IMG/VR virus record: IMGVR_UViG_3300042691_038651
Span: 36,843 to 100,842 of that record
Length of the DNA stretch: 64,000 bases
Reading direction: 5' to 3' (one strand)
DNA from: a virus
Made by a program: the position numbers and the translations under genes. Within the stretch, counting starts at the first letter, position 1. Each line of letters begins with the position of its first letter. This document shows positions 1 through 64,000 of this stretch, piece by piece. The notes below the pieces were generated by a model. That model had not been told where the DNA came from. It did not search any database and worked only from the letters and a program-made list of their open reading frames with translations.

Positions 1-2
1 CT

Positions 3-1172
3 GTGGTTGGTGATAAGTTCATGCGTAAGCTACAAGATGGTGATTCAGAAGCTCGTCGCAAATGGTCAAAGCTTTTACAAAAACGTAAAGCAACTGGCGA
101 ACCTTACATCTTGTTCAAAGGAAACGTCAACAAGCAAAATCCTGAAGCATACAAAAAGAACGGGTTGAAAGTCTTTATGACTAACATCTGTTCAGAGATT
201 GTATTACACACAGATGAATCACATTCATTCGTTTGCTGCCTAAGTTCATTGAACCTTGCAAAATATGATGAATGGCGAGACACTGACCTGGTATACACAG
301 CAACCTGGTTCCTGGATGGAGTTCTTGAAGAATTCTTACAGAAGGCCAAAAATATGAAAGGCTTTGAAAACGCCGTAAGATCTGCTGAAAAAGGAAGAGC
401 GCTCGGTCTTGGAGTACTTGGATGGCACACATACCTACAGCAAAAAGGTATTCCTTTTGAAGGCCTGCCTGCACAGTTTGAGACTCGAAAGATATTCTCC
501 CAAATGAAGATTGAAAGCGAGCGCGCAAGCCGTGATATGGCTTCTGAGTATGGCGAACCACTATGGTGCCGTGATACTGGATTCCGTAACACTCACCTGA
601 GAGCAGTTGCTCCTACTGTATCAAACTCAAAACTGAGCGGAAACGTCAGCTCAGGAATCGAACCTTGGGCTGCTAACGTATTCACAGAGCAGACTGCTAA
701 AGGCACATTCATTCGTAAGAATCCTGAGTTGGAAAGAGTACTCCGTAAAATAGGTAAGAACAATAAGGAGGTCTGGGATCAGATCCTCGCCGACGGCGGT
801 TCAGTACAAGGTCTAGATTTCATGGATGACTGGGGATTCCTGGAAGGCAAACTCGTGGAAAAAGCTACTGTCACAGATCCACTAATGATTGATCGCATCT
901 TTCCAGTTAAAGAAGTCTACAAAACCTTTAAGGAAATCAACCAACTTGATTTGGTAAAACAGGCAGGAGTTCGTCAGCAGTACATTGATCAATCATGTTC
1001 TTTGAACTTGGCGTTTCCTTCTACTGCCGAGCCAAAATGGATCAACCAGGTTCATATGGAAGCCTGGAAGCAAGGCGTAAAAACACTTTATTACACTCGC
1101 ACAGAATCTGTACTTCGTGGTGATATTGCTGCTAAAGCAATGGATCCTGATTGCGTATCCTGTGAAGGCTAA
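3..1172 (+). CDS. nrdA: Ribonucleotide reductase class I, large (alpha) subunit, 5' end cut by the window
   Basis: This enzyme reduces ribonucleoside diphosphates to deoxynucleotides for phage DNA synthesis. Only the last 389 residues are in the window, about half of a usual NrdA, because the gene starts before base 1. Visible active-site parts are the radical-bearing Cys63 and Glu65 in NICSEI (C439/E441 in E. coli), the redox Cys in FVCCLSSLNL, the radical-transfer pair Tyr363-Tyr364 in TLYYTRTES, and the C-terminal CVSC pair that is re-reduced by glutaredoxin or thioredoxin. The fragment is intact to its stop. The small subunit NrdB is not downstream, so it must lie upstream or elsewhere. 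Identification is firm. Confidence 0.95.
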   Translation: MVGDKFMRKLQDGDSEARRKWSKLLQKRKATGEPYILFKGNVNKQNPEAYKKNGLKVFMTNICSEIVLHTDESHSFVCCLSSLNLAKYDEWRDTDLVYTATWFLDGVLEEFLQKAKNMKGFENAVRSAEKGRALGLGVLGWHTYLQQKGIPFEGLPAQFETRKIFSQMKIESERASRDMASEYGEPLWCRDTGFRNTHLRAVAPTVSNSKLSGNVSSGIEPWAANVFTEQTAKGTFIRKNPELERVLRKIGKNNKEVWDQILADGGSVQGLDFMDDWGFLEGKLVEKATVTDPLMIDRIFPVKEVYKTFKEINQLDLVKQAGVRQQYIDQSCSLNLAFPSTAEPKWINQVHMEAWKQGVKTLYYTRTESVLRGDIAAKAMDPDCVSCEG

Positions 1173-1188
1173 AAATTACACTGAAATC

Positions 1189-1869
1189 ATGGCAATCAAA
1201 ATTACAACTGACAAAATAGTTAGGCCACTACGACCAGCCAATGGTTCGGTGTTCAATATCGACGAACTTAATGATGAAGTCGGTGGTTGGATAGAGCCGT
1301 TCAAAGTTGGACCGGTCTGGGTAATGGGCGCTGAAAAATCAAAAGATTTGCCTCTTAATGACTTGGCCTCTTTTTTCTTTGAAGTGGCTTTACACGGAGA
1401 CATCCTGGTAGTTCCGCCTCAACAACTACCAACTGACTGGGACATAATGGAAGACTCTGATAAGAGGCTGTCTGCTGATATGGTGGATAGCGGATTCCTA
1501 CTCTCACTGCAAAATGCTCTGATGGTTAAGAGAATACGAGAACAAAACCCGGGAATGGTTGTTGACCCGACTGAACTATTTCAAAACCAGTTCAACATGC
1601 AACCAAAAGAGGAATACACTTACGACCCTCCTGTTGACGAAGAAATTGATGCAAACACAGCAGATTTCTTATCCAAAGTTTACGAATACATGACTAAAGC
1701 GCCTGCGCAATTCAAAAATGGCATTTTGCTTGATGAGACTCAGGTAACAATCCGTACACAAAAAGAAAATCTTAAGAGAATCTTAAGTATGATGAAAGGC
1801 ATGTATTTGGAGACCGAGGAGTATGAAAAATGCGCAGTCATCCAACAGGTGGAAGAACAATGCAAATAA
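1189..1869 (+). CDS. DUF3846-like protein with a C-terminal UVR-like motif
   Basis: Hypothetical protein of 226 residues. The ATG at 1189 is preferred because an earlier in-frame ATG lies inside nrdA and the 1189 start follows the nrdA stop by 16 bases. Residues about 15-75 have the pattern VGGWIEPF...GDILVVPP, which resembles the DUF3846 family of phage and plasmid proteins. The last 35 residues (LKRIL...EEYEKCAVIQQVEEQ) look like the UvrB/UvrC-type paired-helix motif. It probably shares a transcript with nrdA. The family match is from memory of the pattern and the function is unknown. Confidence 0.6.
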   Translation: MAIKITTDKIVRPLRPANGSVFNIDELNDEVGGWIEPFKVGPVWVMGAEKSKDLPLNDLASFFFEVALHGDILVVPPQQLPTDWDIMEDSDKRLSADMVDSGFLLSLQNALMVKRIREQNPGMVVDPTELFQNQFNMQPKEEYTYDPPVDEEIDANTADFLSKVYEYMTKAPAQFKNGILLDETQVTIRTQKENLKRILSMMKGMYLETEEYEKCAVIQQVEEQCK

Positions 1870-1895
1870 ATACAAAAACAAAAAACAAAACAAAC

Positions 1896-2093
1896 ATGGA
1901 AAACCTAACAGCTTACGACTTGAAAAGAAAAGAGAAGAACGTACCTTTCACAGAATGTACTATCGTTAAAACTTCTCGCGGTGGCTACATGGCCAAAGGT
2001 GTAAACGCCTATGGCAACAAAATGAACGCTATGCTTTCAGAAGCAAAAGCTCTTGAAGCTATCGAAAAAGGAATTGCAACAAAAGGATACTAA
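1896..2093 (+). CDS. Small hypothetical protein
   Basis: A 65-residue basic protein that I do not recognise. In-frame ATGs exist at 1830 and 1860, but 1896 follows an A-rich leader (AAAACAAAACAAAC) like those before most starts in this window and lies past the end of the preceding gene. The sequence has a compact mixed pattern with TIVKTSRGGYMAKGVNAYGNK in the middle and a helical C-terminus. It is the last gene before a terminator-promoter cassette, so it probably ends the nrdA transcript. Confidence 0.55.
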   Translation: MENLTAYDLKRKEKNVPFTECTIVKTSRGGYMAKGVNAYGNKMNAMLSEAKALEAIEKGIATKGY

Positions 2094-2104
2094 TTGTCCA
2101 TAAG

Positions 2105-2170
2105 TTGTTAATAACTTTAAGCCCAAAGATTTTTTTCTTTGGGCTTTTTTGGTTAATTTTATACTATACA
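2105..2170 (+). promoter_or_regulatory. Terminator-promoter cassette, copy 1
   Basis: The cassette has TTGTTAATAACTTT at 2105-2118, then a hairpin (2121-2144) with a T tract, then GGTTAATTTTATACTAT at 2151-2167. The same three-part layout occurs at seven other places in the window. It separates the nrdA block from the DNA ligase gene, whose ATG is 12 bases beyond. The promoter role is inferred from position and repetition. Confidence 0.7.
2121..2150 (+). terminator. Intrinsic terminator in cassette copy 1
   Basis: Perfect 8 bp stem GCCCAAAG/CTTTGGGC (2121-2128 and 2137-2144) with an ATTTTTTT loop, followed by six T residues. Confidence 0.8.
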
Positions 2171-2181
2171 ATTAAAACTGA

Positions 2182-4011
2182 ATGAGTAACCGATTTGAAT
2201 TAGAGCAACATTACATAGCTGCAAAAGAGGCGTACTACAGCGGAACACCTCTACTGTCTGACGACGAGTTTGACCGATTGGAAGCTGATCTGCTTTCTCT
2301 TGGATCTGACGTTCCGTATATCGTAGGATCTGACGACCGCAAGGCTAAGTATTCTCATCCATCACCAATGCTTTCCCTGGCTAAATACCAGGCAACTATC
2401 GACGGAACGCCGCCGACTGAATCTGCCGTGGCGTGGATGAAGAAATTTGGTGCAACCTCTTTCGAATTTACTCCAAAGTATGATGGTAACGCCGCTAACG
2501 CAATCTACGTAGACGGTAAGCTTTCTCAGGTACTCACTCGCGGTAATGGAACTAAAGGCCGCGACATCACAGACAAGGTAAAACATAATCTGCCTGACAC
2601 GGTAGGTTTCAATGGAACCGTGGAAGTCCGTGGCGAGGTAGTTATCAAAATTTCTACCTTCAATGCAAAATATGCCACTTTCAAGAATCCTCGTAACTAT
2701 GTGGCAGGCGTCCTTAACAGGGACGAAAATCCTGCTGAGGTAATTGCTGACCTGGACTTCATCCCACTCGAGGTAAGACATCATAATGACGGAGAAATCA
2801 TTTATATTGCTCCAAGAGTTCCAGGCTTCAAACACACTGCTCATATATTCTATGGTGGACCAGAATCTTTCGAGGCTGCTTACCGTGATATGGTGGAATA
2901 CCGTAAAACATCCGAGTATCAGTTGGATGGTTTTGTAATCAAGGCTCCCGAAGGTCTCCGACCACAATGGGGAGAAAATTCTCACGACCCTAACTGGGCA
3001 GTGGCAATTAAGTTTCCACCAAAGGAAGCAATCACTACTATCAAAAGTATCTCTTGGCAGTATGGCAAATCCGGGGCGGTAACTCCTGTGGCTGTCATGG
3101 AACCAGTAGATCTGGATGGATCTACAGTATCTCGAGCTGCACTATTCAATTACACATATCTAAAGAATATCGGCGCGTACCCAGGTGCTCAGGTTATTAT
3201 TGCAAAATCAGGAGATATCATTCCGCAAATCATATCGGTAATCAAAGCTGGCAACGAAAAGCATTTTGAACATCCAACACACTGCAAATGCGGATCTGAA
3301 TTGGTTCAATCAGGCGTCCATCTGATGTGCGAAAATGAAAATTGCGAAATGGGAGAATGGCACAAATTCTACCAAGGCGTGGCATGGTTGGATCTGGATG
3401 GCGTAGGTGGTTCAATGGTAAAACAGCTCTTTGCGGTAGGTTACCGTAGCGGTTTGGAATTGCTCAATCCTACCAAGTTTAACAAGGAAATTCTCTTAAG
3501 CAAAGGTTTCAAGGACGGAAAGATCTTGGCAAATATGCTGGAACAGGTTTCCCGCATCACCGAAATCACTCCACGCGAAATCTTAATGATTATGGCTTTC
3601 CGCAACATGGGTGGAACTACAGCCAAGCAGGTCGGTAACTTCCTATCAGGAATCGAATACAGCTTTCACGGCTTGGAAAAATCCGTAGTATCTGGATTCG
3701 GTCCAGGTGAACCAAAAAGAATTGCGTATGAAAATGCAATTGCAGAAATTGGTCAATACATCAAAGTAGTTCTTCCTGAAGCAATCTCGGCAGAAAGCAT
3801 CGGATACGAAATGACGGGTTCTCCAAAGGCTGCGGGGTTCAAAACCAAGCAGGAATTTGTGGAAGCTGCCAAGGCAAAAGGATATCACCACAGTGGAATA
3901 AAAGGCGCAAAAGTCTTATTCACAGATGATCTATCATCAACCAGTAGTAAAATGGCAGAAGCCCGTAAAAGAGGCATCCAGATATTACCTTATTCAATCA
4001 TAACCGAGTAA
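2182..4011 (+). CDS. ligA: NAD-dependent DNA ligase
   Basis: Seals nicks in DNA using NAD+; T4 itself uses an ATP-dependent ligase, so this is a replacement. The 609 residues show the adenylation motif KYDG with the nucleotidyl lysine at Lys99, an OB-fold region (WAVAIKFPP through KSGDIIPQI), a four-cysteine zinc finger (CKCGSELVQSGVHLMCENENC), a helix-hairpin-helix region, and a short C-terminal stretch (GIKGAKVLFTDDLSSTSSKM) that fits a BRCT domain. It is slightly shorter than the usual 670 residues, mostly in linkers. The start is 12 bases after cassette copy 1, which probably drives it. Confidence 0.93.
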   Translation: MSNRFELEQHYIAAKEAYYSGTPLLSDDEFDRLEADLLSLGSDVPYIVGSDDRKAKYSHPSPMLSLAKYQATIDGTPPTESAVAWMKKFGATSFEFTPKYDGNAANAIYVDGKLSQVLTRGNGTKGRDITDKVKHNLPDTVGFNGTVEVRGEVVIKISTFNAKYATFKNPRNYVAGVLNRDENPAEVIADLDFIPLEVRHHNDGEIIYIAPRVPGFKHTAHIFYGGPESFEAAYRDMVEYRKTSEYQLDGFVIKAPEGLRPQWGENSHDPNWAVAIKFPPKEAITTIKSISWQYGKSGAVTPVAVMEPVDLDGSTVSRAALFNYTYLKNIGAYPGAQVIIAKSGDIIPQIISVIKAGNEKHFEHPTHCKCGSELVQSGVHLMCENENCEMGEWHKFYQGVAWLDLDGVGGSMVKQLFAVGYRSGLELLNPTKFNKEILLSKGFKDGKILANMLEQVSRITEITPREILMIMAFRNMGGTTAKQVGNFLSGIEYSFHGLEKSVVSGFGPGEPKRIAYENAIAEIGQYIKVVLPEAISAESIGYEMTGSPKAAGFKTKQEFVEAAKAKGYHHSGIKGAKVLFTDDLSSTSSKMAEARKRGIQILPYSIITE

Positions 4012-4056
4012 CCATCTGGTGTACAGAGGTGACCACTGTGAAACTTTATTCTCCGA

Positions 4057-4069
4057 GATAATATAACTA
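4057..4069 (+). promoter_or_regulatory. Putative GAATATAACTA-type promoter (variant)
   Basis: GATAATATAACTA lies 49 bases before the topoisomerase start in the ligase-topoisomerase gap. It is a variant of the repeated GAATATAA(A/C)TA element found ahead of other replication genes. Confidence 0.5.
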
Positions 4070-4105
4070 CTGTAAAGAAATCTAAAGTAACTCTAAGATA
4101 TACTA

Positions 4106-5926
4106 ATGGCAAAGAATAACAATAGCAAAGAAATCGTAGCTCTATCAGATTTTGAGCACGTACTACACAGGCCGACCATGTACATTGGTTCGGTAGAACG
4201 CTCTGATGAGAAAGTTCAAATCATTGAGGTAGATGAAGGTGGAAAGACCGGAAAAATCATAGAAAAACCAAAAGTGATCTCGGTTGGCTTCTACAAAATG
4301 CTTAACGAGATCGTGGATAACTCATTCGACGAGGCCAAGCGTATGAAAGGCGCGATGCCAAAAATCCGTGTAGAAATCAACTCTAAAACCAACCAGGTAA
4401 AAGTCACTGATACTGGCGGCGGTTTCATCAATGCAGAAAAGCCAAACAGCAAAACCGGGACCAGCAATGTGGAAACAGCGCTTTCCATGCTACGAGCAGG
4501 CTCAAACTTCTACAATGAAAGCTCGACAGACAGCCTCATTGGTACAAACGGAGTAGGTGCTGCCTTGGTAAATATGCTTTCTGATGAGTTTGAGGTACAC
4601 ACAGTTAACGGCGAAGTTGACTACAAAATTAGTTGGAAAAGATTTGTCAAAGACAAGGAGGAATGCAAGCCTGCTGGTAAAGCAACCAAAGGAACAACAA
4701 TTACATACACTCCGCGAAAAGATACATTCAAAGGATGCACATGGGACATGGAATACCTACACACCATGTTTGTATTCAGACAGTTTCTCATCAAGCGCGA
4801 TCCGCAGTTGCAAAACATGGTATTGGAATTTGTGTTTGATGGCAAATTGCTTAATTTGAATCTGCCTTTCCTGCCTGAGCAATATCTGGAAGTTCACAAT
4901 GACCTGGGAACTTTCTTCCTCTGGGAAGGGTATGCAAATGGTACATCCGTATCGTTCATCAACGGTGCTAACTGTAGCGGTATTCACCAACGTATCATGT
5001 ATGACTGGGTCAATGATATGTTTGACTATCCACAGGCACATATGTTTTACGGAACATTCTTTGTACTCAACCTGCCTCCAAAGCTGGTAAAGTTTGGTGA
5101 CCAAAATAAGACCAAGTATGCAGGAGGCCGCTGGGAAATTCAACCGCTCTTAGAAAAGAAGTTTTTTGCTAAGCTAAAGCGACAATTGCTAGGTTCGGAA
5201 ATCTTTCAAATCATCAAAAAGAAAATTGACGAACGCAATCTCAAACAAGACCTAAACACTCTAAAGTCCAAGAAGAAAGCTGCTGCCAAGAAAGTTAGCG
5301 ACAAGTACTTTCCGCCATCACAGGCCAAAGGTACATTGTTTATTGTGGAAGGTTCTTCGGCGATGGGATCAATCCTACAAAAGCGAGATCCTCGCACGGA
5401 TGGCGTCTACTCGTTAAAGGGAAAGATCAAAAATGCTCGTACAGTTCGTGACCTGGGTACTAACGCGGAAATCATCGACTTAATGAACATCCTCAATTTG
5501 GAACCCGGAAACGGAAAAGGCTGTACATTTGCAAACGTAGCCATTGCAACTGACTGGGACCCAGATGGTATCGGTCACATTGCATCCTTGGTAATTAACC
5601 TCTTCTACAAATGGTTCCCACAAGTCATCGACTCTGGCAAGCTCAATATCCTCATTACGCCACTTGCATCCATTGATGTAAACAGCAAACGTCAATACTT
5701 CTATTCGCTAGAAGAATTTGGTGCGTACGAAAAAGCTGGCAACAAGATGAGTAACGTCCGATACCTTAAAGGTCTGGGTTCACTCAGCATTCAGGACTGG
5801 GAAGTGGTAATGTCTGAGCGAGCAATGTTCAAAATCAAGAACGACCGCTCTTCCGGTAAGTACATCGACATTGCATTTGGTCTTAACTCCAACAAACGTA
5901 AGAAGTGGTTGGAAGGACAACTCTAA
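4106..5926 (+). CDS. 39: DNA topoisomerase II large subunit (T4 gp39/gp60 type, GyrB-like)
   Basis: ATPase and TOPRIM subunit of a T4-type type II topoisomerase, which works with the gp52-like subunit at 8250. It has the GHKL ATPase signature: Glu68 and Asn72 in NEIVDNSFDEA, DTGGGF at 102-107, and GTNGVGAALVN near 147. A TOPRIM domain follows with IVEGSSAM near 415 and DWDPDG near 484. T4 splits this subunit into gp39 and gp60; here both parts are one 606-residue chain. The gp52 gene is 2.3 kb away, separated by a late operon, so the two subunits appear to use separate promoters. Confidence 0.93.
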   Translation: MAKNNNSKEIVALSDFEHVLHRPTMYIGSVERSDEKVQIIEVDEGGKTGKIIEKPKVISVGFYKMLNEIVDNSFDEAKRMKGAMPKIRVEINSKTNQVKVTDTGGGFINAEKPNSKTGTSNVETALSMLRAGSNFYNESSTDSLIGTNGVGAALVNMLSDEFEVHTVNGEVDYKISWKRFVKDKEECKPAGKATKGTTITYTPRKDTFKGCTWDMEYLHTMFVFRQFLIKRDPQLQNMVLEFVFDGKLLNLNLPFLPEQYLEVHNDLGTFFLWEGYANGTSVSFINGANCSGIHQRIMYDWVNDMFDYPQAHMFYGTFFVLNLPPKLVKFGDQNKTKYAGGRWEIQPLLEKKFFAKLKRQLLGSEIFQIIKKKIDERNLKQDLNTLKSKKKAAAKKVSDKYFPPSQAKGTLFIVEGSSAMGSILQKRDPRTDGVYSLKGKIKNARTVRDLGTNAEIIDLMNILNLEPGNGKGCTFANVAIATDWDPDGIGHIASLVINLFYKWFPQVIDSGKLNILITPLASIDVNSKRQYFYSLEEFGAYEKAGNKMSNVRYLKGLGSLSIQDWEVVMSERAMFKIKNDRSSGKYIDIAFGLNSNKRKKWLEGQL

Positions 5927-5931
5927 GCCTT

Positions 5932-5940
5932 GATATATAG
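5932..5940 (+). promoter_or_regulatory. Putative late promoter GATATATAG
   Basis: GATATATAG just after the topoisomerase stop and 24 bases before the next start. The identical nonamer precedes seven virion genes or operons in the window, so this small cluster is probably late-expressed. Confidence 0.7.
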
Positions 5941-5963
5941 AAGGTAAAAAATAAGAGAGCGTA

Positions 5964-6380
5964 ATGAAGCACACAAAAACATTTAGTCAATTCATCGACG
6001 AAAAGAAAGACGAAAAGTACATTGCACATGTCAACGACGGTAGAGAGCCGGGCGGTTCTGACAAAGACATCAAAAAAGACTACAATCTCGATGTAGAGAA
6101 CAGAGACAACGACGGTTTTGATATCGTTGGTTCAAAAGAAGATGTACAGGCTTTTATCGATGACTACGGCATCATTTTAGATGATGAAATTGCATTGGTC
6201 GAAAGCGCAGGATACATTGAGGTTATGGATCTTACACGAGTAGCAAACGCTTTAGGAGAAGTTCAAAGAGTATGGACTGAGTGGAAATCTGGTCCTGCAA
6301 CCGAGCCAAGCGATATTAAACCAGCACAGAAAGATCTGAAAGGATGGATCGACCGTTGGTTCAAAGATAACATTAAGTAA
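5964..6380 (+). CDS. Putative internal head protein with N-terminal capsid-targeting-like motif
   Basis: Hypothetical acidic protein of 138 residues. Its start, MKHTKTFSQFIDEKK, matches the pattern MKHxxxFxxFIxE shared with the genes at 6382 and 7897. T4 internal head proteins carry a similar short N-terminal capsid-targeting sequence that prohead protease gp21 cuts after (I/L)xE, and IDE here fits that site. The rest has a DIVGSKEDVQAFIDDYG segment of unknown fold. It sits directly behind a late promoter, although surrounded by replication genes, which agrees with a packaged protein. The function after cleavage is unknown. Confidence 0.6.
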   Translation: MKHTKTFSQFIDEKKDEKYIAHVNDGREPGGSDKDIKKDYNLDVENRDNDGFDIVGSKEDVQAFIDDYGIILDDEIALVESAGYIEVMDLTRVANALGEVQRVWTEWKSGPATEPSDIKPAQKDLKGWIDRWFKDNIK

Positions 6381-6381
6381 T

Positions 6382-7167
6382 ATGAAGCACATAAGCACAT
6401 TTGAAAATTTCCTGAATGAGGGTAATGCCTCAATGTACAAGAGCACGGTTCAAAATGCTCTTAAACTTTTAGGGTATGACTTAAAGCAGTCTGAACTTAA
6501 GGTTGGCGTTAAGAAAGAAAAGTTATATGACTTGATTACGCTTAACGGAGAACTTCTTTGTTCTTCTTCTGACTATGCTCAAATGGTAACCTGGATTCAA
6601 AACGCGGTAAAAGAAGATCCTGCAAAATATGGTCTGGATCCAAGAGTATTAGAATCGGAAGACGTGAATGAAGGCGACATGACAAAAGACTATGACGGCT
6701 TCATTGTAATTGACTACAAAACAAAGAAGAACTACAAGTTTAGATACATCAAGGGGACTAACAACGTTAAAGTTGAAGACGAGGCAATTGCAAAACTTAT
6801 GAAAGACACAAGACAGCCTCGAGCAACCTTTGCAGTAAACGGGTTGGTTAGAAAAGGTGAGTGGGATAAGTCTGACGCTCAAGTACTTGAATCAGCAAAT
6901 GAGGCAAAGGACATGTCATACTGGAAACAATACGCTGAAGGCCATCATTCATCACCAAAGTGGTACAACGAAGAAGTAAAGAACGCGTCAGAAATTGCTG
7001 ACCTCGTTGACGAGGTTATTAAGAATGACCAGGCTGAAGCGGAAATTCCTTTTGAGATTGATGCAAAAGACGAGAAGGCTCTCGTTAAAATGGCAACCGA
7101 TTATTTCAATCAATTCAAAACTATCAACGGCAACGTCATCAGCGCGATGATATTCCAAGGAGCATAA
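6382..7167 (+). CDS. Putative internal head protein with N-terminal capsid-targeting-like motif
   Basis: Hypothetical protein of 261 residues that starts 1 base after the previous stop. The N-terminus MKHISTFENFLNEGNAS has the same pattern as its neighbours and a predicted (I/L)xE cleavage site at LNE. The remainder alternates lysine-rich and acidic stretches. Two internal segments partly echo the motif (VNEGDMTKDYDGF and ANEAKDMSYWKQYAEG). No enzyme motif is recognised. Late expression is inferred from the GATATATAG promoter upstream of the cluster. Confidence 0.6.
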   Translation: MKHISTFENFLNEGNASMYKSTVQNALKLLGYDLKQSELKVGVKKEKLYDLITLNGELLCSSSDYAQMVTWIQNAVKEDPAKYGLDPRVLESEDVNEGDMTKDYDGFIVIDYKTKKNYKFRYIKGTNNVKVEDEAIAKLMKDTRQPRATFAVNGLVRKGEWDKSDAQVLESANEAKDMSYWKQYAEGHHSSPKWYNEEVKNASEIADLVDEVIKNDQAEAEIPFEIDAKDEKALVKMATDYFNQFKTINGNVISAMIFQGA

Positions 7168-7184
7168 AAACAAAACACACATAA

Positions 7185-7544
7185 ATGGAAAAGGAACTAC
7201 TCAATAACGTCCTACAGATCCAGTCGCAATTAAAGGTGCTTCACTGGCAGACAGAGAGCTACGCTGAACACAATGCGTTTGGCATGACTTACGATACATT
7301 AGATGACCTGTTCGACCAAATCATTGAAGTATACAGCGGTAAATACGGCCGTCCTAAATTTGACGGCATGAAGAACATTGCTCTTGCTGATTATGAAAAC
7401 ATCAAGGTAGATGCGTTCATCGACGGTGCATTAAACTTCTTTGAAAATGCTTTCATGGCAGAGAGCGACAGCGAACTTGGAAACATCTGCGACGAGATCA
7501 AAGCTGCTCTTGACAAGCTGAAGTATTTGCTGACTCTAAAATAA
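7185..7544 (+). CDS. Small ferritin/Dps-like helical protein (DUF5856-like)
   Basis: A 119-residue protein that looks all-helical. The segment LKVLHWQTESYAEHNAFG followed by YDTLDDLFDQIIEVYSG resembles the first helices of Dps/ferritin-like proteins, including the His-Trp pair, and phage proteins annotated as DUF5856. It lacks enough length for a full Dps four-helix bundle plus tails. It lies between genes with capsid-targeting-like starts but does not carry that motif. A role in DNA or metal binding is possible but inferred only from fold resemblance. Confidence 0.55.
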   Translation: MEKELLNNVLQIQSQLKVLHWQTESYAEHNAFGMTYDTLDDLFDQIIEVYSGKYGRPKFDGMKNIALADYENIKVDAFIDGALNFFENAFMAESDSELGNICDEIKAALDKLKYLLTLK

Positions 7545-7556
7545 GTCTAGCAAAAA

Positions 7557-7895
7557 TTGGCAGCGTACATCGGAACCATTAGGCAGATCAATTCTGCCAA
7601 GTTTGGGCCTCCATTAAAAGAAGGCTATACACAGATTGATGTAATTGTTGATGTAAACAAAGATTATCCTAGAGCAATAGTATCAATCCCTTCGTATAGC
7701 GTGTCACAACTACAGGCTGTAGTAGACGGGCTTGATGGTGAGGTTTCAACTTACATTTCTGATGGGGTTATCAAAGCATCTCGCGGCGAATATCAGTTAG
7801 CCAAAGGTGAGGAGCCACCCAAAATTGCTGAGATACTTATGCCATCCGGCTCTGTGCTCTTTAGAATCATATATCAAATTATGTCAACCAGATAA
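7557..7895 (+). CDS. Hypothetical protein, TTG start
   Basis: A 112-residue protein of unknown function. No ATG lies near the beginning of the frame; the TTG at 7557 follows an A-rich leader (GCAAAAA) and gives the start MAAYIGTIRQINS. The first half looks like beta strands (GYTQIDVIVDVNKDYPRAIVSI), and the frame ends 1 base before the next ATG, which suggests coupled translation. It probably belongs to the late cluster that begins at 5932. Confidence 0.55.
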   Translation: MAAYIGTIRQINSAKFGPPLKEGYTQIDVIVDVNKDYPRAIVSIPSYSVSQLQAVVDGLDGEVSTYISDGVIKASRGEYQLAKGEEPPKIAEILMPSGSVLFRIIYQIMSTR

Positions 7896-7896
7896 C

Positions 7897-8148
7897 ATGA
7901 AACACGTTAAAGAATACTACGAATACATCACTGAAGGCAAGAAGCAGATTCAGTTCACACTAAAGACCGATAAGAAGTTCAATCTATTTGATCTCTTAAA
8001 TGCTCTCAAGCCGCTTGGTGGAGAAGTCTTGGACGGTCAACCAAACGGGGATGCCAAGGACGAGCTGATTGTCACAGTTGCTGTAGATGATTCCAAGAAA
8101 AAGAAGATTGAGGAAGAAATTGCAAAGTATGCAAAGATCCTAAAGTAA
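7897..8148 (+). CDS. Small putative head protein with N-terminal capsid-targeting-like motif
   Basis: An 83-residue lysine-rich protein. The ATG at 7897 is chosen over an upstream in-frame ATG at 7807 because it lies 1 base after the previous stop and because the product then begins MKHVKEYYEYITEGKK, matching the neighbours' MKHxxx(F/Y)xx(F/Y)(I/L)xE pattern. The predicted prohead-protease site is ITE. After cleavage about 70 residues would remain, a small basic and acidic domain (QFTLKTDKKFNLFDLLNAL) of unknown function. It ends the late cluster before a stem-loop. Confidence 0.6.
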   Translation: MKHVKEYYEYITEGKKQIQFTLKTDKKFNLFDLLNALKPLGGEVLDGQPNGDAKDELIVTVAVDDSKKKKIEEEIAKYAKILK

Positions 8149-8168
8149 ATTTACTTACACATATTGTT

Positions 8169-8195
8169 AACAAGGGGGCCTCGGTCCCCTTTGTT
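8169..8195 (+). terminator. Stem-loop after the late cluster, possible terminator
   Basis: A 10 bp stem (8169-8178 with 8186-8195, one G-T wobble) closes a CCTCGGT loop. It is not followed by a T tract, so it may be a weak terminator or an mRNA end-stabilising structure. Confidence 0.5.
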
Positions 8196-8217
8196 GATGA
8201 AACCTTGTTCACTCATT

Positions 8218-8228
8218 GAATATAACTA
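8218..8228 (+). promoter_or_regulatory. Putative GAATATAACTA promoter
   Basis: GAATATAACTA lies 32 bases before the gp52-like start, in the 101-base gap after the late cluster. The same element precedes the clamp, helicase and clamp-loader genes. Confidence 0.6.
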
Positions 8229-8249
8229 TAAATGCTCTAAATATACTGC

Positions 8250-9647
8250 ATGGCAAAGAAGATCTATAACTTACCTATTTCGAAGCAAATTAACACAAAC
8301 TTCCGCAACTACGCACTCTATGTACTGGAAAATCGCGGAATACCATCTTTCTATGATGGTCTTACAAACGTTCAACGCTTCATCTTGGTGAATGCACCAA
8401 GCAACTATCACAAAACAATTTCTGTCGTGGGTTCCTGCATTTCTGACGGATATCACCACGGCGACAAATCTCTAACTGGCGCGGTTAACAAACTGGCTCG
8501 TCCGTTTGGTTGCTCTGAGCAACTATTGCTTGGCGATGGATTCTTTGGAACGCCAGTTCAGCAGGAACCTTCTGCTGCTCGTTACACCTCTGTAAAGATT
8601 GCTCCTGGGATTTCCGATATGATTCGGAAGAACACATTCCTTAACACACGCAATGACGAAACTGGCTGGGATCCGCTCTGGGTTGATCTGCCAATTGGTC
8701 TTTCTACTACAATCATCGGTATTGCGGTTGGTTACAAAACCACGGTTCTGCCTCGTAGCATGAAAGATGTTCAAAAGTACCTGGATGGAAAACTCAAAGA
8801 GGTCAAGCCGTACTTCAAAGACTTTAGCGGAAAAATCACTCGCTTCAAGGGAATGGACAAGTCTTGGTTGATTGAAGGGGTTGCCGAGAAAAACGTATCT
8901 GAGCGTTGGATTCGAGTAACTGAGCTTCCACCTCTTATGAAGTATGGTTCTTTCCTAAAGAAACTCGATGCAATCTTAAATTACCACCCAGGCGTAAAGG
9001 TAACCAACAACTCTTCTACAAACGTAGATATTCATCTGCGCTATAGCGGTAACGAGGAAGGCTGGGTTGCTTTTTCTGAAGCAATTGAACGCTCAATCAA
9101 AATGTTGGTAACGGAAACTCCGGTCTTTGTAAAAGATGGATTGGTGTTGGAATACGACCGCATTGAGGACTATATCGAGGATTTCAAATATCGCCGTGCA
9201 CAGCTACGCGTTGAACGCGCCAAACACTTCTTACGGGAAGCCAATGATGAATTGGAATTTGCACGATGCAAAGAAAAGTACTTAATGTATATGTTGGAAA
9301 CTCAACGAAAAGAAAATGAAGTTGAGAAGTTCCTTAATGGTGTTACCAAGAATCCAAGAGTTAAACGTCGACTGGAGTCTATATACCTCAAATCTCTAAA
9401 TGAACAAGAGTTGGAAAGAACTCGTAAAGAAATCAAGAGGTTAGAAGAATTACAGGCCCAGCAAACTATAGAACTCGCCGAGGCTACCAAAATTCTAGAA
9501 TCAATGGTAGATACCGCTACATCGCGCGGTACATCTAGTAAAACATCAAGTGCCGCAAATCTGTTTGAAGACGAAGAGGAAATTGATGGAATAGCTGTTT
9601 GGGATGGCGATCTCGAACCCGAGGAAGAAACAACAAACCAAGAATAA
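8250..9647 (+). CDS. 52: DNA topoisomerase II medium subunit (T4 gp52 type, GyrA-like)
   Basis: DNA cleavage and rejoining subunit that pairs with the gp39-like product at 4106. The catalytic tyrosine is Tyr112 in SAARYTSV, preceded by the conserved Arg. The N-terminal winged-helix region contains NRGIPSFYDGLTNVQRFIL and ISDGYHHGDKSL, as in GyrA-type proteins. A long charged coiled coil spans about 310-430. The 465-residue length is close to T4 gp52 and there is no C-terminal beta-pinwheel. The last 30 residues are acidic. The next gene starts immediately after the stop. Confidence 0.94.
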   Translation: MAKKIYNLPISKQINTNFRNYALYVLENRGIPSFYDGLTNVQRFILVNAPSNYHKTISVVGSCISDGYHHGDKSLTGAVNKLARPFGCSEQLLLGDGFFGTPVQQEPSAARYTSVKIAPGISDMIRKNTFLNTRNDETGWDPLWVDLPIGLSTTIIGIAVGYKTTVLPRSMKDVQKYLDGKLKEVKPYFKDFSGKITRFKGMDKSWLIEGVAEKNVSERWIRVTELPPLMKYGSFLKKLDAILNYHPGVKVTNNSSTNVDIHLRYSGNEEGWVAFSEAIERSIKMLVTETPVFVKDGLVLEYDRIEDYIEDFKYRRAQLRVERAKHFLREANDELEFARCKEKYLMYMLETQRKENEVEKFLNGVTKNPRVKRRLESIYLKSLNEQELERTRKEIKRLEELQAQQTIELAEATKILESMVDTATSRGTSSKTSSAANLFEDEEEIDGIAVWDGDLEPEEETTNQE

Positions 9648-10022
9648 ATGAGAATCATCAAAGCAACAGAAAACGCTTCAGGCAATCTTACCGACGCACA
9701 GCTCAAGTTTATGCGTGAGCTAAACACAAACCCTACATTCAACCGCAAAGAAAAGCCTTGGACGCTAGTCAAGATTCCAAAGTCAACTACTCGAAACGTT
9801 GCATGGCACATTCGCTTAGGCAATGAAAACTTCCACGCGCTGCAAATGTACTCTCACGGAGAGTTTGTAAAGATTTACAGAGCAGACGAAAAAGGAAAGC
9901 CGATGGGTTGGAGTCATTTAGTAAAAGAATATCTAAGCTATGTGGATCTGGAAGCGGCTGTTGACAGATTCTACGAAGAATACTCAAAAACACAAACAAA
10001 TGAAGAGACTAAATCAATCTAG
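9648..10022 (+). CDS. Hypothetical protein
   Basis: A 124-residue protein that I do not recognise. It starts on the base after the gp52 stop, so it is surely co-transcribed and probably co-translated. The N-terminal third is polar; the middle (TTRNVAWHIRLGNENFHAL) is mixed; the C-terminus is helical with acidic residues. It overlaps the next gene by 23 bases. Position in the replication cluster suggests an early or middle function, nothing more specific. Confidence 0.6.
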   Translation: MRIIKATENASGNLTDAQLKFMRELNTNPTFNRKEKPWTLVKIPKSTTRNVAWHIRLGNENFHALQMYSHGEFVKIYRADEKGKPMGWSHLVKEYLSYVDLEAAVDRFYEEYSKTQTNEETKSI

Positions 10023-10620
10023 AGAAGACCTGGAAAACAAGAAAGACAACGAAGAGTTTTCTGACACCAGCCTCATCTCCGTGCATGGAGATCACATCTA
10101 CTTTTACGCCCCGGTAAACCAGGAATCTGCACTGATTCTTAATCAAAAACTGCATCAGGTATCGATGCAAAGCCTGGGTGGCATTTTCAATAGCATGTAC
10201 GAGGTAAACCCACCACCACCAATCTGGCTACACATCAATTCCTATGGCGGAGAGGTGTTTGCTGCTTTTGCAATTGCTGACACTATCGAACGTATCAAGA
10301 CAACCGTTCCAATCGTTACAGTCGTGGAAGGCTGTGCTGCTTCTGCTGCAACCATCATTTCTACGGCGGGAACAAGACGCCTCATGCGAAAGAATTCATA
10401 TATGCTCATACACGAGCTTAGTGATATGGCATGGGGAAAACAGTCGGAGTTGGAGGACCACATACAGAGCAATAAGGACATCATGAAGACCATGAAAGAC
10501 TGGTATGCGCAGCGCACCAAGATCAAACCCGAAGATCTTGAAGAAATCTTAAAGCGCGACCGTTGGTGGAACTCAAAACTGTGTAAGACCAAATATGGTC
10601 TAGTTGATGACATCATCTAA
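10000..10620 (+). CDS. ClpP-like serine protease
   Basis: Protein of 206 residues with a ClpP/crotonase-type fold. The catalytic triad is visible as Ser115 in GCAASAAT, His138 in YMLIHEL and Asp203 or Asp204 in YGLVDD; SYGGEV near 81 matches the oxyanion-strand region. The start at 10000 is preferred over 9940 because it follows an A-rich leader and leaves a short overlap. ClpP-family enzymes in phages often mature the prohead, but T4 uses an unrelated fold (gp21), and this gene lies among replication genes with no late promoter. It may instead act with a host unfoldase. The fold assignment is firm, the role is not. Confidence 0.85.
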   Translation: MKRLNQSREDLENKKDNEEFSDTSLISVHGDHIYFYAPVNQESALILNQKLHQVSMQSLGGIFNSMYEVNPPPPIWLHINSYGGEVFAAFAIADTIERIKTTVPIVTVVEGCAASAATIISTAGTRRLMRKNSYMLIHELSDMAWGKQSELEDHIQSNKDIMKTMKDWYAQRTKIKPEDLEEILKRDRWWNSKLCKTKYGLVDDII

Positions 10621-10637
10621 AACCAAAATCACCCTGT

Positions 10638-10648
10638 GAATATAACTA
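10638..10648 (+). promoter_or_regulatory. Putative GAATATAACTA promoter
   Basis: GAATATAACTA in the 48-base gap before the sliding-clamp gene, 31 bases upstream of its ATG. Confidence 0.65.
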
Positions 10649-10668
10649 TCAAATCTTAAAAATCTAAA

Positions 10669-11418
10669 ATGGAAAAAGTAACACTGAAAGTAAAGTCAGC
10701 TTCCGAGTTTACCAACTTCTTGAAGCGATTCTCGCCAATCGAAAGCACGTTATTGCTCGAAATCGAGAACGGGTATTTGAAAGCCAAAACCCACACACCT
10801 GAGCGCAGCGTAGTAAAATCTTCCAAGATCGACATGAGTCAGATCTTCGACATGGAAGGCGTAATTACAACTGGCCAAAACATCCTGTTTGGAATCTTCA
10901 GCGTCGACAAATTGACTGAAGCGTTCAAACACTTCTCTGAGACTGATGTAGAATTTACATTGTCTTATGAAAACACCACTGATGGAATGGTTGGTACTGA
11001 GGTAATTCTATCAAGTCCAAGCTTAACAATCAACTTCCAATGCGCAAGCTTGAGATTGTTTACGCACATCACTGATGAAATGATGGACCGCATCAGCAAC
11101 ACCGAAGCTGCTCCAATCAACTTTGTTCTTACTAAAGAACATCAGAAAAGAATCTCTTCAATCTCAACTATCGACAGCGACCACAAGCTTTTGACAGTCA
11201 ATGTTAAAGAAGGAAATGTAAACGTAACTGGAAGAAGTTACGATCTTTCCCTAATGAGCATCGACGATAAAGCTGCTGATGATGTATCAATTTCAATTTA
11301 CAAGAACCAATTTAGCTTCTTGGATCGCGAGGATGCTGTGGCTCACTTATCAGGTGACCGTATCGTATTTTCTTCAATTGAAACTGAAACAAAGACAATC
11401 ATCGGCAAAGCAGAGTAA
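10669..11418 (+). CDS. 45: Sliding clamp (T4 gp45 type)
   Basis: Processivity clamp for the DNA polymerase, and in T4 also the mobile activator of late transcription through gp55. The 249 residues have the clamp-like pattern of beta-rich repeats (FTNFLKRFSPIESTLLLEIENG at the start, INFQCASLRLFTHIT in the middle, FVLTKEHQKRISSI later). It is a little longer than T4 gp45 (228). It lies immediately before the polymerase fragment with no gap, as expected for a replisome operon. Presence of both gp45 and gp55 supports T4-style coupling of replication to late transcription. Confidence 0.82.
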   Translation: MEKVTLKVKSASEFTNFLKRFSPIESTLLLEIENGYLKAKTHTPERSVVKSSKIDMSQIFDMEGVITTGQNILFGIFSVDKLTEAFKHFSETDVEFTLSYENTTDGMVGTEVILSSPSLTINFQCASLRLFTHITDEMMDRISNTEAAPINFVLTKEHQKRISSISTIDSDHKLLTVNVKEGNVNVTGRSYDLSLMSIDDKAADDVSISIYKNQFSFLDREDAVAHLSGDRIVFSSIETETKTIIGKAE

Positions 11419-12603
11419 ATGGTGAGTACATACAAACATTGTCAAATTGACCCAAAGACCGCATCAAGGGATGAGATCCTGGCTGAAATTGCCAGGCTCA
11501 ATGCCCTGATGAATGAGAAGGGTAATGAGGAACAGGCAATCAAGATCTTCATTAACTCTATCTATGGTGCAACGGCTTCACCCTACTTTGTTGGTTACAA
11601 CGTTCGGGTAGCGGAAGCTATTACGCTTCAGGGACAGGACATCATTAAGTTTGTATCAAAAACCATCAACCGTTACTTTCATGAATTTTGGCATCGTGAT
11701 ACTGAGCTTCATACCAAGCTGGGTATCACGAAAGTCGAAAAGGTAAAAGATGAAGTAACAATCTACGGCGACACCGACTCCGCCTATGTATCGTTCCAGG
11801 AGCCTCTCTTTGGTTCAGATTGGAAAGGCGAGGATCCCACTGAATTTGTACTTGGCGTTTACAACCACCGTCTAAAAGACTACCTCAAAAAGGCTTTTGA
11901 TAAATATGGCCAAATGTGGGGTACGGAAAACATTCAGGATTTGGAAATGGAAACCATCTCATATTCCGCAATCTTCCTTCGCAAGAAGAAGTATGTATTG
12001 GATTTGCGATGGAAAGATCCTGGCGTATTCTTTGAACCACAGTCCAAGATCAAGGCCAAAGGCGTGGAAATTGCACAGTCATCCACACCAAGTTTCATTC
12101 GTCTCAGAATGAAAAAGCTCTTGGAGTATATTTTCAGGGAAAAAGACAAACTGAACCTTCGCACTTTTGCAGATCTTCTTAAAGAAGAAAAGCGGGCGTT
12201 CACCGTAGAAAACATCGAAAACGTAGCATTCTCATCATCCATCAGCGATTATGAAAAAGGCATTTCCGATGACCGTAAAAAGTTGGTGATTAATGCACAC
12301 TGTCCGATACACGTCCGGGCCGCAGGTTACCACAACTACTTGCTCAACAATTCAAAGTGGAAGAACAAGTATCAACTCATCAAATCAGGAGACAAAGTTC
12401 GTTATTACTACGCAAAAGCCGAACGCGGCGAAGAAAATGTATTTGCATTCCTGCCCGGTAACTTCCCGGTAGAACTGGCACCTGCTGTAGATTATGATAC
12501 TCAATTTTCAAAAGGATTGATTGAACCTCTAAACCGGTTTATCTCGGCTATTGGTCTTCCTCCAATCTCTTCTGAAATCATTGTTCGAACACAACTCTTC
12601 TAA
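11419..12603 (+). CDS. 43: Family B DNA polymerase, C-terminal half (split gp43)
   Basis: The 394 residues match the fingers, part of the palm and the thumb of T4-type DNA polymerase. Motif B is AIKIFINSIYGA near 40-51 and motif C is IYGDTDSAY near 112-120; KKKYVLDL near 190 fits the KxY motif. The exonuclease domain and polymerase motif A (DxxSLYP) are absent, although about 40 residues precede motif B. The ORF starts directly on the base after the clamp stop, so it is a designed gene, not a truncation at the window edge. The N-terminal half must be encoded elsewhere. Split gp43 genes are known in some T4 relatives such as Aeromonas phage 25. Confidence 0.9.
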   Translation: MVSTYKHCQIDPKTASRDEILAEIARLNALMNEKGNEEQAIKIFINSIYGATASPYFVGYNVRVAEAITLQGQDIIKFVSKTINRYFHEFWHRDTELHTKLGITKVEKVKDEVTIYGDTDSAYVSFQEPLFGSDWKGEDPTEFVLGVYNHRLKDYLKKAFDKYGQMWGTENIQDLEMETISYSAIFLRKKKYVLDLRWKDPGVFFEPQSKIKAKGVEIAQSSTPSFIRLRMKKLLEYIFREKDKLNLRTFADLLKEEKRAFTVENIENVAFSSSISDYEKGISDDRKKLVINAHCPIHVRAAGYHNYLLNNSKWKNKYQLIKSGDKVRYYYAKAERGEENVFAFLPGNFPVELAPAVDYDTQFSKGLIEPLNRFISAIGLPPISSEIIVRTQLF

Positions 12604-12618
12604 AATAAAGTAAAACAA

Positions 12619-13851
12619 ATGGCAAAAGAATTCTCTTTCAATGATCTCGACGAACAGCTCACCAAGATTAGTCCTAAAGGCTCTGTAATCTCCGCAAACT
12701 CTTACTCAAGAATTGACGAATGGATTAGCACGGGTAACTACCTGCTTAATGCACAATTAAGCGGTTCGCTCTTTGGTGGCATTCCAAACAGTCGTTCAAT
12801 CTGCTTGGCCGGTGAATCCGGAACAGGCAAAACTTTCTTGGCTCTCAACATCTGTCGCGAGGCTCAACTCATGGGTTACAATATCATCTATTGCGACTCC
12901 GAGGCTGCGGTTGACCAGGACGTAATTCAAAACTTTGGCGTGGATCCGGATTCATTCCGTTACCAACCAGTAAGTACACCACTTGAAGTAAGACAATTTG
13001 TTGCACACCTTTGCGACCAATTGAAAAAGGCAAAAGACGCAGGCAAAGCTCTGCCAAAGGTTATGCTGGTACTCGACTCACTTGGAAACCTGGCCACTAC
13101 AAAGGAACGTGCTGATGCAATCAGCGGATCCGATAAACGCGATATGACCAAGCAACAAGAACTTCGTTCATTGTTCCGCGTAATCACAGCTGACTTGGCC
13201 GAGCTAAAGATTCCTTTCGTCTTTACCAACCACACATATGCAACCATCGGTTCATACGTACCTGGCCAAACAATCTCAGGTGGTGGTGGCGCAATCTATA
13301 ACGCGTCAGTTATTCTACAGCTTTCTAAGGCTGGATTGAAGGAAGATGGTACCAATAAGACTGGTATCATTGTAACCTCTAAACCCGCAAAGAATCGTTT
13401 TGCTCGTCCGCTTCCTATCAAGTTTCACATCAGTTTCTACAAAGGTATGAATCCCTATGTTGGTCTTGAACAATTCCTTAGCTGGAAAAATTGTGGAGTT
13501 CAACGTGGTAAGTTGCTTACTGAGAAGGAATTCCAAAAGTACTACAAGGAGGACAATCCAAAGTACCAAGAGGTTCTTGAGACAGAAATCAGCAGAACTG
13601 CCGAGGACGGTACAGTTGAAAAGTTCTACCTCGAGGCAAAAGAAACTGCACGAACTATCGCAGTTGCTCACCTGTTCGACGTAATCAAGCCACAAGAACT
13701 CTTTTCTTCAAAGGTGTTCACCAAGGATATGCTTAAGAAACTGGATGAAAACTTTATCCAAACAATGTTTAAGCTTCCAAATGTATCCACACTCGGCGAC
13801 ATTGAAAATGACGAAATCTCTGAAATGATATCCGATGAGTCTGAAGATTGA
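12619..13851 (+). CDS. uvsX: UvsX, RecA-like recombinase
   Basis: Strand-exchange protein for recombination-dependent replication and repair. Walker A is GESGTGKT at 65-72, Walker B is VMLVLDSLGNL near 153, and a RecA-type loop region follows (FTNHTYATIG and GGGGAIYNAS near 230). The length of 410 is close to T4 UvsX (391). The A-rich leader before the ATG lacks a Shine-Dalgarno sequence. It overlaps the next ORF by 17 bases. Confidence 0.93.
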   Translation: MAKEFSFNDLDEQLTKISPKGSVISANSYSRIDEWISTGNYLLNAQLSGSLFGGIPNSRSICLAGESGTGKTFLALNICREAQLMGYNIIYCDSEAAVDQDVIQNFGVDPDSFRYQPVSTPLEVRQFVAHLCDQLKKAKDAGKALPKVMLVLDSLGNLATTKERADAISGSDKRDMTKQQELRSLFRVITADLAELKIPFVFTNHTYATIGSYVPGQTISGGGGAIYNASVILQLSKAGLKEDGTNKTGIIVTSKPAKNRFARPLPIKFHISFYKGMNPYVGLEQFLSWKNCGVQRGKLLTEKEFQKYYKEDNPKYQEVLETEISRTAEDGTVEKFYLEAKETARTIAVAHLFDVIKPQELFSSKVFTKDMLKKLDENFIQTMFKLPNVSTLGDIENDEISEMISDESED

Positions 13852-14137
13852 TAGAAAAAGGCTTCCTGCCAAGTATGCATTGGAGGTCTACAAAATGGTT
13901 GATGGCTATCCGTCAACCATTGATCTTTTATATGAGGTTGTAACTATATTGGAGGAGCGTAAAGCTCTGGAAGAAAAGTTCACAGCAAAATCTATGATGC
14001 GTGAAGTAAGCGTTAGGGTTGATGATAAAGATCTGGAAGATAGCATGGACGAAATGGTAGTAGAAGGATGGCTCCGAAGAGTCGATGATGGTTACCAATT
14101 AGCCAAACATCCGTGGGAAACCAATGACAAACCGTGA
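13835..14137 (+). CDS. Small hypothetical protein, possible winged helix
   Basis: A 100-residue charged protein between the recombinase and the helicase, overlapping the uvsX end by 17 bases. Residues 50-92 (FTAKSMMREVSVRVDDKD...EGWLRRVDDGYQL) have a helix-helix-wing pattern. T4 carries gene 40 and other small genes near uvsX and 41, but no sequence match is claimed. Its coupling to uvsX suggests a helper or regulator of recombination or replication. Confidence 0.55.
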   Translation: MSLKIDRKRLPAKYALEVYKMVDGYPSTIDLLYEVVTILEERKALEEKFTAKSMMREVSVRVDDKDLEDSMDEMVVEGWLRRVDDGYQLAKHPWETNDKP

Positions 14138-14146
14138 ATATAACTT
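14136..14146 (+). promoter_or_regulatory. Putative GAATATAACTT promoter
   Basis: GAATATAACTT overlaps the stop of the preceding gene and ends 3 bases before the helicase ATG. If it is a -10-like element the transcript would be nearly leaderless or begin inside the gene, so it could alternatively be a coincidence. Confidence 0.4.
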
Positions 14147-14149
14147 AAT

Positions 14150-15451
14150 ATGACATCTACCCACTTAGAAAAAATCTTCTTTCATTACCTACAGGCAAAC
14201 CGTGAATTGCAAGGTATTGTAGAACCACGCTTTTTTGAATCTACTCTGATTCGAAAGGTATACGAACTCTCTCGTGAGTTCTCACAAAAGTACAGCGACG
14301 CTCCAACTCGCAACCAAATCTTGGAAATTGCCAAGATGAAAAACATGGAGGAGGACGTCACAGAAACTGCTCTAGTTCCGCTGTACGACATCAACCTTTC
14401 CGAATACGAGGAAGAGTGGTTGAAGGAAACTGCTGAGTCATGGATTGAATACAAGAATCTTGATACTTCAATCTTCGATGTCATCAACTACTTAAAAACT
14501 ACCAAGGTTTCTGCGGAAAACATCAAGGATGTGGTAGAAAAAGTAAAAGGAATTGTCAATGACAGGAACTCAATCGAGTTTGGTTTTGATGAAGGCCTTG
14601 ACTTTTTCAATCCAGATTCACACATACAGCCGACCAACGATACCTTTTCTACCGGCTATAACTACATCGACCTGGTTCTAGGTGGCGGTTTCTATTCCAA
14701 AGCTCTTTTCTGTTTTATTGGCGAAATGAAGATTGGTAAGTCAATTTGGCTTGCTAATTTGGCTGCCAATAGCGTCCGCCAAGGTTTCAATACCGCAGTC
14801 ATCTCTCTCGAGATGCGAGACAGAAAACTTATCAAACGTCTAGGCGCAAACCTTCTTGGTATTTCCATGCGAGATTACGGAAATGCTGCAACTGATAAAG
14901 TTGCGATGAAGAAAAAGCTTGGCAATATGGGATACGATAGTTTGGTTATGCCAGGTAAACTCTTCGTAAAAGAATTCCCAACATCTTCAGCAGGCGTACC
15001 TGATATCGAAAAGTATCTCAAGAAAATGGAGGAAACCAAAGGCATAAAGTTCAAGGTAGTGGTTCTCGACTACATCAATATTTTGAAGAACTGGCGGAAT
15101 CCAAATACTGAGAATATGTACATGAAGATCAAACAAATTGCCGAAGACCTTCGGGCGATGGCAATGCGTAATGATTGGGCGATAGTAACTGCTACACAGG
15201 TCAACCGCTCGGGTTTTGGAAGTACCGACTTAAGTATTACAAACATTTCCGAATCTGCTGCGTTAGGCCACACGGTGGATGCAATGTTTGGTATCATCCA
15301 GGATGAAATTATGCACGCCAACCGCGAATATACCCTAAAGTTGCTAGCCAACCGTGATGATGGCTATAAAAATAGCAGAAAGAAATTCAACATTGACTAT
15401 GACTATATGCGCATCACTGAGGATACAACAACTGAAATAATAACCGAATAA
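14150..15451 (+). CDS. 41: Replicative DNA helicase (T4 gp41 type, DnaB family)
   Basis: Hexameric 5'-3' helicase at the phage fork. The RecA-like motor has Walker A GEMKIGKS at 191-198, a DnaB-like VISLEMRDRKLIKRL segment (motif H1a/H2 area) and Walker B VVVLDYINIL near 300. Residues 1-140 form the helical N-terminal domain. The length of 433 compares with 475 in T4. No primase domain is fused, and a gp61-type primase is not in the window. Confidence 0.92.
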   Translation: MTSTHLEKIFFHYLQANRELQGIVEPRFFESTLIRKVYELSREFSQKYSDAPTRNQILEIAKMKNMEEDVTETALVPLYDINLSEYEEEWLKETAESWIEYKNLDTSIFDVINYLKTTKVSAENIKDVVEKVKGIVNDRNSIEFGFDEGLDFFNPDSHIQPTNDTFSTGYNYIDLVLGGGFYSKALFCFIGEMKIGKSIWLANLAANSVRQGFNTAVISLEMRDRKLIKRLGANLLGISMRDYGNAATDKVAMKKKLGNMGYDSLVMPGKLFVKEFPTSSAGVPDIEKYLKKMEETKGIKFKVVVLDYINILKNWRNPNTENMYMKIKQIAEDLRAMAMRNDWAIVTATQVNRSGFGSTDLSITNISESAALGHTVDAMFGIIQDEIMHANREYTLKLLANRDDGYKNSRKKFNIDYDYMRITEDTTTEIITE

Positions 15452-15452
15452 C

Positions 15453-15878
15453 ATGGCAAAAGAAGACAAAATCTTTAACAACCGGTACAACACTGGTGAA
15501 ATCAGCTACGAGCCGTTTCCCAAAATGCGTATCGATCTGCCTGAGAACTTCGACATATTGGAAGAATATCAAGCTCACGAGCTACAAAAAGTATTGCTGG
15601 AAATCTTCCAAGCTGCTCCATTTTTTGAAACGCTTACCAATAATCGCAAAGTTCCCAAAGGCGAATCTTGCAAAATCTTCTATCACTTTGAAGATGAACT
15701 AAATAAAAGAGCGGATATGCGACTGATGGATAAGTTCATCATAGTAGCCGACTTTATGGAAATGAGTTACGAAGTACTCTACAAAGAAATCAGTATCAAA
15801 CACAAAGAAACTCTTCTCAAAGAAATGGACGACGAATACGGCATATTCAAGAAGAGAAACATACACAGATTGTTCTAA
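15453..15878 (+). CDS. Hypothetical protein
   Basis: A 141-residue protein, highly charged and probably mostly helical. It starts 1 base after the helicase stop and its stop overlaps the gp47 ATG by one base (TAATG), so it is translated in the same operon. Features include an aromatic patch (GEISYEPFPKM) and FYHFEDELNKRADMRLMDKF. No family recognised. Its position between helicase and recombination nuclease suggests a replication accessory protein. Confidence 0.6.
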   Translation: MAKEDKIFNNRYNTGEISYEPFPKMRIDLPENFDILEEYQAHELQKVLLEIFQAAPFFETLTNNRKVPKGESCKIFYHFEDELNKRADMRLMDKFIIVADFMEMSYEVLYKEISIKHKETLLKEMDDEYGIFKKRNIHRLF

Positions 15879-16966
15879 TGAAAATTGACGCAAAAAGAAT
15901 TTGGCTAGTTAGTGATACCCATCTGGGTGTCAGGTCCAACTCGAGAGAGTGGATGGATAACATTGAGTCGTACTTCCGTGAATTCTTTATGCCCACAATT
16001 AAGAAGCATTATCAGCCTGGAGATGTGGTGGTACACTGCGGCGATGTATTTGATTCGCGGCAGTCCATCAACCTCTACATCATGAACAAAGGAATTTCCA
16101 TTTTCGAAGACTTGGCAGAAATCTTGCCGGTCTATATGATTATTGGAAACCATGACATCTTTATGAAGAGTTCAAATGAAATCAATTCGTTGAAAGTCTT
16201 CAAGAACAGCAAGAACATTACCATTTTTGAGGAACCGCAAAAGGTAAAGTTTGGTCCACGGACTGCTCTAATGATGCCGTGGCGAGAAAATCACCACGCG
16301 GAAGCTGAGGTGCTTAACGACCCAGCCAATTTTGCTGACCTGGTATTTTGTCACACTGATGTAAAAGGCTTTACTTTTAACAAGATGCAGAGAATTGAAG
16401 ACGGTAATGATGCTGACACATATGAAAAGTATCAACGCGTCTACTCAGGGCATATTCACTGGGCACAGAAGTTTAAGAACATACGAATGCTGGGTTCTCC
16501 TTATCAGCTCACGAGAAGCGATAACGGAAATACCAAAAGCATTTGGCTGCTTGACCTGGAAACTCTAGAAGAAACCCAGTTTGAAAACACGCATTCTCCA
16601 AAGTTTGTTCGTTTCAAACTTGATTGGTTGCTGGAACAGCCAATGGAACACATACAGTCTCTGTTTGAAAACAATTATGTAGATATCATGGTTGATGCAA
16701 CCTGGTCTACATGGTTCCCGTTCTCAATTTTCACAGAGGCGTTTACAGGCTATCGCAAAATCAACTACATCATTACTACCACTGATTCAGAATCAGAAGA
16801 TGGCGATCTACCAGTAGAAAATGAGGAAATCAATCTCCTGAAAATGATTGAGCTTCATATTGAAAGTCTTCCTTACAATGAAGGTTTGAAAGAAAAGCTC
16901 ACAAAAGTATCAACACAGATCTACAATAAGATCTCACAAAACCTAAGCAGAGGCTCAACCGAATGA
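15878..16966 (+). CDS. 47: Recombination nuclease subunit (T4 gp47 type, Mre11/SbcD-like)
   Basis: Metallophosphoesterase nuclease that with gp46 resects DNA ends. Metal-binding motifs are Asp13 and His15 in SDTHLG, Asp55 in HCGDVFDSR, GNHD at 90-93, and the downstream histidines in VFCHTDVKG and YSGHIHWAQ. The 362 residues are near T4 gp47 (339). It overlaps the gp46 gene by 4 bases (ATGA), the usual arrangement for this pair. Confidence 0.93.
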   Translation: MKIDAKRIWLVSDTHLGVRSNSREWMDNIESYFREFFMPTIKKHYQPGDVVVHCGDVFDSRQSINLYIMNKGISIFEDLAEILPVYMIIGNHDIFMKSSNEINSLKVFKNSKNITIFEEPQKVKFGPRTALMMPWRENHHAEAEVLNDPANFADLVFCHTDVKGFTFNKMQRIEDGNDADTYEKYQRVYSGHIHWAQKFKNIRMLGSPYQLTRSDNGNTKSIWLLDLETLEETQFENTHSPKFVRFKLDWLLEQPMEHIQSLFENNYVDIMVDATWSTWFPFSIFTEAFTGYRKINYIITTTDSESEDGDLPVENEEINLLKMIELHIESLPYNEGLKEKLTKVSTQIYNKISQNLSRGSTE

Positions 16967-18639
16967 AGATAAAAAGCATAGAGTGGAAAAACTTTAACTC
17001 GTACGGAAACCGTATGCAGAAAATTGCATTTGATGCAAATCAAGGCGCATTTTATGTAGTGACGGGACATAACGGCGCAGGTAAGTCTACTATCTCAGAC
17101 GTCATCAAATATGGATTGTACGGAAGACTCGATAACAAGAAAAACCGTGACATTCCAAACCGCTTCAACGGAAATATGTTTGTCCGTGTAGTGGTAGAAA
17201 AAATGCCAGGTGTTGAGGCAACCATTGAACGTGGATTGGCCCCAAACTTCTTTAGGCTTTACATCAACGGCAAGGAATATGACCAGGCCGGTAAAAGAAA
17301 TGTACAAGACTACCTTGAAGAGGAAATCTTGGGAATGCCATACTACATTTTCAACAACATCGTTTCACTCTCAATCAATGACTTTAAGTCATTCCTGGGA
17401 ATGAGCCCGGCAGACAAGCGCCAAATCATTGATAAGCTATTTGGATTGGAAATGCTTGCTCACCTACGTTGGTATGTGAAAGAGCACCTCAAAGGAATCC
17501 GTGAAGGCATTTCCAATGTGGAAACTGAGATTGCCGTTTTGGAACGCACAATTGAAAAGTCCAACTCGGAATTAGAACTTCTATATGAAAAACTTAAGTC
17601 AGCTGATGAAGAAAAGAAAGTTCAGCTTATTGAAGGTATTCAAAAAGTTCAAGGATACATTGCCGAGGCTGACAAACGCCTGAGTGAAATTGAGGAAAAA
17701 GATGGATCCCTACGAGATGCACTACGGGAATGGAATAAAAAACTTACAGACAAGCAGTATGAGTTAAGAGCAAAACGCGAAAAGGACTCCCTCTACAAAA
17801 ATGATTGCTGTCCTACCTGTGGTTCTGACCTGCACACCGACTATCACAAAACCTTAATGGAGGAAAACGCCGAAGAAATCAAAATGATTGAAGGTGAACT
17901 TGTTTCTATCAAGGAGTCTGTGAAAACTCTGGAAGAAAACGGTAAGAAGATAACCGAGATTCGTACCGACCTCAGTGGAAAGAAATCTGCGGCCAAGCAA
18001 AAAATAGCAACTCTGCAAAGAGACCTAAGTCTCCTGTCCGATGATGATGTAAAGGATGAGCAAACCGGTTCTCTGAAAAGCATTATCGATGATTCCGAAA
18101 CCAAGAAAATTGATGCTTTAAAGAAGAAGGACGAAGAAGAGAAGAAATCAAACTTCTACAAAATCATTGAAGAGATATTTGGCGACCGTGGCGTAAAACT
18201 GTCTGCTATCAAAAGAATTGTACCAGTGCTCAATCAGGAAATACGCAAAGTTTTGAAAGAATTGAACGTGGACTACCGTGTATCTTTTGAGGAAGACTTC
18301 AGCGTAAAGATTCTACACATGGGATATGATGTATCGGCTGACCAGCTGAGCACTGGCGAAAGAAAGAAGATCGACTTTGCTGTAATCATTGCTCTGATTC
18401 GCATCATGAAGATTAAGTTTCATGGCCTAAACCTCATCTTCCTAGATGAAATCTTCTCCTCAATTGATAGCGATGGTATTTGGCACATCCTTAAAGTACT
18501 ATCCAATGCTTCCAAGGAGCTTGGCCTACATACCTTTGTAATTAACCACAGCAATCTACCAACCGAAGTATTTGACTACAGAGTAGAAATTGAGAAGAAA
18601 AACGGCTTTTCTGAACTAAATGTTGAGGCAGTAAGCTAA
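16963..18639 (+). CDS. 46: Recombination nuclease ATPase subunit (T4 gp46 type, Rad50/SbcC-like)
   Basis: SMC-like ATPase partner of gp47. Walker A is GHNGAGKST at 35-43. Two coiled-coil arms of about 100-150 residues flank a zinc hook CPTC at 283-286. The ABC signature is STGERKK and Walker B is LIFLDEIFSSID in the C-terminal lobe. The 558-residue length matches T4 gp46 (560). A late promoter follows its stop directly. Confidence 0.95.
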   Translation: MKIKSIEWKNFNSYGNRMQKIAFDANQGAFYVVTGHNGAGKSTISDVIKYGLYGRLDNKKNRDIPNRFNGNMFVRVVVEKMPGVEATIERGLAPNFFRLYINGKEYDQAGKRNVQDYLEEEILGMPYYIFNNIVSLSINDFKSFLGMSPADKRQIIDKLFGLEMLAHLRWYVKEHLKGIREGISNVETEIAVLERTIEKSNSELELLYEKLKSADEEKKVQLIEGIQKVQGYIAEADKRLSEIEEKDGSLRDALREWNKKLTDKQYELRAKREKDSLYKNDCCPTCGSDLHTDYHKTLMEENAEEIKMIEGELVSIKESVKTLEENGKKITEIRTDLSGKKSAAKQKIATLQRDLSLLSDDDVKDEQTGSLKSIIDDSETKKIDALKKKDEEEKKSNFYKIIEEIFGDRGVKLSAIKRIVPVLNQEIRKVLKELNVDYRVSFEEDFSVKILHMGYDVSADQLSTGERKKIDFAVIIALIRIMKIKFHGLNLIFLDEIFSSIDSDGIWHILKVLSNASKELGLHTFVINHSNLPTEVFDYRVEIEKKNGFSELNVEAVS

Positions 18640-18648
18640 GATATATAG
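18640..18648 (+). promoter_or_regulatory. Putative late promoter GATATATAG
   Basis: GATATATAG begins on the base after the gp46 stop and lies 19 bases before the GTG of the first virion gene of this block. Confidence 0.75.
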
Positions 18649-18666
18649 TAAAACAAAACAACCTTA

Positions 18667-20196
18667 GTGCCTTCAAACTATCTACATAAGTTCAACACTG
18701 ACAATGTTCACGCAAGAGCAGTGATTGTAGGGCTGGTGAACTTGCTCAATAGCAAGATCCAGTTCGAAAACATCTACTCTGATACTGACACTCAGATTGT
18801 AGAGGTTCCGTTCTACTACAATTTTGGTGGAGATGAGCGTTTCTTACAGGACTATTTCCTGCAATGGAATGAGTGTCTTACTCCCAAAATGGTGGATGGA
18901 AACGTCGATCCCATACCTCGAGGTATTGTAACACTAGAATCCAGCGCTATCAATACCAATATGATGACTAATCGCTTTATACGCGGAAACTATGTCAAGC
19001 AGGTTGGGAATGATGTGCTAACATACAATGCCTTTCTCAACCCTATACCTCTGACCATGAACTTTACAGTGAAGATTGTTACAGATACTTCACTTGATGC
19101 GTTCAAAGTACAGCAGGCTGTGTTAGAGACATTCTACAAAACCCAAGTGTTTTCTGTAGAGTTCAAAGGATTCCGTGTTCCTTGTCAGGTTGGATTCCCA
19201 GAAGACCAGGGAATTGAGAAGACATTTGAGTTTACATACCAGACCGAGACTGAGATCTCATTCAATTGTCCGCTACAACTCGAGACATACTTCCCGGTTA
19301 CCGACCCTACAACAGAAAGATTTGGTGGAAACCGCATGAACTATCCAGGAGGACCTAACATTGAATGGAGTTCTGATGAGACTTACGCAAAACCAAGATT
19401 TAACATCTCAGCGCCCTCTCATCAAGAAACATACTTTTCATCAGGTACGATGCCAATCGAGTGGACAAATACAGGACCAATTACCAGAGTAAACATTTAC
19501 TGGAGATTGGTAGGAAATGTTGATTGGACTCCAATTGTAAAGAACTATCAAAACTCCGGTTCTTATGTCTGGGAAGTGCCTTTCCTCAATGCTTCCGGTA
19601 CTATTGTACCTAAAGAGACTACAAAAGCCTTTGTACAAACTGCCACTGGAGAATCGGCTAGGCTACGCGCTATCATAGATGCATTAGGAAGCGTAGACAA
19701 TATCATTGTACTCGACGGCGGATATGCATATGAAGGCACAGACACCATCATTGTTAATGATGAGACGCTCACAGTCACAGCACCTACCATTTCACCTAAC
19801 GTGGTAGCAGGTACTATCACAGGTTCTACAATATATGCGGTAGGATCTGGGTTTACGCCATCGCCAGTAAACCTAATTGAGATTAAAGTGGAGAATGCTA
19901 ACAATGAAAGGGTTTACGAAATAATGAAAAGAGAGATAACATATCAGGCCCAGGTATCATCTGGATCAAATCTTCTAACCAACATCGTACCAGACATTTC
20001 AGTTTCACAAAACTTAACAGATTTGGCTCTCTATGTAGGGATGCCTGTCGCCGGTGCCGGCATTCCAGCTGGCGCATACATTACGCAAATACTTTCTGGA
20101 ACGAACCAGATACAAATATCAACCAACGCTAACGTTTCATCTGCTTTGACCCTAATCAATGGCGGAAAACTTGATGGATCTATTACAATCAAGTAA
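18667..20196 (+). CDS. 15: Tail sheath terminator/completion protein (gp15-like) with C-terminal Ig-like extension
   Basis: Virion protein of 509 residues with a GTG start (no nearer ATG, good distance from the late promoter). Residues 1-215 resemble T4 gp15: a basic helix start, VEVPFYYNFGGDERFL, IPRGIVTLES, LNPIPLTMNFTVKIVTDTSLDAFKV and QLETYFPVTDP follow the order seen in that family. Residues about 240-320 look like an Ig-like domain (ISAPSHQETYFSSGTMPIEW...GSYVWEVPF), and the last 100 are beta-rich with IPAGAYITQILSGTNQIQIS. T4 gp15 has 272 residues, so the C-terminal half is an addition, perhaps surface-exposed. The gp15 assignment is by pattern only. Confidence 0.5.
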   Translation: MPSNYLHKFNTDNVHARAVIVGLVNLLNSKIQFENIYSDTDTQIVEVPFYYNFGGDERFLQDYFLQWNECLTPKMVDGNVDPIPRGIVTLESSAINTNMMTNRFIRGNYVKQVGNDVLTYNAFLNPIPLTMNFTVKIVTDTSLDAFKVQQAVLETFYKTQVFSVEFKGFRVPCQVGFPEDQGIEKTFEFTYQTETEISFNCPLQLETYFPVTDPTTERFGGNRMNYPGGPNIEWSSDETYAKPRFNISAPSHQETYFSSGTMPIEWTNTGPITRVNIYWRLVGNVDWTPIVKNYQNSGSYVWEVPFLNASGTIVPKETTKAFVQTATGESARLRAIIDALGSVDNIIVLDGGYAYEGTDTIIVNDETLTVTAPTISPNVVAGTITGSTIYAVGSGFTPSPVNLIEIKVENANNERVYEIMKREITYQAQVSSGSNLLTNIVPDISVSQNLTDLALYVGMPVAGAGIPAGAYITQILSGTNQIQISTNANVSSALTLINGGKLDGSITIK

Positions 20197-20222
20197 CTTT
20201 CACAGAATCATGGAGAAGAAGA

Positions 20223-20231
20223 GATATATAG
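20223..20231 (+). promoter_or_regulatory. Putative late promoter GATATATAG
   Basis: GATATATAG in the 61-base gap, 26 bases before the ATG at 20258. Confidence 0.75.
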
Positions 20232-20257
20232 TTAGGAAGAAAATAAACTAAAGTAAC

Positions 20258-21802
20258 ATGTCTAAACTAAGAAATAGAATTGAAGCTCTACAAGCAAGCG
20301 CCACTTCAGCAGCGGTTCTTGAAGCCTGTAACGAAGCAATTCTTCGTATTGAGCCAAACAAATCTACGGAAGGCGAGATTTTGGAAAGCCTTTTGGAAAA
20401 TCTTTCAAAAGTAGATGACGAGGTAGCAAAGCAGTTTGTCTCCATGAATGTGGTAGAAAAACGAGTTCAGGCTCTCAATGATCTAGGAGTAAAGAAATCT
20501 TTCTCTACAATTGCTGAGTCGGAAATTGCAAAGCACCCTGCGTTTTCATACATGTTTGAAAAACTACAGGCAAGCGCCAATTCACCTGAATGGATGGTAA
20601 TTGAAAGCGTAATTGCAGCACTCTCTCCTTTTAACTGGGATTCAACTGTTAATGAGTGTTTGAAAAATCTTACTGCAAATGCAGATAAGTACAGAGAGGA
20701 AATCTCTATCTACAAAATTGTTGAAAACCTAAAGAATTCTACTTCTAACTACTTATTGCCAGGAGTTTCTACATTGTTAGAAAACTACCTTGATACACGC
20801 AGCGCAGCTGACCGTGTTAAATTGATGGAGAAGACTTCACAGTATATTTTCGATCCGCATATGAAAAATCTTTACAACTTCCTTGGAGAAGCTGAAAGAA
20901 CTTTCCACATTGCAACAATCGACAACAGCTGTTCTATTAACCGTGTTTACTCTCCTGTATTTTTAGGAGAAGGCTTCGAACTATTCGCAGCCGGTGGTAA
21001 AATCTATAGAAAAGAAGGTGAGGTTATCACCGTAGCAAATGAAGAAGAAATCAATTCTCTTCCTGCTAATTTCTTGGCTGTATCATCTGTTCTTGGAAAA
21101 GAAAACGTGGTAGTTGCTGAAGGGTCTGTAAAAATCTACTCTGGAGACAAGAAAGTAGAAATCAGCGAATCAGAAGTAAAGATCAACGGAAAAGTCGTTG
21201 ATACTGCTGATATTCACAAGGTGTACTTGAACGCAGGCGTTTTCAAAATGACTGAGCGCGAGAACATCAACCACATCTATACAATCAAAGAAAACTGGGA
21301 CAGCCTTTGCGAAATGGACTTTGCAAAAGTAATCACATCAAAAGCTGAGCCGCATAAAACCATGACCGTATTCTTCATCGGCGAAAACATTTTCTTAAAC
21401 AAGACAAATCGCTTAATGAATGAAAACGTATTCTACGCTGATTGCAACGCAACTCAGACCAAGAACCTGGTTATGGAATACATGAAATTCGACATCTCTT
21501 CTACATTCTCTTCGCTTCTTACCGAAGAGACAAAAGTAATCAAAGAATCTAACGCTTTGAAAGCAGAAATGATGACTGCAATCTCTCACCTAAACGAACA
21601 AAAAGCTAAATTGGAAACTCTTCCTAAAGAGATTTCTGAGAATGCTGAAGTTAAAGATTTGATTGCTGCTATTGATGAAGAGATTAACTTCCTCAAATCT
21701 GAGTATTCAAAAGTCGACAGCGCCGAGCGTTCAACTACCAAGGTAGATGAAGGTATGGGATTCAACGTTGGAGATGAAGCGGAACTTGGAAAAAAAAAGT
21801 GA
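20258..21802 (+). CDS. Putative virion protein, upstream partner of a probable -1 frameshift
   Basis: A 514-residue protein of unknown family. The first 200 residues look helical; the middle (about 230-330) has beta-rich repeats (GGKIYRKEGEVITV, GSVKIYSGDKKVEI, EVKINGKVVD); the end is a coiled coil. The final residues FNVGDEAELGKKK look like the first strands of an SH3/KOW-type barrel that is cut off by the stop. The next ORF, in the -1 frame, starts with residues that would complete it, and nine A residues precede the stop. Late expression is inferred from the promoter. Confidence 0.75.
   Translation: MSKLRNRIEALQASATSAAVLEACNEAILRIEPNKSTEGEILESLLENLSKVDDEVAKQFVSMNVVEKRVQALNDLGVKKSFSTIAESEIAKHPAFSYMFEKLQASANSPEWMVIESVIAALSPFNWDSTVNECLKNLTANADKYREEISIYKIVENLKNSTSNYLLPGVSTLLENYLDTRSAADRVKLMEKTSQYIFDPHMKNLYNFLGEAERTFHIATIDNSCSINRVYSPVFLGEGFELFAAGGKIYRKEGEVITVANEEEINSLPANFLAVSSVLGKENVVVAEGSVKIYSGDKKVEISESEVKINGKVVDTADIHKVYLNAGVFKMTERENINHIYTIKENWDSLCEMDFAKVITSKAEPHKTMTVFFIGENIFLNKTNRLMNENVFYADCNATQTKNLVMEYMKFDISSTFSSLLTEETKVIKESNALKAEMMTAISHLNEQKAKLETLPKEISENAEVKDLIAAIDEEINFLKSEYSKVDSAERSTTKVDEGMGFNVGDEAELGKKK
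21790..21802 (+). other. Candidate -1 ribosomal frameshift site A9-G
   Basis: Nine A residues (21790-21798) then G give the slippery heptamer A AAA AAG at 21793-21799 in the frame of the upstream gene, followed by its TGA stop. A -1 slip reads on as GTG AGC GTA into the next ORF. A homopolymer sequencing error is the main alternative. Confidence 0.5.
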
Positions 21803-22428
21803 GCGTAACTGCGGTTGATTCCGCAGGCAAGACAATCACTGTCGTAGACGAGGAAGGTAACACTTCTAAAGTTTCTCCTACTGAACTTAAGGCAACGGAC
21901 AAAAAACACCGTGCCAAACCTGGTAACCCTGTTGAGATCAACTCACAGGGTGACGGTGCTACTGTGGCCATTAAGGAAGAAAAGGAGGAAGGCTACGTCA
22001 ATGCCCAAATAGAGGTTGAAGTGCAAGGCGTTCCTGCCGGTACTACAGTACAAATCAAAGCTCTTGACTTTACATCCAAGGCCGACAACGACAATATCGA
22101 CATCATTCTTCCAAACAAGAAACTTGCTCAAGTAAAGAAGAAAGATGTGAAACTTTTTGAAGCTGGTGTATACAATTCTGAAACGGATATTAAAAACAAT
22201 CCAAAAACAAAAGAAAACCAACCAGATGAAGTAACCGGTAAAATTGACACAGTGTTGGACGGCGTGGAAAATCTGCTAGCAGAACTTACCGAACTTAAAA
22301 ACGTTGTAGACAACAACACCAAATTTTCATCAGAGACACTAGAAAAATGCATAGCAGAACTAAACACTTACAAGAAGAGTCTATCGGAGGAGAAAACTCT
22401 GTCGAACTCGGCGACGGTGGAAGCGTAA
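21799..22428 (+). CDS. Downstream part of a probable frameshift fusion, or separate GTG-started protein
   Basis: A 209-residue ORF in the -1 frame relative to the 20258 gene. Its only start near the beginning is GTG at 21799, overlapping the upstream TGA. Residues 1-35 (VTAVDSAGKTITVVDEEGNTSKVSPTEL) read as the rest of an SH3/KOW-like barrel begun by the upstream gene. Residues 65-110 look like another beta domain (VNAQIEVEVQGVPAGTTVQI) and the end is helical and acidic. It overlaps the late sigma gene by 82 bases. Confidence 0.65.
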   Translation: MSVTAVDSAGKTITVVDEEGNTSKVSPTELKATDKKHRAKPGNPVEINSQGDGATVAIKEEKEEGYVNAQIEVEVQGVPAGTTVQIKALDFTSKADNDNIDIILPNKKLAQVKKKDVKLFEAGVYNSETDIKNNPKTKENQPDEVTGKIDTVLDGVENLLAELTELKNVVDNNTKFSSETLEKCIAELNTYKKSLSEEKTLSNSATVEA

Positions 22429-22790
22429 AGAAAAAGAAGACTCCGGTCAACTACTACGTAGATCCCAAAGAACTTAGAGAAGAGCTGGTCAAATCCAAAG
22501 AATTAAACGAGCTAACTCCACGTGCCATAAAGATATTCCAAACTATGGCAAACGAGGCTTCTAAAAAATTGCGTTATCGCGATGAGGAAGATCGAAAAGA
22601 TTGCATAGCTTTTGCAATGATGGATGTTGTCCGTTATTGGCGTAGCTACAATCCTGAAAAATCCAACAACCCTTTTGCCTATTTTACCCAGATGATTAAG
22701 AATGGGTTTGCTAAAGGATGGAGAAAATTGCATCCACTATCTGCAGGCGAAAAGGTCTCATTGAGTCACGATAACGTCTACACGATCTGA
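22347..22790 (+). CDS. 55: Late transcription sigma factor (T4 gp55-like)
   Basis: Phage sigma factor that directs RNA polymerase to late promoters. The 147 residues match the T4 gp55 pattern: NYYVDPKELREELVKSK, then IFQTMANEASKKLRYRD, then CIAFAMMDVVRYWRSYNPEK and NPFAYFTQMIKNGFAKGWRK, which is the region 2-like core that binds core polymerase and the TATA-like late promoter. T4 gp55 has 185 residues, so the C-terminus is shorter. Whether it keeps a clamp-binding tail (VSLSHDNVYTI) is unclear. The start overlaps the preceding gene by 82 bases; no closer ATG exists before the conserved region. Its probable target is GATATATAG. Confidence 0.75.
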   Translation: MHSRTKHLQEESIGGENSVELGDGGSVKKKKTPVNYYVDPKELREELVKSKELNELTPRAIKIFQTMANEASKKLRYRDEEDRKDCIAFAMMDVVRYWRSYNPEKSNNPFAYFTQMIKNGFAKGWRKLHPLSAGEKVSLSHDNVYTI

Positions 22791-23287
22791 TGCAAAAGAC
22801 CAACAAAACAAATCCACCTCACAAGAGGAGCAGATTTAGGCAAGGCTACTATGTGCCATCCAATCCGGAGAAGTACATTGGTGATCCTTCCAAAATCATC
22901 TATCGCTCTTCTTGGGAGTTTAGGTTTTGCAAGTATTGCGATACCACTCCGGAAATTCTTTGTTGGTCCTCTGAGCCAGTTGGTATTCCCTATCTAAGTC
23001 CTATTGACCAGAAGCAGCACACATATTTTGTAGACTTCTATATGAAGCTTCAAAAACCTGATGAGGTACTAGAATACCTGGTAGAAATCAAACCTTCAAA
23101 AGCTCTCAAAGCACCGGTAATGAAGGAAGGCCTTACCACTGTTAAGCGTTTGAAAGAATACAATCAACAGGCAACAGATTGGTTAGTCAACCGTGCCAAG
23201 TTTCAGGCAGCACAAGAATTTGCTCGTATCAATCACAAGCACTTTATCATTGTAACCGAGGAGTTCTTATTCAAAAGAGTTAGATAG
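22790..23287 (+). CDS. 4: Head completion protein (T4 gp4/gp50 type)
   Basis: Late head-completion protein with an endonuclease-like fold. The 165 residues contain the family pattern NPEKYIGDPSKIIYRSSWE, then WSSEPVGIPYLSPIDQK, YFVDFYMKL and YLVEIKPSKALKAPV, with the acidic and lysine residues (D..., E-I-K) of a TnsA/restriction-like nuclease core. It starts on the last base of the gp55 stop (TGATG). T4 gp4 has 150 residues. The assignment is firm at family level. Confidence 0.85.
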   Translation: MQKTNKTNPPHKRSRFRQGYYVPSNPEKYIGDPSKIIYRSSWEFRFCKYCDTTPEILCWSSEPVGIPYLSPIDQKQHTYFVDFYMKLQKPDEVLEYLVEIKPSKALKAPVMKEGLTTVKRLKEYNQQATDWLVNRAKFQAAQEFARINHKHFIIVTEEFLFKRVR

Positions 23288-23289
23288 TT

Positions 23290-24021
23290 ATGGAAAGTCC
23301 AGCAAAACAATATCAAGAAAATATGAAGTCGCGTCCTCAAATAAAAAAGGAGGCGTACCCATACTTTATGGATAAGTACATCAAAGATCCGTACAATACA
23401 TCCAACGATAGTCTATTTAGCACTTCTGAAAGAATTTCTGCAAAAACTCTTAGGCAGTTTGTACCTGGAAAAATCTACACATTTAGATATGATCCAATAC
23501 ACAAAGACATATTGGCGTACTATGATAAGCAGCCAATCATTTTGGTGTGTGGTCAGTGGGTTGCGGAGTCTACTGGAAATCAAATTGTGACTGGGATCAA
23601 CCTCAACTTCTTACCTGAGGTTGAAAGAGTAAATACTCTGGAATACTACTATCAATCTGTAAAGTCTGACCTTGATAAAGCATATAATGAAACTGAGAAG
23701 AAAAGTCAAGTGTCTTTTATTAAGCGGGCTCTGATAGTTTTACAAGACTTGGTACAAATCTTTAATGTATTTGGAAAGGCTGGAAAGATTGGTTACCAGT
23801 ATGCCATGCGAAATTACATCATTGGAGGAAATATGCAAAAAGTTTCTCTTGTAGAATATGATGATTGGCAATACATACCTTTTATCCAAACCAAAGACAT
23901 TGTGGGAGCAAGCCTTGGAGAAATACACAAAGCATATAACGATAGCAAAAACCAACTTCTAAGAAAACAGCCACCAATGATGATGTCGGCTGAGAAGAAA
24001 AGGAAGTACAACAACAGATAA
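23290..24021 (+). CDS. 2: DNA end protector-like protein (T4 gp2-like)
   Basis: A 243-residue protein directly after gp4, starting 2 bases after its stop. The segment IYTFRYDPIHKDILAYYDKQPIIL followed by GINLNFLPEVERV resembles a pattern (YDPK...L.YYD..PL...GINLHYLP) common to T4-like gp2 and related phage proteins. In T4, gp2 caps the packaged DNA ends and lies next to gene 4. The C-terminal half is basic with long helices. The pattern and gene order both support gp2, but sequence similarity is limited. Confidence 0.45.
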   Translation: MESPAKQYQENMKSRPQIKKEAYPYFMDKYIKDPYNTSNDSLFSTSERISAKTLRQFVPGKIYTFRYDPIHKDILAYYDKQPIILVCGQWVAESTGNQIVTGINLNFLPEVERVNTLEYYYQSVKSDLDKAYNETEKKSQVSFIKRALIVLQDLVQIFNVFGKAGKIGYQYAMRNYIIGGNMQKVSLVEYDDWQYIPFIQTKDIVGASLGEIHKAYNDSKNQLLRKQPPMMMSAEKKRKYNNR

Positions 24022-24044
24022 ATAATCAAACAAAAGATAAAGAC

Positions 24045-25649
24045 ATGGCAGGTTTTATTGATAGAGTAGGAGCAAATCCCATATTCGGCCAGATATCTAA
24101 GAGTCTAAAAACTCTGTCTTCGCTTGGAATGAAGTATGAAGACATGGTAGTAAAACAATCTCGTGCTGTCGGTGTTACCGAGGCAGAGTTTGGATTGCAA
24201 GGATATCTACCCGAGGAGTTTCTCTACTCCTTAGCACTCACCGACGTAGGTCATAAGAAGTTTATTGCTTATTTTGACAAGGACTACAAATCACGCAGGG
24301 ACTACCTTCGTAAATTTGCAATGAACCCAGAAATTGAGTTCATTCTTGATACCGTTGCTGATGAGGCGGTTGTTTATGATGATAACAACTACTTTGCAGA
24401 AATTGATACAACTCTTCTTAAAGGCATCCTTGATCCTGAGAATGCAAAAGATGTAGTAGACGAGATCAATACAACATTCAAAAAAGTATACGCGCACTTC
24501 CACTTTAACGAAGGCCATGACGGCTGGGCATATTTCCGACAAATGCTTATTGACGGATTTCTTGCCTTTGAAATCATTTATGATCCAGCTGGAAAGAATG
24601 TAATCGGTTTCAAAGAACTAGATGCTACATCACTTCGACCTGGCGTTGAAAAGAGCGGCGACGGTGTCTACAGAAAAATCTGGGTACAGTACGAAGATAT
24701 ACCTGCTATGAAACGCGTACTGCTCGATTCACAAATCATTTACATCTCATACGCTAAAGGAAACTTTACAGGCCGTATCTCATACGCGGAACGCTTGGTT
24801 CGTTCATTCAACCTATTGCGTATTATGGAGAACAGCCGTGTAATTTGGAACATTATGAACTCAAGCTTCCGCTTGAAAATGGTGGTTCCAATTGGTACAA
24901 AATCTCCGCAAAAAGCCAAGGAAAGTTTAGCAGAAATGATGGCCATCTATAAAGAGGACATTAACTTGAACTACGACTCCGGTGAACTTTCTGTAAACGG
25001 TAAGCCTGCAATGCAGTTCTACAAAAACTACCTCTTCCCTTCTAAAAACGGTGAACAACCTGAAATCGAAACAATCGGAGGAGATGGATATGACCTAAGC
25101 GATACCGAGGCGCTAAAATACTTTGAGGATAAGCTGAAAACTGACTCAAAAATTCCATTTAGCAGATTTGACCGCACACAGGACGGTGGATCTTTCAGTA
25201 TCAATGCCGATGGAATGACCCGCGACGAAATACGCTTTAATCGCTTTATTGTTCGTCTGCGCTCAATCTTCCAGGAAATACTTATTAAGCCTGTTTACAT
25301 TCAGGTAGGACTTAATCACCCTGACCTTGCCGAGGATGAATTGTTCAAATCCGCTCTTGCACTCAAGTACAGATCTGACAATTTGTTCGAAGAGATCAAG
25401 GAAATGGATGTAATGGAAAAGCGTTCAAACTTCATTACCACAATGATGGGTATTATGGAAAAGCAACCGGATTCTTCAGGTATGCTACAGGACGTACCTT
25501 ACTTCGATCCAAAGTTCTTGATAGAAAAGTATCTTGGTTTGACCAACACAGATATTGCACGCAACGAGGCATACAAGGAGGAACAGAAGATCAAAAACGA
25601 CGCCGCAATGAAAGCCGCACAGGCATCAGGTGGAGGCATGGGCTTCTAA
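24045..25649 (+). CDS. 20: Portal vertex protein (T4 gp20 type)
   Basis: Forms the dodecameric portal through which DNA is packaged. The 534 residues carry gp20 features: EFILDTVADEAVVYD, HFHFNEGHDGWAYFRQMLIDGFLAFEIIYD, ELDATSLRPG and, in the C-terminal half, YFEDKLKTDSKIPFSRF, which corresponds to the conserved clip/stem region. The C-terminal tail is glycine- and alanine-rich. T4 gp20 has 524 residues. The gene begins 23 bases after the gp2-like stop. Confidence 0.92.
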   Translation: MAGFIDRVGANPIFGQISKSLKTLSSLGMKYEDMVVKQSRAVGVTEAEFGLQGYLPEEFLYSLALTDVGHKKFIAYFDKDYKSRRDYLRKFAMNPEIEFILDTVADEAVVYDDNNYFAEIDTTLLKGILDPENAKDVVDEINTTFKKVYAHFHFNEGHDGWAYFRQMLIDGFLAFEIIYDPAGKNVIGFKELDATSLRPGVEKSGDGVYRKIWVQYEDIPAMKRVLLDSQIIYISYAKGNFTGRISYAERLVRSFNLLRIMENSRVIWNIMNSSFRLKMVVPIGTKSPQKAKESLAEMMAIYKEDINLNYDSGELSVNGKPAMQFYKNYLFPSKNGEQPEIETIGGDGYDLSDTEALKYFEDKLKTDSKIPFSRFDRTQDGGSFSINADGMTRDEIRFNRFIVRLRSIFQEILIKPVYIQVGLNHPDLAEDELFKSALALKYRSDNLFEEIKEMDVMEKRSNFITTMMGIMEKQPDSSGMLQDVPYFDPKFLIEKYLGLTNTDIARNEAYKEEQKIKNDAAMKAAQASGGGMGF

Positions 25650-25659
25650 AACTCTCCGA

Positions 25660-26103
25660 ATGGATCACACAGCTAAAGACGAAAATTTACAACCACTCTT
25701 TCCAGGACTGCTCCCCTATGGCCACACCATAGGGGCTCCTGCTTTTAGACCTAATGAAATGGGTGTGATACTCGGCAAATCTGTCGAGGCAATGAATGAG
25801 CAGGTGGAAATGCAAAAGGCACAGATACTTCAACAGGTAGAGTTGTTGAAAAAGCAATACATGGAATTGGAAGAACGTCGAGCAATATCCTTACTTATCT
25901 ACCAGGCAGATTTTAAGTTTAAGCCTGTTACTGGTCATACATACCACCTCTATCTAAGAGATGACCATACTCTTTTCCTATCACTTATAGAACCAGGATC
26001 CTGGAACCAAACACACGTTGCAACCGTAAAACACCTAGCAGATATGACCTGGTCAGTGATAGAAAAATCCTCGGCTTTTGAGGATATATATGCTAGAAAA
26101 TAA
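25660..26103 (+). CDS. DUF2452 family protein
   Basis: A 147-residue protein. The ATG at 25660 is chosen over a GTG at 25630 inside the portal gene. The sequence has the DUF2452 pattern: LPYGHTIGAPAFRP, a central coiled coil (VEMQKAQILQQVELLKKQYMEL), then ISLLIYQADFKFKPVTGHTYHL and a final beta section. I associate this family mainly with cellular Bacteroidota genomes, where its role is unknown. Its place between portal and fibre genes suggests a virion or assembly role here. Confidence 0.75.
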   Translation: MDHTAKDENLQPLFPGLLPYGHTIGAPAFRPNEMGVILGKSVEAMNEQVEMQKAQILQQVELLKKQYMELEERRAISLLIYQADFKFKPVTGHTYHLYLRDDHTLFLSLIEPGSWNQTHVATVKHLADMTWSVIEKSSAFEDIYARK

Positions 26104-26114
26104 GTTCATGAGGA

Positions 26115-27419
26115 ATGCCACTAATTACGAGAGAATACGGTCCTAACGCCAAAGGTAAAAAGCTCACCATTAAAGAGATGGATGACAACCTTCTCTACTT
26201 GGAATCGATTGCTACATCAGGAACTGCTGGAACCGGCGGAACTGCAGGTACATCAGGAACTTCAGGAAGCAGCGGAACATCTGGAGCTACAGGAGCTAGC
26301 GGCTCAAGTGGAACTTCAGGAAGCAGCGGAACATCTGGAGCTACAGGAGCTAGCGGCTCAAGTGGAACTTCAGGAAGCAGCGGAACCTCAGGTTCTTCAG
26401 GTACAAGTGGCATTTCTATCGGAGGAGCTCTCGGCTACTATGGAGTTTTCTATGGAGCATCAACGCAACCTATTGTTACGGCGTCTACGCCACAAAAAGT
26501 CTCCTTCACAAACACTGACCAGGCAACGGGCATCTCAATCAACGGTAGTAATCAGATTGTAATAGCAAATCCTGGCACATATCATATGTCAGTCACGGTC
26601 TTGGTAGCAAATGGTAACAATTCCTTAGAGGATGTTGAATTATGGCTAGCGTTTAATGGAAGCCCGTATCCTAATTCTAGGCATCACTTAACGGTCCCTT
26701 CACAGAAAACTCCAAGTCTTCCTTCTGAGACCGTTGTAAACTTTGAATTTATTGGAACATCTGTAAATCCCGGAGACTATGTAGAAATCTATTGGCAGGC
26801 TTCTAATACAAACATTTCACTTATTGCAGAACCCGCAGCGGGTGGTTTGCCTGCATCTAACGCGGTCAGCGTGGACATTGCACAAGTAATGAATACTCAA
26901 TCCGGTACCAACGGAACTTCCGGAAGCAGCGGAACCAGTGGCGGCCAATCTACTATCAAGGCAGGTGGTTGGTCATGGACTACAAACTATGCAAATCTTA
27001 CAAATGGCGTTGAAAACTACTTACCTTTTGATACAGAGATTTTCAATAATGATAGCGCTGTTTATGAGCTTATTAACTCTGGTTCTGGTGGTAGCACCGG
27101 TGCACGAATACACATTAAGCAATCTGGATATTATGAAATAACCTCTCAAATGCACTTTTACGATTTGTATAACAACAATGACGTAACAGTCAGCCTAAAT
27201 AGCGCGGCCACTTCAAGTGGAGCAATGTCCCAGGTAACTCTTATCAATGACTGCAAATTTGCCGAACTCACCGCTGACCAACAGCTCAATGGAACCGTGG
27301 TCTTTAACGTTGCTTCTCCAGGATACTACACGGTGTCAGTTAACCCTTCTGCAAATTCGCCGTATCCATCATTTACAGGAAGTGCTCCTCCAAGATTCTG
27401 GCTAAAGAAACTTTCTTAA
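26115..27419 (+). CDS. Collagen-like tail fibre or head decoration protein
   Basis: A 434-residue protein with an N-terminal 30-residue anchor, then about 70 residues of uninterrupted Gly-X-Y triplets (GTSGSSGTSGATGASG and similar), a jelly-roll-like domain (about 105-260), a short second GTSGSSGTSG linker near 270, and a second similar domain to the end. The globular domains resemble C1q/TNF-type trimeric heads (ISINGSNQIVIANPGTYHMSV; HIKQSGYYEITSQMHF). Such proteins usually form trimeric fibres for adhesion. It follows the DUF2452 gene by 11 bases and ends at cassette copy 2. Confidence 0.8.
   Translation: MPLITREYGPNAKGKKLTIKEMDDNLLYLESIATSGTAGTGGTAGTSGTSGSSGTSGATGASGSSGTSGSSGTSGATGASGSSGTSGSSGTSGSSGTSGISIGGALGYYGVFYGASTQPIVTASTPQKVSFTNTDQATGISINGSNQIVIANPGTYHMSVTVLVANGNNSLEDVELWLAFNGSPYPNSRHHLTVPSQKTPSLPSETVVNFEFIGTSVNPGDYVEIYWQASNTNISLIAEPAAGGLPASNAVSVDIAQVMNTQSGTNGTSGSSGTSGGQSTIKAGGWSWTTNYANLTNGVENYLPFDTEIFNNDSAVYELINSGSGGSTGARIHIKQSGYYEITSQMHFYDLYNNNDVTVSLNSAATSSGAMSQVTLINDCKFAELTADQQLNGTVVFNVASPGYYTVSVNPSANSPYPSFTGSAPPRFWLKKLS
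26256..26382 (+). repeat. 54-base tandem repeat coding for the collagen-like segment
   Basis: Two complete identical or near-identical 54-base units start at 26256 and 26310, with a partial third from 26364. Each codes for 18 residues, six Gly-X-Y triplets. Such tandem units can change in number by slippage or recombination. Confidence 0.85.
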
Positions 27420-27422
27420 AAA

Positions 27423-27490
27423 TTGTTAATAACTTTTAACCCAAAGATTTTTTTCTTTGGGTTTTTTGTATTATTTTTATACTAACAAAT
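27423..27490 (+). promoter_or_regulatory. Terminator-promoter cassette, copy 2
   Basis: TTGTTAATAACTTT at 27423-27436, the hairpin 27438-27463, then TATTATTTTTATACTAAC near 27469-27486, followed 13 bases later by the ATG at 27499. Confidence 0.7.
27438..27468 (+). terminator. Intrinsic terminator in cassette copy 2
   Basis: Stem AACCCAAAG/CTTTGGGTT with an ATTTTTTT loop and a T tract after it; it ends the fibre transcript. Confidence 0.8.
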
Positions 27491-27498
27491 TAAATTAA

Positions 27499-27783
27499 AT
27501 GGACACACCTAGATTTAACCGTCACGAACAAATGGATTCCGCAACACGCAGCAGAATCCTAGATCTTATCTCTGATTTGTCAATCATAGAGAACTGTAAC
27601 CCAAACAGCGTAATCAATATGTTGTATGGCGCATTCGATGGATATGACTACTCAGATCTAATCCTTGCTGACCGTCTTCTTACTCAACTCGAAAATGGCG
27701 GTAATGGACACATAACGAAAGAGATCACTGACATTGCTTACATCATTAAGGCCTACGAAAAAACAGTATATGAAACAATCTAA
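27499..27783 (+). CDS. Small hypothetical protein
   Basis: A 94-residue, mostly helical acidic protein. Starts just after cassette copy 2, so it probably leads a new transcript. The middle (NMLYGAFDGYDYSDLILADRLL) gives no family match. It overlaps the next gene by 14 bases. Confidence 0.6.
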   Translation: MDTPRFNRHEQMDSATRSRILDLISDLSIIENCNPNSVINMLYGAFDGYDYSDLILADRLLTQLENGGNGHITKEITDIAYIIKAYEKTVYETI

Positions 27784-28339
27784 ATTTGCACTTCCACCCA
27801 CGCCGTTCAAGGAACGAGCTGCTAACTTTGCTCAATCCATGCTCTTTTGGAAGAGCCGCAAAAAGGGAATGATACAGACCCGGAGCATTACATGGGATGA
27901 CATTCGCTTCATCTTCTTTCCAAAGAATGAAAATGAAAAGTATGAGTACTTGGGTTACATCTATGTAACTCAGTATCCAGGCAATGCAAACGGAAAGGAG
28001 AGTATTTACTACAAGCCTATCATGGACATCGTACGCGCAATGGACCGCAAGGCTCGTCCTTGGTGGTGCCCGCGCTTCTTTTTGCGATTCCTGGAAGTCT
28101 TTGGTAATGACCGATCAATCGTTCGGGTGCGTAATTTTGCACTTCACAATTTGCACAGGAAACTCTTAAAAGGCTACCGATTTGTTGACTGGAAAACCAA
28201 ATGGAGCTGGTACGACTTGAGAATCTCTGTTCATGCCTGCAACGAAATCTGGGAACTTGTGGAATGGACTGAGGATGTTTTTTACCAGCAAGGTCTTGAA
28301 CAAGAGAAAAAAGATCATCCTGAACTATTTGAAGACTAA
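27770..28339 (+). CDS. Hypothetical basic protein
   Basis: A 189-residue protein rich in Trp, Arg and aromatic residues (RPWWCPRFFLRFLEVFG; WKTKWSWYDLRISVH). The ATG at 27770 is used instead of a TTG at 27734. A segment ITWDDIRFIFFPK near 40 is followed by a beta stretch (YEYLGYIYVTQYPG). It is not recognised; the aromatic-basic composition would suit nucleic-acid binding, which is speculation. It overlaps the next gene by one base (TAATG). Confidence 0.6.
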   Translation: MKQSKFALPPTPFKERAANFAQSMLFWKSRKKGMIQTRSITWDDIRFIFFPKNENEKYEYLGYIYVTQYPGNANGKESIYYKPIMDIVRAMDRKARPWWCPRFFLRFLEVFGNDRSIVRVRNFALHNLHRKLLKGYRFVDWKTKWSWYDLRISVHACNEIWELVEWTEDVFYQQGLEQEKKDHPELFED

Positions 28340-28803
28340 TGGAAAACTACTCTTGGAAAAAGGGGATTGACTACGAGGCCAATCCCTTTTTGTATGAAAT
28401 AGGAAAAGGCCAACAAGGTGTTCTTATCTGCGAACCTTACAAATCCAGGCTGCATCCAATCTGGAGGTTCAAAACTCCAGCTGAGGCTGATACATCTCGT
28501 CGAGCTATCTACAGCGAGTTTCTGCATTACCTCAGCAAAGGAGATTTTGTAGGTGCTGATATGTGTAAGAAGTATTTGCACATGGGTTTCACAAGGGCTC
28601 GCCGATATGCCAATCATAGGAGTGGAAAGAAGTATGCAGCTGATGGCAGCATACTGCCGCAAGAAACTGACTGGGCAACTAACCAAAAGGCTGAATCTGC
28701 CAAGCTCTTCTATGAATACTGGTTAGCAGCACGGACACATGATACATATCTGGAACTAAAGAAAGAATTTACGCACAAAAAACAAATGAATGGAAAAGAC
28801 TAA
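28339..28803 (+). CDS. DUF4385 family protein
   Basis: A 154-residue protein with the strong DUF4385 pattern: NPFLYEIGKGQQGVLICEPY, WRFKTPAEAD, GDFVGADMCKKYLHMGFTRA and RRYANHRSGKKY. The family occurs in bacteria and phages and has no known function; conserved Arg, Tyr and Gly residues suggest an enzyme or nucleic-acid binder. It is translationally coupled to its neighbours, sharing one base with the gene before and 14 with the gene after. Confidence 0.8.
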   Translation: MENYSWKKGIDYEANPFLYEIGKGQQGVLICEPYKSRLHPIWRFKTPAEADTSRRAIYSEFLHYLSKGDFVGADMCKKYLHMGFTRARRYANHRSGKKYAADGSILPQETDWATNQKAESAKLFYEYWLAARTHDTYLELKKEFTHKKQMNGKD

Positions 28804-29017
28804 GAAAGAAGAAGCCATGTACTGTCATTACAGCGACTTACCATCACCAATGGCATACGTAAAACAATGCGCTGACTATGATAGCATGGGAAATCACGGA
28901 AGGTTCCCAAGAAAAAAAGAGGAAAAGAAGAACATGAAGAGGCTGATACAAAAAATCCTATTCTGGTTTGAAATGAAAAAACCAGCAAAAAAGAAGAAAA
29001 CAATTTGGGATCTCTAG
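28790..29017 (+). CDS. Small basic hypothetical protein
   Basis: A 75-residue lysine-rich protein (KKEEKKNMKRLIQKILFWF). It starts inside the end of the DUF4385 gene. The middle ILFWF stretch is too short and charged for a convincing membrane helix. No family recognised; an internal ATG could also serve as the start. Confidence 0.45.
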   Translation: MEKTKKEEAMYCHYSDLPSPMAYVKQCADYDSMGNHGRFPRKKEEKKNMKRLIQKILFWFEMKKPAKKKKTIWDL

Positions 29018-29036
29018 AAAACTAAGTATACTCCCT

Positions 29037-29047
29037 GAATATAAATA
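29037..29047 (+). promoter_or_regulatory. Putative GAATATAAATA promoter
   Basis: GAATATAAATA in the 49-base gap before the clamp-loader gene, 30 bases upstream of its ATG. Confidence 0.65.
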
Positions 29048-29066
29048 CCATACAAATCAATACACG

Positions 29067-30017
29067 ATGATTCAAGAACTCTTCACTGAAAAGTACCGTC
29101 CACAAAGCTTGGACCAGACCATCCTGCCATCACGTATACGAAAAGCGATTGGCGATGGAAAGCTTCACCAAAACTATTTGTTCTATGGACCTCCAGGTTT
29201 AGGCAAAACTACCCTGGCAAAAGTCTTGGCCAAGAACTATCCCACGCTATACATCAACGTATCTGACGAAAGCTCTGTAGATGTAATTCGCGAAAAGATC
29301 ACTAACTGGTGTTCAACTATCAGTTTGCTTGATGGCGCTGAACAATTCAAGGTAGTATTGCTCGACGAGATGGACGGCGCTTCTGACCAATTCTACAAAG
29401 CTCTCCGTGCAACCATTGAAAAGTTTGCATCCACTGCTCGTTTTATTGGAACCTGCAACTATATCAACAAGGTACCGGATCCAGTACAATCGCGGTTTAC
29501 CTGCATCAACTTCGACACCATTTCCAAAGAGGAAGAAAAAGAGGTAATGCTGGAATTTGCAAAACGCGCATACGCAATCTTTCAAAAATCCGGTATTAGC
29601 ATTTCCAAGGAAGCACTCGGCGAATTTGTAAAACGCAACTTTCCGGATATGCGTTCCATCGTCAATAAGATTCAAACTTTTGTGGTTCAAGGCGTAACCA
29701 CCATCGAGGCAGAAGACGTTAAGAAATTGAACTACTCTTTCCGTGATGTATTTGAATTGGTTACCAAGTCTGCTGATGCATACGAGAACTATAAGTTCTT
29801 AATGACCAACTATAGCAGCAAGGTAGATGAAGTATTACAGGCTCTTGGATCTGAGTTGCCTGAGTACATACGGGACAACCATCCAACAAAGGTTACAAAA
29901 ATCCCACAGATCCTCATAACCGTGGCAAATCACCAAGCACAGCGCGTTCACGTCATTGACCCATGCGTAACTATGCTGTCTGCGGTATTCAGTTGCCAAA
30001 TGATACTGAACTCCTAA
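29067..30017 (+). CDS. 44: Clamp loader large subunit (T4 gp44 type)
   Basis: AAA+ ATPase that opens the sliding clamp and loads it at primer ends. Walker A is GPPGLGKT at 41-48, Walker B is VVLLDEMD with Asp100-Glu101, the sensor 1 region is FIGTCNY near 126, and the SRF arginine-finger motif is at 142-144. The 316 residues match T4 gp44 (319). The gp62 partner is not adjacent as in T4; a gp62-like gene lies at 32039. Confidence 0.94.
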   Translation: MIQELFTEKYRPQSLDQTILPSRIRKAIGDGKLHQNYLFYGPPGLGKTTLAKVLAKNYPTLYINVSDESSVDVIREKITNWCSTISLLDGAEQFKVVLLDEMDGASDQFYKALRATIEKFASTARFIGTCNYINKVPDPVQSRFTCINFDTISKEEEKEVMLEFAKRAYAIFQKSGISISKEALGEFVKRNFPDMRSIVNKIQTFVVQGVTTIEAEDVKKLNYSFRDVFELVTKSADAYENYKFLMTNYSSKVDEVLQALGSELPEYIRDNHPTKVTKIPQILITVANHQAQRVHVIDPCVTMLSAVFSCQMILNS

Positions 30018-30385
30018 TGAGTTCGGAGGATATCCTATATGCAGCCTGGCACCGAGGGATTCGGAACAGGGTGCTAGACAAGCTATCCGACTACAACCAC
30101 TTAAACGAAGAATCACACATTAAAATGGAAAAAGCATTCAAAGAAGTAATGGAAAAAGCTGTAACCGCTGGAGAAATTGAAACCCAGAAATGGGATTCCT
30201 CTATGCTAAACAGCACTACATACAATTTCACAGAAGAGATACTTACTGTGGAATTCAAAAATGGAACCGAGTACTCTTATCAAAACATTAACAAGGAGGA
30301 GTACCAAAAATTCTTGGACTCTGAGTCGAAAGGCAAACACTTTATCGCAGAGATCCGAGACAAAAAAGAATATAAGAGATTATGA
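30017..30385 (+). CDS. KTSC-domain protein
   Basis: A 122-residue protein whose ATG overlaps the gp44 stop (TAATG). An upstream in-frame ATG at 29963 lies within gp44 and is less likely. Residues about 61-115 form a KTSC domain: LNSTTYNFTEEILTVEFKNG, then YSYQNINKEEYQKFLDSES and GKHFIAEI. KTSC domains occur in small proteins and next to lysyl-tRNA synthetase regions and are of unknown function. Residues 1-60 are helical. Confidence 0.75.
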   Translation: MSSEDILYAAWHRGIRNRVLDKLSDYNHLNEESHIKMEKAFKEVMEKAVTAGEIETQKWDSSMLNSTTYNFTEEILTVEFKNGTEYSYQNINKEEYQKFLDSESKGKHFIAEIRDKKEYKRL

Positions 30386-30639
30386 CAATCAGGAGGACTG
30401 AGGATCTTAAGGCGTACATTCAACAGAAGTACCCTCAATTGCATCCCAAGAAATTTGACATTGTAAAAATTGGAGTTCGCATCTATATGTATTATGTAGC
30501 GAATGATGGAACACTTCAAAGAAGCGTAGTTTTCAGAGGCTGTCTGCCAACTACCGAAGGAGTACCAAAACTGCGAGAAGTCTTGGAAAAAGGCATCGAC
30601 GAGTCAGTAAAAAAATGGCAGCCAAATGTTAATAACTAG
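30382..30639 (+). CDS. Small hypothetical protein
   Basis: An 85-residue basic protein overlapping the KTSC gene by 4 bases (ATGA). The layout helix, beta (FDIVKIGVRIYMYYVANDG), beta, helix suggests a small compact domain. No family recognised. Its final codons run into cassette copy 3. Confidence 0.6.
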   Translation: MTIRRTEDLKAYIQQKYPQLHPKKFDIVKIGVRIYMYYVANDGTLQRSVVFRGCLPTTEGVPKLREVLEKGIDESVKKWQPNVNN

Positions 30640-30690
30640 TTGACCCAGAATTTCATTAAGTGAATTCTATTGGTTAATTTTACAAAATAT
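30628..30690 (+). promoter_or_regulatory. Terminator-promoter cassette, copy 3 (divergent)
   Basis: TGTTAATAAC at 30628-30637 overlaps the end of the upstream gene. An imperfect hairpin (AGAATTTCA with TGAATTCT, 30647-30668) has a sequence unrelated to that of the other copies. TTGGTTAATTTTACAAAATATAAG follows, 10 bases before the RNase H start. Confidence 0.6.
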
Positions 30691-30700
30691 AAGGAATACT

Positions 30701-31810
30701 ATGGTACTAATTTTTGATGGCAACTACCTATTCTACAAGTCACTGTTCGTCTTCTCTTCATACGGAAGCAAGGACAAACTTTTGGAAGATGAAAAAGATC
30801 AAGCGATGTTTATTCGCAAAATTGCAACTGACATGTCGTATGCAATTCGACAATTCGGAAATCCCGACCATGTCATTTTTACAATCGACTCTCGCTCTTG
30901 GCGAAAGGATATTGAAATCCAGGATGGCTCCTACAAAGGCCACCGTGAAAAGGACGAAAGCAAAGTAAACTGGGACAACTTCTACAACTGTATGAATGAG
31001 TTCTCAAAAATCTTGCTGACTCGTGGATTTGTGGTATCTCGTCAGGAAAAAGCGGAAGGCGACGATCTCATGGCTCTCTGGGCCAAAGCACTGAATGAAA
31101 ATGGCATGGATACTGTAATCATTACCGGTGACAAGGATCTTACACAGGCTGTGGATATGACTGACAGTGGTAACTTCACAGTGGTCTACAACCCAAACAC
31201 CAAAACTCGTAAGATTGTTGCACCTAAAGGTTTCAACAAATGGATGACTGCTGAAGAGGCTGACATCTTCAACGTGGAAAGCTATATGAACCGTGGCAAG
31301 GACCTTATTCAAGATGCTCTTAACTCAATCGGCATTGAGGAAATTGATCCGTTCTATGTGGTATTTGAAAAGGTAATCATGGGAGATGCCGGGGATGCTG
31401 TACCGCCAATCTTTACATGGACCAAGGATGGTAAAACCTTCCGCATCACGCCTGCAAAATGCTTGCGCATCTGGGAGATACTCAACTCAGTAAAACCGGT
31501 TACCGACATCATGGAATTACCTGGCCGTGCTGCTGAAATCTCTGCTGCTATTTCGGCTGTGGTAAAACACAACCCGCCTACTGATTTGATCCGCCATAAC
31601 CTGGAACGCAATACACAATTGGTATTCCTTGATGAACGTATCATACCTGTTAGCATTCAGGAAGCTTTCAAACCAAACCTGGAAGCACTTCTTAAACGTA
31701 AGACTTTATCTGCTCGCACCTATGATATGCACAGCATACTCGACGGTTCGCGTTTCATCAGCGAAGGAAAAACCTTCGAGGCCGACATCTTCAGCGCATT
31801 CAAAAAATAA
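30701..31810 (+). CDS. rnh: RNase H / 5' to 3' flap exonuclease (T4 rnh type)
   Basis: Removes RNA primers from Okazaki fragments. FEN-family motifs are visible: Asp6 in LIFDGNYLFYKSL, Asp in FTIDSRSWRKDI, EGDDLMALWA, ITGDKDLTQAV, and the helix-3-turn-helix region VIMGDAGDAVPP. The length of 369 exceeds T4 RNase H (305), mainly in the C-terminal part. It is driven by cassette copy 3. Confidence 0.9.
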   Translation: MVLIFDGNYLFYKSLFVFSSYGSKDKLLEDEKDQAMFIRKIATDMSYAIRQFGNPDHVIFTIDSRSWRKDIEIQDGSYKGHREKDESKVNWDNFYNCMNEFSKILLTRGFVVSRQEKAEGDDLMALWAKALNENGMDTVIITGDKDLTQAVDMTDSGNFTVVYNPNTKTRKIVAPKGFNKWMTAEEADIFNVESYMNRGKDLIQDALNSIGIEEIDPFYVVFEKVIMGDAGDAVPPIFTWTKDGKTFRITPAKCLRIWEILNSVKPVTDIMELPGRAAEISAAISAVVKHNPPTDLIRHNLERNTQLVFLDERIIPVSIQEAFKPNLEALLKRKTLSARTYDMHSILDGSRFISEGKTFEADIFSAFKK

Positions 31811-31820
31811 ACTCAACAAC

Positions 31821-32030
31821 ATGAACAAATTCAAAAAATTCGCTATTTACGCATGGGTCTTTTTACAGGTCCTTGTTATTGCCTACCTCTGGATTGTAAT
31901 GATCCTTTCAGCATTCTCACCTACGAAATCTCTTGGTGATTTCATCCACTGGGAATGGTGGGTTATGCTTTTCACTCTTGATTTGTGGACTGCCAAATTC
32001 TTCAAAGAACTTCCTAAAACTTCTGAATAA
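31821..32030 (+). CDS. Small two-helix membrane protein
   Basis: A 69-residue protein starting at the ATG at 31821 after an A-rich leader. Residues about 6-31 (AIYAWVFLQVLVIAYLWIVM) and about 41-60 (FIHWEWWVMLFTLDLW) look like membrane helices, with a lysine-rich N-terminus. Small size and two helices fit a holin or superinfection-type protein, but there is no endolysin gene beside it, so no function is assigned. Confidence 0.6.
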   Translation: MNKFKKFAIYAWVFLQVLVIAYLWIVMILSAFSPTKSLGDFIHWEWWVMLFTLDLWTAKFFKELPKTSE

Positions 32031-32038
32031 AAGACTAT

Positions 32039-32452
32039 ATGGAACTATTCGACCTGCTCAATTCAATGTTCTCCAAGCGAGATGCTTTTGAGAAAACCTC
32101 TCTTCACGAGAGAGGCAGACACCACTTTATGATCAACCGATTTATGAGCATCAAATATCCGGTGCAGGCGCAGTTCCTCAATCACACAAAGATTCATCCT
32201 GGGAATGCTGTTACATATTGGGCTGAAACTATTGGCAAAATGTTTAACCGCACTCCAGGTTGGATGTTTGTAAAGACTCGAAAGGAAAAAGAAAAGAAGG
32301 CTGCAGCACAGCCAGTAAATGAAGCAACCATTCGATATTATTGTCAAAAAAATCATTGCTCACGCAGGGATGTTGACGATGCAATGAGACTTTTAGGCGA
32401 ACCTTTTATCCAGGAACTACAATTGCTTCAAAAATTGATTGAAAAAAATTAA
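32039..32452 (+). CDS. 62: Clamp loader small subunit (gp62-like)
   Basis: A 137-residue protein. Its pattern MELFDLLNSMFSKRDAF, FMINRFMSIKYPVQAQFLN, a basic middle (MFVKTRKEKEKK) and the C-terminal YYCQKNHCSRRDVDDAMRLL matches the layout of the shorter gp62 proteins of T4-like cyanophages rather than the 187-residue T4 form. gp62 stabilises the gp44 ring. In T4 it is adjacent to gene 44; here it is 2 kb downstream. The match is from memory of the pattern only. Confidence 0.5.
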   Translation: MELFDLLNSMFSKRDAFEKTSLHERGRHHFMINRFMSIKYPVQAQFLNHTKIHPGNAVTYWAETIGKMFNRTPGWMFVKTRKEKEKKAAAQPVNEATIRYYCQKNHCSRRDVDDAMRLLGEPFIQELQLLQKLIEKN

Positions 32453-32458
32453 AGCTCT

Positions 32459-33226
32459 ATGAAGATAGCTTTTGCTTTTTCAGGCCATCTGCGAGGAATG
32501 AATAATCTAGAAAAGGTTCATTCCTTAAGTAGACGAATAAAGGAACTTGGTGGAGATGTGTACGCAAGTTTTTGGGATGACACTCCAAATTTTGAAAAAG
32601 ACCTAAAGTTCTTCAAATCTACTTTTTCACCTCTTATGGTAGAGGTTGAAAACCACAAATCCTGGAAATCTTCTACTGCTAGAATCATATCTTCTGAATT
32701 GACAAATCCAGCAGGGCTTGATGGCCTTGAACCTAGATTAGCAAAAATACACATGGAAGCTCAAGTGTATTCACAGTGGTACAAGATTTGGAAAGCAAAT
32801 ATGCTAACAAAGGAATATGAAATTGATTACGATGTTGTAGTAAAGATTCGGTCAGACCATCCATTTGATACTAATCTGACTATTGAAAAAAATGACTACA
32901 TCAATCTGATACATGGAGCAATTTACATAGAAGGCTGGCCTGGTTGCATCGGACCAAGAGACCAATATGTATATGGGAATCCAGATATCATGGACTACTA
33001 CTCTTCCATTTTTCTTTATGCATCACGATATCTAAAAGAAGGCGTATACATCTTTCCCCCAGAAAATGTGTTACGTCACCATTTAGCAATCAGAGACATA
33101 CCTGTAAAAGCATGGCCAGATTCAAAGAACGATCAAATCCAGCCAGATGAAGCATACGTTATGAAAATTTCTGAGATGACTGATGTTGAGTATGATCCAC
33201 TCAAAAGATTTTATACAAATCCTTGA
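32459..33226 (+). CDS. Glycosyltransferase-like protein
   Basis: A 255-residue protein. The start IAFAFSGHLRGM and the segment YDVVVKIRSDHPFD resemble a family of putative glycosyltransferases in LPS loci and giant viruses, with K-R-S-D in the place of the usual sugar-nucleotide aspartates. A predicted Rossmann-like alternation of strands and helices runs through the chain. Likely roles are modification of virion proteins or host surface sugars. It precedes a late promoter and has no visible promoter of its own. Confidence 0.55.
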   Translation: MKIAFAFSGHLRGMNNLEKVHSLSRRIKELGGDVYASFWDDTPNFEKDLKFFKSTFSPLMVEVENHKSWKSSTARIISSELTNPAGLDGLEPRLAKIHMEAQVYSQWYKIWKANMLTKEYEIDYDVVVKIRSDHPFDTNLTIEKNDYINLIHGAIYIEGWPGCIGPRDQYVYGNPDIMDYYSSIFLYASRYLKEGVYIFPPENVLRHHLAIRDIPVKAWPDSKNDQIQPDEAYVMKISEMTDVEYDPLKRFYTNP

Positions 33227-33246
33227 TCTAACGCTCTTGTTGCGAT

Positions 33247-33255
33247 GATATATAG
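33247..33255 (+). promoter_or_regulatory. Putative late promoter GATATATAG
   Basis: GATATATAG in the 63-base gap, 34 bases before the start of the structural gene at 33290. Confidence 0.75.
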
Positions 33256-33289
33256 AATAGGCAAATTACGCCGAAAATAATATCAGTGA

Positions 33290-35362
33290 ATGACATTAGC
33301 TACATTAAGCCAACCAGGCGATTTTGCAAAGATTTCATATAACCATCCGTTAAAGTACATCACGGCTTTAACAGGGTACGTATACAATTCTTCCGGCGCA
33401 GGCACGGTAAAATTGGAGTTTCGTTGGTCAACCACCAACTTGATTAAAAATGCCTGGATGGAACTTAACAATTCTAACCTGGCTGGCGTTACAGAGTGTG
33501 GATCAAAATGGGATCCTAACGATGATCTGTGGATCGACTTCCGCATTACACTCATTTCAGGTGGACCTATTCAAATTCACGAGATTGCTGTAACATATAC
33601 GCAAGACCCTATTGCGCAAGATAAGTTCTTGGGTTTCAAGCCGGTTGCTACAGCTTGCCAGTGTGGCAACATTACATCTCTTACCAAAATTGAGAACTTC
33701 TCATTTCAACCGTACAAGGTAAACCCAGCGGTTGCTCTCTACTCCAGCTTAAGCTTTACCATCAATCAATTGTTCGGTCACAGCGTGGAATATGCAAGAG
33801 CAGTTCCTCTCATGAATGGAAGAGACGTTACGTTAAAGGAATGGACTCTATTTGATGTTGATGATCCATGCTGTATCAAGGTGTTAGTTCCTAACAATGA
33901 GTTTCCGGATAACAAAATCAATTTTGGTCCGATGGGACTTGATTTTGAAATGCCATTTGAAGTTCATATTGATAAAGCATATTTTGAAGACATTTTTGGA
34001 ATTGGTACTGCTCCGCAAAAAAGAGACATTGTGTACTTCCCACTGACGAACAGGATCTATGAAGTACAAAGCTCTTACCTGTACCGTGACTTTATGAATA
34101 AGCCGGTTTACTGGAAAGTCAACCTTGCCAAGTATGCTCCAAAATCCAATAGAACTGAGACCAAAGATCACCGAGAATTTTTGGATTCAATTTCAAGAGA
34201 TACTGAAGAATTGTTCGGCGCAACACTAGAAGCGGATGCTTTAGAAAAGACTAAGCCGCAACAGTATGATCCTAAAATTGGATCGTCGGCATATGACCCC
34301 ACAAGACTCTATATTGCTGAAGAACTTCTGATACTTTCTGAAGACTTCAAAAACTACTATACGCTAATTTCAAATTCCCAATACGATCTTGGTTCCTCTG
34401 TTGGAGCCACGTTGGATCCAAACTATAACGTGTATGTAAATAACTCGTATGCACCGTTTTACTGGACTGGCGGACCGGAAGAAAGAAATCAGGTGGTGTA
34501 CCGTTCTACGGTTGACTTTGGCTTAACAGATAACCGAGCATTTACTGCATGGTTCAAAGACATCAATCCAAAAGTTATGCCGCCAAGAGATCAAGTGGTG
34601 GGTAACTTCACAGTGATATCGATTACGCCATCTCACACATTAGTACAATTTAGTATATCGGCAACCCGCAACTACATTGCTCCAGATATTATTAAGTTCT
34701 CTCGGCCAAATGGTATCGTATTCTATGGAGAATATGATTCTTCACCGGCACCCGGAATACACCGTGTAAAAGTACCAAAAGCAGTTTACGACTTCTTACA
34801 GGCTCAGCATTCAGGCTGGGCAACTATGGGTAACTTCTACTCTGAGCTGTCTTTTGAGAAAGAAATCTTCTATGGTTATGATATTGATAATCTTAAAGGT
34901 TGGAAGCTTTCTCTATTTGTAGGCAGGTATATGAAGCTCAAGCTTAATGATAAGGAGAGATATTTTGTATTGCCTATCAACCTTACGCAATATCAGTGGT
35001 ACGCGATATTCCTAAACATTTCAAATGAGTGTGGACAAATTGCTCTAAACGTATGGACGCGCAAGTGGAACCCTAACGATCCGACGCCTCAAAACACTAC
35101 CGATTTAGAAAATATATATGCAAATGCAGTTAGTTGGTCTGCTGAAAGTCTAACAGTAACAGATGCAACATGGAAAAACTATCGACTATTGAGTACGCCT
35201 TTGATTGTGACCAATATCAGACTGTTTGATTCGGTGGAAAATGACACGGATAAGCAACAAACAATTTTGAACCAAAACATTGTAGAAGATTCGCAATTAG
35301 CCATCATTATAGATAACGCGCTTCCAAGATTAAGATTGCCTTGGATAGCAAAAACAAAGTAA
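33290..35362 (+). CDS. Virion protein with gp14-like neck region
   Basis: A 690-residue structural protein at the head of the terminase-sheath operon. Residues 1-105 are an Ig-like or carbohydrate-binding beta domain (YVYNSSGAGTVKLEFRWS). A short cysteine pair follows (ATACQCGNI). Residues about 190-300 contain RDIVYFPLTNRIYEVQSSYL, which resembles the central strand pair of T4 neck protein gp14. From about 390 there is a lectin-like beta domain (AFTAWFKDINPKV...). The position before gp16 fits a neck or tail-completion protein (T4 order 13-14-15-16-17). The gp14 link is tentative. Confidence 0.5.
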   Translation: MTLATLSQPGDFAKISYNHPLKYITALTGYVYNSSGAGTVKLEFRWSTTNLIKNAWMELNNSNLAGVTECGSKWDPNDDLWIDFRITLISGGPIQIHEIAVTYTQDPIAQDKFLGFKPVATACQCGNITSLTKIENFSFQPYKVNPAVALYSSLSFTINQLFGHSVEYARAVPLMNGRDVTLKEWTLFDVDDPCCIKVLVPNNEFPDNKINFGPMGLDFEMPFEVHIDKAYFEDIFGIGTAPQKRDIVYFPLTNRIYEVQSSYLYRDFMNKPVYWKVNLAKYAPKSNRTETKDHREFLDSISRDTEELFGATLEADALEKTKPQQYDPKIGSSAYDPTRLYIAEELLILSEDFKNYYTLISNSQYDLGSSVGATLDPNYNVYVNNSYAPFYWTGGPEERNQVVYRSTVDFGLTDNRAFTAWFKDINPKVMPPRDQVVGNFTVISITPSHTLVQFSISATRNYIAPDIIKFSRPNGIVFYGEYDSSPAPGIHRVKVPKAVYDFLQAQHSGWATMGNFYSELSFEKEIFYGYDIDNLKGWKLSLFVGRYMKLKLNDKERYFVLPINLTQYQWYAIFLNISNECGQIALNVWTRKWNPNDPTPQNTTDLENIYANAVSWSAESLTVTDATWKNYRLLSTPLIVTNIRLFDSVENDTDKQQTILNQNIVEDSQLAIIIDNALPRLRLPWIAKTK

Positions 35363-35363
35363 T

Positions 35364-36044
35364 ATGCCAAGAAAAATTGACCCAGAAAAGAAAGAGCAAA
35401 TGCTTCTCCGTGATGAACTGGAAAAACTCATCAGCGAAGACAGCCAAGTTATACAGGCTCTTACCGCGCAGGCAAGTAGTATCTTGCCCAGCCGACCTAT
35501 TTCACCGCTCGACTACAACAATGTAAAGATTGAATGTGAAGACGCTGCCGACGAGATTGTAAACTCGGTAGCATCATTTTATTTAGAGGAGCGAATCATC
35601 GAAAACACACCGTACGTAAAGCAAAAAACAGCGGTAGACCACATTACAGTATCAAATCTGCTTTTTCAAATGAAGACAGCAGAACATGCCATCATCAAAC
35701 TATTGGAAGAGATTGATGGCGGTAACTTACATCCAAGAACTTTTGAGGTTCTTTCTTCATTACAGAGATCAAAAATGGAAATTGTGAAACACCTTGCACA
35801 GTTTATGATCATCATGGAGAACAACTACAAGAATTTGAAAATTGACTACGACACCAAGGCTTCAACTACACAGGACGCAGACTCAGAAGAGGTATCAAAC
35901 CCAATGCAGACTCGCGGAACTCGTGGAATGTTAGAGGCACTGAGAGAAGCCGTTCCTGAGAGAAGAGCAACTGGAAGAATGGAGAAGATGGATGACTTAA
36001 ACATAGAAGACGCATATGGCGAAGGGGAAGGTTTGGACCACTAA
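35364..36044 (+). CDS. 16: Terminase small subunit (gp16-like)
   Basis: DNA-recognition subunit of the packaging motor. It is a 226-residue, mostly helical protein with long coiled-coil segments (ISEDSQVIQALTAQASSILP; AEHAIIKLLEEIDGG...SSLQRSKMEIVKHLAQFM), as in T4 gp16 (164 residues). It lies 1 base after the preceding gene and overlaps gp17 by 29 bases, the conserved position. The identification rests mainly on position and helical character. Confidence 0.7.
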   Translation: MPRKIDPEKKEQMLLRDELEKLISEDSQVIQALTAQASSILPSRPISPLDYNNVKIECEDAADEIVNSVASFYLEERIIENTPYVKQKTAVDHITVSNLLFQMKTAEHAIIKLLEEIDGGNLHPRTFEVLSSLQRSKMEIVKHLAQFMIIMENNYKNLKIDYDTKASTTQDADSEEVSNPMQTRGTRGMLEALREAVPERRATGRMEKMDDLNIEDAYGEGEGLDH

Positions 36045-37914
36045 GAAGATTAACGAGGAATTTAAGAAGATGGAGCAGGGTTTGCCTGCTGATACTTCTG
36101 GATTCTTTGAAGGTAACCCGCAATACAAGGCTGCCAACATTGTATTTGAATATACAAAGGAAGAGCTGGCTGACCTGGCTCGCTGTGCAGATGATGTTGT
36201 ATATTTTGCCAACAAGTTTTGTTACTCAATGACGGATGAAGGGGTACAACAAATTACGCTTCGTCCATATCAGGAAGATATGCTGGAAGGGTTTCAGGAC
36301 AATCGATTTGTAGTGATGCTTGCATCTCGTCAGATTGGTAAAACTGTTACATCCTCAATCTTTATTGCATGGTACCTGTGTTTCCACTTTGATCGTAACG
36401 TTATGATTGTAGCGAACAAAATGGCAACAACTACCGAGATTGTTGACAAGGTAAAAACTATCATCAAAAACTTACCGTTCTTTGTAAAACCAGGCTGTAC
36501 ATCGGCTGGAGCCACTGGTATGAGATTTGATAACGGATGCCGACTCTACTCACAAGCAACTACCAAGACAGCTGCGATTGGATTTACCATTCACTTGTTA
36601 TACGCGGATGAGTTTGCACACATTCACCCTAACTTCTTACAGCAATTCTATCGATCAATCTATCCGACGCTGTCATCATCAAAGATTTCACGGATCATCA
36701 TATCTTCGACGCCAAATGGTATGAACCTGTTTTATGAGCTCTACTCAGGCGCGCTTGAGGGCAAAAACTCATATCACCCAATTAGAGTGGACTGGTGGCA
36801 AGTACCTGGCAGAGATGAAAAATGGAAGGCTCAAGAGATTGCCAACCTTGGATCCGAAGAATTGTTCAACCAGGAATATGGTAACCAATTCTTGGCTTCT
36901 TCTCGTCTTTTACTTCCAGGAACGGTGTTGGAATTTTTGCATCGGGTTTCCAAGAAGTACGTATACAAAGATCACGAAGCATTCTACGCAGATCCCGAGC
37001 TTTTCAAAGATATGACCTGGCATCCAGACTTCGATCCCGCCTCTATTGATAAAGGAGAAAAGTTTGTGATTGCTGTAGACATTGGAGATGGCGTGGGACG
37101 GGACTTTAGTATTCTGAATGTATTCCATCTTGAGCCGCAATCCAGAGCAATGATACGCAAGATCAAGGACTGGCGAGATGAGACCGGTTTCTTCCGACTA
37201 AAGCAGGTTGGACTATTTAGGTCTAATGTGGTATCGGTGGAAGACCTATCAAGAGTTTTAGAGGCTTTAATGTTTGAGGTGTTTGACTCAGAGGACGTAA
37301 AGACTGTGATGGAAATTAACTTCAAAGGAAACCTAGTATTTGAGCGAGTGGGGAGAAACAAAAACTTTTTCCCAGAAACTTTTTTACATACCAAGCATAG
37401 CATGAGCGCACCAGTACTTAAGCCAGGTGTAAAAATGCAAAAGGACAACAAAGAGATTTACTGCAGAGAACTGAGAAATTTGGCGATTGCCAAGAAAGTT
37501 CTTATCACGGAAGAGAGAACTGTAATTGAGTTGGCATCGTTTGGTATCAACTCAGCGGGTAGCTACTCTTCACAGATAGGAAACGATGACGTGGCAATGT
37601 CATGCGTTAACCTGGTAAGTTATTTTGACACAACCGACTTCTACGATATGGTAGAGGATATGTACGATAGCACTGATGAAGCTGTTAAAAATGAGATACA
37701 GGCAGCCATTGAAAAAGGCGGAGGAGCCGAGGAAATGCCGGAAGGATTCCAACTTCTCAAAGACTTGGATCCAATGATGGCCGACAATATCAGAGATATG
37801 CAAAGACAAATTCAAGGAAGCCGAGTACAACTCAGCAAAAGCGGCGGCGGAAGAACTGGTGCCGGTGGCGGAGGAATGTCCGGTGGATTTGGAGGAAGCT
37901 TTGGTAGATTTTGA
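36016..37914 (+). CDS. 17: Terminase large subunit (T4 gp17 type)
   Basis: Packaging motor ATPase and headful nuclease. Walker A is SRQIGKT at 104-110, Walker B is LLYADEF with Asp198-Glu199, followed by the coupling motif IISSTPNGM. The RNase H-fold nuclease shows Asp in IAVDIGDGVGRDFS near 355, Glu in a central position (VMEINFKGN) and Asp in SQIGNDDVAMS. The 632 residues compare with 610 in T4. The end is a flexible Gly/Ser-rich tail. Confidence 0.95.
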   Translation: MAKGKVWTTKKINEEFKKMEQGLPADTSGFFEGNPQYKAANIVFEYTKEELADLARCADDVVYFANKFCYSMTDEGVQQITLRPYQEDMLEGFQDNRFVVMLASRQIGKTVTSSIFIAWYLCFHFDRNVMIVANKMATTTEIVDKVKTIIKNLPFFVKPGCTSAGATGMRFDNGCRLYSQATTKTAAIGFTIHLLYADEFAHIHPNFLQQFYRSIYPTLSSSKISRIIISSTPNGMNLFYELYSGALEGKNSYHPIRVDWWQVPGRDEKWKAQEIANLGSEELFNQEYGNQFLASSRLLLPGTVLEFLHRVSKKYVYKDHEAFYADPELFKDMTWHPDFDPASIDKGEKFVIAVDIGDGVGRDFSILNVFHLEPQSRAMIRKIKDWRDETGFFRLKQVGLFRSNVVSVEDLSRVLEALMFEVFDSEDVKTVMEINFKGNLVFERVGRNKNFFPETFLHTKHSMSAPVLKPGVKMQKDNKEIYCRELRNLAIAKKVLITEERTVIELASFGINSAGSYSSQIGNDDVAMSCVNLVSYFDTTDFYDMVEDMYDSTDEAVKNEIQAAIEKGGGAEEMPEGFQLLKDLDPMMADNIRDMQRQIQGSRVQLSKSGGGRTGAGGGGMSGGFGGSFGRF

Positions 37915-37926
37915 TAAAGGTTCGGT

Positions 37927-37935
37927 GATATATAG
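37927..37935 (+). promoter_or_regulatory. Putative late promoter GATATATAG
   Basis: GATATATAG 34 bases before the sheath ATG, giving the abundant sheath and tube genes their own promoter. Confidence 0.8.
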
Positions 37936-37969
37936 TACAGAATAATCATAAAAATAAGAGACATACAGA

Positions 37970-40900
37970 ATGGCTAAAATCACTCTCGACCTGAATACTT
38001 TCAAGGCATCTGGTGTATACACCATCGAATTTGATGCTTCCGAGAGAATTGTCGTAACTACCCAAACTATTCGTTTGGTGGTAGGTTTCTCTCGCATCGG
38101 TCCTATCAACGCACCGGTGTTTTTAAGAGACGTAAACACCTGCCGTCGAATCTTTGGTGAAATCGACACCTACTTGGAAAAGCGTGGATCTTTCTTCCAC
38201 CGTGCTTTGGAAACCTGCTTATCAGTAGGTCCGGTATTTGCATTAAACCTAATGCCGCTTAAAAGCACTCCGATCAATGAAGGTGGCGACGCAACCAACT
38301 ACCGCAGCTTTGCACTTGCGGCTGATGAGGAGAACGGCCCAGTTACACGAGCACTAGTAACATCTTTCTACAACAAAGAGCGTTTCTGGTTCCCTGATAC
38401 TGAGTACGTAATTGCTACTCAAAACAGCAAACCAATCAACCGCGACTACCTATTCACAGTGGTAAACCTTTCACAGGCTCCTCTGTCAGTAATTGCTCGC
38501 AAATCAGTAAATGCTCGTCAGTACGAAGTATCTGCTAAAGATTACTATGGTCTTGGCAATGTTCCTGAGTTCATGAACGACAATGACTTCTTGTCTGACT
38601 TCTTCCTTGACCTTATCGTGGTTGAAGGAGATTGGACTAATCTGGCTGTTCTGTCTCAAGACCCTACATTCTCAAAGTACTTCGACGCTCGCGGTATTCG
38701 CGCTGACAAAATCGACGCTTTCCTTTCACTGGATGAAATCACCCTTATCGGTGCATTCACTGGTACAATCATTCCTGACTTCGTAGACAACAACGGTTCT
38801 AACCAAAACTTGGAAAACATCGTTAATGCTGCAGTTGGTTTGACTGGAATCTTCATTGCTATTAACAATGATAAGATTGAGGACTATGCTAATAGCGTTC
38901 ACAAGATTGACACTATCGGTAATACCTTGATTGGAACTACTGATGATACAATCGACTTCCTTTCTTACAATACACCTATCAAGAACATTCTTGAATATAC
39001 AGGAGAAACTGACCTAAACACTGGTTCTGCAGACTTAACAGTCTACACTAACATGATAGCGTCAACTTCTGATATCTATGTTAAGTCATATCCTTTTGGT
39101 GGAAGAAGCGGTAAATTCAACAACGTGTTGGTTATCCCTAAACCACAACCAGGAGATGTTAACTTTTTGCCTACTGAGTATCAACAAATCTTGGATAGTG
39201 CAACTGTCGATACCTTGTTGAAAACTTACGGTACAAACACATTCCTTACTGAACAACCTAACGACTTTGTTAAAGTTGAGAACGTAATTGATACTGGAAC
39301 TGAACTTCAAATCCAGTTAAGTTCTCCTCTCAACGCGGTGAACGGCTACTTCAATACTGTGGTTGGTACAGGTGTTGCTTCTGCAATTCCTACCGTGGCA
39401 AACACCTTCCCTATCACAATCGCAACAGGCATTGTGGATGACGCGGGTAACCCGGTGGTTCCTGCCGCTCCGGCTGCGGGTGTTAGCGTAGACTTCGTAT
39501 TGATCGAAGCTCCTGGGTACGCAAAATACTTCCGTGTTTTGAGTACTACTGCTACTACAATCGTGGTATACGGCGGTGGTACTGCTGTGGCTGGTATTGA
39601 TAACGCAGCGCCTTACAACTTCAGCGCATGGGGTGATCTAAACGGATTTACCGCTGCTGATTTTGCTGCATACGTTCAGCCATCTGACATTAAGATAACT
39701 CTATTCAAAGGAGACCTTAATACCGCTACAGCACAGGCTAACTACTTGGTGCCAAACCTTGGTGTTACTCTTCCTGCCAACACATTCGGGGATTCAATGA
39801 CATTTGCATTCGATCCTACTGTAACTGTTCAAAGCTTGGAAGGCATTGGAAATACATTTGCCGATACTGCATTGGCAACCACAACAGCTCCTGATTCTGT
39901 AGAGGTAACAATTTATGATGTAACCGCAGGTGCTCTTTTACCAGGTAGCTATTGGATTGGTTCTTCAACCCCTGCAACTGCTATTTCTTATGGTGGTGTT
40001 GCCGGTGCAAGAAACGCTACAGTTTCCTTCGCATACGACAACGCAGGTTCTCTTGACCCAGTTGCTTCTCTTGTTGCAACTCAAACATACAACATTACAT
40101 TAGTACAATCTGGTGTAACCTTTACCGGTGTTGCTTCTTCAGCGGCTGCAATCATTTCTATCGACATTTTAGAACTTGCATACATTGAGGCTTACCCTGG
40201 TAGCAAAATTTCTCAAAATGTTGCAAACGGTCTACTTGTAAGCGGCGACCAGGTTAAATATGCAACCGGTGCTTCTCAGTACAGTTACCTTGGCGTAATT
40301 AAAGAATACAGCAAAGCTGCAACAACTGGTACCGTAAGCGCATACTCACAAGTAGCATACGGTCTAAAAGGTGCTAAGATTTCTGAATTTACAACAGCTT
40401 CTCTTGATACCCGAGTTAGTTCAACGTTCGCAAGTGTTAACCAAACATACATTGATACTACTGTTTACAACCCTTCTGCTACAACTAACGACGTAGCGGT
40501 TTACTCTTCTTTGGCTAAGAATTTGGCTTCTAACATTGCAATCGTTGGAACACTGTTCGGCGGCGGTAAGAAGTTTGAACTATCTAATGCAAATGCTGCT
40601 AACCTAAATGTTGGCGACCTTGTAGTAGACAACAGTCCTACACCAAAGTTAACACGAGTGGTTAACAAGGTGAAGAAAGTAAATGCTTCAACTGGAGTGG
40701 TTACTTACGAGTACACTGTACTTGATGTACCGGCTGTAAACACAGTAACAAACACAATTACTAAATACACGCCAATCCAAAACTTCTGTGATCGTCTGCA
40801 ATTTACATTGCTTAACGGTTATGTACTTGGTGATTACCACTTACCTAACAACACAGATGCTCAGATTAGCAAAATCTATGGTGTAATTGAGAATACTAAC

Positions 40901-41866
40901 ATTGGCAAGACATTGGCTAGCCGAGACGTAATCTCTTTCCGTTACATCATCGATACATTCAATGGAGGTATCGCTCCACAGATGGGACCTAAATCAATCT
41001 TGTCAAGATTGGCTAAGAACCGTCAGAAATGTATGGCGCTTCTTAACGCTCCATCAATCAAGCAGTTTATCGACAGCACAGATCCACGATTCACTGAACT
41101 CCCTGATCCAAATGCAGGTAACCCGAAACCAGTACTTAACACTGCGTATATTGCAACTGGTGGTAACCTAAGCCTTGGACCAAGCTTTACATTCTCTCTT
41201 CCTGACGAAGAGAACGGTGCAAAGTTCATCGGGGTATTCTCACCAAACATCTTGCTTCGCGAAAACAACAAGAACATCAGCGTTCCACCTGCTGCTGACG
41301 TATCGAACAACTTCGTTCGTAAGTTCATCAACGGTCAGCCTTATGCTATCGTTGCAGGTCCTCGCCGAGGTGTTATCTCCAATCCTAAATATGCTGGTTT
41401 GGAATACGAATTCTTGTTAGCTGACCGCGAACAACTCGAACCTTTTGGTATCAACCCAATCGTAACTGTGAAAGGCATCGGTCCTATGATCTTTGCTAAC
41501 CAAACCGCTTATCAAAGAACGCTGTCCGCATTCAACAACCTACACGTTAGAGATCTACTCATTACTGTGGAAGAAGCTGTTGAAGACGTACTTGCTCAAT
41601 ACCTCTTCGAATTCAACGACGCATCAACTCGTCTTGAAATTCGTACAATCGTTGAGAACTATCTTGACACTGTAAGAAATGCTGGTGGTGTATATGATTA
41701 CGCTGTAATCATGGATGAAACCAACAACACACCTGCAATCATCGACCAGAACTTTGGTATCCTTGACATCGGTATCGAACCTGCTCGTGGTCTACAGAAG
41801 TTCATCAACCGTGTAACTATCCTGAAGACAGGCACAATTAGTTCCGGAGGGTTCAGCGCAGCGTAA
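37970..41866 (+). CDS. 18: Tail sheath protein (gp18-like), unusually large
   Basis: Contractile sheath subunit. The C-terminal 260 residues carry the conserved sheath core (KFIGVFSPNILLRENNKN, FVRKFINGQPYAIVAGPRRG, FGINPIVTVKGIGPMIFANQ, NLHVRDLLITVEEAVEDVL), and the N-terminal domain (YTIEFDASERIVV) is also sheath-like. At 1298 residues it is about twice T4 gp18 (659). The additional mass lies at about 440-1000 and is rich in beta strands, Ala, Thr and Val (for example VSFAYDNAGSLDPVASLVAT), probably Ig-like or other surface domains. Gene order gp17-gp18-gp19 supports the call. Confidence 0.9.
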   Translation: MAKITLDLNTFKASGVYTIEFDASERIVVTTQTIRLVVGFSRIGPINAPVFLRDVNTCRRIFGEIDTYLEKRGSFFHRALETCLSVGPVFALNLMPLKSTPINEGGDATNYRSFALAADEENGPVTRALVTSFYNKERFWFPDTEYVIATQNSKPINRDYLFTVVNLSQAPLSVIARKSVNARQYEVSAKDYYGLGNVPEFMNDNDFLSDFFLDLIVVEGDWTNLAVLSQDPTFSKYFDARGIRADKIDAFLSLDEITLIGAFTGTIIPDFVDNNGSNQNLENIVNAAVGLTGIFIAINNDKIEDYANSVHKIDTIGNTLIGTTDDTIDFLSYNTPIKNILEYTGETDLNTGSADLTVYTNMIASTSDIYVKSYPFGGRSGKFNNVLVIPKPQPGDVNFLPTEYQQILDSATVDTLLKTYGTNTFLTEQPNDFVKVENVIDTGTELQIQLSSPLNAVNGYFNTVVGTGVASAIPTVANTFPITIATGIVDDAGNPVVPAAPAAGVSVDFVLIEAPGYAKYFRVLSTTATTIVVYGGGTAVAGIDNAAPYNFSAWGDLNGFTAADFAAYVQPSDIKITLFKGDLNTATAQANYLVPNLGVTLPANTFGDSMTFAFDPTVTVQSLEGIGNTFADTALATTTAPDSVEVTIYDVTAGALLPGSYWIGSSTPATAISYGGVAGARNATVSFAYDNAGSLDPVASLVATQTYNITLVQSGVTFTGVASSAAAIISIDILELAYIEAYPGSKISQNVANGLLVSGDQVKYATGASQYSYLGVIKEYSKAATTGTVSAYSQVAYGLKGAKISEFTTASLDTRVSSTFASVNQTYIDTTVYNPSATTNDVAVYSSLAKNLASNIAIVGTLFGGGKKFELSNANAANLNVGDLVVDNSPTPKLTRVVNKVKKVNASTGVVTYEYTVLDVPAVNTVTNTITKYTPIQNFCDRLQFTLLNGYVLGDYHLPNNTDAQISKIYGVIENTNIGKTLASRDVISFRYIIDTFNGGIAPQMGPKSILSRLAKNRQKCMALLNAPSIKQFIDSTDPRFTELPDPNAGNPKPVLNTAYIATGGNLSLGPSFTFSLPDEENGAKFIGVFSPNILLRENNKNISVPPAADVSNNFVRKFINGQPYAIVAGPRRGVISNPKYAGLEYEFLLADREQLEPFGINPIVTVKGIGPMIFANQTAYQRTLSAFNNLHVRDLLITVEEAVEDVLAQYLFEFNDASTRLEIRTIVENYLDTVRNAGGVYDYAVIMDETNNTPAIIDQNFGILDIGIEPARGLQKFINRVTILKTGTISSGGFSAA

Positions 41867-41906
41867 ATAAATAAGAAAAGCAAAGAAAAAATAAAAGCAT
41901 AAAGCA

Positions 41907-42464
41907 ATGGCAGGACTACCGCATTATAGAAATTCGCAAGCCGCGATGGCTAAGTATGAGCCACTCTACTTATCCCAATTCGAGGTGCTTCTTACTCCGC
42001 CGCCTGCTGTAGGTGGTTGGGACCTGGTAATGGAGCAAGTATTGAAAGTGGACGGCGTTGACATCAACAAAATGCCAGCTGTTGTTGAACAAAAATACAA
42101 ATCAGCTAAACGTTCGTTTGCTGGTGGTATGAATGACAACACCACAGTTGATATTACACTTGATTTCGAGGTTAACTTGGACGACAACAATTCCGCATAC
42201 GTTTACAAAGCGTTGCGTAAGTGGTGCGACCTAATCTACGATCCACTCACAGGACGTATGGGTCTGAAAAGAGACTACACTGGTGGACCAATGATCATCA
42301 ACTACTTTAACAAGGCAGGTGATATCTACCGTCAAGTACGTTTTGCTTCAGTATTCCCTACTACTCCTCTACCGAAGATTGATTCTGACTTCAACAACAA
42401 CGATGTATATCGTTTAGCTGGATTCACACTTCGCGCAGACTACTGGGAAGAAACAATTCTCTAA
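41907..42464 (+). CDS. 19: Tail tube protein (T4 gp19 type)
   Basis: Forms the inner tube of the tail. The 185 residues show the family pattern: YLSQFEVLLTPPP near the start, VEQKYKSAKRSFAGG, TTVDITLDFEVNLDD and YRLAGFTLRADYWEETIL at the end. T4 gp19 has 163 residues. It starts 40 bases after the sheath stop and is followed by a strong terminator. Confidence 0.92.
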   Translation: MAGLPHYRNSQAAMAKYEPLYLSQFEVLLTPPPAVGGWDLVMEQVLKVDGVDINKMPAVVEQKYKSAKRSFAGGMNDNTTVDITLDFEVNLDDNNSAYVYKALRKWCDLIYDPLTGRMGLKRDYTGGPMIINYFNKAGDIYRQVRFASVFPTTPLPKIDSDFNNNDVYRLAGFTLRADYWEETIL

Positions 42465-42492
42465 ACCCCTATTTGATCGCAGTATCAGATAC

Positions 42493-42524
42493 AAGAGGAA
42501 ACTGAAAAGTTTCCTCTTTTTTTG
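42493..42524 (+). terminator. Intrinsic terminator after the tube gene
   Basis: Perfect 11 bp stem AAGAGGAAACT/AGTTTCCTCTT (42493-42503, 42508-42518) closing a GAAA tetraloop, followed by a T tract. Confidence 0.9.
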
Positions 42525-42588
42525 TCAAAAATGTGAAACTTTTTCTTCCTTGGTTATATAAGATAACAAATCTAAAAATAGCACATAT

Positions 42589-43545
42589 ATGAGCGAAGAA
42601 AATAAAAACTCAGTCGAGGACGAAGCACGTCGTCTAGTCGAGCAAGCAGAAGGAACTCCTTTACAAACAGAGGAAGTTGCAATCAAATCTTTGGGTAAGG
42701 CTCAAAAATTCCAGGTATCTGAAGAGAGCCCGTTGGCTGCAGACATCGGCTGGAAAAACCTACCCGTTCAAAATTTACCATCGCAAGGTTTATTCTACCC
42801 CGATGGAACCGAAATTGCAATTCGTGCTGCCTCAGTGGCTGAGATTCGTCACTGGTCAACAATTGATGAAAATGATGCGTTAGGCGTAGATGATATGCTT
42901 AACTTTATTGTTGAAAAATGTTGCCGTGTAAGAATGGGTGGAAGACCTGCAAACTACAAAGATTTGAAAGAGGTAGATCGTTTCTACATCATCTTTGCAA
43001 TTCGCGACTTTACATTCAAAAACGGTGAAAACAAGCTGTTCACATACATTGAAAGCGAGGAAGGTAAAGAGGAAAAAATTGAAATTACCAAAGATGTATT
43101 GAGTTACTTCAACCCAGATGAAAAACTGATGAAGTACTACAACTCTGATATGAAATGCTTTGTATTTCCTATGAAGAGCGGCGAAGTATTTGAATGTCAC
43201 TTCCCTACCTTGGGTGTTATGGCATTTATTAAGGCATACGCAAAAGCCAAAGCTCAGAGAAACCAAAACTTTGACAAAGCGTTTTTGAAATATGCACCAT
43301 TCATCATCTCAGAATGGAAAGGACTTACTGACCGCGAATATGACCGTGTATCTCAGGAATCCTTAACCTGGTCAATCCAGAAAATTTCATTGATGGATAA
43401 AGTAACCACCATGTTGGCTGGTTCGATCAATCCTCAAGTACGTTACATAAATGCAAGTGGTGAGGAGGACGCTGTGGCGCTTTCCTTTCGGGGAGGGGTT
43501 AAGTCTCTTTTCCTTATTCCAGATATCCTTGACGAATTGGTGTGA
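42589..43545 (+). CDS. 26: Tape-measure chaperone / baseplate hub assembly protein (gp26-like)
   Basis: A 318-residue protein with the T4_baseplate (gp26) pattern NLPSQGLFYPDGTEIAIRAA, followed by EIRHWSTIDENDALGVDDML and a helical C-terminal half. gp26 homologues are needed for hub assembly around the tape-measure protein. It sits between the tube gene and the tape-measure-like gene, as chaperone genes do in most long-tailed phages. A second frame is open across its last 95 bases (43451-43545), so a +1 frameshift product is possible. Confidence 0.65.
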   Translation: MSEENKNSVEDEARRLVEQAEGTPLQTEEVAIKSLGKAQKFQVSEESPLAADIGWKNLPVQNLPSQGLFYPDGTEIAIRAASVAEIRHWSTIDENDALGVDDMLNFIVEKCCRVRMGGRPANYKDLKEVDRFYIIFAIRDFTFKNGENKLFTYIESEEGKEEKIEITKDVLSYFNPDEKLMKYYNSDMKCFVFPMKSGEVFECHFPTLGVMAFIKAYAKAKAQRNQNFDKAFLKYAPFIISEWKGLTDREYDRVSQESLTWSIQKISLMDKVTTMLAGSINPQVRYINASGEEDAVALSFRGGVKSLFLIPDILDELV

Positions 43546-43567
43546 GATTGAGTACTATCTGCTAAAA

Positions 43568-43798
43568 ATGCTCAAGCTTCAACCTAGTGAGTTGGATCGG
43601 ATGGATTTTTGGAGAGCAGAAATGCTAGTTGAAATCCATAAAGAAAAGACGGAAGAGGAAAACCGCAAACGCAAAAAACAGGAAGACCAACAGAGCGCTG
43701 GAATGCCAAACATGAATTCTATGTTAGCACAACAGCAGAATATGTTCAAGGGTCTGGGTGGAAACACACCAAGCCTAAATATACCAAAGTTCGGTTAA
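43568..43798 (+). CDS. Second part of the tail assembly chaperone (gp51-like position)
   Basis: A frame open from 43451 to 43798 that overlaps the end of the gp26-like gene. If independent it starts at the ATG at 43568 (76 residues, MLKLQPSELDRMDFWRAEML). The codons before that ATG already read as plausible protein (WCEIEYYLLK), which suggests that the real product is made by a frameshift within 43451-43545. The rest is charged and ends in a Met/Asn/Gln-rich tail. The layout matches G/GT-type chaperone pairs upstream of tape measures. Confidence 0.55.
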   Translation: MLKLQPSELDRMDFWRAEMLVEIHKEKTEEENRKRKKQEDQQSAGMPNMNSMLAQQQNMFKGLGGNTPSLNIPKFG

Positions 43799-43813
43799 AT
43801 TCTGATAGAAATC

Positions 43814-43841
43814 AAAGAGGAACTTCGGTTCCTCTTTTTTT
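43814..43841 (+). terminator. Intrinsic terminator before the tape-measure gene
   Basis: 10 bp stem AAAGAGGAAC/GTTCCTCTTT with a TTCG tetraloop and a T tract. Confidence 0.9.
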
Positions 43842-43850
43842 GTGCATACA

Positions 43851-43859
43851 GATATATAG
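43851..43859 (+). promoter_or_regulatory. Putative late promoter GATATATAG
   Basis: GATATATAG 10 bases after the terminator and 25 bases before the ATG at 43884. Confidence 0.8.
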
Positions 43860-43883
43860 TAAAAGAAAGTCTCCCTACATTAA

Positions 43884-46800
43884 ATGGCTGCAAAAGATAC
43901 ACAACTTCTTGGTGAAATTCTCAGCGTTCAGAAAGCAATTCTGAACAAAATGAGTGAGCAAGACAAGAAGGATAAAGAAAAGGAGAAGAAGAGCGCGAAG
44001 GTTGAAGAAGCCAAAGTAGAGGCCCAAGGCTTTGGGGCAATGATAAAAGAGCTACAGACTCTAAATAAGACTGCTAACCAACAATTAGAAGAACTTAAAG
44101 GAATTCGTGAGGCTGTAGGTGGAATGGGTTCTAGTAAAGGTGGAAGCCTAAATTCTCTCGGAAGCGCAGAAAACACAGGAGAAAAACTTTCAAGCCTTGG
44201 AGCCGGCATGGTATCCCTGGCTATTGGTATCTTGGCTCTTGTTGGTGGTATGGCAGCTCTTGCCCTTGTTTCCGTAATTGCACCTATGGCTGCAATTGGT
44301 GCTGTTAGCGTTGGGCTAATTGTGTATGGGTTCTATAGGTTGTTCCAGAAAGTAGGAGACCCAGAGACCAAGGAACAGGTTGATGACGGGCTTCGAAATC
44401 TATTTAGAATGGCTGGCGGTATTGCAGTCTTTACATTAGCGGTTGTAGCATCTACTCTTGCTATGGAATCTGTTGGTGGAGGTGCAATCGTTAAAAACCT
44501 AGTACTTGCCTTGATAGGCTTTGGTGGCGTTTTCTATCTACTTGGTAAAGGCGGAGAAAGCATAAAGGAAGGCGCGTATGCGGCAGCGGCTATGGGATTT
44601 GGTCTAGCTGTGCTAGGCCTTGGCGTACTTGCTATGGTATGGTCTCTTAAACAAGCCGGAGAACTTCTTGGTGGAGGTGGAGGCGCGGCTGTCGCTATAG
44701 GCGGCCTTGCTGCACTTGCCATAGTCGCAGTTGCGGGTGTGACATTCTACATATTAGGACAGGTTGCCAGAGAAGTTGCGATGGGTTCTCTTGCTGCAGC
44801 AGCAATAGGACTTGGTCTCGCAGCGTTTGGACTTGGTTTGACCGTCTACCTTTCTGGGATTGCAAAAATCATGGGAGTTGGCGGCGAGGGTGTTGCAGGC
44901 GGAACCAAAATATCTGGAGGCTTCTTCGATACTCTTGGATCTATGTTGGTTGGCCTTGGTATTATTGCAACAGGCGCCATAACTCTCATGCTCTATGGAT
45001 CTATATTTGCGATAGCAGGACTCTTTGAATTAGGAGTACCCTTAATGATTATGGCAGGTGCTGCGGCTTTTGCAACTGCCGGACTCGGGCTTTTATTCTT
45101 TGGTCTAGGCTTAGACTTCTATTTAGGCGTCATTCAGAAAAACATTGGTGTTAGCAGCACCAAGTCCGAGGGTATGAAAATATCCGGAGAAAGCTTTACT
45201 GCAGGTTTAGTCACAATGGGCGGTGCTGTGGGAATGCTCTTTACTATAGGTGGTATCATGGCCCTAGCAGGTCTTGTATCTCCACTAATCTTATTGGGTT
45301 CTGGTGCAATTGCGGCTTCTGGTTTAGCGCTAGCATCTCTTGGTTATGGAATTAAAACCTACATGGAACAGGCTGGTGGAGAAGAGGTTGGTGATGAACT
45401 AAAAACCAACCTTGCTAAAATTCGCGATGCATTCCTTACATTTGTAGGTGAAGAAGATCTTGGTAAGGCTGGCGTATTTGACAGTCTTAAAGGGTTGATT
45501 CGTGGTGGTGCAACCGCCGGAACGCTCGCTGCCGGTATTAGCGCAGCGACTCTAATTGGTCCTGCGCTATCATCAATAGCTCAAGGTCTCGGTACATGGG
45601 CAAACATAACTCAGGCACCCAAGATTATTGGATACGATGATATGGGTCAGCCAATCTTTGATAAGAAAGAGACTGTAGATTTGACTGCGGCGATGAGCAA
45701 TATCACGGATTCGTTTCCCAAGATTCTGCAACCTTTCATTGACCTATCAAACACCGCAAACCTAGAACAGAAGGACAGCATACTCTCCATACTTACCGGA
45801 GTCAACCTATCAGAGTCTCCATTTTCTCGAGGCGTTCAAATTGCTGGTCAAATCGGACCAGTGCTCTCATCGCTAGCTCAAGGTATTGGTGCATTTGGTA
45901 GTCTTACACAAGCACCAAAGATCACAGGCTATAATGAGATGGGTCAGCCTATCTATGACAAGGGAGATACTGTAAACATACTTGAGAGCATAACTAATAT
46001 AAGCACGGCGGTGCAAGAGGTTCTCAAGCCGTTTGTGTGGTTATCCAAAAATGCAAATCTGGAACAGGGTCAAAACCTCTTAAGCATTCTAACCGGGATC
46101 CAGCTCACAGAATCTCCCTTTTCTCGAGGTGTTCAAGTTGCTGGACAGATTGGCGCAGTTTTGTCATCGATGGCTCAGGGCATTGGCGCATTTGCTAATC
46201 TTGCGCAAGCACCTAAATTTACTGGGTATGATGACAAAGGTCAGCCAATATACGACGACTCAAAGGTTGTTGATATACTTGCCAGTATTGACAACGTCAA
46301 GGTTGCAATTGAAGAGGTACTTAAGCCTTTTATCGATCTCGCCAACAATGCTGCTCTAAAACAGGAAGAAAACCTTCTCTCAATTTTGACCGGCATACAC
46401 CTAAATGAATCTCCGTTTGCACGAGGTGTTGGGATCGTAGGACAGATGGGTGCTGTACTATCTAACCTGGCAGGTGGGATTGGTGTATTTGCCAATCTTT
46501 CACAGATGCCAAAGATTACTGGTTACGATGAGATGGGTCAACCTATCTTCTCAACATCAGAAACATTCGATGTCATTAGTGGAATACAGAGTTTAGTAGA
46601 TGTATTAGATCCATACGGCGATTCCAGTATTGTTGCTCCATTTATCAGCCTGGCAGAAACCGCTGCAATGACCAAACCAAAATCATTGCTTGGTTGGGTC
46701 AGTGAAGCTCTAACAGGCGTAAACCCAGCGGCATCTCCTCTTGAGACCGGTATTACTCTTGGTATGCAAATGGGAGAAATCATTTCTAATATTGCATCAG

Positions 46801-48326
46801 GAATGGGTCAGATGGGTAATCTGGCTGCGGTTGCTGTTATTACTGGTTACGATCAAAATGGTAGACCGACCTATGGAAAACCCGTGAATGCTCTAGAGTC
46901 TGTAAAGAACTTTGGTAAGATCATGGGAGACCTTATCATCGCTTTTGCTAAAGCAGCTCGTGAAGCGGGTCCTTACGCAGATCCTGAAGAACTACAGGCA
47001 ATTGGACCTACTGTCGGTGGAATCCTTGGAGCGGTAACAGACTCTCTCGATACATTCTCTAATCCAAACAAGCTCAAGAAGATTAAAGGCTATGATGACA
47101 AAGGCCGACCAATCTACTATGAGAATGAGTTTGTAAACGTAGATGAAGTAATTAGCACCATGAATAATGTGGTTCTGAAAATCATCAAGGCTTTTGGTAC
47201 CGAGGAAGTAGAAGACGCAATGGACAACCTCGACATTGACGAGGACGAAATGATTGGAGATTACCTGGCAATGTTTATGAAGCCGATTAGTGGCTTTGCA
47301 AAAATTGTAGGTGAACTAAGCGGACTTGGCATAAACCTCTATGGACTCACAGACCAGATCATCTATTCATCTCTTACATTCGTTAAGAAGTTTGGGGATC
47401 TTGATTATGATGCCTTAGACAATCTAGAAACTACAGGAGAATACCTTTACGACTTTAGCGACAACATCATAGAAGCGTTTGAGAATTTGGCAGAATTTGA
47501 CCAAACAAATCCTGGGTTCTTTACCACTGAAACAAACCTAAAAGGCAGCGCTTTAATGGGCGTTGCCGATAACATTTCATACAGCGTCAAAACGCTATCT
47601 GCTGCGTTTGCTCCTGACAGCACAATGCCACAACTTGCTGAGGCAGAAAGAGGTTCTCTGATTGTTCACGATATTCTTGAGAACATGAAGAAGTTCCCTG
47701 CCTATATGAAGAATTTTACCAATGCAAAACCTAATGAGTTTGGTGATGGGGCAAAGGCTGCATTTGATGGATTGTTTGTTATCACAAAAGTGGCAGAAAA
47801 AGGAGAAGGCAAAGGATATACGCATATGAAGCTGTTCACTGACCAAATGAACCGCTTAGCAAACGCCGCTACACCATTTGAAAAATTTGCCAACGCTTTT
47901 GGTAAAATGGCAAAAGACATGGGAGTGTTTGCTGAAAACTTCAGCCTCATGGATGAGAACGGTATCATGGCTTTCAAAGAATGGACCGACTCTATCGTAA
48001 CGCTAAGTACAGCAAATCCCGATACCTTTGCAGCAAACGTGGTTACTGCCAATAAAGCTATTGATGCTGGATTTAATGCTGGTGAAGACGAAGGCCTTGT
48101 TGACACAATCGTTAACACATTTACTGGGGACGACAAATCCAAAGGCGAAAAGCAGGATATCATTAACAAAAATACGGGGCCTGCTAAAGGAGGAGACAAT
48201 ACACCTGCCAAGGCTGTTAAGATGCCAACCGCTCAAGAAATTGGAGCTGCTGTTGCAAGCGCTCTAAAAGGAGCTACCATCGATGTATACATCAGTGGTA
48301 AGAAACAAGGCCTTAAACTAAGTTGA
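43884..48326 (+). CDS. Tape-measure-like protein with internal tandem repeats
   Basis: The 1480 residues make this one of the longest genes in the window and it sits where a tape measure is expected. Residues 1-100 are charged and helical; about 100-480 hold many hydrophobic glycine/alanine-rich segments typical of tape measures; about 560-1080 hold repeats marked by GYDDMGQPIYD-like sequences at exactly 99-residue spacing for four copies, then two diverged copies. The C-terminal part is mixed, ending in a charged segment and IDVYISGKKQGLKLS. T4 gp29 has 590 residues. If it spans the tail lumen, the tail should be long; this is an inference from length. Confidence 0.65.
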   Translation: MAAKDTQLLGEILSVQKAILNKMSEQDKKDKEKEKKSAKVEEAKVEAQGFGAMIKELQTLNKTANQQLEELKGIREAVGGMGSSKGGSLNSLGSAENTGEKLSSLGAGMVSLAIGILALVGGMAALALVSVIAPMAAIGAVSVGLIVYGFYRLFQKVGDPETKEQVDDGLRNLFRMAGGIAVFTLAVVASTLAMESVGGGAIVKNLVLALIGFGGVFYLLGKGGESIKEGAYAAAAMGFGLAVLGLGVLAMVWSLKQAGELLGGGGGAAVAIGGLAALAIVAVAGVTFYILGQVAREVAMGSLAAAAIGLGLAAFGLGLTVYLSGIAKIMGVGGEGVAGGTKISGGFFDTLGSMLVGLGIIATGAITLMLYGSIFAIAGLFELGVPLMIMAGAAAFATAGLGLLFFGLGLDFYLGVIQKNIGVSSTKSEGMKISGESFTAGLVTMGGAVGMLFTIGGIMALAGLVSPLILLGSGAIAASGLALASLGYGIKTYMEQAGGEEVGDELKTNLAKIRDAFLTFVGEEDLGKAGVFDSLKGLIRGGATAGTLAAGISAATLIGPALSSIAQGLGTWANITQAPKIIGYDDMGQPIFDKKETVDLTAAMSNITDSFPKILQPFIDLSNTANLEQKDSILSILTGVNLSESPFSRGVQIAGQIGPVLSSLAQGIGAFGSLTQAPKITGYNEMGQPIYDKGDTVNILESITNISTAVQEVLKPFVWLSKNANLEQGQNLLSILTGIQLTESPFSRGVQVAGQIGAVLSSMAQGIGAFANLAQAPKFTGYDDKGQPIYDDSKVVDILASIDNVKVAIEEVLKPFIDLANNAALKQEENLLSILTGIHLNESPFARGVGIVGQMGAVLSNLAGGIGVFANLSQMPKITGYDEMGQPIFSTSETFDVISGIQSLVDVLDPYGDSSIVAPFISLAETAAMTKPKSLLGWVSEALTGVNPAASPLETGITLGMQMGEIISNIASGMGQMGNLAAVAVITGYDQNGRPTYGKPVNALESVKNFGKIMGDLIIAFAKAAREAGPYADPEELQAIGPTVGGILGAVTDSLDTFSNPNKLKKIKGYDDKGRPIYYENEFVNVDEVISTMNNVVLKIIKAFGTEEVEDAMDNLDIDEDEMIGDYLAMFMKPISGFAKIVGELSGLGINLYGLTDQIIYSSLTFVKKFGDLDYDALDNLETTGEYLYDFSDNIIEAFENLAEFDQTNPGFFTTETNLKGSALMGVADNISYSVKTLSAAFAPDSTMPQLAEAERGSLIVHDILENMKKFPAYMKNFTNAKPNEFGDGAKAAFDGLFVITKVAEKGEGKGYTHMKLFTDQMNRLANAATPFEKFANAFGKMAKDMGVFAENFSLMDENGIMAFKEWTDSIVTLSTANPDTFAANVVTANKAIDAGFNAGEDEGLVDTIVNTFTGDDKSKGEKQDIINKNTGPAKGGDNTPAKAVKMPTAQEIGAAVASALKGATIDVYISGKKQGLKLS
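45630..46817 (+). repeat. Four 297-base coding repeats in the tape-measure-like gene
   Basis: The codon for the Gly of the G-Y-x-x-x-G-(Q)-P motif recurs at 45630, 45927, 46224 and 46521, exactly 297 bases apart, with related flanks such as LLSILTG...ESPFSRGVQ. Diverged copies follow at 46845 and 47088. Confidence 0.85.
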
Positions 48327-48333
48327 TATATAG
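48325..48333 (+). promoter_or_regulatory. Possible late promoter GATATATAG overlapping a stop codon
   Basis: GATATATAG overlaps the TGA of the preceding gene. The next ATG is only 7 bases beyond, much closer than at the other copies, so the transcript would be nearly leaderless or this copy is fortuitous. Confidence 0.5.
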
Positions 48334-48339
48334 ATTGAT

Positions 48340-48657
48340 ATGGCACGATTTTCTACATTCAAAGACTGGAAGTCTGGTAAGCAGATTTCAGTAGTAAAAG
48401 AGGAAAAGGGCGACGGTAAAGAACCGGCCGTTCCTGGCAACTCTGAGCTGTTGGCTCTTATTGAAGAACTTTCAGTAAAAAGAAACGAGGCCTCCCGAGC
48501 AAATGACGGACTTGGTCGACAGATGTATGACCTAGATATACGCATAGCCAAATTGGAAATGCAAAAGAATGAGCTGATTGCAAAGCGCAAAGAATTGGAA
48601 GGAGCAAAAGCAATTTCTGAAACTCGCAAAAGAGCACCAAGAGCAAACCATGATTAA
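48340..48657 (+). CDS. Small coiled-coil protein
   Basis: A 105-residue charged protein with a predicted coiled coil over residues 35-95 (ELLALIEELSVKRNEASRAN; IRIAKLEMQKNELIAKRKEL). The start MARFSTFKDWKSGKQ weakly recalls the motif of the 5964 cluster but lacks an (I/L)xE site. It follows the tape-measure gene and overlaps the next gene by 8 bases. Probably a late protein of unknown role. Confidence 0.65.
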   Translation: MARFSTFKDWKSGKQISVVKEEKGDGKEPAVPGNSELLALIEELSVKRNEASRANDGLGRQMYDLDIRIAKLEMQKNELIAKRKELEGAKAISETRKRAPRANHD

Positions 48658-48859
48658 CGAAAACAAAAAGAAGCATACTCAAACATTTGAGGATTTTGAT
48701 AAGGCCAACACAGACAATTGGCCACCTCCAAAATACCTAGTGCAACCTGCCAAAGGCGACAAAGGTTTTGCATTAGCCAAGTCATATTTTCATAGAATGA
48801 CTACACACTTCAAGCCAGGCATTAAGGACGCCGACTTGGATCTTCCAGAAGACAAATAG
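48650..48859 (+). CDS. Small hypothetical protein
   Basis: A 69-residue polar protein. The ATG at 48650 is preferred over 48578, which lies well inside the previous gene. Residues KKHTQTFEDFDKAN recall the MKHxxTFxxF pattern seen at 5964, without a clear cleavage site. The C-terminus is acidic. No function assigned. Confidence 0.5.
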   Translation: MINENKKKHTQTFEDFDKANTDNWPPPKYLVQPAKGDKGFALAKSYFHRMTTHFKPGIKDADLDLPEDK

Positions 48860-48871
48860 ATTCTGGGCACT

Positions 48872-48933
48872 TCTAGTGACCTCTTTTCTTTCCCGTAATG
48901 GTTACCATTTACAGAGTAACAAAATTCACTAGA
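48872..48933. other. Inverted repeat in a 163-base intergenic region
   Basis: TCTAGTGA at 48872-48879 pairs with TCACTAGA at 48926-48933, and GGTTAC...GTAAC nests inside, so the RNA could form a long stem-loop. The gap 48860-49022 holds no convincing gene; CCGTATATAAGCA just before the next ATG could be a promoter. TCACTAGATGACACTCTAT here closely resembles a sequence at 61722-61740. Confidence 0.45.
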
Positions 48934-49022
48934 TGACACTCTATAAACCCAGTCTATTGCACTAGTCCCGCAATTGTTAATTTCTTTTCCAAAACCTTTT
49001 ACACAATCCGTATATAAGCAAT

Positions 49023-49322
49023 ATGGAAAATAATATGGACGAAATACTGACGGCTTCGCTGAAAGGCCGTCTGAATAGCATGAAAAATCAAAAGCAAAAA
49101 TCCGCACCGATTGCGGAAGTACTTGCGCTACTTACAATGGCAGTTGGCAAATATGCATTGCTAACTCTCTTGGTTTGGTGGGGCTGGGGAACACTGGAAA
49201 CTGCATTTGGAATAACTCCGCTATCCTATTGGCAGATTCTTTCCATTATTGTATGTTTCAGGTCAATTGGCGTTGCCTTAATTGATCCTATCCTAGCTAA
49301 CCTCAAACCAAAGAAAGATTGA
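49023..49322 (+). CDS. Small membrane protein
   Basis: A 99-residue protein with a lysine-rich N-terminal 28 residues, then two probable membrane helices (about 32-58, VLALLTMAVGKYALLTLLVW; and about 67-90, YWQILSIIVCFRSIGVALID). No family recognised. It overlaps the next gene by 4 bases. An inner-membrane location is likely; a lysis or host-takeover role is possible but unsupported. Confidence 0.6.
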   Translation: MENNMDEILTASLKGRLNSMKNQKQKSAPIAEVLALLTMAVGKYALLTLLVWWGWGTLETAFGITPLSYWQILSIIVCFRSIGVALIDPILANLKPKKD

Positions 49323-49888
49323 AGACAAGACTGATACTGGTCGGTAAAGCCGCAGCAGGCAAAGACCACGCAAGAAAGATTTGTGAACAATGGTTAGGCA
49401 TGCCTTACCAGGTTTCATACACCACAAGACCGCCGAGAGACGGTGAGCAGCATGGAAAGGACTACTTTTTCATATCAATGGATGCGGCCATCCATGAATA
49501 CATTGAAAAGGATAAGTTCTATGAGCATGTGGTATTCAATGGTTGGATCTATGGAACCACCAAAGAGCAGTTCTACACCAAAGGCGCAGTATTCATTATG
49601 ACGCCAACTGGACTATCTCATCTATCAGAAGCAGACCGTGAAGAATCGCTGGTTGTATACTTTGACATTGATGAAGAGATTCGCAAAAATCGTATGTATG
49701 AAAGAGCCGGTAACGCAGACTCGGTAGAGCGTAGACTTGCTGCTGACCGTGAAGATTTCAAGGATTTCTCCAACTATGACATACGGATTGACAATCCTAA
49801 ATTCTACATTGCCGATATTGCTGACATTGTTAGAAAGCACATGGCAATTAAGACCGTGGACATGTTAGAAAAATTTTCAGAAAACTAG
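49319..49888 (+). CDS. Guanylate-kinase-like nucleoside monophosphate kinase
   Basis: Kinase of the guanylate kinase family that would phosphorylate (d)GMP or related nucleotides. The P-loop is GKAAAGKD at 9-16 and the NMP-binding region is VSYTTRPPRDGEQHGKDYFF, with the Arg and Tyr residues expected for guanine binding. The 189 residues fit the family. The TTG start at 49319 overlaps the previous stop; no ATG lies near the P-loop. It differs from T4 gp1 dNMP kinase and may replace it. Confidence 0.85.
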   Translation: MKTRLILVGKAAAGKDHARKICEQWLGMPYQVSYTTRPPRDGEQHGKDYFFISMDAAIHEYIEKDKFYEHVVFNGWIYGTTKEQFYTKGAVFIMTPTGLSHLSEADREESLVVYFDIDEEIRKNRMYERAGNADSVERRLAADREDFKDFSNYDIRIDNPKFYIADIADIVRKHMAIKTVDMLEKFSEN

Positions 49889-49905
49889 AACTTTTTTAAA
49901 GTGCC

Positions 49906-49916
49906 GAATATAAATA
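49906..49916 (+). promoter_or_regulatory. Putative GAATATAAATA promoter
   Basis: GAATATAAATA in the 55-base gap, 28 bases before the ATG at 49944. Confidence 0.65.
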
Positions 49917-49943
49917 ACCAACAAAATAAAAAATCTACACAAA

Positions 49944-50237
49944 ATGGAACAACGCAAGTTTGAATTTAAGCCTGAGTTTAAGGCGGCAATTACTGAAACG
50001 CTTTCAAATCTAAGCTTTTCAAATGTTCATGGAATCATGAATCTATTGAAGCGCGAAGGCAATTACACAGAACAAGAGGCTAACGCAATTGTTGGTTTCC
50101 TTGGTGAAATGGCTTACCGTGACGTAGCTCATCTTTTCGAGGCAATGCCACAGATGGTAAAAGAACTTCCTCTTGAGAACGAAGGTCCTCAGGCTGAAGC
50201 TCCTGTTGCAGAAGAGCCTGCTACAGAAAACGCCTAA
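49944..50237 (+). CDS. Small hypothetical protein
   Basis: A 97-residue protein with a helical core (ITETLSNLSFSNVHGIMNLL; EQEANAIVGFLGEMAYRDVA) and an acidic proline/alanine tail. No family recognised. It is the first gene behind its own promoter and is 3 bases upstream of the deaminase. Confidence 0.6.
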   Translation: MEQRKFEFKPEFKAAITETLSNLSFSNVHGIMNLLKREGNYTEQEANAIVGFLGEMAYRDVAHLFEAMPQMVKELPLENEGPQAEAPVAEEPATENA

Positions 50238-50240
50238 TCA

Positions 50241-50717
50241 ATGACCCCAAGAATTAAACAGAAAGTCGACACATTTGTCTCCATATTGGAGAACATTGCT
50301 AACCTATCGACATCGACAACTCTCAAGGTAGGAGCCATTGCAGTCCACAAGAAGTTTCAAAAGATAGCTTCCTTTGGTTACAACGGCTCTTACCCTGGAG
50401 CCCCTGTCAATCCTGAGACTGGTAGCGAAGAAGAATCGCTTGAGCCAGGCAAATCTGGCTTTATTCATGCGGAGGTTAATATGATAGCCAAGTTCCGTGA
50501 ACATGATCCAGAAAACTATATCGTACTGCTAACGCACTCGCCTTGTACAGTTTGTACCAAGGTTCTTGTAAATGCTGGGTTTCGCCACATTTACTGGGTA
50601 AATGAGTACAGAGAGATATTACATCTAAATTCTCTGGATAAGTATGGAATTACACACGGAAAGATTGAAGCCCTCTATGAAGACTACCTTAAAAAAGGAA
50701 TGCATCTGCATTGTTAA
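50241..50717 (+). CDS. dCMP deaminase-like protein
   Basis: Zinc deaminase that converts dCMP to dUMP for thymidylate synthesis. The zinc site is His76 and Glu78 in IHAEVN, with Cys102 and Cys105 in SPCTVCTKVLV; the substrate loop includes GYNGSYPG near 47. The 158 residues are near the usual length. T4 cd is larger because of an additional zinc site. Cassette copy 4 follows the gene and begins within its stop region. Confidence 0.88.
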   Translation: MTPRIKQKVDTFVSILENIANLSTSTTLKVGAIAVHKKFQKIASFGYNGSYPGAPVNPETGSEEESLEPGKSGFIHAEVNMIAKFREHDPENYIVLLTHSPCTVCTKVLVNAGFRHIYWVNEYREILHLNSLDKYGITHGKIEALYEDYLKKGMHLHC

Positions 50718-50773
50718 TAACTTTTGGCAAAAAAGTTTTACAATGTGAAAACTTTTGGTTAATTTTATACTAT
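50711..50773 (+). promoter_or_regulatory. Terminator-promoter cassette, copy 4
   Basis: TTGTTAATAACTTTT at 50711-50725, an AAAAGTTTTA...TGAAAACTTTT hairpin, then GGTTAATTTTATACTATC at 50757-50774. It lies directly before the ECF sigma gene, whose ATG is at 50800. The hairpin sequence differs from copies 1, 2, 5 and 8. Confidence 0.65.
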
Positions 50774-50799
50774 CAAATTAAAAACAAACAATTATTCAC

Positions 50800-51423
50800 A
50801 TGGCTAAAACATCACCGTTACAAGAACTAGGTCTTGCATTTTTTAACAGTCGCTCTGAAGGCGACTTCAACAAGCTGTACTATAGAATGAAGCCCAGCAT
50901 CAACTATTACCTGCGCGACATTTTACCAGCATCCGACGACCGGGAAGAAGCTCTTGCAAATACATTTGCAAAGGTATGGTCAAAAATCCACATGTATGAT
51001 CCGTACTGGAACTTTAGTACATGGATCTACAGAATTGCTCGTAACGAGGCTCTATTAATGCACCGTCACAAACGTCGTAATTACTCATACGAAGGTATGG
51101 AGGAACGCGGCGTTAACATGGAAGCAAAATCACCGGTGGTTATGCCAAGAATCGACTTGGAATCTGTCAATCTTGATGCTGTTGATATGTTGCACGATTT
51201 TGCTGTCGATGAAATCTCGCATCTTCCTGAACTTTATCGTATCGTTATGGAAAAGCGAGAAATTGAAAAGAAGAAGTACGAGGATATATCTACTGAACTT
51301 GGGTGGAAGCAAAATACTGTCCGCACACGTATTCGCAAAGGCCGTGAATTACTTCGAAAAAGCCTAAGCGAGAAGTATCCCGAGCTCGTTAAATCATACA
51401 TTGAACAACAGGAAACTGAATGA
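50800..51423 (+). CDS. ECF-type RNA polymerase sigma factor
   Basis: A 207-residue sigma70-family protein with only regions 2 and 4. Region 2 spans about 20-95 (LYYRMKPSINYYLRDILPAS, EEALANTFAKVWSKIHMYDP, NFSTWIYRIARNEALLMHRH), and region 4 spans about 140-195 (LPELYRIVMEKREIEKKKYE; ISTELGWKQNTVRTRIRKGR), an ECF-type helix-turn-helix. T4 has no ECF factor; this is separate from gp55. It would redirect host polymerase to a class of phage or host promoters. It overlaps the next gene by 4 bases and sits behind cassette copy 4. Confidence 0.9.
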   Translation: MAKTSPLQELGLAFFNSRSEGDFNKLYYRMKPSINYYLRDILPASDDREEALANTFAKVWSKIHMYDPYWNFSTWIYRIARNEALLMHRHKRRNYSYEGMEERGVNMEAKSPVVMPRIDLESVNLDAVDMLHDFAVDEISHLPELYRIVMEKREIEKKKYEDISTELGWKQNTVRTRIRKGRELLRKSLSEKYPELVKSYIEQQETE

Positions 51424-51830
51424 GAAAGCTGTACTACGACATCAAGGCGTTTTTGATACTACGCAAAGAGGTCAAAAAACACAAGGACCAGCCAGACTGG
51501 AAGCGCTATAACTTTCGTCATGATTGGTTGTATCGAATCTATACCGTCATCAATCCAGGTGAAAAGGATCTTGGCGATGACGAGGCGATGCTAAAAATGA
51601 AGACAATGGAAAAGGTAGAAGCCATGAATCGGTATATCTCCACCTTAGGACTTGCTGAGATTGTTTCTCTTTCCCTTGAAAAAATACCAGAAAGCAACTC
51701 ATATCTGGTAGTGTACTATCAAATCTACAATTGGATCACTCCTTGGAGAATACTCAGCAGAAGCATATTTTTGATTGCTGCTATCTGGGCTCTTATTGTA
51801 TATTGGTCCGAAATAATTTCTCTCTTCTGA
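51420..51830 (+). CDS. Membrane-anchored protein coupled to the ECF sigma gene
   Basis: A 136-residue protein translationally coupled to the sigma gene (ATGA overlap). Residues 1-105 are charged and cytoplasmic-looking (IKAFLILRKEVKKHKDQPDW; MNRYISTLGLAEIVSLSLEK), and about 110-134 form a C-terminal membrane helix (RSIFLIAAIWALIVYWSEII). Many ECF sigma genes are paired with a membrane anti-sigma factor; the position fits, but no anti-sigma domain or zinc motif is recognised. Confidence 0.6.
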   Translation: MRKLYYDIKAFLILRKEVKKHKDQPDWKRYNFRHDWLYRIYTVINPGEKDLGDDEAMLKMKTMEKVEAMNRYISTLGLAEIVSLSLEKIPESNSYLVVYYQIYNWITPWRILSRSIFLIAAIWALIVYWSEIISLF

Positions 51831-51848
51831 AAACTTTTTCCAGCACTG

Positions 51849-51859
51849 GAATATAAACT
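51849..51859 (+). promoter_or_regulatory. Putative GAATATAAACT promoter
   Basis: GAATATAAACT in the 48-base gap, 20 bases before the ATG at 51879. Confidence 0.6.
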
Positions 51860-51878
51860 CTAAATAAAGCACAAAAAA

Positions 51879-52394
51879 ATGGCAAAACAAAAAGAAGCAA
51901 CCCTAAAAGTTGAAAAGACATCTGTCCGCGAAATGTCTGCGGAGGATCGAGCAAAAGAAGTAGCAAAACTTCAAGAAGAAGTGGATGCGCGTAACCGTGA
52001 AATGGAAACAAAACTCTACATTGTAGAAGGTGGTTCTGAAACTGGAGAAAAACTGTTGAAGTTTGTTACAGAAGAAGCACAGTGGAAATTTACCGAAGCT
52101 ATTGGTGTAGTGGAAATGACAAAAGAAATTGAGGATGCTGTTGCTAATGCAAAAGGCGGAAAGCAGTTATTCTTAAGAGTTTTACCGCTTGAAGCTCTAT
52201 GGTTCTTCATTAACAAAGTTGAAGGCGTAGGTCTTGAAAAGGCTAGATACTATGCTGCTAATTTGCTTAAGCCGATTGGCGACGCATTAGCACGCGTAAA
52301 AGCTGACCGCGATGCTATCAATGAATTGATGATGCGTCAAGGTTCTTTGGAAGTAGGCGCAGACTTCGAGGAAGAAGTTAAGTCAGAAAAATAA
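51879..52394 (+). CDS. Hypothetical charged protein
   Basis: A 171-residue protein with a helical N-terminal third rich in Glu and Lys (EDRAKEVAKLQEEVDARNRE), a central compact part (KQLFLRVLPLEALWFFINKV), and an acidic tail. No family recognised. It has its own promoter and an A-rich leader, so it may be well expressed. Confidence 0.65.
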   Translation: MAKQKEATLKVEKTSVREMSAEDRAKEVAKLQEEVDARNREMETKLYIVEGGSETGEKLLKFVTEEAQWKFTEAIGVVEMTKEIEDAVANAKGGKQLFLRVLPLEALWFFINKVEGVGLEKARYYAANLLKPIGDALARVKADRDAINELMMRQGSLEVGADFEEEVKSEK

Positions 52395-52404
52395 ACTCAT
52401 AATT

Positions 52405-52695
52405 ATGAACAAGTTCACACAATTCTTGGACAATCACTACCGCAAAATCTTTTTAGGTTTGCTGATTGTCATCTTTGTCAATACTTGTGGCAATCCCAAT
52501 AAGACTACTAATCGTAGGCTTGACAAAGTGGCGGCTGAATTGGATTCTTTGGAATCTGTAGTAGCAACCAAGAAAGATTTGCAGATTGAAGGATTGAAAG
52601 CTGAAAAGCGAATGATCCAGTCTACTGACCGCAAAATGATGGATGTACAGCGTCAGTCTGCTATTGATGAAGAAATCAAGTCGCTCGAAAAGTAG
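52405..52695 (+). CDS. Small membrane or lipoprotein with coiled coil
   Basis: A 96-residue protein: residues 13-27 are hydrophobic (KIFLGLLIVIFVNTC) and end at Cys28 in a loosely lipobox-like VNTCGN; the rest is a charged coiled coil (LDKVAAELDSLESVVATKKD). An inner-membrane anchor or a lipoprotein is likely. The layout resembles spanin subunits, but no partner or endolysin is visible. It precedes a terminator. Confidence 0.55.
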   Translation: MNKFTQFLDNHYRKIFLGLLIVIFVNTCGNPNKTTNRRLDKVAAELDSLESVVATKKDLQIEGLKAEKRMIQSTDRKMMDVQRQSAIDEEIKSLEK

Positions 52696-52719
52696 CCATC
52701 TCAAAAATCTCGCGACTTA

Positions 52720-52747
52720 GGAGAGGCTTTAAGCCTCTCCTTTTTTT
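52720..52747 (+). terminator. Intrinsic terminator
   Basis: Palindromic stem GGAGAGGCTT/AAGCCTCTCC at 52720-52740 followed by seven T residues. Confidence 0.9.
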
Positions 52748-52768
52748 GTGTAAGCATTCCAGATCACG

Positions 52769-52777
52769 GATATATAG
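52769..52777 (+). promoter_or_regulatory. Putative late promoter GATATATAG
   Basis: GATATATAG 21 bases before the ATG at 52798. Confidence 0.8.
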
Positions 52778-52797
52778 TTAGAACCTAAAAGTATACT

Positions 52798-53634
52798 ATG
52801 CAAAAGAACAAACTCACCAACGGATTTATCATAGGAACATTCGTGTCTCTCTATGTTGTAGTGAGCCTTATCTCTACAATCCACGTTATCGACTTTTTTA
52901 AGCTCAGTAACCCTGATTGGCTGGCAATATCGCTAGCAATCGCATTTGAAATCGGAGCAGCAGCATCTCTTGCTGCCCTTATCGCTCTAAAGAAAATGAG
53001 CAAATGGATGGTATGGGGTGTATTCATTCTACTAGCAGCAATGCAAATGATGGGTAACACATACTATGCGTTTACACATCTACACGACTTTCAAGGATGG
53101 TCAGAATTATTTGGGCTAAACGAGGAAGAACTTATCTTTCAAAAGAGAGTTCTGTCCATTATTAGTGGTGCAATACTTCCTCTAATCGCGCTAGGATTTA
53201 TCAAATCACTGGTAGACTATATTCGTCCAGCTGAATTGAAAGATGATAACATAATCAAACTTTCTGAAAAGGACGCTGAGGTTTTTGCTGAAGCCATCGC
53301 AAATCCAGCGGAACCCAGTGAAGAGCTGAAAGCCGCTGCAAAAAAAACTTGGAAGAGAGTAGCCGAACTCAAAAAAGAGGGTAAGCTTCCAGAACCAACG
53401 GCCGAGGATATAGCAAATGAACCTACTGCTCTAGCATTTACACCTTACACAGAAGATGAGAATGACACAGATTTAGAAATTGCTTCTCTAATTGATTTGC
53501 AAAAAGCACTCGAGGAAGAGGAGGCAATTGAGCCGGCACAGGAAGCTCCAAAGGAAAAGAAGCCAAGAAAACCGAGAAAGCCAAAAAGTATCGATGATGG
53601 TCTAAACCCACAGATACTTCCCGGCGTAAACTAA
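52798..53634 (+). CDS. Late four-helix membrane protein
   Basis: A 278-residue protein with probable membrane helices at about 9-31, 42-64, 69-90 and 115-138, then a long charged cytoplasmic tail with acidic and proline/lysine-rich stretches (EAPKEKKPRKPRKPKSI). The first half alone resembles a membrane transporter-like core without a recognised family. Expression behind a late promoter and ahead of virion genes suggests a role in assembly or release. Confidence 0.65.
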   Translation: MQKNKLTNGFIIGTFVSLYVVVSLISTIHVIDFFKLSNPDWLAISLAIAFEIGAAASLAALIALKKMSKWMVWGVFILLAAMQMMGNTYYAFTHLHDFQGWSELFGLNEEELIFQKRVLSIISGAILPLIALGFIKSLVDYIRPAELKDDNIIKLSEKDAEVFAEAIANPAEPSEELKAAAKKTWKRVAELKKEGKLPEPTAEDIANEPTALAFTPYTEDENDTDLEIASLIDLQKALEEEEAIEPAQEAPKEKKPRKPRKPKSIDDGLNPQILPGVN

Positions 53635-53646
53635 CCATAGACCGAA

Positions 53647-54828
53647 ATGTCAGTAAAACCCAGACTAGTATGTCCGCCAGACTATAGCATTTTAGCCCTT
53701 CGCTTTACCGAGTGTAAGAAGATTGGTGTTGTGAAAGGAGTAACAACGCTTCTCTCATATGACCTAAGTAATTTCTTTATACCTCTTACCAATTTCATTG
53801 AGAAGAGATTTACTATCAAAGCAGGTGCAACAAAAAAGCTGGACATCGGTGATATCGCAGTCTACTGGCCATTACAGGAGAAGTACAATTTTGTTGCTGA
53901 CATAGCGGCAAACCCAAACAGAGTTGCCAACTTAACTGCTCATACATTTACAATTTATGAAGATGAAGAGCACACGAATGCACTGGCTACCATGACCTTT
54001 ACGGTAGACTCCTCTGTTCCGTCATTGGCAACCTTTGCTCTCGCATTTCAAACTACATATAACAATACGCAAAGCATGGGTATTGTTACACAGGAACAAG
54101 GACCTTCATTGTCGCAATTCGCAATTACAGCAGTAGCAAAAGGCGTAAAGTACTACTACAAGATGTCTTATGATATTGCAAATCCGGCAGGTCCTTATGT
54201 AACACCCGGTACGCTAACACAAAAATCAGAGAAATATCCCGAAGGCCGAGTACGCGCAATCTTCTTGATTGCCGACTACCAAAGAGCAGACGTATCCACT
54301 TGTACTTGTGGATGTCTTGATGCATCGGGTGAATTGCTCTCAAATGTAAAAAACTTTAGATGGGCATGGGATTCTGAATATACTCGCAAGCAGAAATCTT
54401 CATATGCAACAAAGGTCTATGTAAATGCAAGTGCTGCATCGGTTTCTCAACAGGTTGGAACTACACAAATCTTTCAATGGACTGATCCCGCAAATACAAA
54501 TATCTGGGTTTCGCGAGTTCCTTACAATCTAGAGGTTGGTGATCTTATCACTCTTGATGAAACACCAAACAACCCATATGCATATGTAACAAACATCGAT
54601 GGTTACAATATCACCATTGACAGACAGGGTATGGGTGTTGTTGCTGGTAACTCATACATTGTCAAAAAATATGCGCCATCCTCAATTGAATGGAAAATTG
54701 GTGGAGAGATGCTGTTCATCAGCGGAGGCCAAGATGTATATGACGTTGACCGCCTTTACACCGAAACGATCTGGATAAATAATACACAAAATTACGACAT
54801 ACCGTTTACGGCAATCATCGTAAGTTAA
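53647..54828 (+). CDS. Putative virion structural protein
   Basis: A 393-residue beta-rich protein. Pattern: LLSYDLSNFFIPLTNFIEKR at the start, a cysteine cluster near 218-223 (STCTCGCLDASGEL), and strand-rich ends (VSRVPYNLEVGDLITLDETP). Composition (Asn, Thr, Tyr) fits a tail or baseplate component. It lies in a late operon, 12 bases after the membrane protein gene. No T4 counterpart recognised. Confidence 0.65.
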   Translation: MSVKPRLVCPPDYSILALRFTECKKIGVVKGVTTLLSYDLSNFFIPLTNFIEKRFTIKAGATKKLDIGDIAVYWPLQEKYNFVADIAANPNRVANLTAHTFTIYEDEEHTNALATMTFTVDSSVPSLATFALAFQTTYNNTQSMGIVTQEQGPSLSQFAITAVAKGVKYYYKMSYDIANPAGPYVTPGTLTQKSEKYPEGRVRAIFLIADYQRADVSTCTCGCLDASGELLSNVKNFRWAWDSEYTRKQKSSYATKVYVNASAASVSQQVGTTQIFQWTDPANTNIWVSRVPYNLEVGDLITLDETPNNPYAYVTNIDGYNITIDRQGMGVVAGNSYIVKKYAPSSIEWKIGGEMLFISGGQDVYDVDRLYTETIWINNTQNYDIPFTAIIVS

Positions 54829-54844
54829 AAACAATAGAAAAGAA

Positions 54845-55345
54845 ATGGTAATTGGAAAAAAGTTCTGGGAGATTTACGGAGCAGCTAACTACAATCCAGC
54901 GCAAAACGCGAGTGTTCAATTTGGAGGAGTCGCTAACGGAACCAGCATCACTAATGTTGATTCATCAGTAGTGACTGCAATCGCAGCTCTATTAGCAACG
55001 CCGGCAACCGTCGGAATAACAGGAAACTATATTGCAAGTGGAACTCTCATAACTGCTGCCGTAGGTACTACTCTAACGCTGTCGCAGGCAGCAAACGCAA
55101 ACTTGGCAATTACAAACCTGGCATACTGGGATGCGCGTAGACCATCTGCTGCTGGCGGAGATTCACCAATCCAAGCGCTTTTGTGTCTGGACAGCTCACA
55201 CGGGGCTCTCGCTTTCACAGATGCTGCCGGTAAAACCACTACAATACCTGCATCTACTCTAGCAAAAGGTGCAGTCTATTACTTCCAGATTGGAAACGTA
55301 ACCACTGTAACTGCGGGAGATTTTATTGGTTATTCAGCCAACTAA
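54845..55345 (+). CDS. Putative virion protein, small beta-rich
   Basis: A 166-residue alanine- and threonine-rich protein. Residues 25-95 contain VGITGNYIASGTLITAAVGT, similar in layout to IPAGAYITQILSGTNQIQIS at the end of the 18667 protein, a repeat-type beta module common in phage structural proteins. Short gap (16 bases) to the gene before. Likely a decoration or tail component. Confidence 0.6.
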   Translation: MVIGKKFWEIYGAANYNPAQNASVQFGGVANGTSITNVDSSVVTAIAALLATPATVGITGNYIASGTLITAAVGTTLTLSQAANANLAITNLAYWDARRPSAAGGDSPIQALLCLDSSHGALAFTDAAGKTTTIPASTLAKGAVYYFQIGNVTTVTAGDFIGYSAN

Positions 55346-55364
55346 AAAAAGCACAAACCTGGCC

Positions 55365-55784
55365 ATGAAAGATCACAAAAAGGCCATCAATAGAGTGCTT
55401 TCATCTATCGACTGGCGAAAGATCAAGTCATACCACGCCAAACTTGGCATAAAGTGGGAGTACGAAATTGATAAGGAAATCGTATACAGGGTTCCCAATA
55501 TCCCTGAACTCAAAAATGAGTTGTCTACTATACTCGAACACATGGTAGAATCCAAGCTCGATTACATATCGCATGGAAGTTGGGTAATCTTTTGGGAAGC
55601 TGATTCTGGAGATATCAGGGTCATCTTTCGCTTGGCTGACTTCTCATTTGAAGATCATTCAGGAAGTAGGGAATCTCTTGAGGAGGCTTTGAAAAAGGCC
55701 GTGGAAAGAGAGGACTATGAGTACGCTGCGGTAATTCGCGACGAGATAAATAATAAGAACAATGCCAATAGCAATATCAAATAG
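55365..55784 (+). CDS. UVR-motif protein
   Basis: A 139-residue protein; the ATG at 55365 is chosen over a TTG at 55326 inside the previous gene. Residues 110-135 (SLEEALKKAVEREDYEYAAV and IRDEI) are a clear UvrB/UvrC-type UVR helical hairpin. The N-terminal 100 residues are a mixed domain (KSYHAKLGIKWEYEIDKEIV) of unknown family. UVR motifs mediate protein contacts, for example in McsA and Clp adaptors. It overlaps the next gene by 23 bases. Confidence 0.7.
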   Translation: MKDHKKAINRVLSSIDWRKIKSYHAKLGIKWEYEIDKEIVYRVPNIPELKNELSTILEHMVESKLDYISHGSWVIFWEADSGDIRVIFRLADFSFEDHSGSRESLEEALKKAVEREDYEYAAVIRDEINNKNNANSNIK

Positions 55785-56223
55785 GAGCATCAGCAATGGT
55801 AACGGATCCCTCATGGTTCCGTTGGTTGCAAATAACCCAGCCTTTAAGGTTGAGATACTTCCTGTTGATGGAAGGCTGGAACAGAAGCCATTTGCTAAAG
55901 ACGGCTCAAATGAGGTCAATGCTATTAAAGTTGGTAACCAGGTTCGTGGTCACATTGTAAATGGCGGCGATGAAGTCAAAGGTAGAGTTCTACAAATCAA
56001 TCGTCAAAACGGCCAAGTTGTTTCCTACAAAGTTCTAACAACCGGTGGAGAAGAGGTTCTCCTTGATCCATCAACCACTGACAAATTCATCGGACATGGT
56101 GAAGAGGTGGATGTGATCGGCGGAATCGATGTAAATGATCTTCCGACTAATGGAGTTCCTAATGAGTCTCACCGAGTGATGAGCTACTCGTCTTGGCTGA
56201 ATGAAGCCAGAAAGTCTCTTTAA
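55762..56223 (+). CDS. SH3/KOW-like virion-associated protein
   Basis: A 153-residue protein. Residues 53-110 (IKVGNQVRGHIVNGGDEVKG, then QINRQNGQVVSYKVLTTGGE) look like an SH3/KOW-type barrel, comparable to the region spanning the frameshift at 21.8 kb. The C-terminus MSYSSWLNEARKSL resembles the capsid-targeting-like motif of the 5964 cluster but sits at the end of the protein. Probably late. It is the last gene before cassette copy 5. Confidence 0.6.
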   Translation: MPIAISNRSISNGNGSLMVPLVANNPAFKVEILPVDGRLEQKPFAKDGSNEVNAIKVGNQVRGHIVNGGDEVKGRVLQINRQNGQVVSYKVLTTGGEEVLLDPSTTDKFIGHGEEVDVIGGIDVNDLPTNGVPNESHRVMSYSSWLNEARKSL

Positions 56224-56306
56224 TTTTTTGAGTGGGTGCTGTCTAGATAGTCTAACCCCTACCTCAACTGATACTCTTTTTATACACGCCTAGAAAAAAG
56301 TTTTCA

Positions 56307-56372
56307 TTGTTAACAACTTTTTGCCGAAAGATTTTTTTCTTTCGGCTTTTTTGTTTATTTTTATACTAACAA
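56307..56372 (+). promoter_or_regulatory. Terminator-promoter cassette, copy 5
   Basis: ATTGTTAACAACTTTTT at 56306-56322, the hairpin 56323-56346 with T tract, then TTTATTTTTATACTAAC at 56353-56369. The 164-base gap 56224-56387 holds nothing else that I recognise apart from a short GGGTGCTGTCTAGATAGT stretch. Confidence 0.7.
56323..56352 (+). terminator. Intrinsic terminator in cassette copy 5
   Basis: Stem GCCGAAAG/CTTTCGGC (56323-56330, 56339-56346), loop ATTTTTTT, T tract after it. Confidence 0.85.
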
Positions 56373-56387
56373 ATTTAATCGTATCGT

Positions 56388-56645
56388 ATGCGTACACATT
56401 CTACAAACACCTACTTTGAAACGCAGGGCGAAGCCATCCGCTACATTGAGGAGGCTATTGCTGCTCGAAAATATGAGATGGCTCCGTCGGACAACTTGCG
56501 ATTTGAACACGTTTCATATGAGACTACTGTTCACTATAACATTCCACTTCAAAGGACGGATGGCAAAAACACCAAACGCTGGTTACACATTCAAATGTAC
56601 CGTATGCATTCTGGAAGATACGAAGCAAACTACTACTTATCATAA
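56388..56645 (+). CDS. Small hypothetical protein
   Basis: An 85-residue protein, first gene behind cassette copy 5 and overlapping the smpB start by one base (TAATG). Aromatic- and histidine-rich (HVSYETTVHYNIPLQR; RWLHIQMYRMHSGR). No family recognised. Confidence 0.55.
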   Translation: MRTHSTNTYFETQGEAIRYIEEAIAARKYEMAPSDNLRFEHVSYETTVHYNIPLQRTDGKNTKRWLHIQMYRMHSGRYEANYYLS

Positions 56646-57085
56646 TGGAAAAGGCTGTCAACATACAATACCGCAAAGCTCGCTACGACTATCACTTCAT
56701 CGAGGAATACATTGCCGGAGCACAGTTAACTGGCAGTGAAGTCAAAAGCATCCGTGACAGCAGAGTTTCTTTAGTAGACAACTTCTGCTATTTTGAAAAA
56801 GGCGAACTCTGGGCCAAGGGAATCAATATCACACCAATTGACCAAAACTATGTTCACGAGCCTCTTCGCCCGCGAAAACTCCTATTACATCGCAAAGAGC
56901 TCAAACGACTGGAAAAGGAACTGGTACAAGGCATTACCATTGTGGTAATAGCAGTCTTTACCACAGCCAAGGGCCGCATCAAATTCAAGATTGCGCTGTG
57001 CCGCGGTAAGAAAGACTACGACAAGCGGGAAACTATTAAGAAGAGAGAGGCCGACCGGGAAATGAAAAATGTTAATAACTTTTAG
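56645..57085 (+). CDS. smpB: SmpB, tmRNA-binding protein
   Basis: SmpB binds tmRNA and brings it to stalled ribosomes for trans-translation. The 146 residues match the family along their length: KARYDYHFIEEYIAGAQLTG, SEVKSIRDSRVSLVDNF, NYVHEPLRPRKLLLHRKELK, and the C-terminal FKIALCRGKKDYDKRETIKK, which includes the tail that enters the mRNA channel. Typical bacterial SmpB has 150-160 residues. The gene sits in an accessory operon behind cassette copy 5. No tmRNA gene is visible in the window, so it would have to work with host tmRNA. Its last codons run into cassette copy 6. Confidence 0.92.
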   Translation: MEKAVNIQYRKARYDYHFIEEYIAGAQLTGSEVKSIRDSRVSLVDNFCYFEKGELWAKGINITPIDQNYVHEPLRPRKLLLHRKELKRLEKELVQGITIVVIAVFTTAKGRIKFKIALCRGKKDYDKRETIKKREADREMKNVNNF

Positions 57086-57131
57086 CCAAAACATTTTTTT
57101 CTTTGAAAACTATTGGTTAATTTTATACTAT
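57070..57131 (+). promoter_or_regulatory. Terminator-promoter cassette, copy 6 (decayed hairpin)
   Basis: TGTTAATAACTTTT at 57070-57083 overlaps the smpB end. The stem is broken (CCAAAACATTTTTTTCTTTG), but GGTTAATTTTATACTATAA is kept at 57115-57133. The promoter part is more conserved than the terminator part. Confidence 0.6.
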
Positions 57132-57147
57132 AATTAAATAATCAAAT

Positions 57148-57378
57148 ATGGCAATATCAACTGCAACATTTCAAACCAATCAAGTAACTCTTCACCTTGC
57201 AAAAACCAAACCATACGCATCTCGATGCTTCGCTGAAGACATGGTCAAATTTGGAGATACTGTACCTTCAATCGAGGTAGAAAAATGGTTCAAGCGTTAC
57301 TTTCCTTCGAACGTCAACCAATACGAGTTTCGCAATTTGGAAGCCAATGTTACTCAAACCGTACACTTCAAAAACTAA
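57148..57378 (+). CDS. Small hypothetical protein
   Basis: A 76-residue protein behind cassette copy 6, basic and mixed in structure (FAEDMVKFGDTVPSIEVEKW). No family recognised. Confidence 0.55.
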   Translation: MAISTATFQTNQVTLHLAKTKPYASRCFAEDMVKFGDTVPSIEVEKWFKRYFPSNVNQYEFRNLEANVTQTVHFKN

Positions 57379-57382
57379 TCAT

Positions 57383-57667
57383 ATGACAGATTTCTCAATT
57401 TATCAAGAAGCTGCTGAAACCGCACTCAACAAATTTTATGGCAACCCTCACAGGCAAATGCCAATGAATAACGACATCCCTCACATCACCAACATTGCTC
57501 GTAGCATAATGTTACACCGAGACGAAATCATACCCGGTGGATCATTTGTAACTGCCGTTGTTGAAAACGACTTGGAAGGTGCCGTCAACCGAGCAGACTC
57601 AGTCTGCATAGAGAACATTCCGTTCTTTGTATATTGCAAACAATTCATTCATCCTAAACATTCTTAA
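57383..57667 (+). CDS. Small hypothetical protein
   Basis: A 94-residue protein; the ATG at 57383 is used in place of an upstream TTG. It is mostly helical at the start (FSIYQEAAETALNKFYGNP), then has SFVTAVVENDLEGAVNRADS, a stretch that recurs in small phage proteins of unknown role. The neighbour begins 2 bases after its stop. Confidence 0.55.
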   Translation: MTDFSIYQEAAETALNKFYGNPHRQMPMNNDIPHITNIARSIMLHRDEIIPGGSFVTAVVENDLEGAVNRADSVCIENIPFFVYCKQFIHPKHS

Positions 57668-57669
57668 TC

Positions 57670-58248
57670 ATGGGAGTAGACATATCCGGAAAAAAACCTG
57701 TCGTTCGGGGAGTAAAGCCAACTATTGATTGGGACTTTGCAACAGAACAAGAAAAAGACGCATACTGGGAAGCCAAAGGAAACTGGCAAGCAGAAAACCC
57801 AGGTGATTACTACCAGGACAGCTGGTGGGGATGGCGTCCGATGGCTGCACTGATTGCACAAGTCAATGCAGAGAAATCCCTTGGCATCAATATGGAATAC
57901 TTTGGTTCCAATGACGGTGCAGGTCCTGATGACCAGGAAACTTGCGATGCATTGGCCGATGCGCTGTCAGAAAAGCTCACCGAGCTTATCCTAAACAACC
58001 CTGACCTTAGCGAGGACGATGACCGAATCTACCTGGTAATGGGATCTTGGGTAAACATGGATTCCCAGTTCATTCATTCAGAGATCGCTGACAAAATCAC
58101 CGAAGGCTTTGAATATGGACAAATGTTAACCAAGGGCGTAGTCCTGGATGACGGAACCATTGCGTATCCTAGCCACTCAACAAGCCTGGGTCGTATCAAA
58201 AGGTTCATTAGTTTCTTACGTGAATGCGGTGGATTTGAAATTTGGTAA
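57670..58248 (+). CDS. Hypothetical protein
   Basis: A 192-residue acidic protein with many tryptophans in the N-terminal third (YYQDSWWGWRPMAALIAQVN) and a segment MEYFGSNDGAGPDDQETCDA that looks like a conserved loop. No catalytic motif recognised. It belongs to the accessory block of small genes and ends close to the next start. Confidence 0.6.
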   Translation: MGVDISGKKPVVRGVKPTIDWDFATEQEKDAYWEAKGNWQAENPGDYYQDSWWGWRPMAALIAQVNAEKSLGINMEYFGSNDGAGPDDQETCDALADALSEKLTELILNNPDLSEDDDRIYLVMGSWVNMDSQFIHSEIADKITEGFEYGQMLTKGVVLDDGTIAYPSHSTSLGRIKRFISFLRECGGFEIW

Positions 58249-58259
58249 AACACACAATT

Positions 58260-58601
58260 ATGGAAAATAGCTTTACACAACTCTGCGTTTGGCCTGGATG
58301 TTTCCTGGGCGATTCTACTCCAAAAGATTTGGAGGACTTTTTTCTTGGCGAAATGAACACTCGCGTTAAGTATCACACCGAGGTACAGACACTACCTGAC
58401 CTCGACGAAAGTGGAACCCCAGTACCCGATACCGGCGGAAGAAACGATTTGTTCTTCTATGTGCACTCTGATGATATTGCAAACTTTGCAGTTCCTCGAC
58501 TGAAAATGGGAATCCGTTGGTGGGAAGACGTAGTAGGCTATAACGACAACAGACATCTTTACACAGAGGAGTTTCTTACCGCCAATCCATTAACTTGGTA
58601 A
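58260..58601 (+). CDS. Hypothetical protein
   Basis: A 113-residue acidic protein; the ATG at 58260 is used rather than a TTG at 58242. Strand-rich with an aromatic segment (CVWPGCFLGDSTPKDLEDFF) and NDLFFYVHSDDIANFAVPRL. The pattern suggests a small globular domain. No family recognised. Cassette copy 7 follows. Confidence 0.6.
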   Translation: MENSFTQLCVWPGCFLGDSTPKDLEDFFLGEMNTRVKYHTEVQTLPDLDESGTPVPDTGGRNDLFFYVHSDDIANFAVPRLKMGIRWWEDVVGYNDNRHLYTEEFLTANPLTW

Positions 58602-58603
58602 AA

Positions 58604-58667
58604 TTGTTAATAACTTTTGGCAAAAACATTTTTTTCTTTGGAATCTTTTGGTTAATTTTATACTATC
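58604..58667 (+). promoter_or_regulatory. Terminator-promoter cassette, copy 7 (decayed hairpin)
   Basis: TTGTTAATAACTTTTGG at 58604-58620, CAAAAACATTTTTTTCTTTGG with no good stem, then GGTTAATTTTATACTATC at 58650-58667. Confidence 0.6.
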
Positions 58668-58680
58668 AAAATAATTAAAT

Positions 58681-58986
58681 ATGCGTAATACAACACAATC
58701 CCCTAATGGAACAAGTTTTCACGGCGATACTTTCCGTGCATCTGTAGCCGACCTCCGTCTAATCTGTGGAGAACCTATTTGCGAACAGAACGATGGATCT
58801 GACAAGGTCAACTTTGAATGGTTCATGGAAACTGAAGATGGCGAGGTCTTTACCATCTACGACTGGAAAGAATACCGACCGCTCCGTGAAAACGAAATCA
58901 TTGAATGGCACGTAGGCGGCTTTAATGGTAGCACAACTAGCCAAGCCGTAAACGAAATTGCTAACTCACTAAACACATTAGGCTAA
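58681..58986 (+). CDS. Small hypothetical protein
   Basis: A 101-residue protein behind cassette copy 7. The pattern (DTFRASVADLRLICGEPICE; VNFEWFMETEDGEVFTIYDW) recalls a small beta-rich phage domain that also occurs in plasmid proteins; I assign no function. The stop overlaps the next ATG by one base (TAATG). Confidence 0.6.
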   Translation: MRNTTQSPNGTSFHGDTFRASVADLRLICGEPICEQNDGSDKVNFEWFMETEDGEVFTIYDWKEYRPLRENEIIEWHVGGFNGSTTSQAVNEIANSLNTLG

Positions 58987-59441
58987 TGAAAGCAAACATA
59001 TACTTAGATGATGTTCGTACTCCGAACGAAAGCGGATGGACTGTAGTCCGCAACTACAACGAATTTGTAGATGTGGTAAGCAAACTTGGTCTGGAAAACA
59101 TTGAGGTCATTACATTGGACCATGACCTTGGTGATACTGCAATGTCAGAATACTTCAACAATGTTAGTCCAAACTACAAATTGGACTACAACAATATCAA
59201 GGAGAAGACTGGTCTCGACTGCGCAAAGTGGTTAATTGACCACTACCTCGACAATTACGTAACCGAGGAAAGCCGCTCAGAGAAACGCGATAGTGGAATC
59301 GTATTTCCAAAGGTCTTCACCCACTCAGCAAACCCAATTGGCTCTGCCAACATCATGGGTTACATCAATAACTTTTTCATGAACGAAGGTCAACCACAAA
59401 CCTGCGTTCGCGTAAACATTCCTCACACCGTAATTCAATAA
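58986..59441 (+). CDS. Cyclic-phosphate processing receiver-domain-like protein
   Basis: A 151-residue protein with the signature LDDVRTP at 7-13 and VITLDHDLGD near 40, followed later by TGLDCAKWLIDHYL. This is the layout of the receiver-like (cREC) domain linked in the literature with cyclic-phosphate ends of RNA; acidic residues D8, D9 and D42/D44 would hold metal. In phages such a protein may join RNA repair, but no ligase or kinase partner is visible here. The family call is from pattern memory. Confidence 0.6.
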   Translation: MKANIYLDDVRTPNESGWTVVRNYNEFVDVVSKLGLENIEVITLDHDLGDTAMSEYFNNVSPNYKLDYNNIKEKTGLDCAKWLIDHYLDNYVTEESRSEKRDSGIVFPKVFTHSANPIGSANIMGYINNFFMNEGQPQTCVRVNIPHTVIQ

Positions 59442-59449
59442 ACAAACAT

Positions 59450-59677
59450 ATGAACGTAGCAAGCAAACAAATCAAGCAGGTTCGCAAAGCCGAACAAGAA
59501 GTAATCAAAATTGAGATGGATCTTATGTGGCACGAACGCGCATTGCGTCACAAAGGTTTCACCAACTACTCTGGGTTGATGACCAGAGACGAGCAGGCCG
59601 ATGCCAAAGAGCGTCGTAAGTCGCTGCGATCATTCATTGTTGAAAACCGCAAAAGCTTCCGCAAAAATGCTAAGTGA
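59450..59677 (+). CDS. Small basic hypothetical protein
   Basis: A 75-residue lysine- and arginine-rich helical protein (IKQVRKAEQEVIKIEMDLMW; AKERRKSLRSFIVENRKSFR). Nucleic-acid or membrane contact is possible from the charge alone. Overlaps the next gene by 11 bases. Confidence 0.55.
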   Translation: MNVASKQIKQVRKAEQEVIKIEMDLMWHERALRHKGFTNYSGLMTRDEQADAKERRKSLRSFIVENRKSFRKNAK

Positions 59678-60026
59678 TTACCCTGCACCAGTGGCAGAAA
59701 CTCTAGAAAATGCAGCCCAGGTTCTCTCCGAGCCGGGCGGCTTTTTCGATGAGTATAACATTCCTCACCAGAGAGGAACTGAGCTCTTTGCTGAGTTGGC
59801 CGGGCCTGATATGCTTAAATCTTGGCTTGACACTGGTGAAATTGAGGTTCCCGATGATGATGTCTTTCACAAATACCTGGTACGCATCATTACTGAATCT
59901 CATCTAATGGATTTGAAAGAAGCTGGCATTGTCGATTGCATTGAAGATGAGCATGGCGAAGAACACTTTTGGTTAACCTCCGATGGAAAGCAATTGGCTG
60001 AAATCGCGAAATACTTTGAAAAATGA
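59667..60026 (+). CDS. Hypothetical protein with winged-helix-like C-terminus
   Basis: A 119-residue acidic protein; the ATG at 59667 is preferred to 59601. Residues 80-119 (ITESHLMDLKEAGIVDCIED; EHFWLTSDGKQLAEIAKYFE) read as a winged-helix fragment of the PadR/MarR-like type. Could be a small transcription regulator of the accessory block. Overlaps the next gene by 4 bases (ATGA). Confidence 0.55.
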   Translation: MLSDYPAPVAETLENAAQVLSEPGGFFDEYNIPHQRGTELFAELAGPDMLKSWLDTGEIEVPDDDVFHKYLVRIITESHLMDLKEAGIVDCIEDEHGEEHFWLTSDGKQLAEIAKYFEK

Positions 60027-60499
60027 ATTGCAAATGCGGTACTATCATACACCCAAAGAGAACCGAGCTTGGTTACAAAACTTGTGTGGATTGCTCCACT
60101 GAGAGAAAATGGGGTGTGGTTCCTATCACGTATCACAAGACTGGCAACACGGTAGAGATCGTCAAAGATCCAGACCTTGCAGCTGAAATGGTTGCGATGT
60201 CACAGCGAACCGGGTTTGGCGTTATGAAAGGTCTAACCGGCAGCCACCGAAAAGCAAACAACAAGGAAGCACCAAAACCAAAGGCGCTACCTGACAAAAT
60301 CATACAGGACAAAATCATATCACGCAAGAAGATTGAGTCTGATTGGTATCTCGTGGGTGAGGAAGCTACAAAAATTGCTGAAACCTCTGGAATAGATAAA
60401 GCATTACAGCACATTCAACAGGCTCACGATGAAAAACGCATTTTCCGTTGTGACGTTGAACGTCTCACTCAAATCATAAACTTTTTAGTAGCATCATGA
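60023..60499 (+). CDS. Zinc-finger protein (DksA/TraR-like finger)
   Basis: A 158-residue protein whose first 27 residues carry MNCKCGTIIHPKRTELG and KTCVDCSTERKW, a four-cysteine finger like that of DksA/TraR proteins. The rest is basic with a helical C-terminal part. A zinc-stabilised role near RNA polymerase or nucleic acid is possible. It overlaps the next gene by 4 bases. Confidence 0.6.
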   Translation: MNCKCGTIIHPKRTELGYKTCVDCSTERKWGVVPITYHKTGNTVEIVKDPDLAAEMVAMSQRTGFGVMKGLTGSHRKANNKEAPKPKALPDKIIQDKIISRKKIESDWYLVGEEATKIAETSGIDKALQHIQQAHDEKRIFRCDVERLTQIINFLVAS

Positions 60500-61080
60500 A
60501 AAAAGAAATCACCGTCGGTGGCAAACAGATTATTGTCACCAATGAAACTTCACAGAATTTTGAAGGAACGATTGTCATTACTGACCCTTGCTATTTCATC
60601 AATGATGAAATTTGGCAAGCTCTCTGTAGCGAGGTTTGGTTTGAAGATCGCAAGTCAACGCCTTTCACGGATGGTGGAACAATCTACATGGGAAATATCA
60701 AAATCCTTTATAGCACAACCGCTCATGGAGATGGAAGCTATGAAGTTACTGATTGCCGAGGCATTACACAGAAAGAATTTGGTGTAGATGCAGGTATGAT
60801 GGCAGTCATCACCAAAGAAGACTTTGAACGACTAAGCAATGACGAACTCACAATAGGTTTGTATGCAGTGGTTGAAGAATTTGATGGCACAGTTATAGCG
60901 CATTCAGACGGAAACTTTGCGGGGGACCTTTGCGTCTTTACTGATGGAACTAACGAGGATGACACAGACAATGATTCCTGGATTGATGATGAAGATGATG
61001 ATGACTACTGGCGCAGTCGAGATAACAAAGGAGAGTATGGCGATGATGACGACTACTATGGAGACGATGATGACTACTAG
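60496..61080 (+). CDS. Hypothetical protein with a strongly acidic tail
   Basis: A 194-residue protein. The front 145 residues form a beta-rich domain with IVITDPCYFINDEIWQAL and STTAHGDGSYEVTD, a pattern seen in several phage and plasmid proteins of unknown function. The last 45 residues are dominated by Asp and Tyr (GEYGDDDDYYGDDDDY), as in acidic DNA mimics or disordered tails. It precedes cassette copy 8. Confidence 0.6.
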   Translation: MKKEITVGGKQIIVTNETSQNFEGTIVITDPCYFINDEIWQALCSEVWFEDRKSTPFTDGGTIYMGNIKILYSTTAHGDGSYEVTDCRGITQKEFGVDAGMMAVITKEDFERLSNDELTIGLYAVVEEFDGTVIAHSDGNFAGDLCVFTDGTNEDDTDNDSWIDDEDDDDYWRSRDNKGEYGDDDDYYGDDDDY

Positions 61081-61091
61081 GTAGGTAAAAA

Positions 61092-61158
61092 TTGTTAATA
61101 ACTTTAGGCCGAAAGATTTTTTTCTTTCGGCCTTTTTTGTTAATTTTATACTAACAAA
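61092..61158 (+). promoter_or_regulatory. Terminator-promoter cassette, copy 8
   Basis: TTGTTAATAACTTTA at 61092-61106, the hairpin 61107-61132, a T tract, then GTTAATTTTATACTAAC at 61139-61155, 15 bases before the ATG at 61171. Confidence 0.75.
61107..61138 (+). terminator. Intrinsic terminator in cassette copy 8
   Basis: Stem GGCCGAAAG/CTTTCGGCC (61107-61115, 61124-61132) with an AT-rich loop and six T residues. Confidence 0.85.
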
Positions 61159-61170
61159 TTTAATTTACTT

Positions 61171-61647
61171 ATGATATCAAAAGAGGACTACGACAAAATC
61201 TATCTAGGCGATGGCCTGGTCAACCATCAAGAGCTCAAAAAACATTTTGACCTTAGCGGCATCTATTCACCATTTGGATTGTCAATCAACAATGACAAAT
61301 CATGGATGGGTAGTTACAACTATGCTCCAGTAGGTTTCCGAGAAGTCTCTATCGAGGAATTTGCTCAGAAACGGTTTGATGGCCATCCTATCATACATGA
61401 GCATCGACAGCTGTTTCATAATCACGATGGGTCAAAGCTGGGCAAAATGATATCGGCTGACTTCACCATCTACAGTGGCGATTGCGGGTACGCGATAGAA
61501 AGAGACTACTGGAAAAAGACTGTTCGCTACTACCTCTTCGAGAAATGCGAACACAACTGGGTATACACACGCAACCTGGGAAGATGCTACAATGAGTATC
61601 AATGTGATAACTGTGGTGCTGTAAACGCGGTGGACTCTGGTGATTAA
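61171..61647 (+). CDS. Hypothetical protein with C-terminal zinc ribbon
   Basis: A 158-residue protein. The C-terminal 35 residues hold FEKCEHNWVYTRNLGRCYNE followed by YQCDNCGAV, a probable Cys/His zinc ribbon. The N-terminal part is strand-rich and has no family match. It probably sits in the operon started by cassette copy 8. Confidence 0.6.
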   Translation: MISKEDYDKIYLGDGLVNHQELKKHFDLSGIYSPFGLSINNDKSWMGSYNYAPVGFREVSIEEFAQKRFDGHPIIHEHRQLFHNHDGSKLGKMISADFTIYSGDCGYAIERDYWKKTVRYYLFEKCEHNWVYTRNLGRCYNEYQCDNCGAVNAVDSGD

Positions 61648-61685
61648 CAATTGTACACCAGATTAAAACTATGGACACACAAATG

Positions 61686-61696
61686 CATATAAATAG
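61686..61696 (+). promoter_or_regulatory. Possible TATAAATA-type promoter
   Basis: CATATAAATAG lies 16 bases before the ATG at 61712, resembling both the T4 late TATAAATA box and the local GAATATAAATA element. Weak evidence. Confidence 0.4.
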
Positions 61697-61711
61697 TAAA
61701 CCTTATCAAAA

Positions 61712-62020
61712 ATGACAAATATCACTAGAGGTCACTCTATGACCTACAATTTATTCGACAAAGACTATCAAGTTCACGTCCACAAATCTGAATACAAAAA
61801 TGGTGGAACTGCTCTCCAGCTTACCGATGCCGAGGATGGCATGCCATTTGCTACTGCCACCATCTGGGTGGAAGGCCTTGCAGAAAATGAGGTAGCAATC
61901 AAAAACTACTCTGAAAATCTGGGTATGCTAACATTCCTTGTAACGAATGGTATTGTGGAACAGCCTCACCGCCAAATTGACAACGGCTTCGTAAACATCC
62001 CGGTATGCAGACTAAAGTAA
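61712..62020 (+). CDS. Small DUF4313-like protein
   Basis: A 102-residue protein; a second ATG at 61739 could also be the start. The pattern NGGTALQLTDAEDGMPFATA, VAIKNYSENLGMLTFLVTNG and the closing VPVCRL-like end resembles DUF4313, known from plasmid and phage genomes with no function. It overlaps the next gene by 16 bases. Confidence 0.55.
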   Translation: MTNITRGHSMTYNLFDKDYQVHVHKSEYKNGGTALQLTDAEDGMPFATATIWVEGLAENEVAIKNYSENLGMLTFLVTNGIVEQPHRQIDNGFVNIPVCRLK

Positions 62021-62976
62021 TTCCATACAACAAGCGCGTTGGATACGCATGTATCAATATGACGCTTGGGCGCGATGGCGTTACCACAAACCGTGATGCG
62101 ATACAAAGAACATTTCAAACCAAAGGACTTGGACACATCAGTAAGTTGGTTCTTGCCAATGTCACTGACCTGGAAAAGGTCATTCACTGGAATGAGGAGA
62201 ACGGGTTCAAGTTCTATCGGATCTCATCCTGCCTATTTCCCTGGATGACAGAATACAGCTTTGATGATTTGCCTGATTGGCAGGACATTAAAACGGTTCT
62301 TCGACGCATCGGTGATGCTGCCACAAAATATGGTCAGCGCATGGAATTCCATCCAAGCCACTTCACAATCTTGGCATCACCAAACCCGACCACTGTAGAA
62401 CGTAGCATCCGTGACCTGGAACAGCACAGCCGCATCTTTGACGAGATGGGTCTGGAACCCAGCCACTGGAACTGTCTGAACATTCATGTCGGCGGCGCAT
62501 ACGGCGACAAGGAAATTGCATCACAGAGGTGGTGCGACAATTTCAGCCGACTCTCAGAAAACTGCCGCAAACGCGTGGTGGTGGAAAATGATGACAAGGC
62601 AAATATGTACTCCGTGCTGGATCTCTACAATATGATCTACAAAAAGGTTGGTGCACCTATTACCTTTGACATCTTTCACCACACATTTTGCACCGGCGGT
62701 CTGTCCGCATACGAGGCGGCTAACCTGGCAGCATCTACATGGAAGGACGCTCCGCTAGTCATTCACTGGAGTTCATCCATGAAAATGTATGAAAATGCCG
62801 ATGCCAAATCAGTGGCTCACGCAGACTACATCTATGACGAATTCCAGGACTGGGAAACTGGTGGTTGGTTTATGTGCGAATCAAAAGCCAAAGAACTCAG
62901 CATCCTGGAATACTGGGAACGTGGACCAAGGCCTCAGATGGTTGTTAACAAGGAGGAAAACCATATCAATAGCTAG
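62005..62976 (+). CDS. uvsE: UV damage endonuclease (UvdE/UvsE)
   Basis: TIM-barrel nuclease that nicks DNA 5' to UV photoproducts. The 323 residues carry the family motifs: RVGYACINMTLGRDGVTTN, YRISSCLFPWMTEY, FHPSHFTI, NIHVGGAYGDKE, VVVENDDKANMY and a C-terminal HWSSSMK region, which together supply the metal-binding His, Asp and Glu residues. T4 uses the unrelated DenV enzyme for this task, so this is a functional replacement. Its stop is directly followed by a GAATATAACTA element. Confidence 0.9.
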   Translation: MQTKVIPYNKRVGYACINMTLGRDGVTTNRDAIQRTFQTKGLGHISKLVLANVTDLEKVIHWNEENGFKFYRISSCLFPWMTEYSFDDLPDWQDIKTVLRRIGDAATKYGQRMEFHPSHFTILASPNPTTVERSIRDLEQHSRIFDEMGLEPSHWNCLNIHVGGAYGDKEIASQRWCDNFSRLSENCRKRVVVENDDKANMYSVLDLYNMIYKKVGAPITFDIFHHTFCTGGLSAYEAANLAASTWKDAPLVIHWSSSMKMYENADAKSVAHADYIYDEFQDWETGGWFMCESKAKELSILEYWERGPRPQMVVNKEENHINS

Positions 62977-62986
62977 AATATAACTA
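62976..62986 (+). promoter_or_regulatory. Putative GAATATAACTA promoter
   Basis: GAATATAACTA overlaps the UV-endonuclease stop and ends 2 bases before the ATG of the ATPase gene; the spacing is shorter than at other copies. Confidence 0.45.
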
Positions 62987-62988
62987 AC

Positions 62989-64000
62989 ATGGGAAAAAAC
63001 AAAAATAGAGAAGAAGTTATACGCGCGTTGGAACTTGATGACGCTGAGTTCAATGACTATATAACAGGCAAGGCATCACCTAAAGTGCGTAGAAAACTTG
63101 ATGATGAATTTGTACCAGAAGACGATCTCAAAATAGCATTGAGAGAATACGGTCGCCCAAGAAGTTATTCAAACATCAATCACGTACGTCCGTACATAGA
63201 GGCTTGGCCTGGTTTACCCGACCCTTCATATATGGTCATTTCGCCGGAAGGCTCTATACCATACCATCAAATTCACGAGTATTTGATAAGCACGGGGTGG
63301 AAACTCGTTTGGCAGTATTCCAACTATCGCACTAAACAAATGCAGCGCCCTGGAACAGCACTCTACATTTCTGACCGGGTTGGCTATATGATTGAACTCT
63401 GCCTTGACTATACAATCGGCAACAAAAAACGTCGCAAAAACTTAAAGAAGATTGATTGTAACCCAGCACCTTGCACAGTAGAAAAGTACCCTGACTACCA
63501 AACAACAGAAGGTGATATTATTACGATTGATGATGCCACTCTATTCTCGCAAGTAAAAGGTTCAGAACACTGGGATGAAGAATTTGTAGTCAATCTGCTC
63601 CGTGAATTTGAGAAGCACGAAAAGCCTTCCAAGAATGAACACGCTGAGGTAAGCATCATCGTCATCAATCAAGGCGACTACGACATTCGTTCATTTTCTC
63701 TAGAGGATGCAAACACATCTTTCAACTATCCGGACCTTCACTATGGAGATGGTTTTGAAAAATTCCACGACGAGCTTCTTAAAAGAGTCGATGACGAAAG
63801 CAAGGGATTGATACTCTTTCATGGCCAACCCGGCACTGGAAAAACGCAATATATCCGTCACCTTCTCAAAGAACTCTGTTCTGCCAACAAGGCAGTTCTC
63901 TATTCCCCGCCTGCCGTTTCAGCTTCATTGGCCGAACCTCAGATGATTAACTTCATCAGCGATTGGATCATGGGAGAACGCCGTGACTGTATACTTTTAA
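62989..64000 (+). CDS. AAA+ family ATPase, 3' end cut by the window
   Basis: An open frame of 337 codons without a stop that runs off the window. The first 260 residues are a mixed, charged domain (SNINHVRPYIEAWPGLPDPS; TIDDATLFSQVKG) of unknown kind. A Walker A motif ILFHGQPGTGKTQYIRHL begins near residue 277 and marks an AAA+ core whose remaining motifs lie beyond base 64000. The arrangement resembles phage ATPases with an N-terminal recognition domain; the specific role is not clear. Confidence 0.8.
   Translation, partial: MGKNKNREEVIRALELDDAEFNDYITGKASPKVRRKLDDEFVPEDDLKIALREYGRPRSYSNINHVRPYIEAWPGLPDPSYMVISPEGSIPYHQIHEYLISTGWKLVWQYSNYRTKQMQRPGTALYISDRVGYMIELCLDYTIGNKKRRKNLKKIDCNPAPCTVEKYPDYQTTEGDIITIDDATLFSQVKGSEHWDEEFVVNLLREFEKHEKPSKNEHAEVSIIVINQGDYDIRSFSLEDANTSFNYPDLHYGDGFEKFHDELLKRVDDESKGLILFHGQPGTGKTQYIRHLLKELCSANKAVLYSPPAVSASLAEPQMINFISDWIMGERRDCILL

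Follow-up and report, generated by a model that had tools for sequence, protein, structure and literature searches.

We identified a full-length gene for SsrA-binding protein (SmpB) in DNA of a T4-like phage. The favored reading, to which we assign a probability of roughly 0.68, is that it codes for a functional phage SmpB and is an accessory translation gene of a phage most likely infecting Bacteroidota. The gene lies in a window of 64,000 nucleotides (the whole stretch of DNA that was analyzed), corresponding to positions 36,843–100,842 of G000, a linear IMG/VR record of 100,842 nt (IMGVR_UViG_3300042691_038651). The ORF (Table 1) matched PF01668 over its whole length (1.3e-45) with 155.3 bits against a cut-off of 27, a score by which the preliminary description of this DNA had proposed that its SmpB assignment be judged. 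It also matched the NCBIfam equivalogs NF003843 and TIGR00086 (154.8 against a cut-off of 130 and 151.8 against 119.1), as well as PHROG_6791 and solved SmpB chains (E-values down to 1e-35). Pfam, NCBIfam, PHROG and the solved chains agreed with the earlier claim that the ORF is SmpB along its entire length, and the motifs quoted for that claim were found in it. We assign the ORF as a real full-length SmpB; for the predicted SmpB fold, the sequence match is decisive.

Genes for portal, terminase, tail sheath, UvsX-like recombinase and SbcC/SbcD, which bear out the earlier statement that this SmpB is phage-encoded, were present in the window together with genes for clamp loader, DnaB-like helicase and topoisomerase II, and we assign its source as a T4-like myovirus. 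The closest relative, G001 (202 kb), was matched by 100 of the 139 ORFs of G000. In gene order, G000 followed G001 downwards from about position 113 kb to 17 kb; G000 had no counterpart of the other parts of G001, among them a block of large tail genes. G000 is a fragment, roughly half of a ~200-kb genome; G001 is also incomplete, its two ends being cut inside different genes. The neighborhood of smpB was the same in G000, G001 and a third record, G181, with genes on both flanks shared in order. We collected 33 records of this T4-like group, G001 included and most of them fragments, by terminase and clamp loader. Only G001 and G181 among them encoded SmpB, so that smpB is accessory and carried by a narrow lineage (G000, G001 and G181).

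A tree of host and phage SmpBs, the comparison suggested in the preliminary description, placed the window protein in a phage-only clade beside Bacteroidota. It fell in a clade of 4 phage sequences (support 100/98), inside one of 9 (99/89), itself inside one of 59 sequences, all from phages (99/98), that grouped with Bacteroidota. A second tree, to which G181 and 20 bacterial sequences were added, gave the same picture, although the large phage clade was somewhat less well supported. In both trees, the window SmpB grouped with other phage SmpBs and not with any host. Judging solely from the SmpB tree, the host of the phage is most likely a member of Bacteroidota. The tree also contained a contig labelled Bifidobacterium breve (L037), whose SmpB grouped with Acidobacteriota and which is probably mis-binned.

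The preliminary description placed smpB in its own operon behind a terminator-promoter cassette. The cassette was indeed present (Table 1), but smpB shares the predicted operon with an ORF of 85 aa, of which it would be the downstream partner in a two-gene unit. No family match to the 85-aa ORF was found in Pfam, NCBIfam and PHROG searches, and the pair formed by this ORF and smpB is conserved in G181. Nor is the cassette specific for smpB: the + strand of G000 bears the promoter-like motif 7 times (at about window positions 2159, 27477, 50765, 56361, 57123, 58658 and 61146), and an ORF begins shortly after every copy. Several of these copies follow a terminator-like hairpin.

Table 1. Features of the smpB region, in window coordinates; residue positions follow E. 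coli SmpB.
Feature	Position	Strand	Remarks
Intrinsic-terminator-like hairpin, GCCGAAAGA-TTTTTT-TCTTTCGGC, then T run	56323..56346	+	Upstream of the two-gene operon
Promoter-like motif, TTTATACTA	56360..56368	+	Upstream of the two-gene operon
85-aa ORF	56388..56645	+	Stop overlaps smpB start (ATG) by 1 nt
smpB, full-length SsrA-binding protein, 146 aa	56645..57085	+	PF01668, NCBIfam, PHROG and solved-structure matches
Codon 9 (TAC, Tyr), position of E. coli Asn17	56669..56671	+	Alignment of 194 sequences
C-terminal tail, GKKDYDKRETIKKREADREMKNVNNF	57005..57082	+	Residue mapping; residue roles from PMC8363625, PMC4151336
Promoter-like motif, TTTATACTA, next copy after smpB	57122..57130	+	Precedes ORF at 57148; bounds operon

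Residues of the window protein were mapped onto what we take to be the sequence of E. coli SmpB. The preliminary description had named loss of the tmRNA-contacting residues as evidence against its assignment, and here the outcome was mixed: L91, L92 and K124 (the last of which is presumably also a tmRNA-side residue) are kept, whereas E31 is replaced by Ile and Asn17 by Tyr. Ile at position 31 is common in phages and is also seen in Bacteroidota. The basic tail, with its GKK and DKR motifs (GKKDYDKR), extends to about E. coli residue 157 and retains G132, K134, an aromatic residue at 136, D137-K138-R139, K143 and R145. The numbering fits the residues that PMC8363625 names; the tail residues have been tied to tagging, and L91 and L92 to packing of tmRNA G19 (PMC4151336, PMC8363625). 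The aromatic residue at position 136 is Tyr, the commonest residue there among the sequences compared, where E. coli has His, and the H136-to-Tyr change has little effect (PMC4151336). Compared with Bacteroidota SmpBs, the central loop of the window protein is ~2 residues shorter. Asn17 was present in all other SmpBs aligned (68/68 phage and 125/125 bacterial sequences), and Tyr occurred in the window protein only (1/194); the SmpBs of G181 and G001 keep Asn. This replacement, which speaks against the favored reading, could reflect a weakened or changed function or a sequencing error, as it requires a one-base change; no function of Asn17 was described in the literature searched. The gene is under purifying selection, with a dN/dS of ~0.07 between L003 and L145. 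Between the window gene and L002, synonymous sites were saturated, pN was 0.22 and divergence was mostly synonymous.

The window contained neither tRNA nor tmRNA according to ARAGORN and Rfam (gathering score), and neither was found in the remaining 37 kb of G000. Searches of the whole 100.8-kb record for tmRNA with RF00023, with the permuted alpha_tmRNA model (RF01849), with a model derived from phage tmRNA 3' ends (R1) and with a custom scan for the tRNA-like domain were also negative; for the permuted beta, cyanobacterial and mitochondrial tmRNA models, coverage was by cmscan only. The tmRNA of a relative, G019, served as a positive control and was detected by the Rfam model, the phage model and the scan for the tRNA-like domain. 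The earlier claim that no tmRNA is visible was upheld by six approaches, although for about half a genome only, and because G000 is such a fragment the absence there says little. Rfam, ARAGORN, the domain scan and the phage model all failed to detect tmRNA in the incomplete G001, and the last of these found none in the 33 records of the T4-like group (mostly fragments, and including G001 and G181). We rejected the absence of tmRNA from G001 and from another record, G003, as real, as both ends of G001 fall within genes and G003 is a fragment; most genes of the latter share 80–95% identity with a part of the G019 genome, and the tmRNA region is missing from it. Since none of the 33 group records had tmRNA and only G001 and G181 had smpB, smpB appears accessory and a real absence of tmRNA from the window lineage is somewhat the likelier case.

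The T4-like lineage may have gained smpB without tmRNA, its protein acting on host tmRNA, possibly through altered RNA contacts (Asn17 to Tyr). We regard this as a tentative reading whose chances fall a little short of even. The tmRNA served would probably be that of the host: SmpB was found in 118/118 Bacteroidota genomes and tmRNA in 7/8, so that a host partner is normally available. Recruitment of host tmRNA had been one of the roles proposed in the preliminary description. It fits the kept tail, most of the tmRNA contacts and the lack of detected tmRNA in close relatives.

Another possible reading, to which we give less than even odds, is a variant of the favored one with another origin of the tmRNA: the window gene and a tmRNA in the half of the genome outside G000 would form an ordinary SmpB-tmRNA pair of the phage. 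Such pairs were common. In a profile-style search, at least 346 SmpB relatives were detected in viral contigs, and 32 of the 48 SmpB phage records searched contained a full-length tmRNA match (27 above the Rfam cut-off and 5 at 38–46 bits). Among SmpB phage records of at least 100 kb, tmRNA was present in 22 of 27, a few near-duplicates being included in these numbers. All 6 finished SmpB phage genomes examined (Lak-A2, Lak-B5 and those of 634, 636, 642 and 735 kb, the last four given as complete in PMC7162821) had tmRNA. It scored above the Rfam cut-off in Lak-A2, Lak-B5 and the 636-kb genome, was found through the phage model R1 only and confirmed by a seven-pair acceptor stem in the 634- and 642-kb genomes, and was a weak RF00023 match adjoining a group I intron in the 735-kb genome. 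Although no more than 1.6 kb separated tmRNA from smpB in 18 of the 32 pairs, the distance was ~95 kb in G019 and G023, which belong to the SmpB subclade of the window protein, and a 100-kb fragment can therefore miss it. In addition, the block of tail genes adjoining tmRNA in G019 is missing from G000. However, G001, the closest relative, has that tail-gene block and no tmRNA was found in it, though G001 is itself incomplete, and the count of 0/33 in the T4-like group also argues against an ordinary pair.

Several features of the phage tmRNAs were observed in these searches. The 634- and 642-kb genomes were at one point candidates for SmpB without tmRNA, which we rejected when R1 and acceptor pairing revealed divergent tmRNAs (L338, about 292–673, and L339, about 280–659). 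These were missed by RF00023 and have a T-loop that deviates from TTCRA. In the 735-kb phage (LR756501.1; L342:1660–2232), a group I intron (96 bits) abuts the 3' end of a 21-bit tmRNA match on the same strand, as if it interrupted the T-loop region of the tmRNA. A GOLLD RNA (286 bits) was located ~600 nt downstream of a phage tmRNA and near smpB (L226:2492–2904). Two other SmpB phage records (G005 and G007, the records of L006 and L008) had many short matches to the end of the tmRNA model that resembles tRNA, which suggests that these phages hold large tRNA arrays. The frames at the tag position of phage tmRNAs (L221–L250, L108 and L014) were mostly 21–33 codons long, and 10 in Lak phages; they ended in -VNVA, -AVAA, -AIAA and similar sequences (for example, GNVLNKMALVGLVRQDELVNVA and GKTNVWDAINAFGAPVAEVEYAVAA, with resume codons predicted). 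Host tags in the Bacteroidota genomes checked were 9 aa (GENNYALAA and GNNSYALAA), and 10 aa was the commonest tag length in a 2025 survey (PMC11915505).

We infer that the window smpB is expressed and that its product binds tmRNA. The body of the protein would bind tmRNA and deliver it into ribosomes that have stalled on non-stop or broken mRNA, while the basic tail would sit in the empty mRNA channel. The ribosomes would be freed and translation could go on during infection, and a possible benefit is rescue following mRNA decay or the action of mRNA-cutting defences. An opposite role, in which the phage SmpB would be a decoy or inhibitor that obstructs the A site or forms unproductive complexes with host tmRNA, so that phage proteins escape host tagging, appears unlikely. 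The presence of SmpB without its own tmRNA and the Tyr at position 17 are consistent with such a role, which has a precedent in phage DS6A: its tmRNA, with little beyond the tRNA-like domain, resembles a tmRNA inhibitor, perhaps titrating SmpB (PMC4131195). However, all tail residues required for tagging are kept and smpB is under purifying selection; the titration suggested in the preliminary description, a dominant-negative role, is less likely for the former reason. Moreover, the tags encoded by relatives with a tmRNA end in degron-like sequences, a sign of active tagging. Finally, some SmpB entries in phage collections seem to be of bacterial origin, such as matches located at the ends of records, but a host fragment, a misassembly or a decaying host-acquired copy is a very improbable origin of the window gene, as its flanking gene order is shared with the phage records G001 and G181, its protein clusters with phages, its ORF is intact and has diverged from L002 mostly at synonymous sites, and host contamination was rejected by synteny and the tree.

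The view in the preliminary description that SmpB was not known as a phage gene does not hold: Al-Shayeb et al. described SmpB alongside tmRNA in huge phages in 2020 (PMC7162821), and the viral relatives counted above point the same way. Phage SmpB itself is already known, and the window protein adds a member. Like it, the SmpBs of huge and Lak phages are phage-encoded and full-length (42.9–43.3% identity over 97–100% of the window protein for Lak), but their genomes are 540–735 kb and carry tmRNA, whereas the window phage is T4-like, probably ~200 kb, and no tmRNA was found in it. Bacteroidota SmpBs, the nearest bacterial branch, share up to 51% identity, the length class and the tail with the window protein, which differs in having Tyr for Asn17 and in its phage operon; the bacterial genomes also carry their own tmRNA. 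Phages with tmRNA, such as the mycobacteriophage Bxz1 group, Bacillus phage G and the marine phage Melnitz (PMC4131195, PMC9004378), likewise assume part of trans-translation; these reports concern the RNA, whereas in the window phage the protein was found without the RNA. The SPB domain of CoCoNuT restriction systems has a similar SmpB-like OB fold (PMC11090510), but it is shortened, fused to a helicase and devoid of one tmRNA-contacting helix, in contrast to the free, full-length SmpB described here.

What may be new is an smpB lineage without tmRNA and, separately, the long tags of phage tmRNAs. If true, the SmpB-only lineage would offer a natural test of whether the supply of SmpB limits rescue during infection, and of whether a phage copes better with mRNA decay or mRNA-cutting defences through rescue. 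More notable, as a by-product of this analysis, are the widespread SmpB-tmRNA pairs of phages, whose tags are long (21–33 aa). Phage tmRNAs are often overlooked because ARAGORN at default settings misses most of them (2 of 34 were reported), and in large phages ribosome rescue appears to be a regular, if often overlooked, module.
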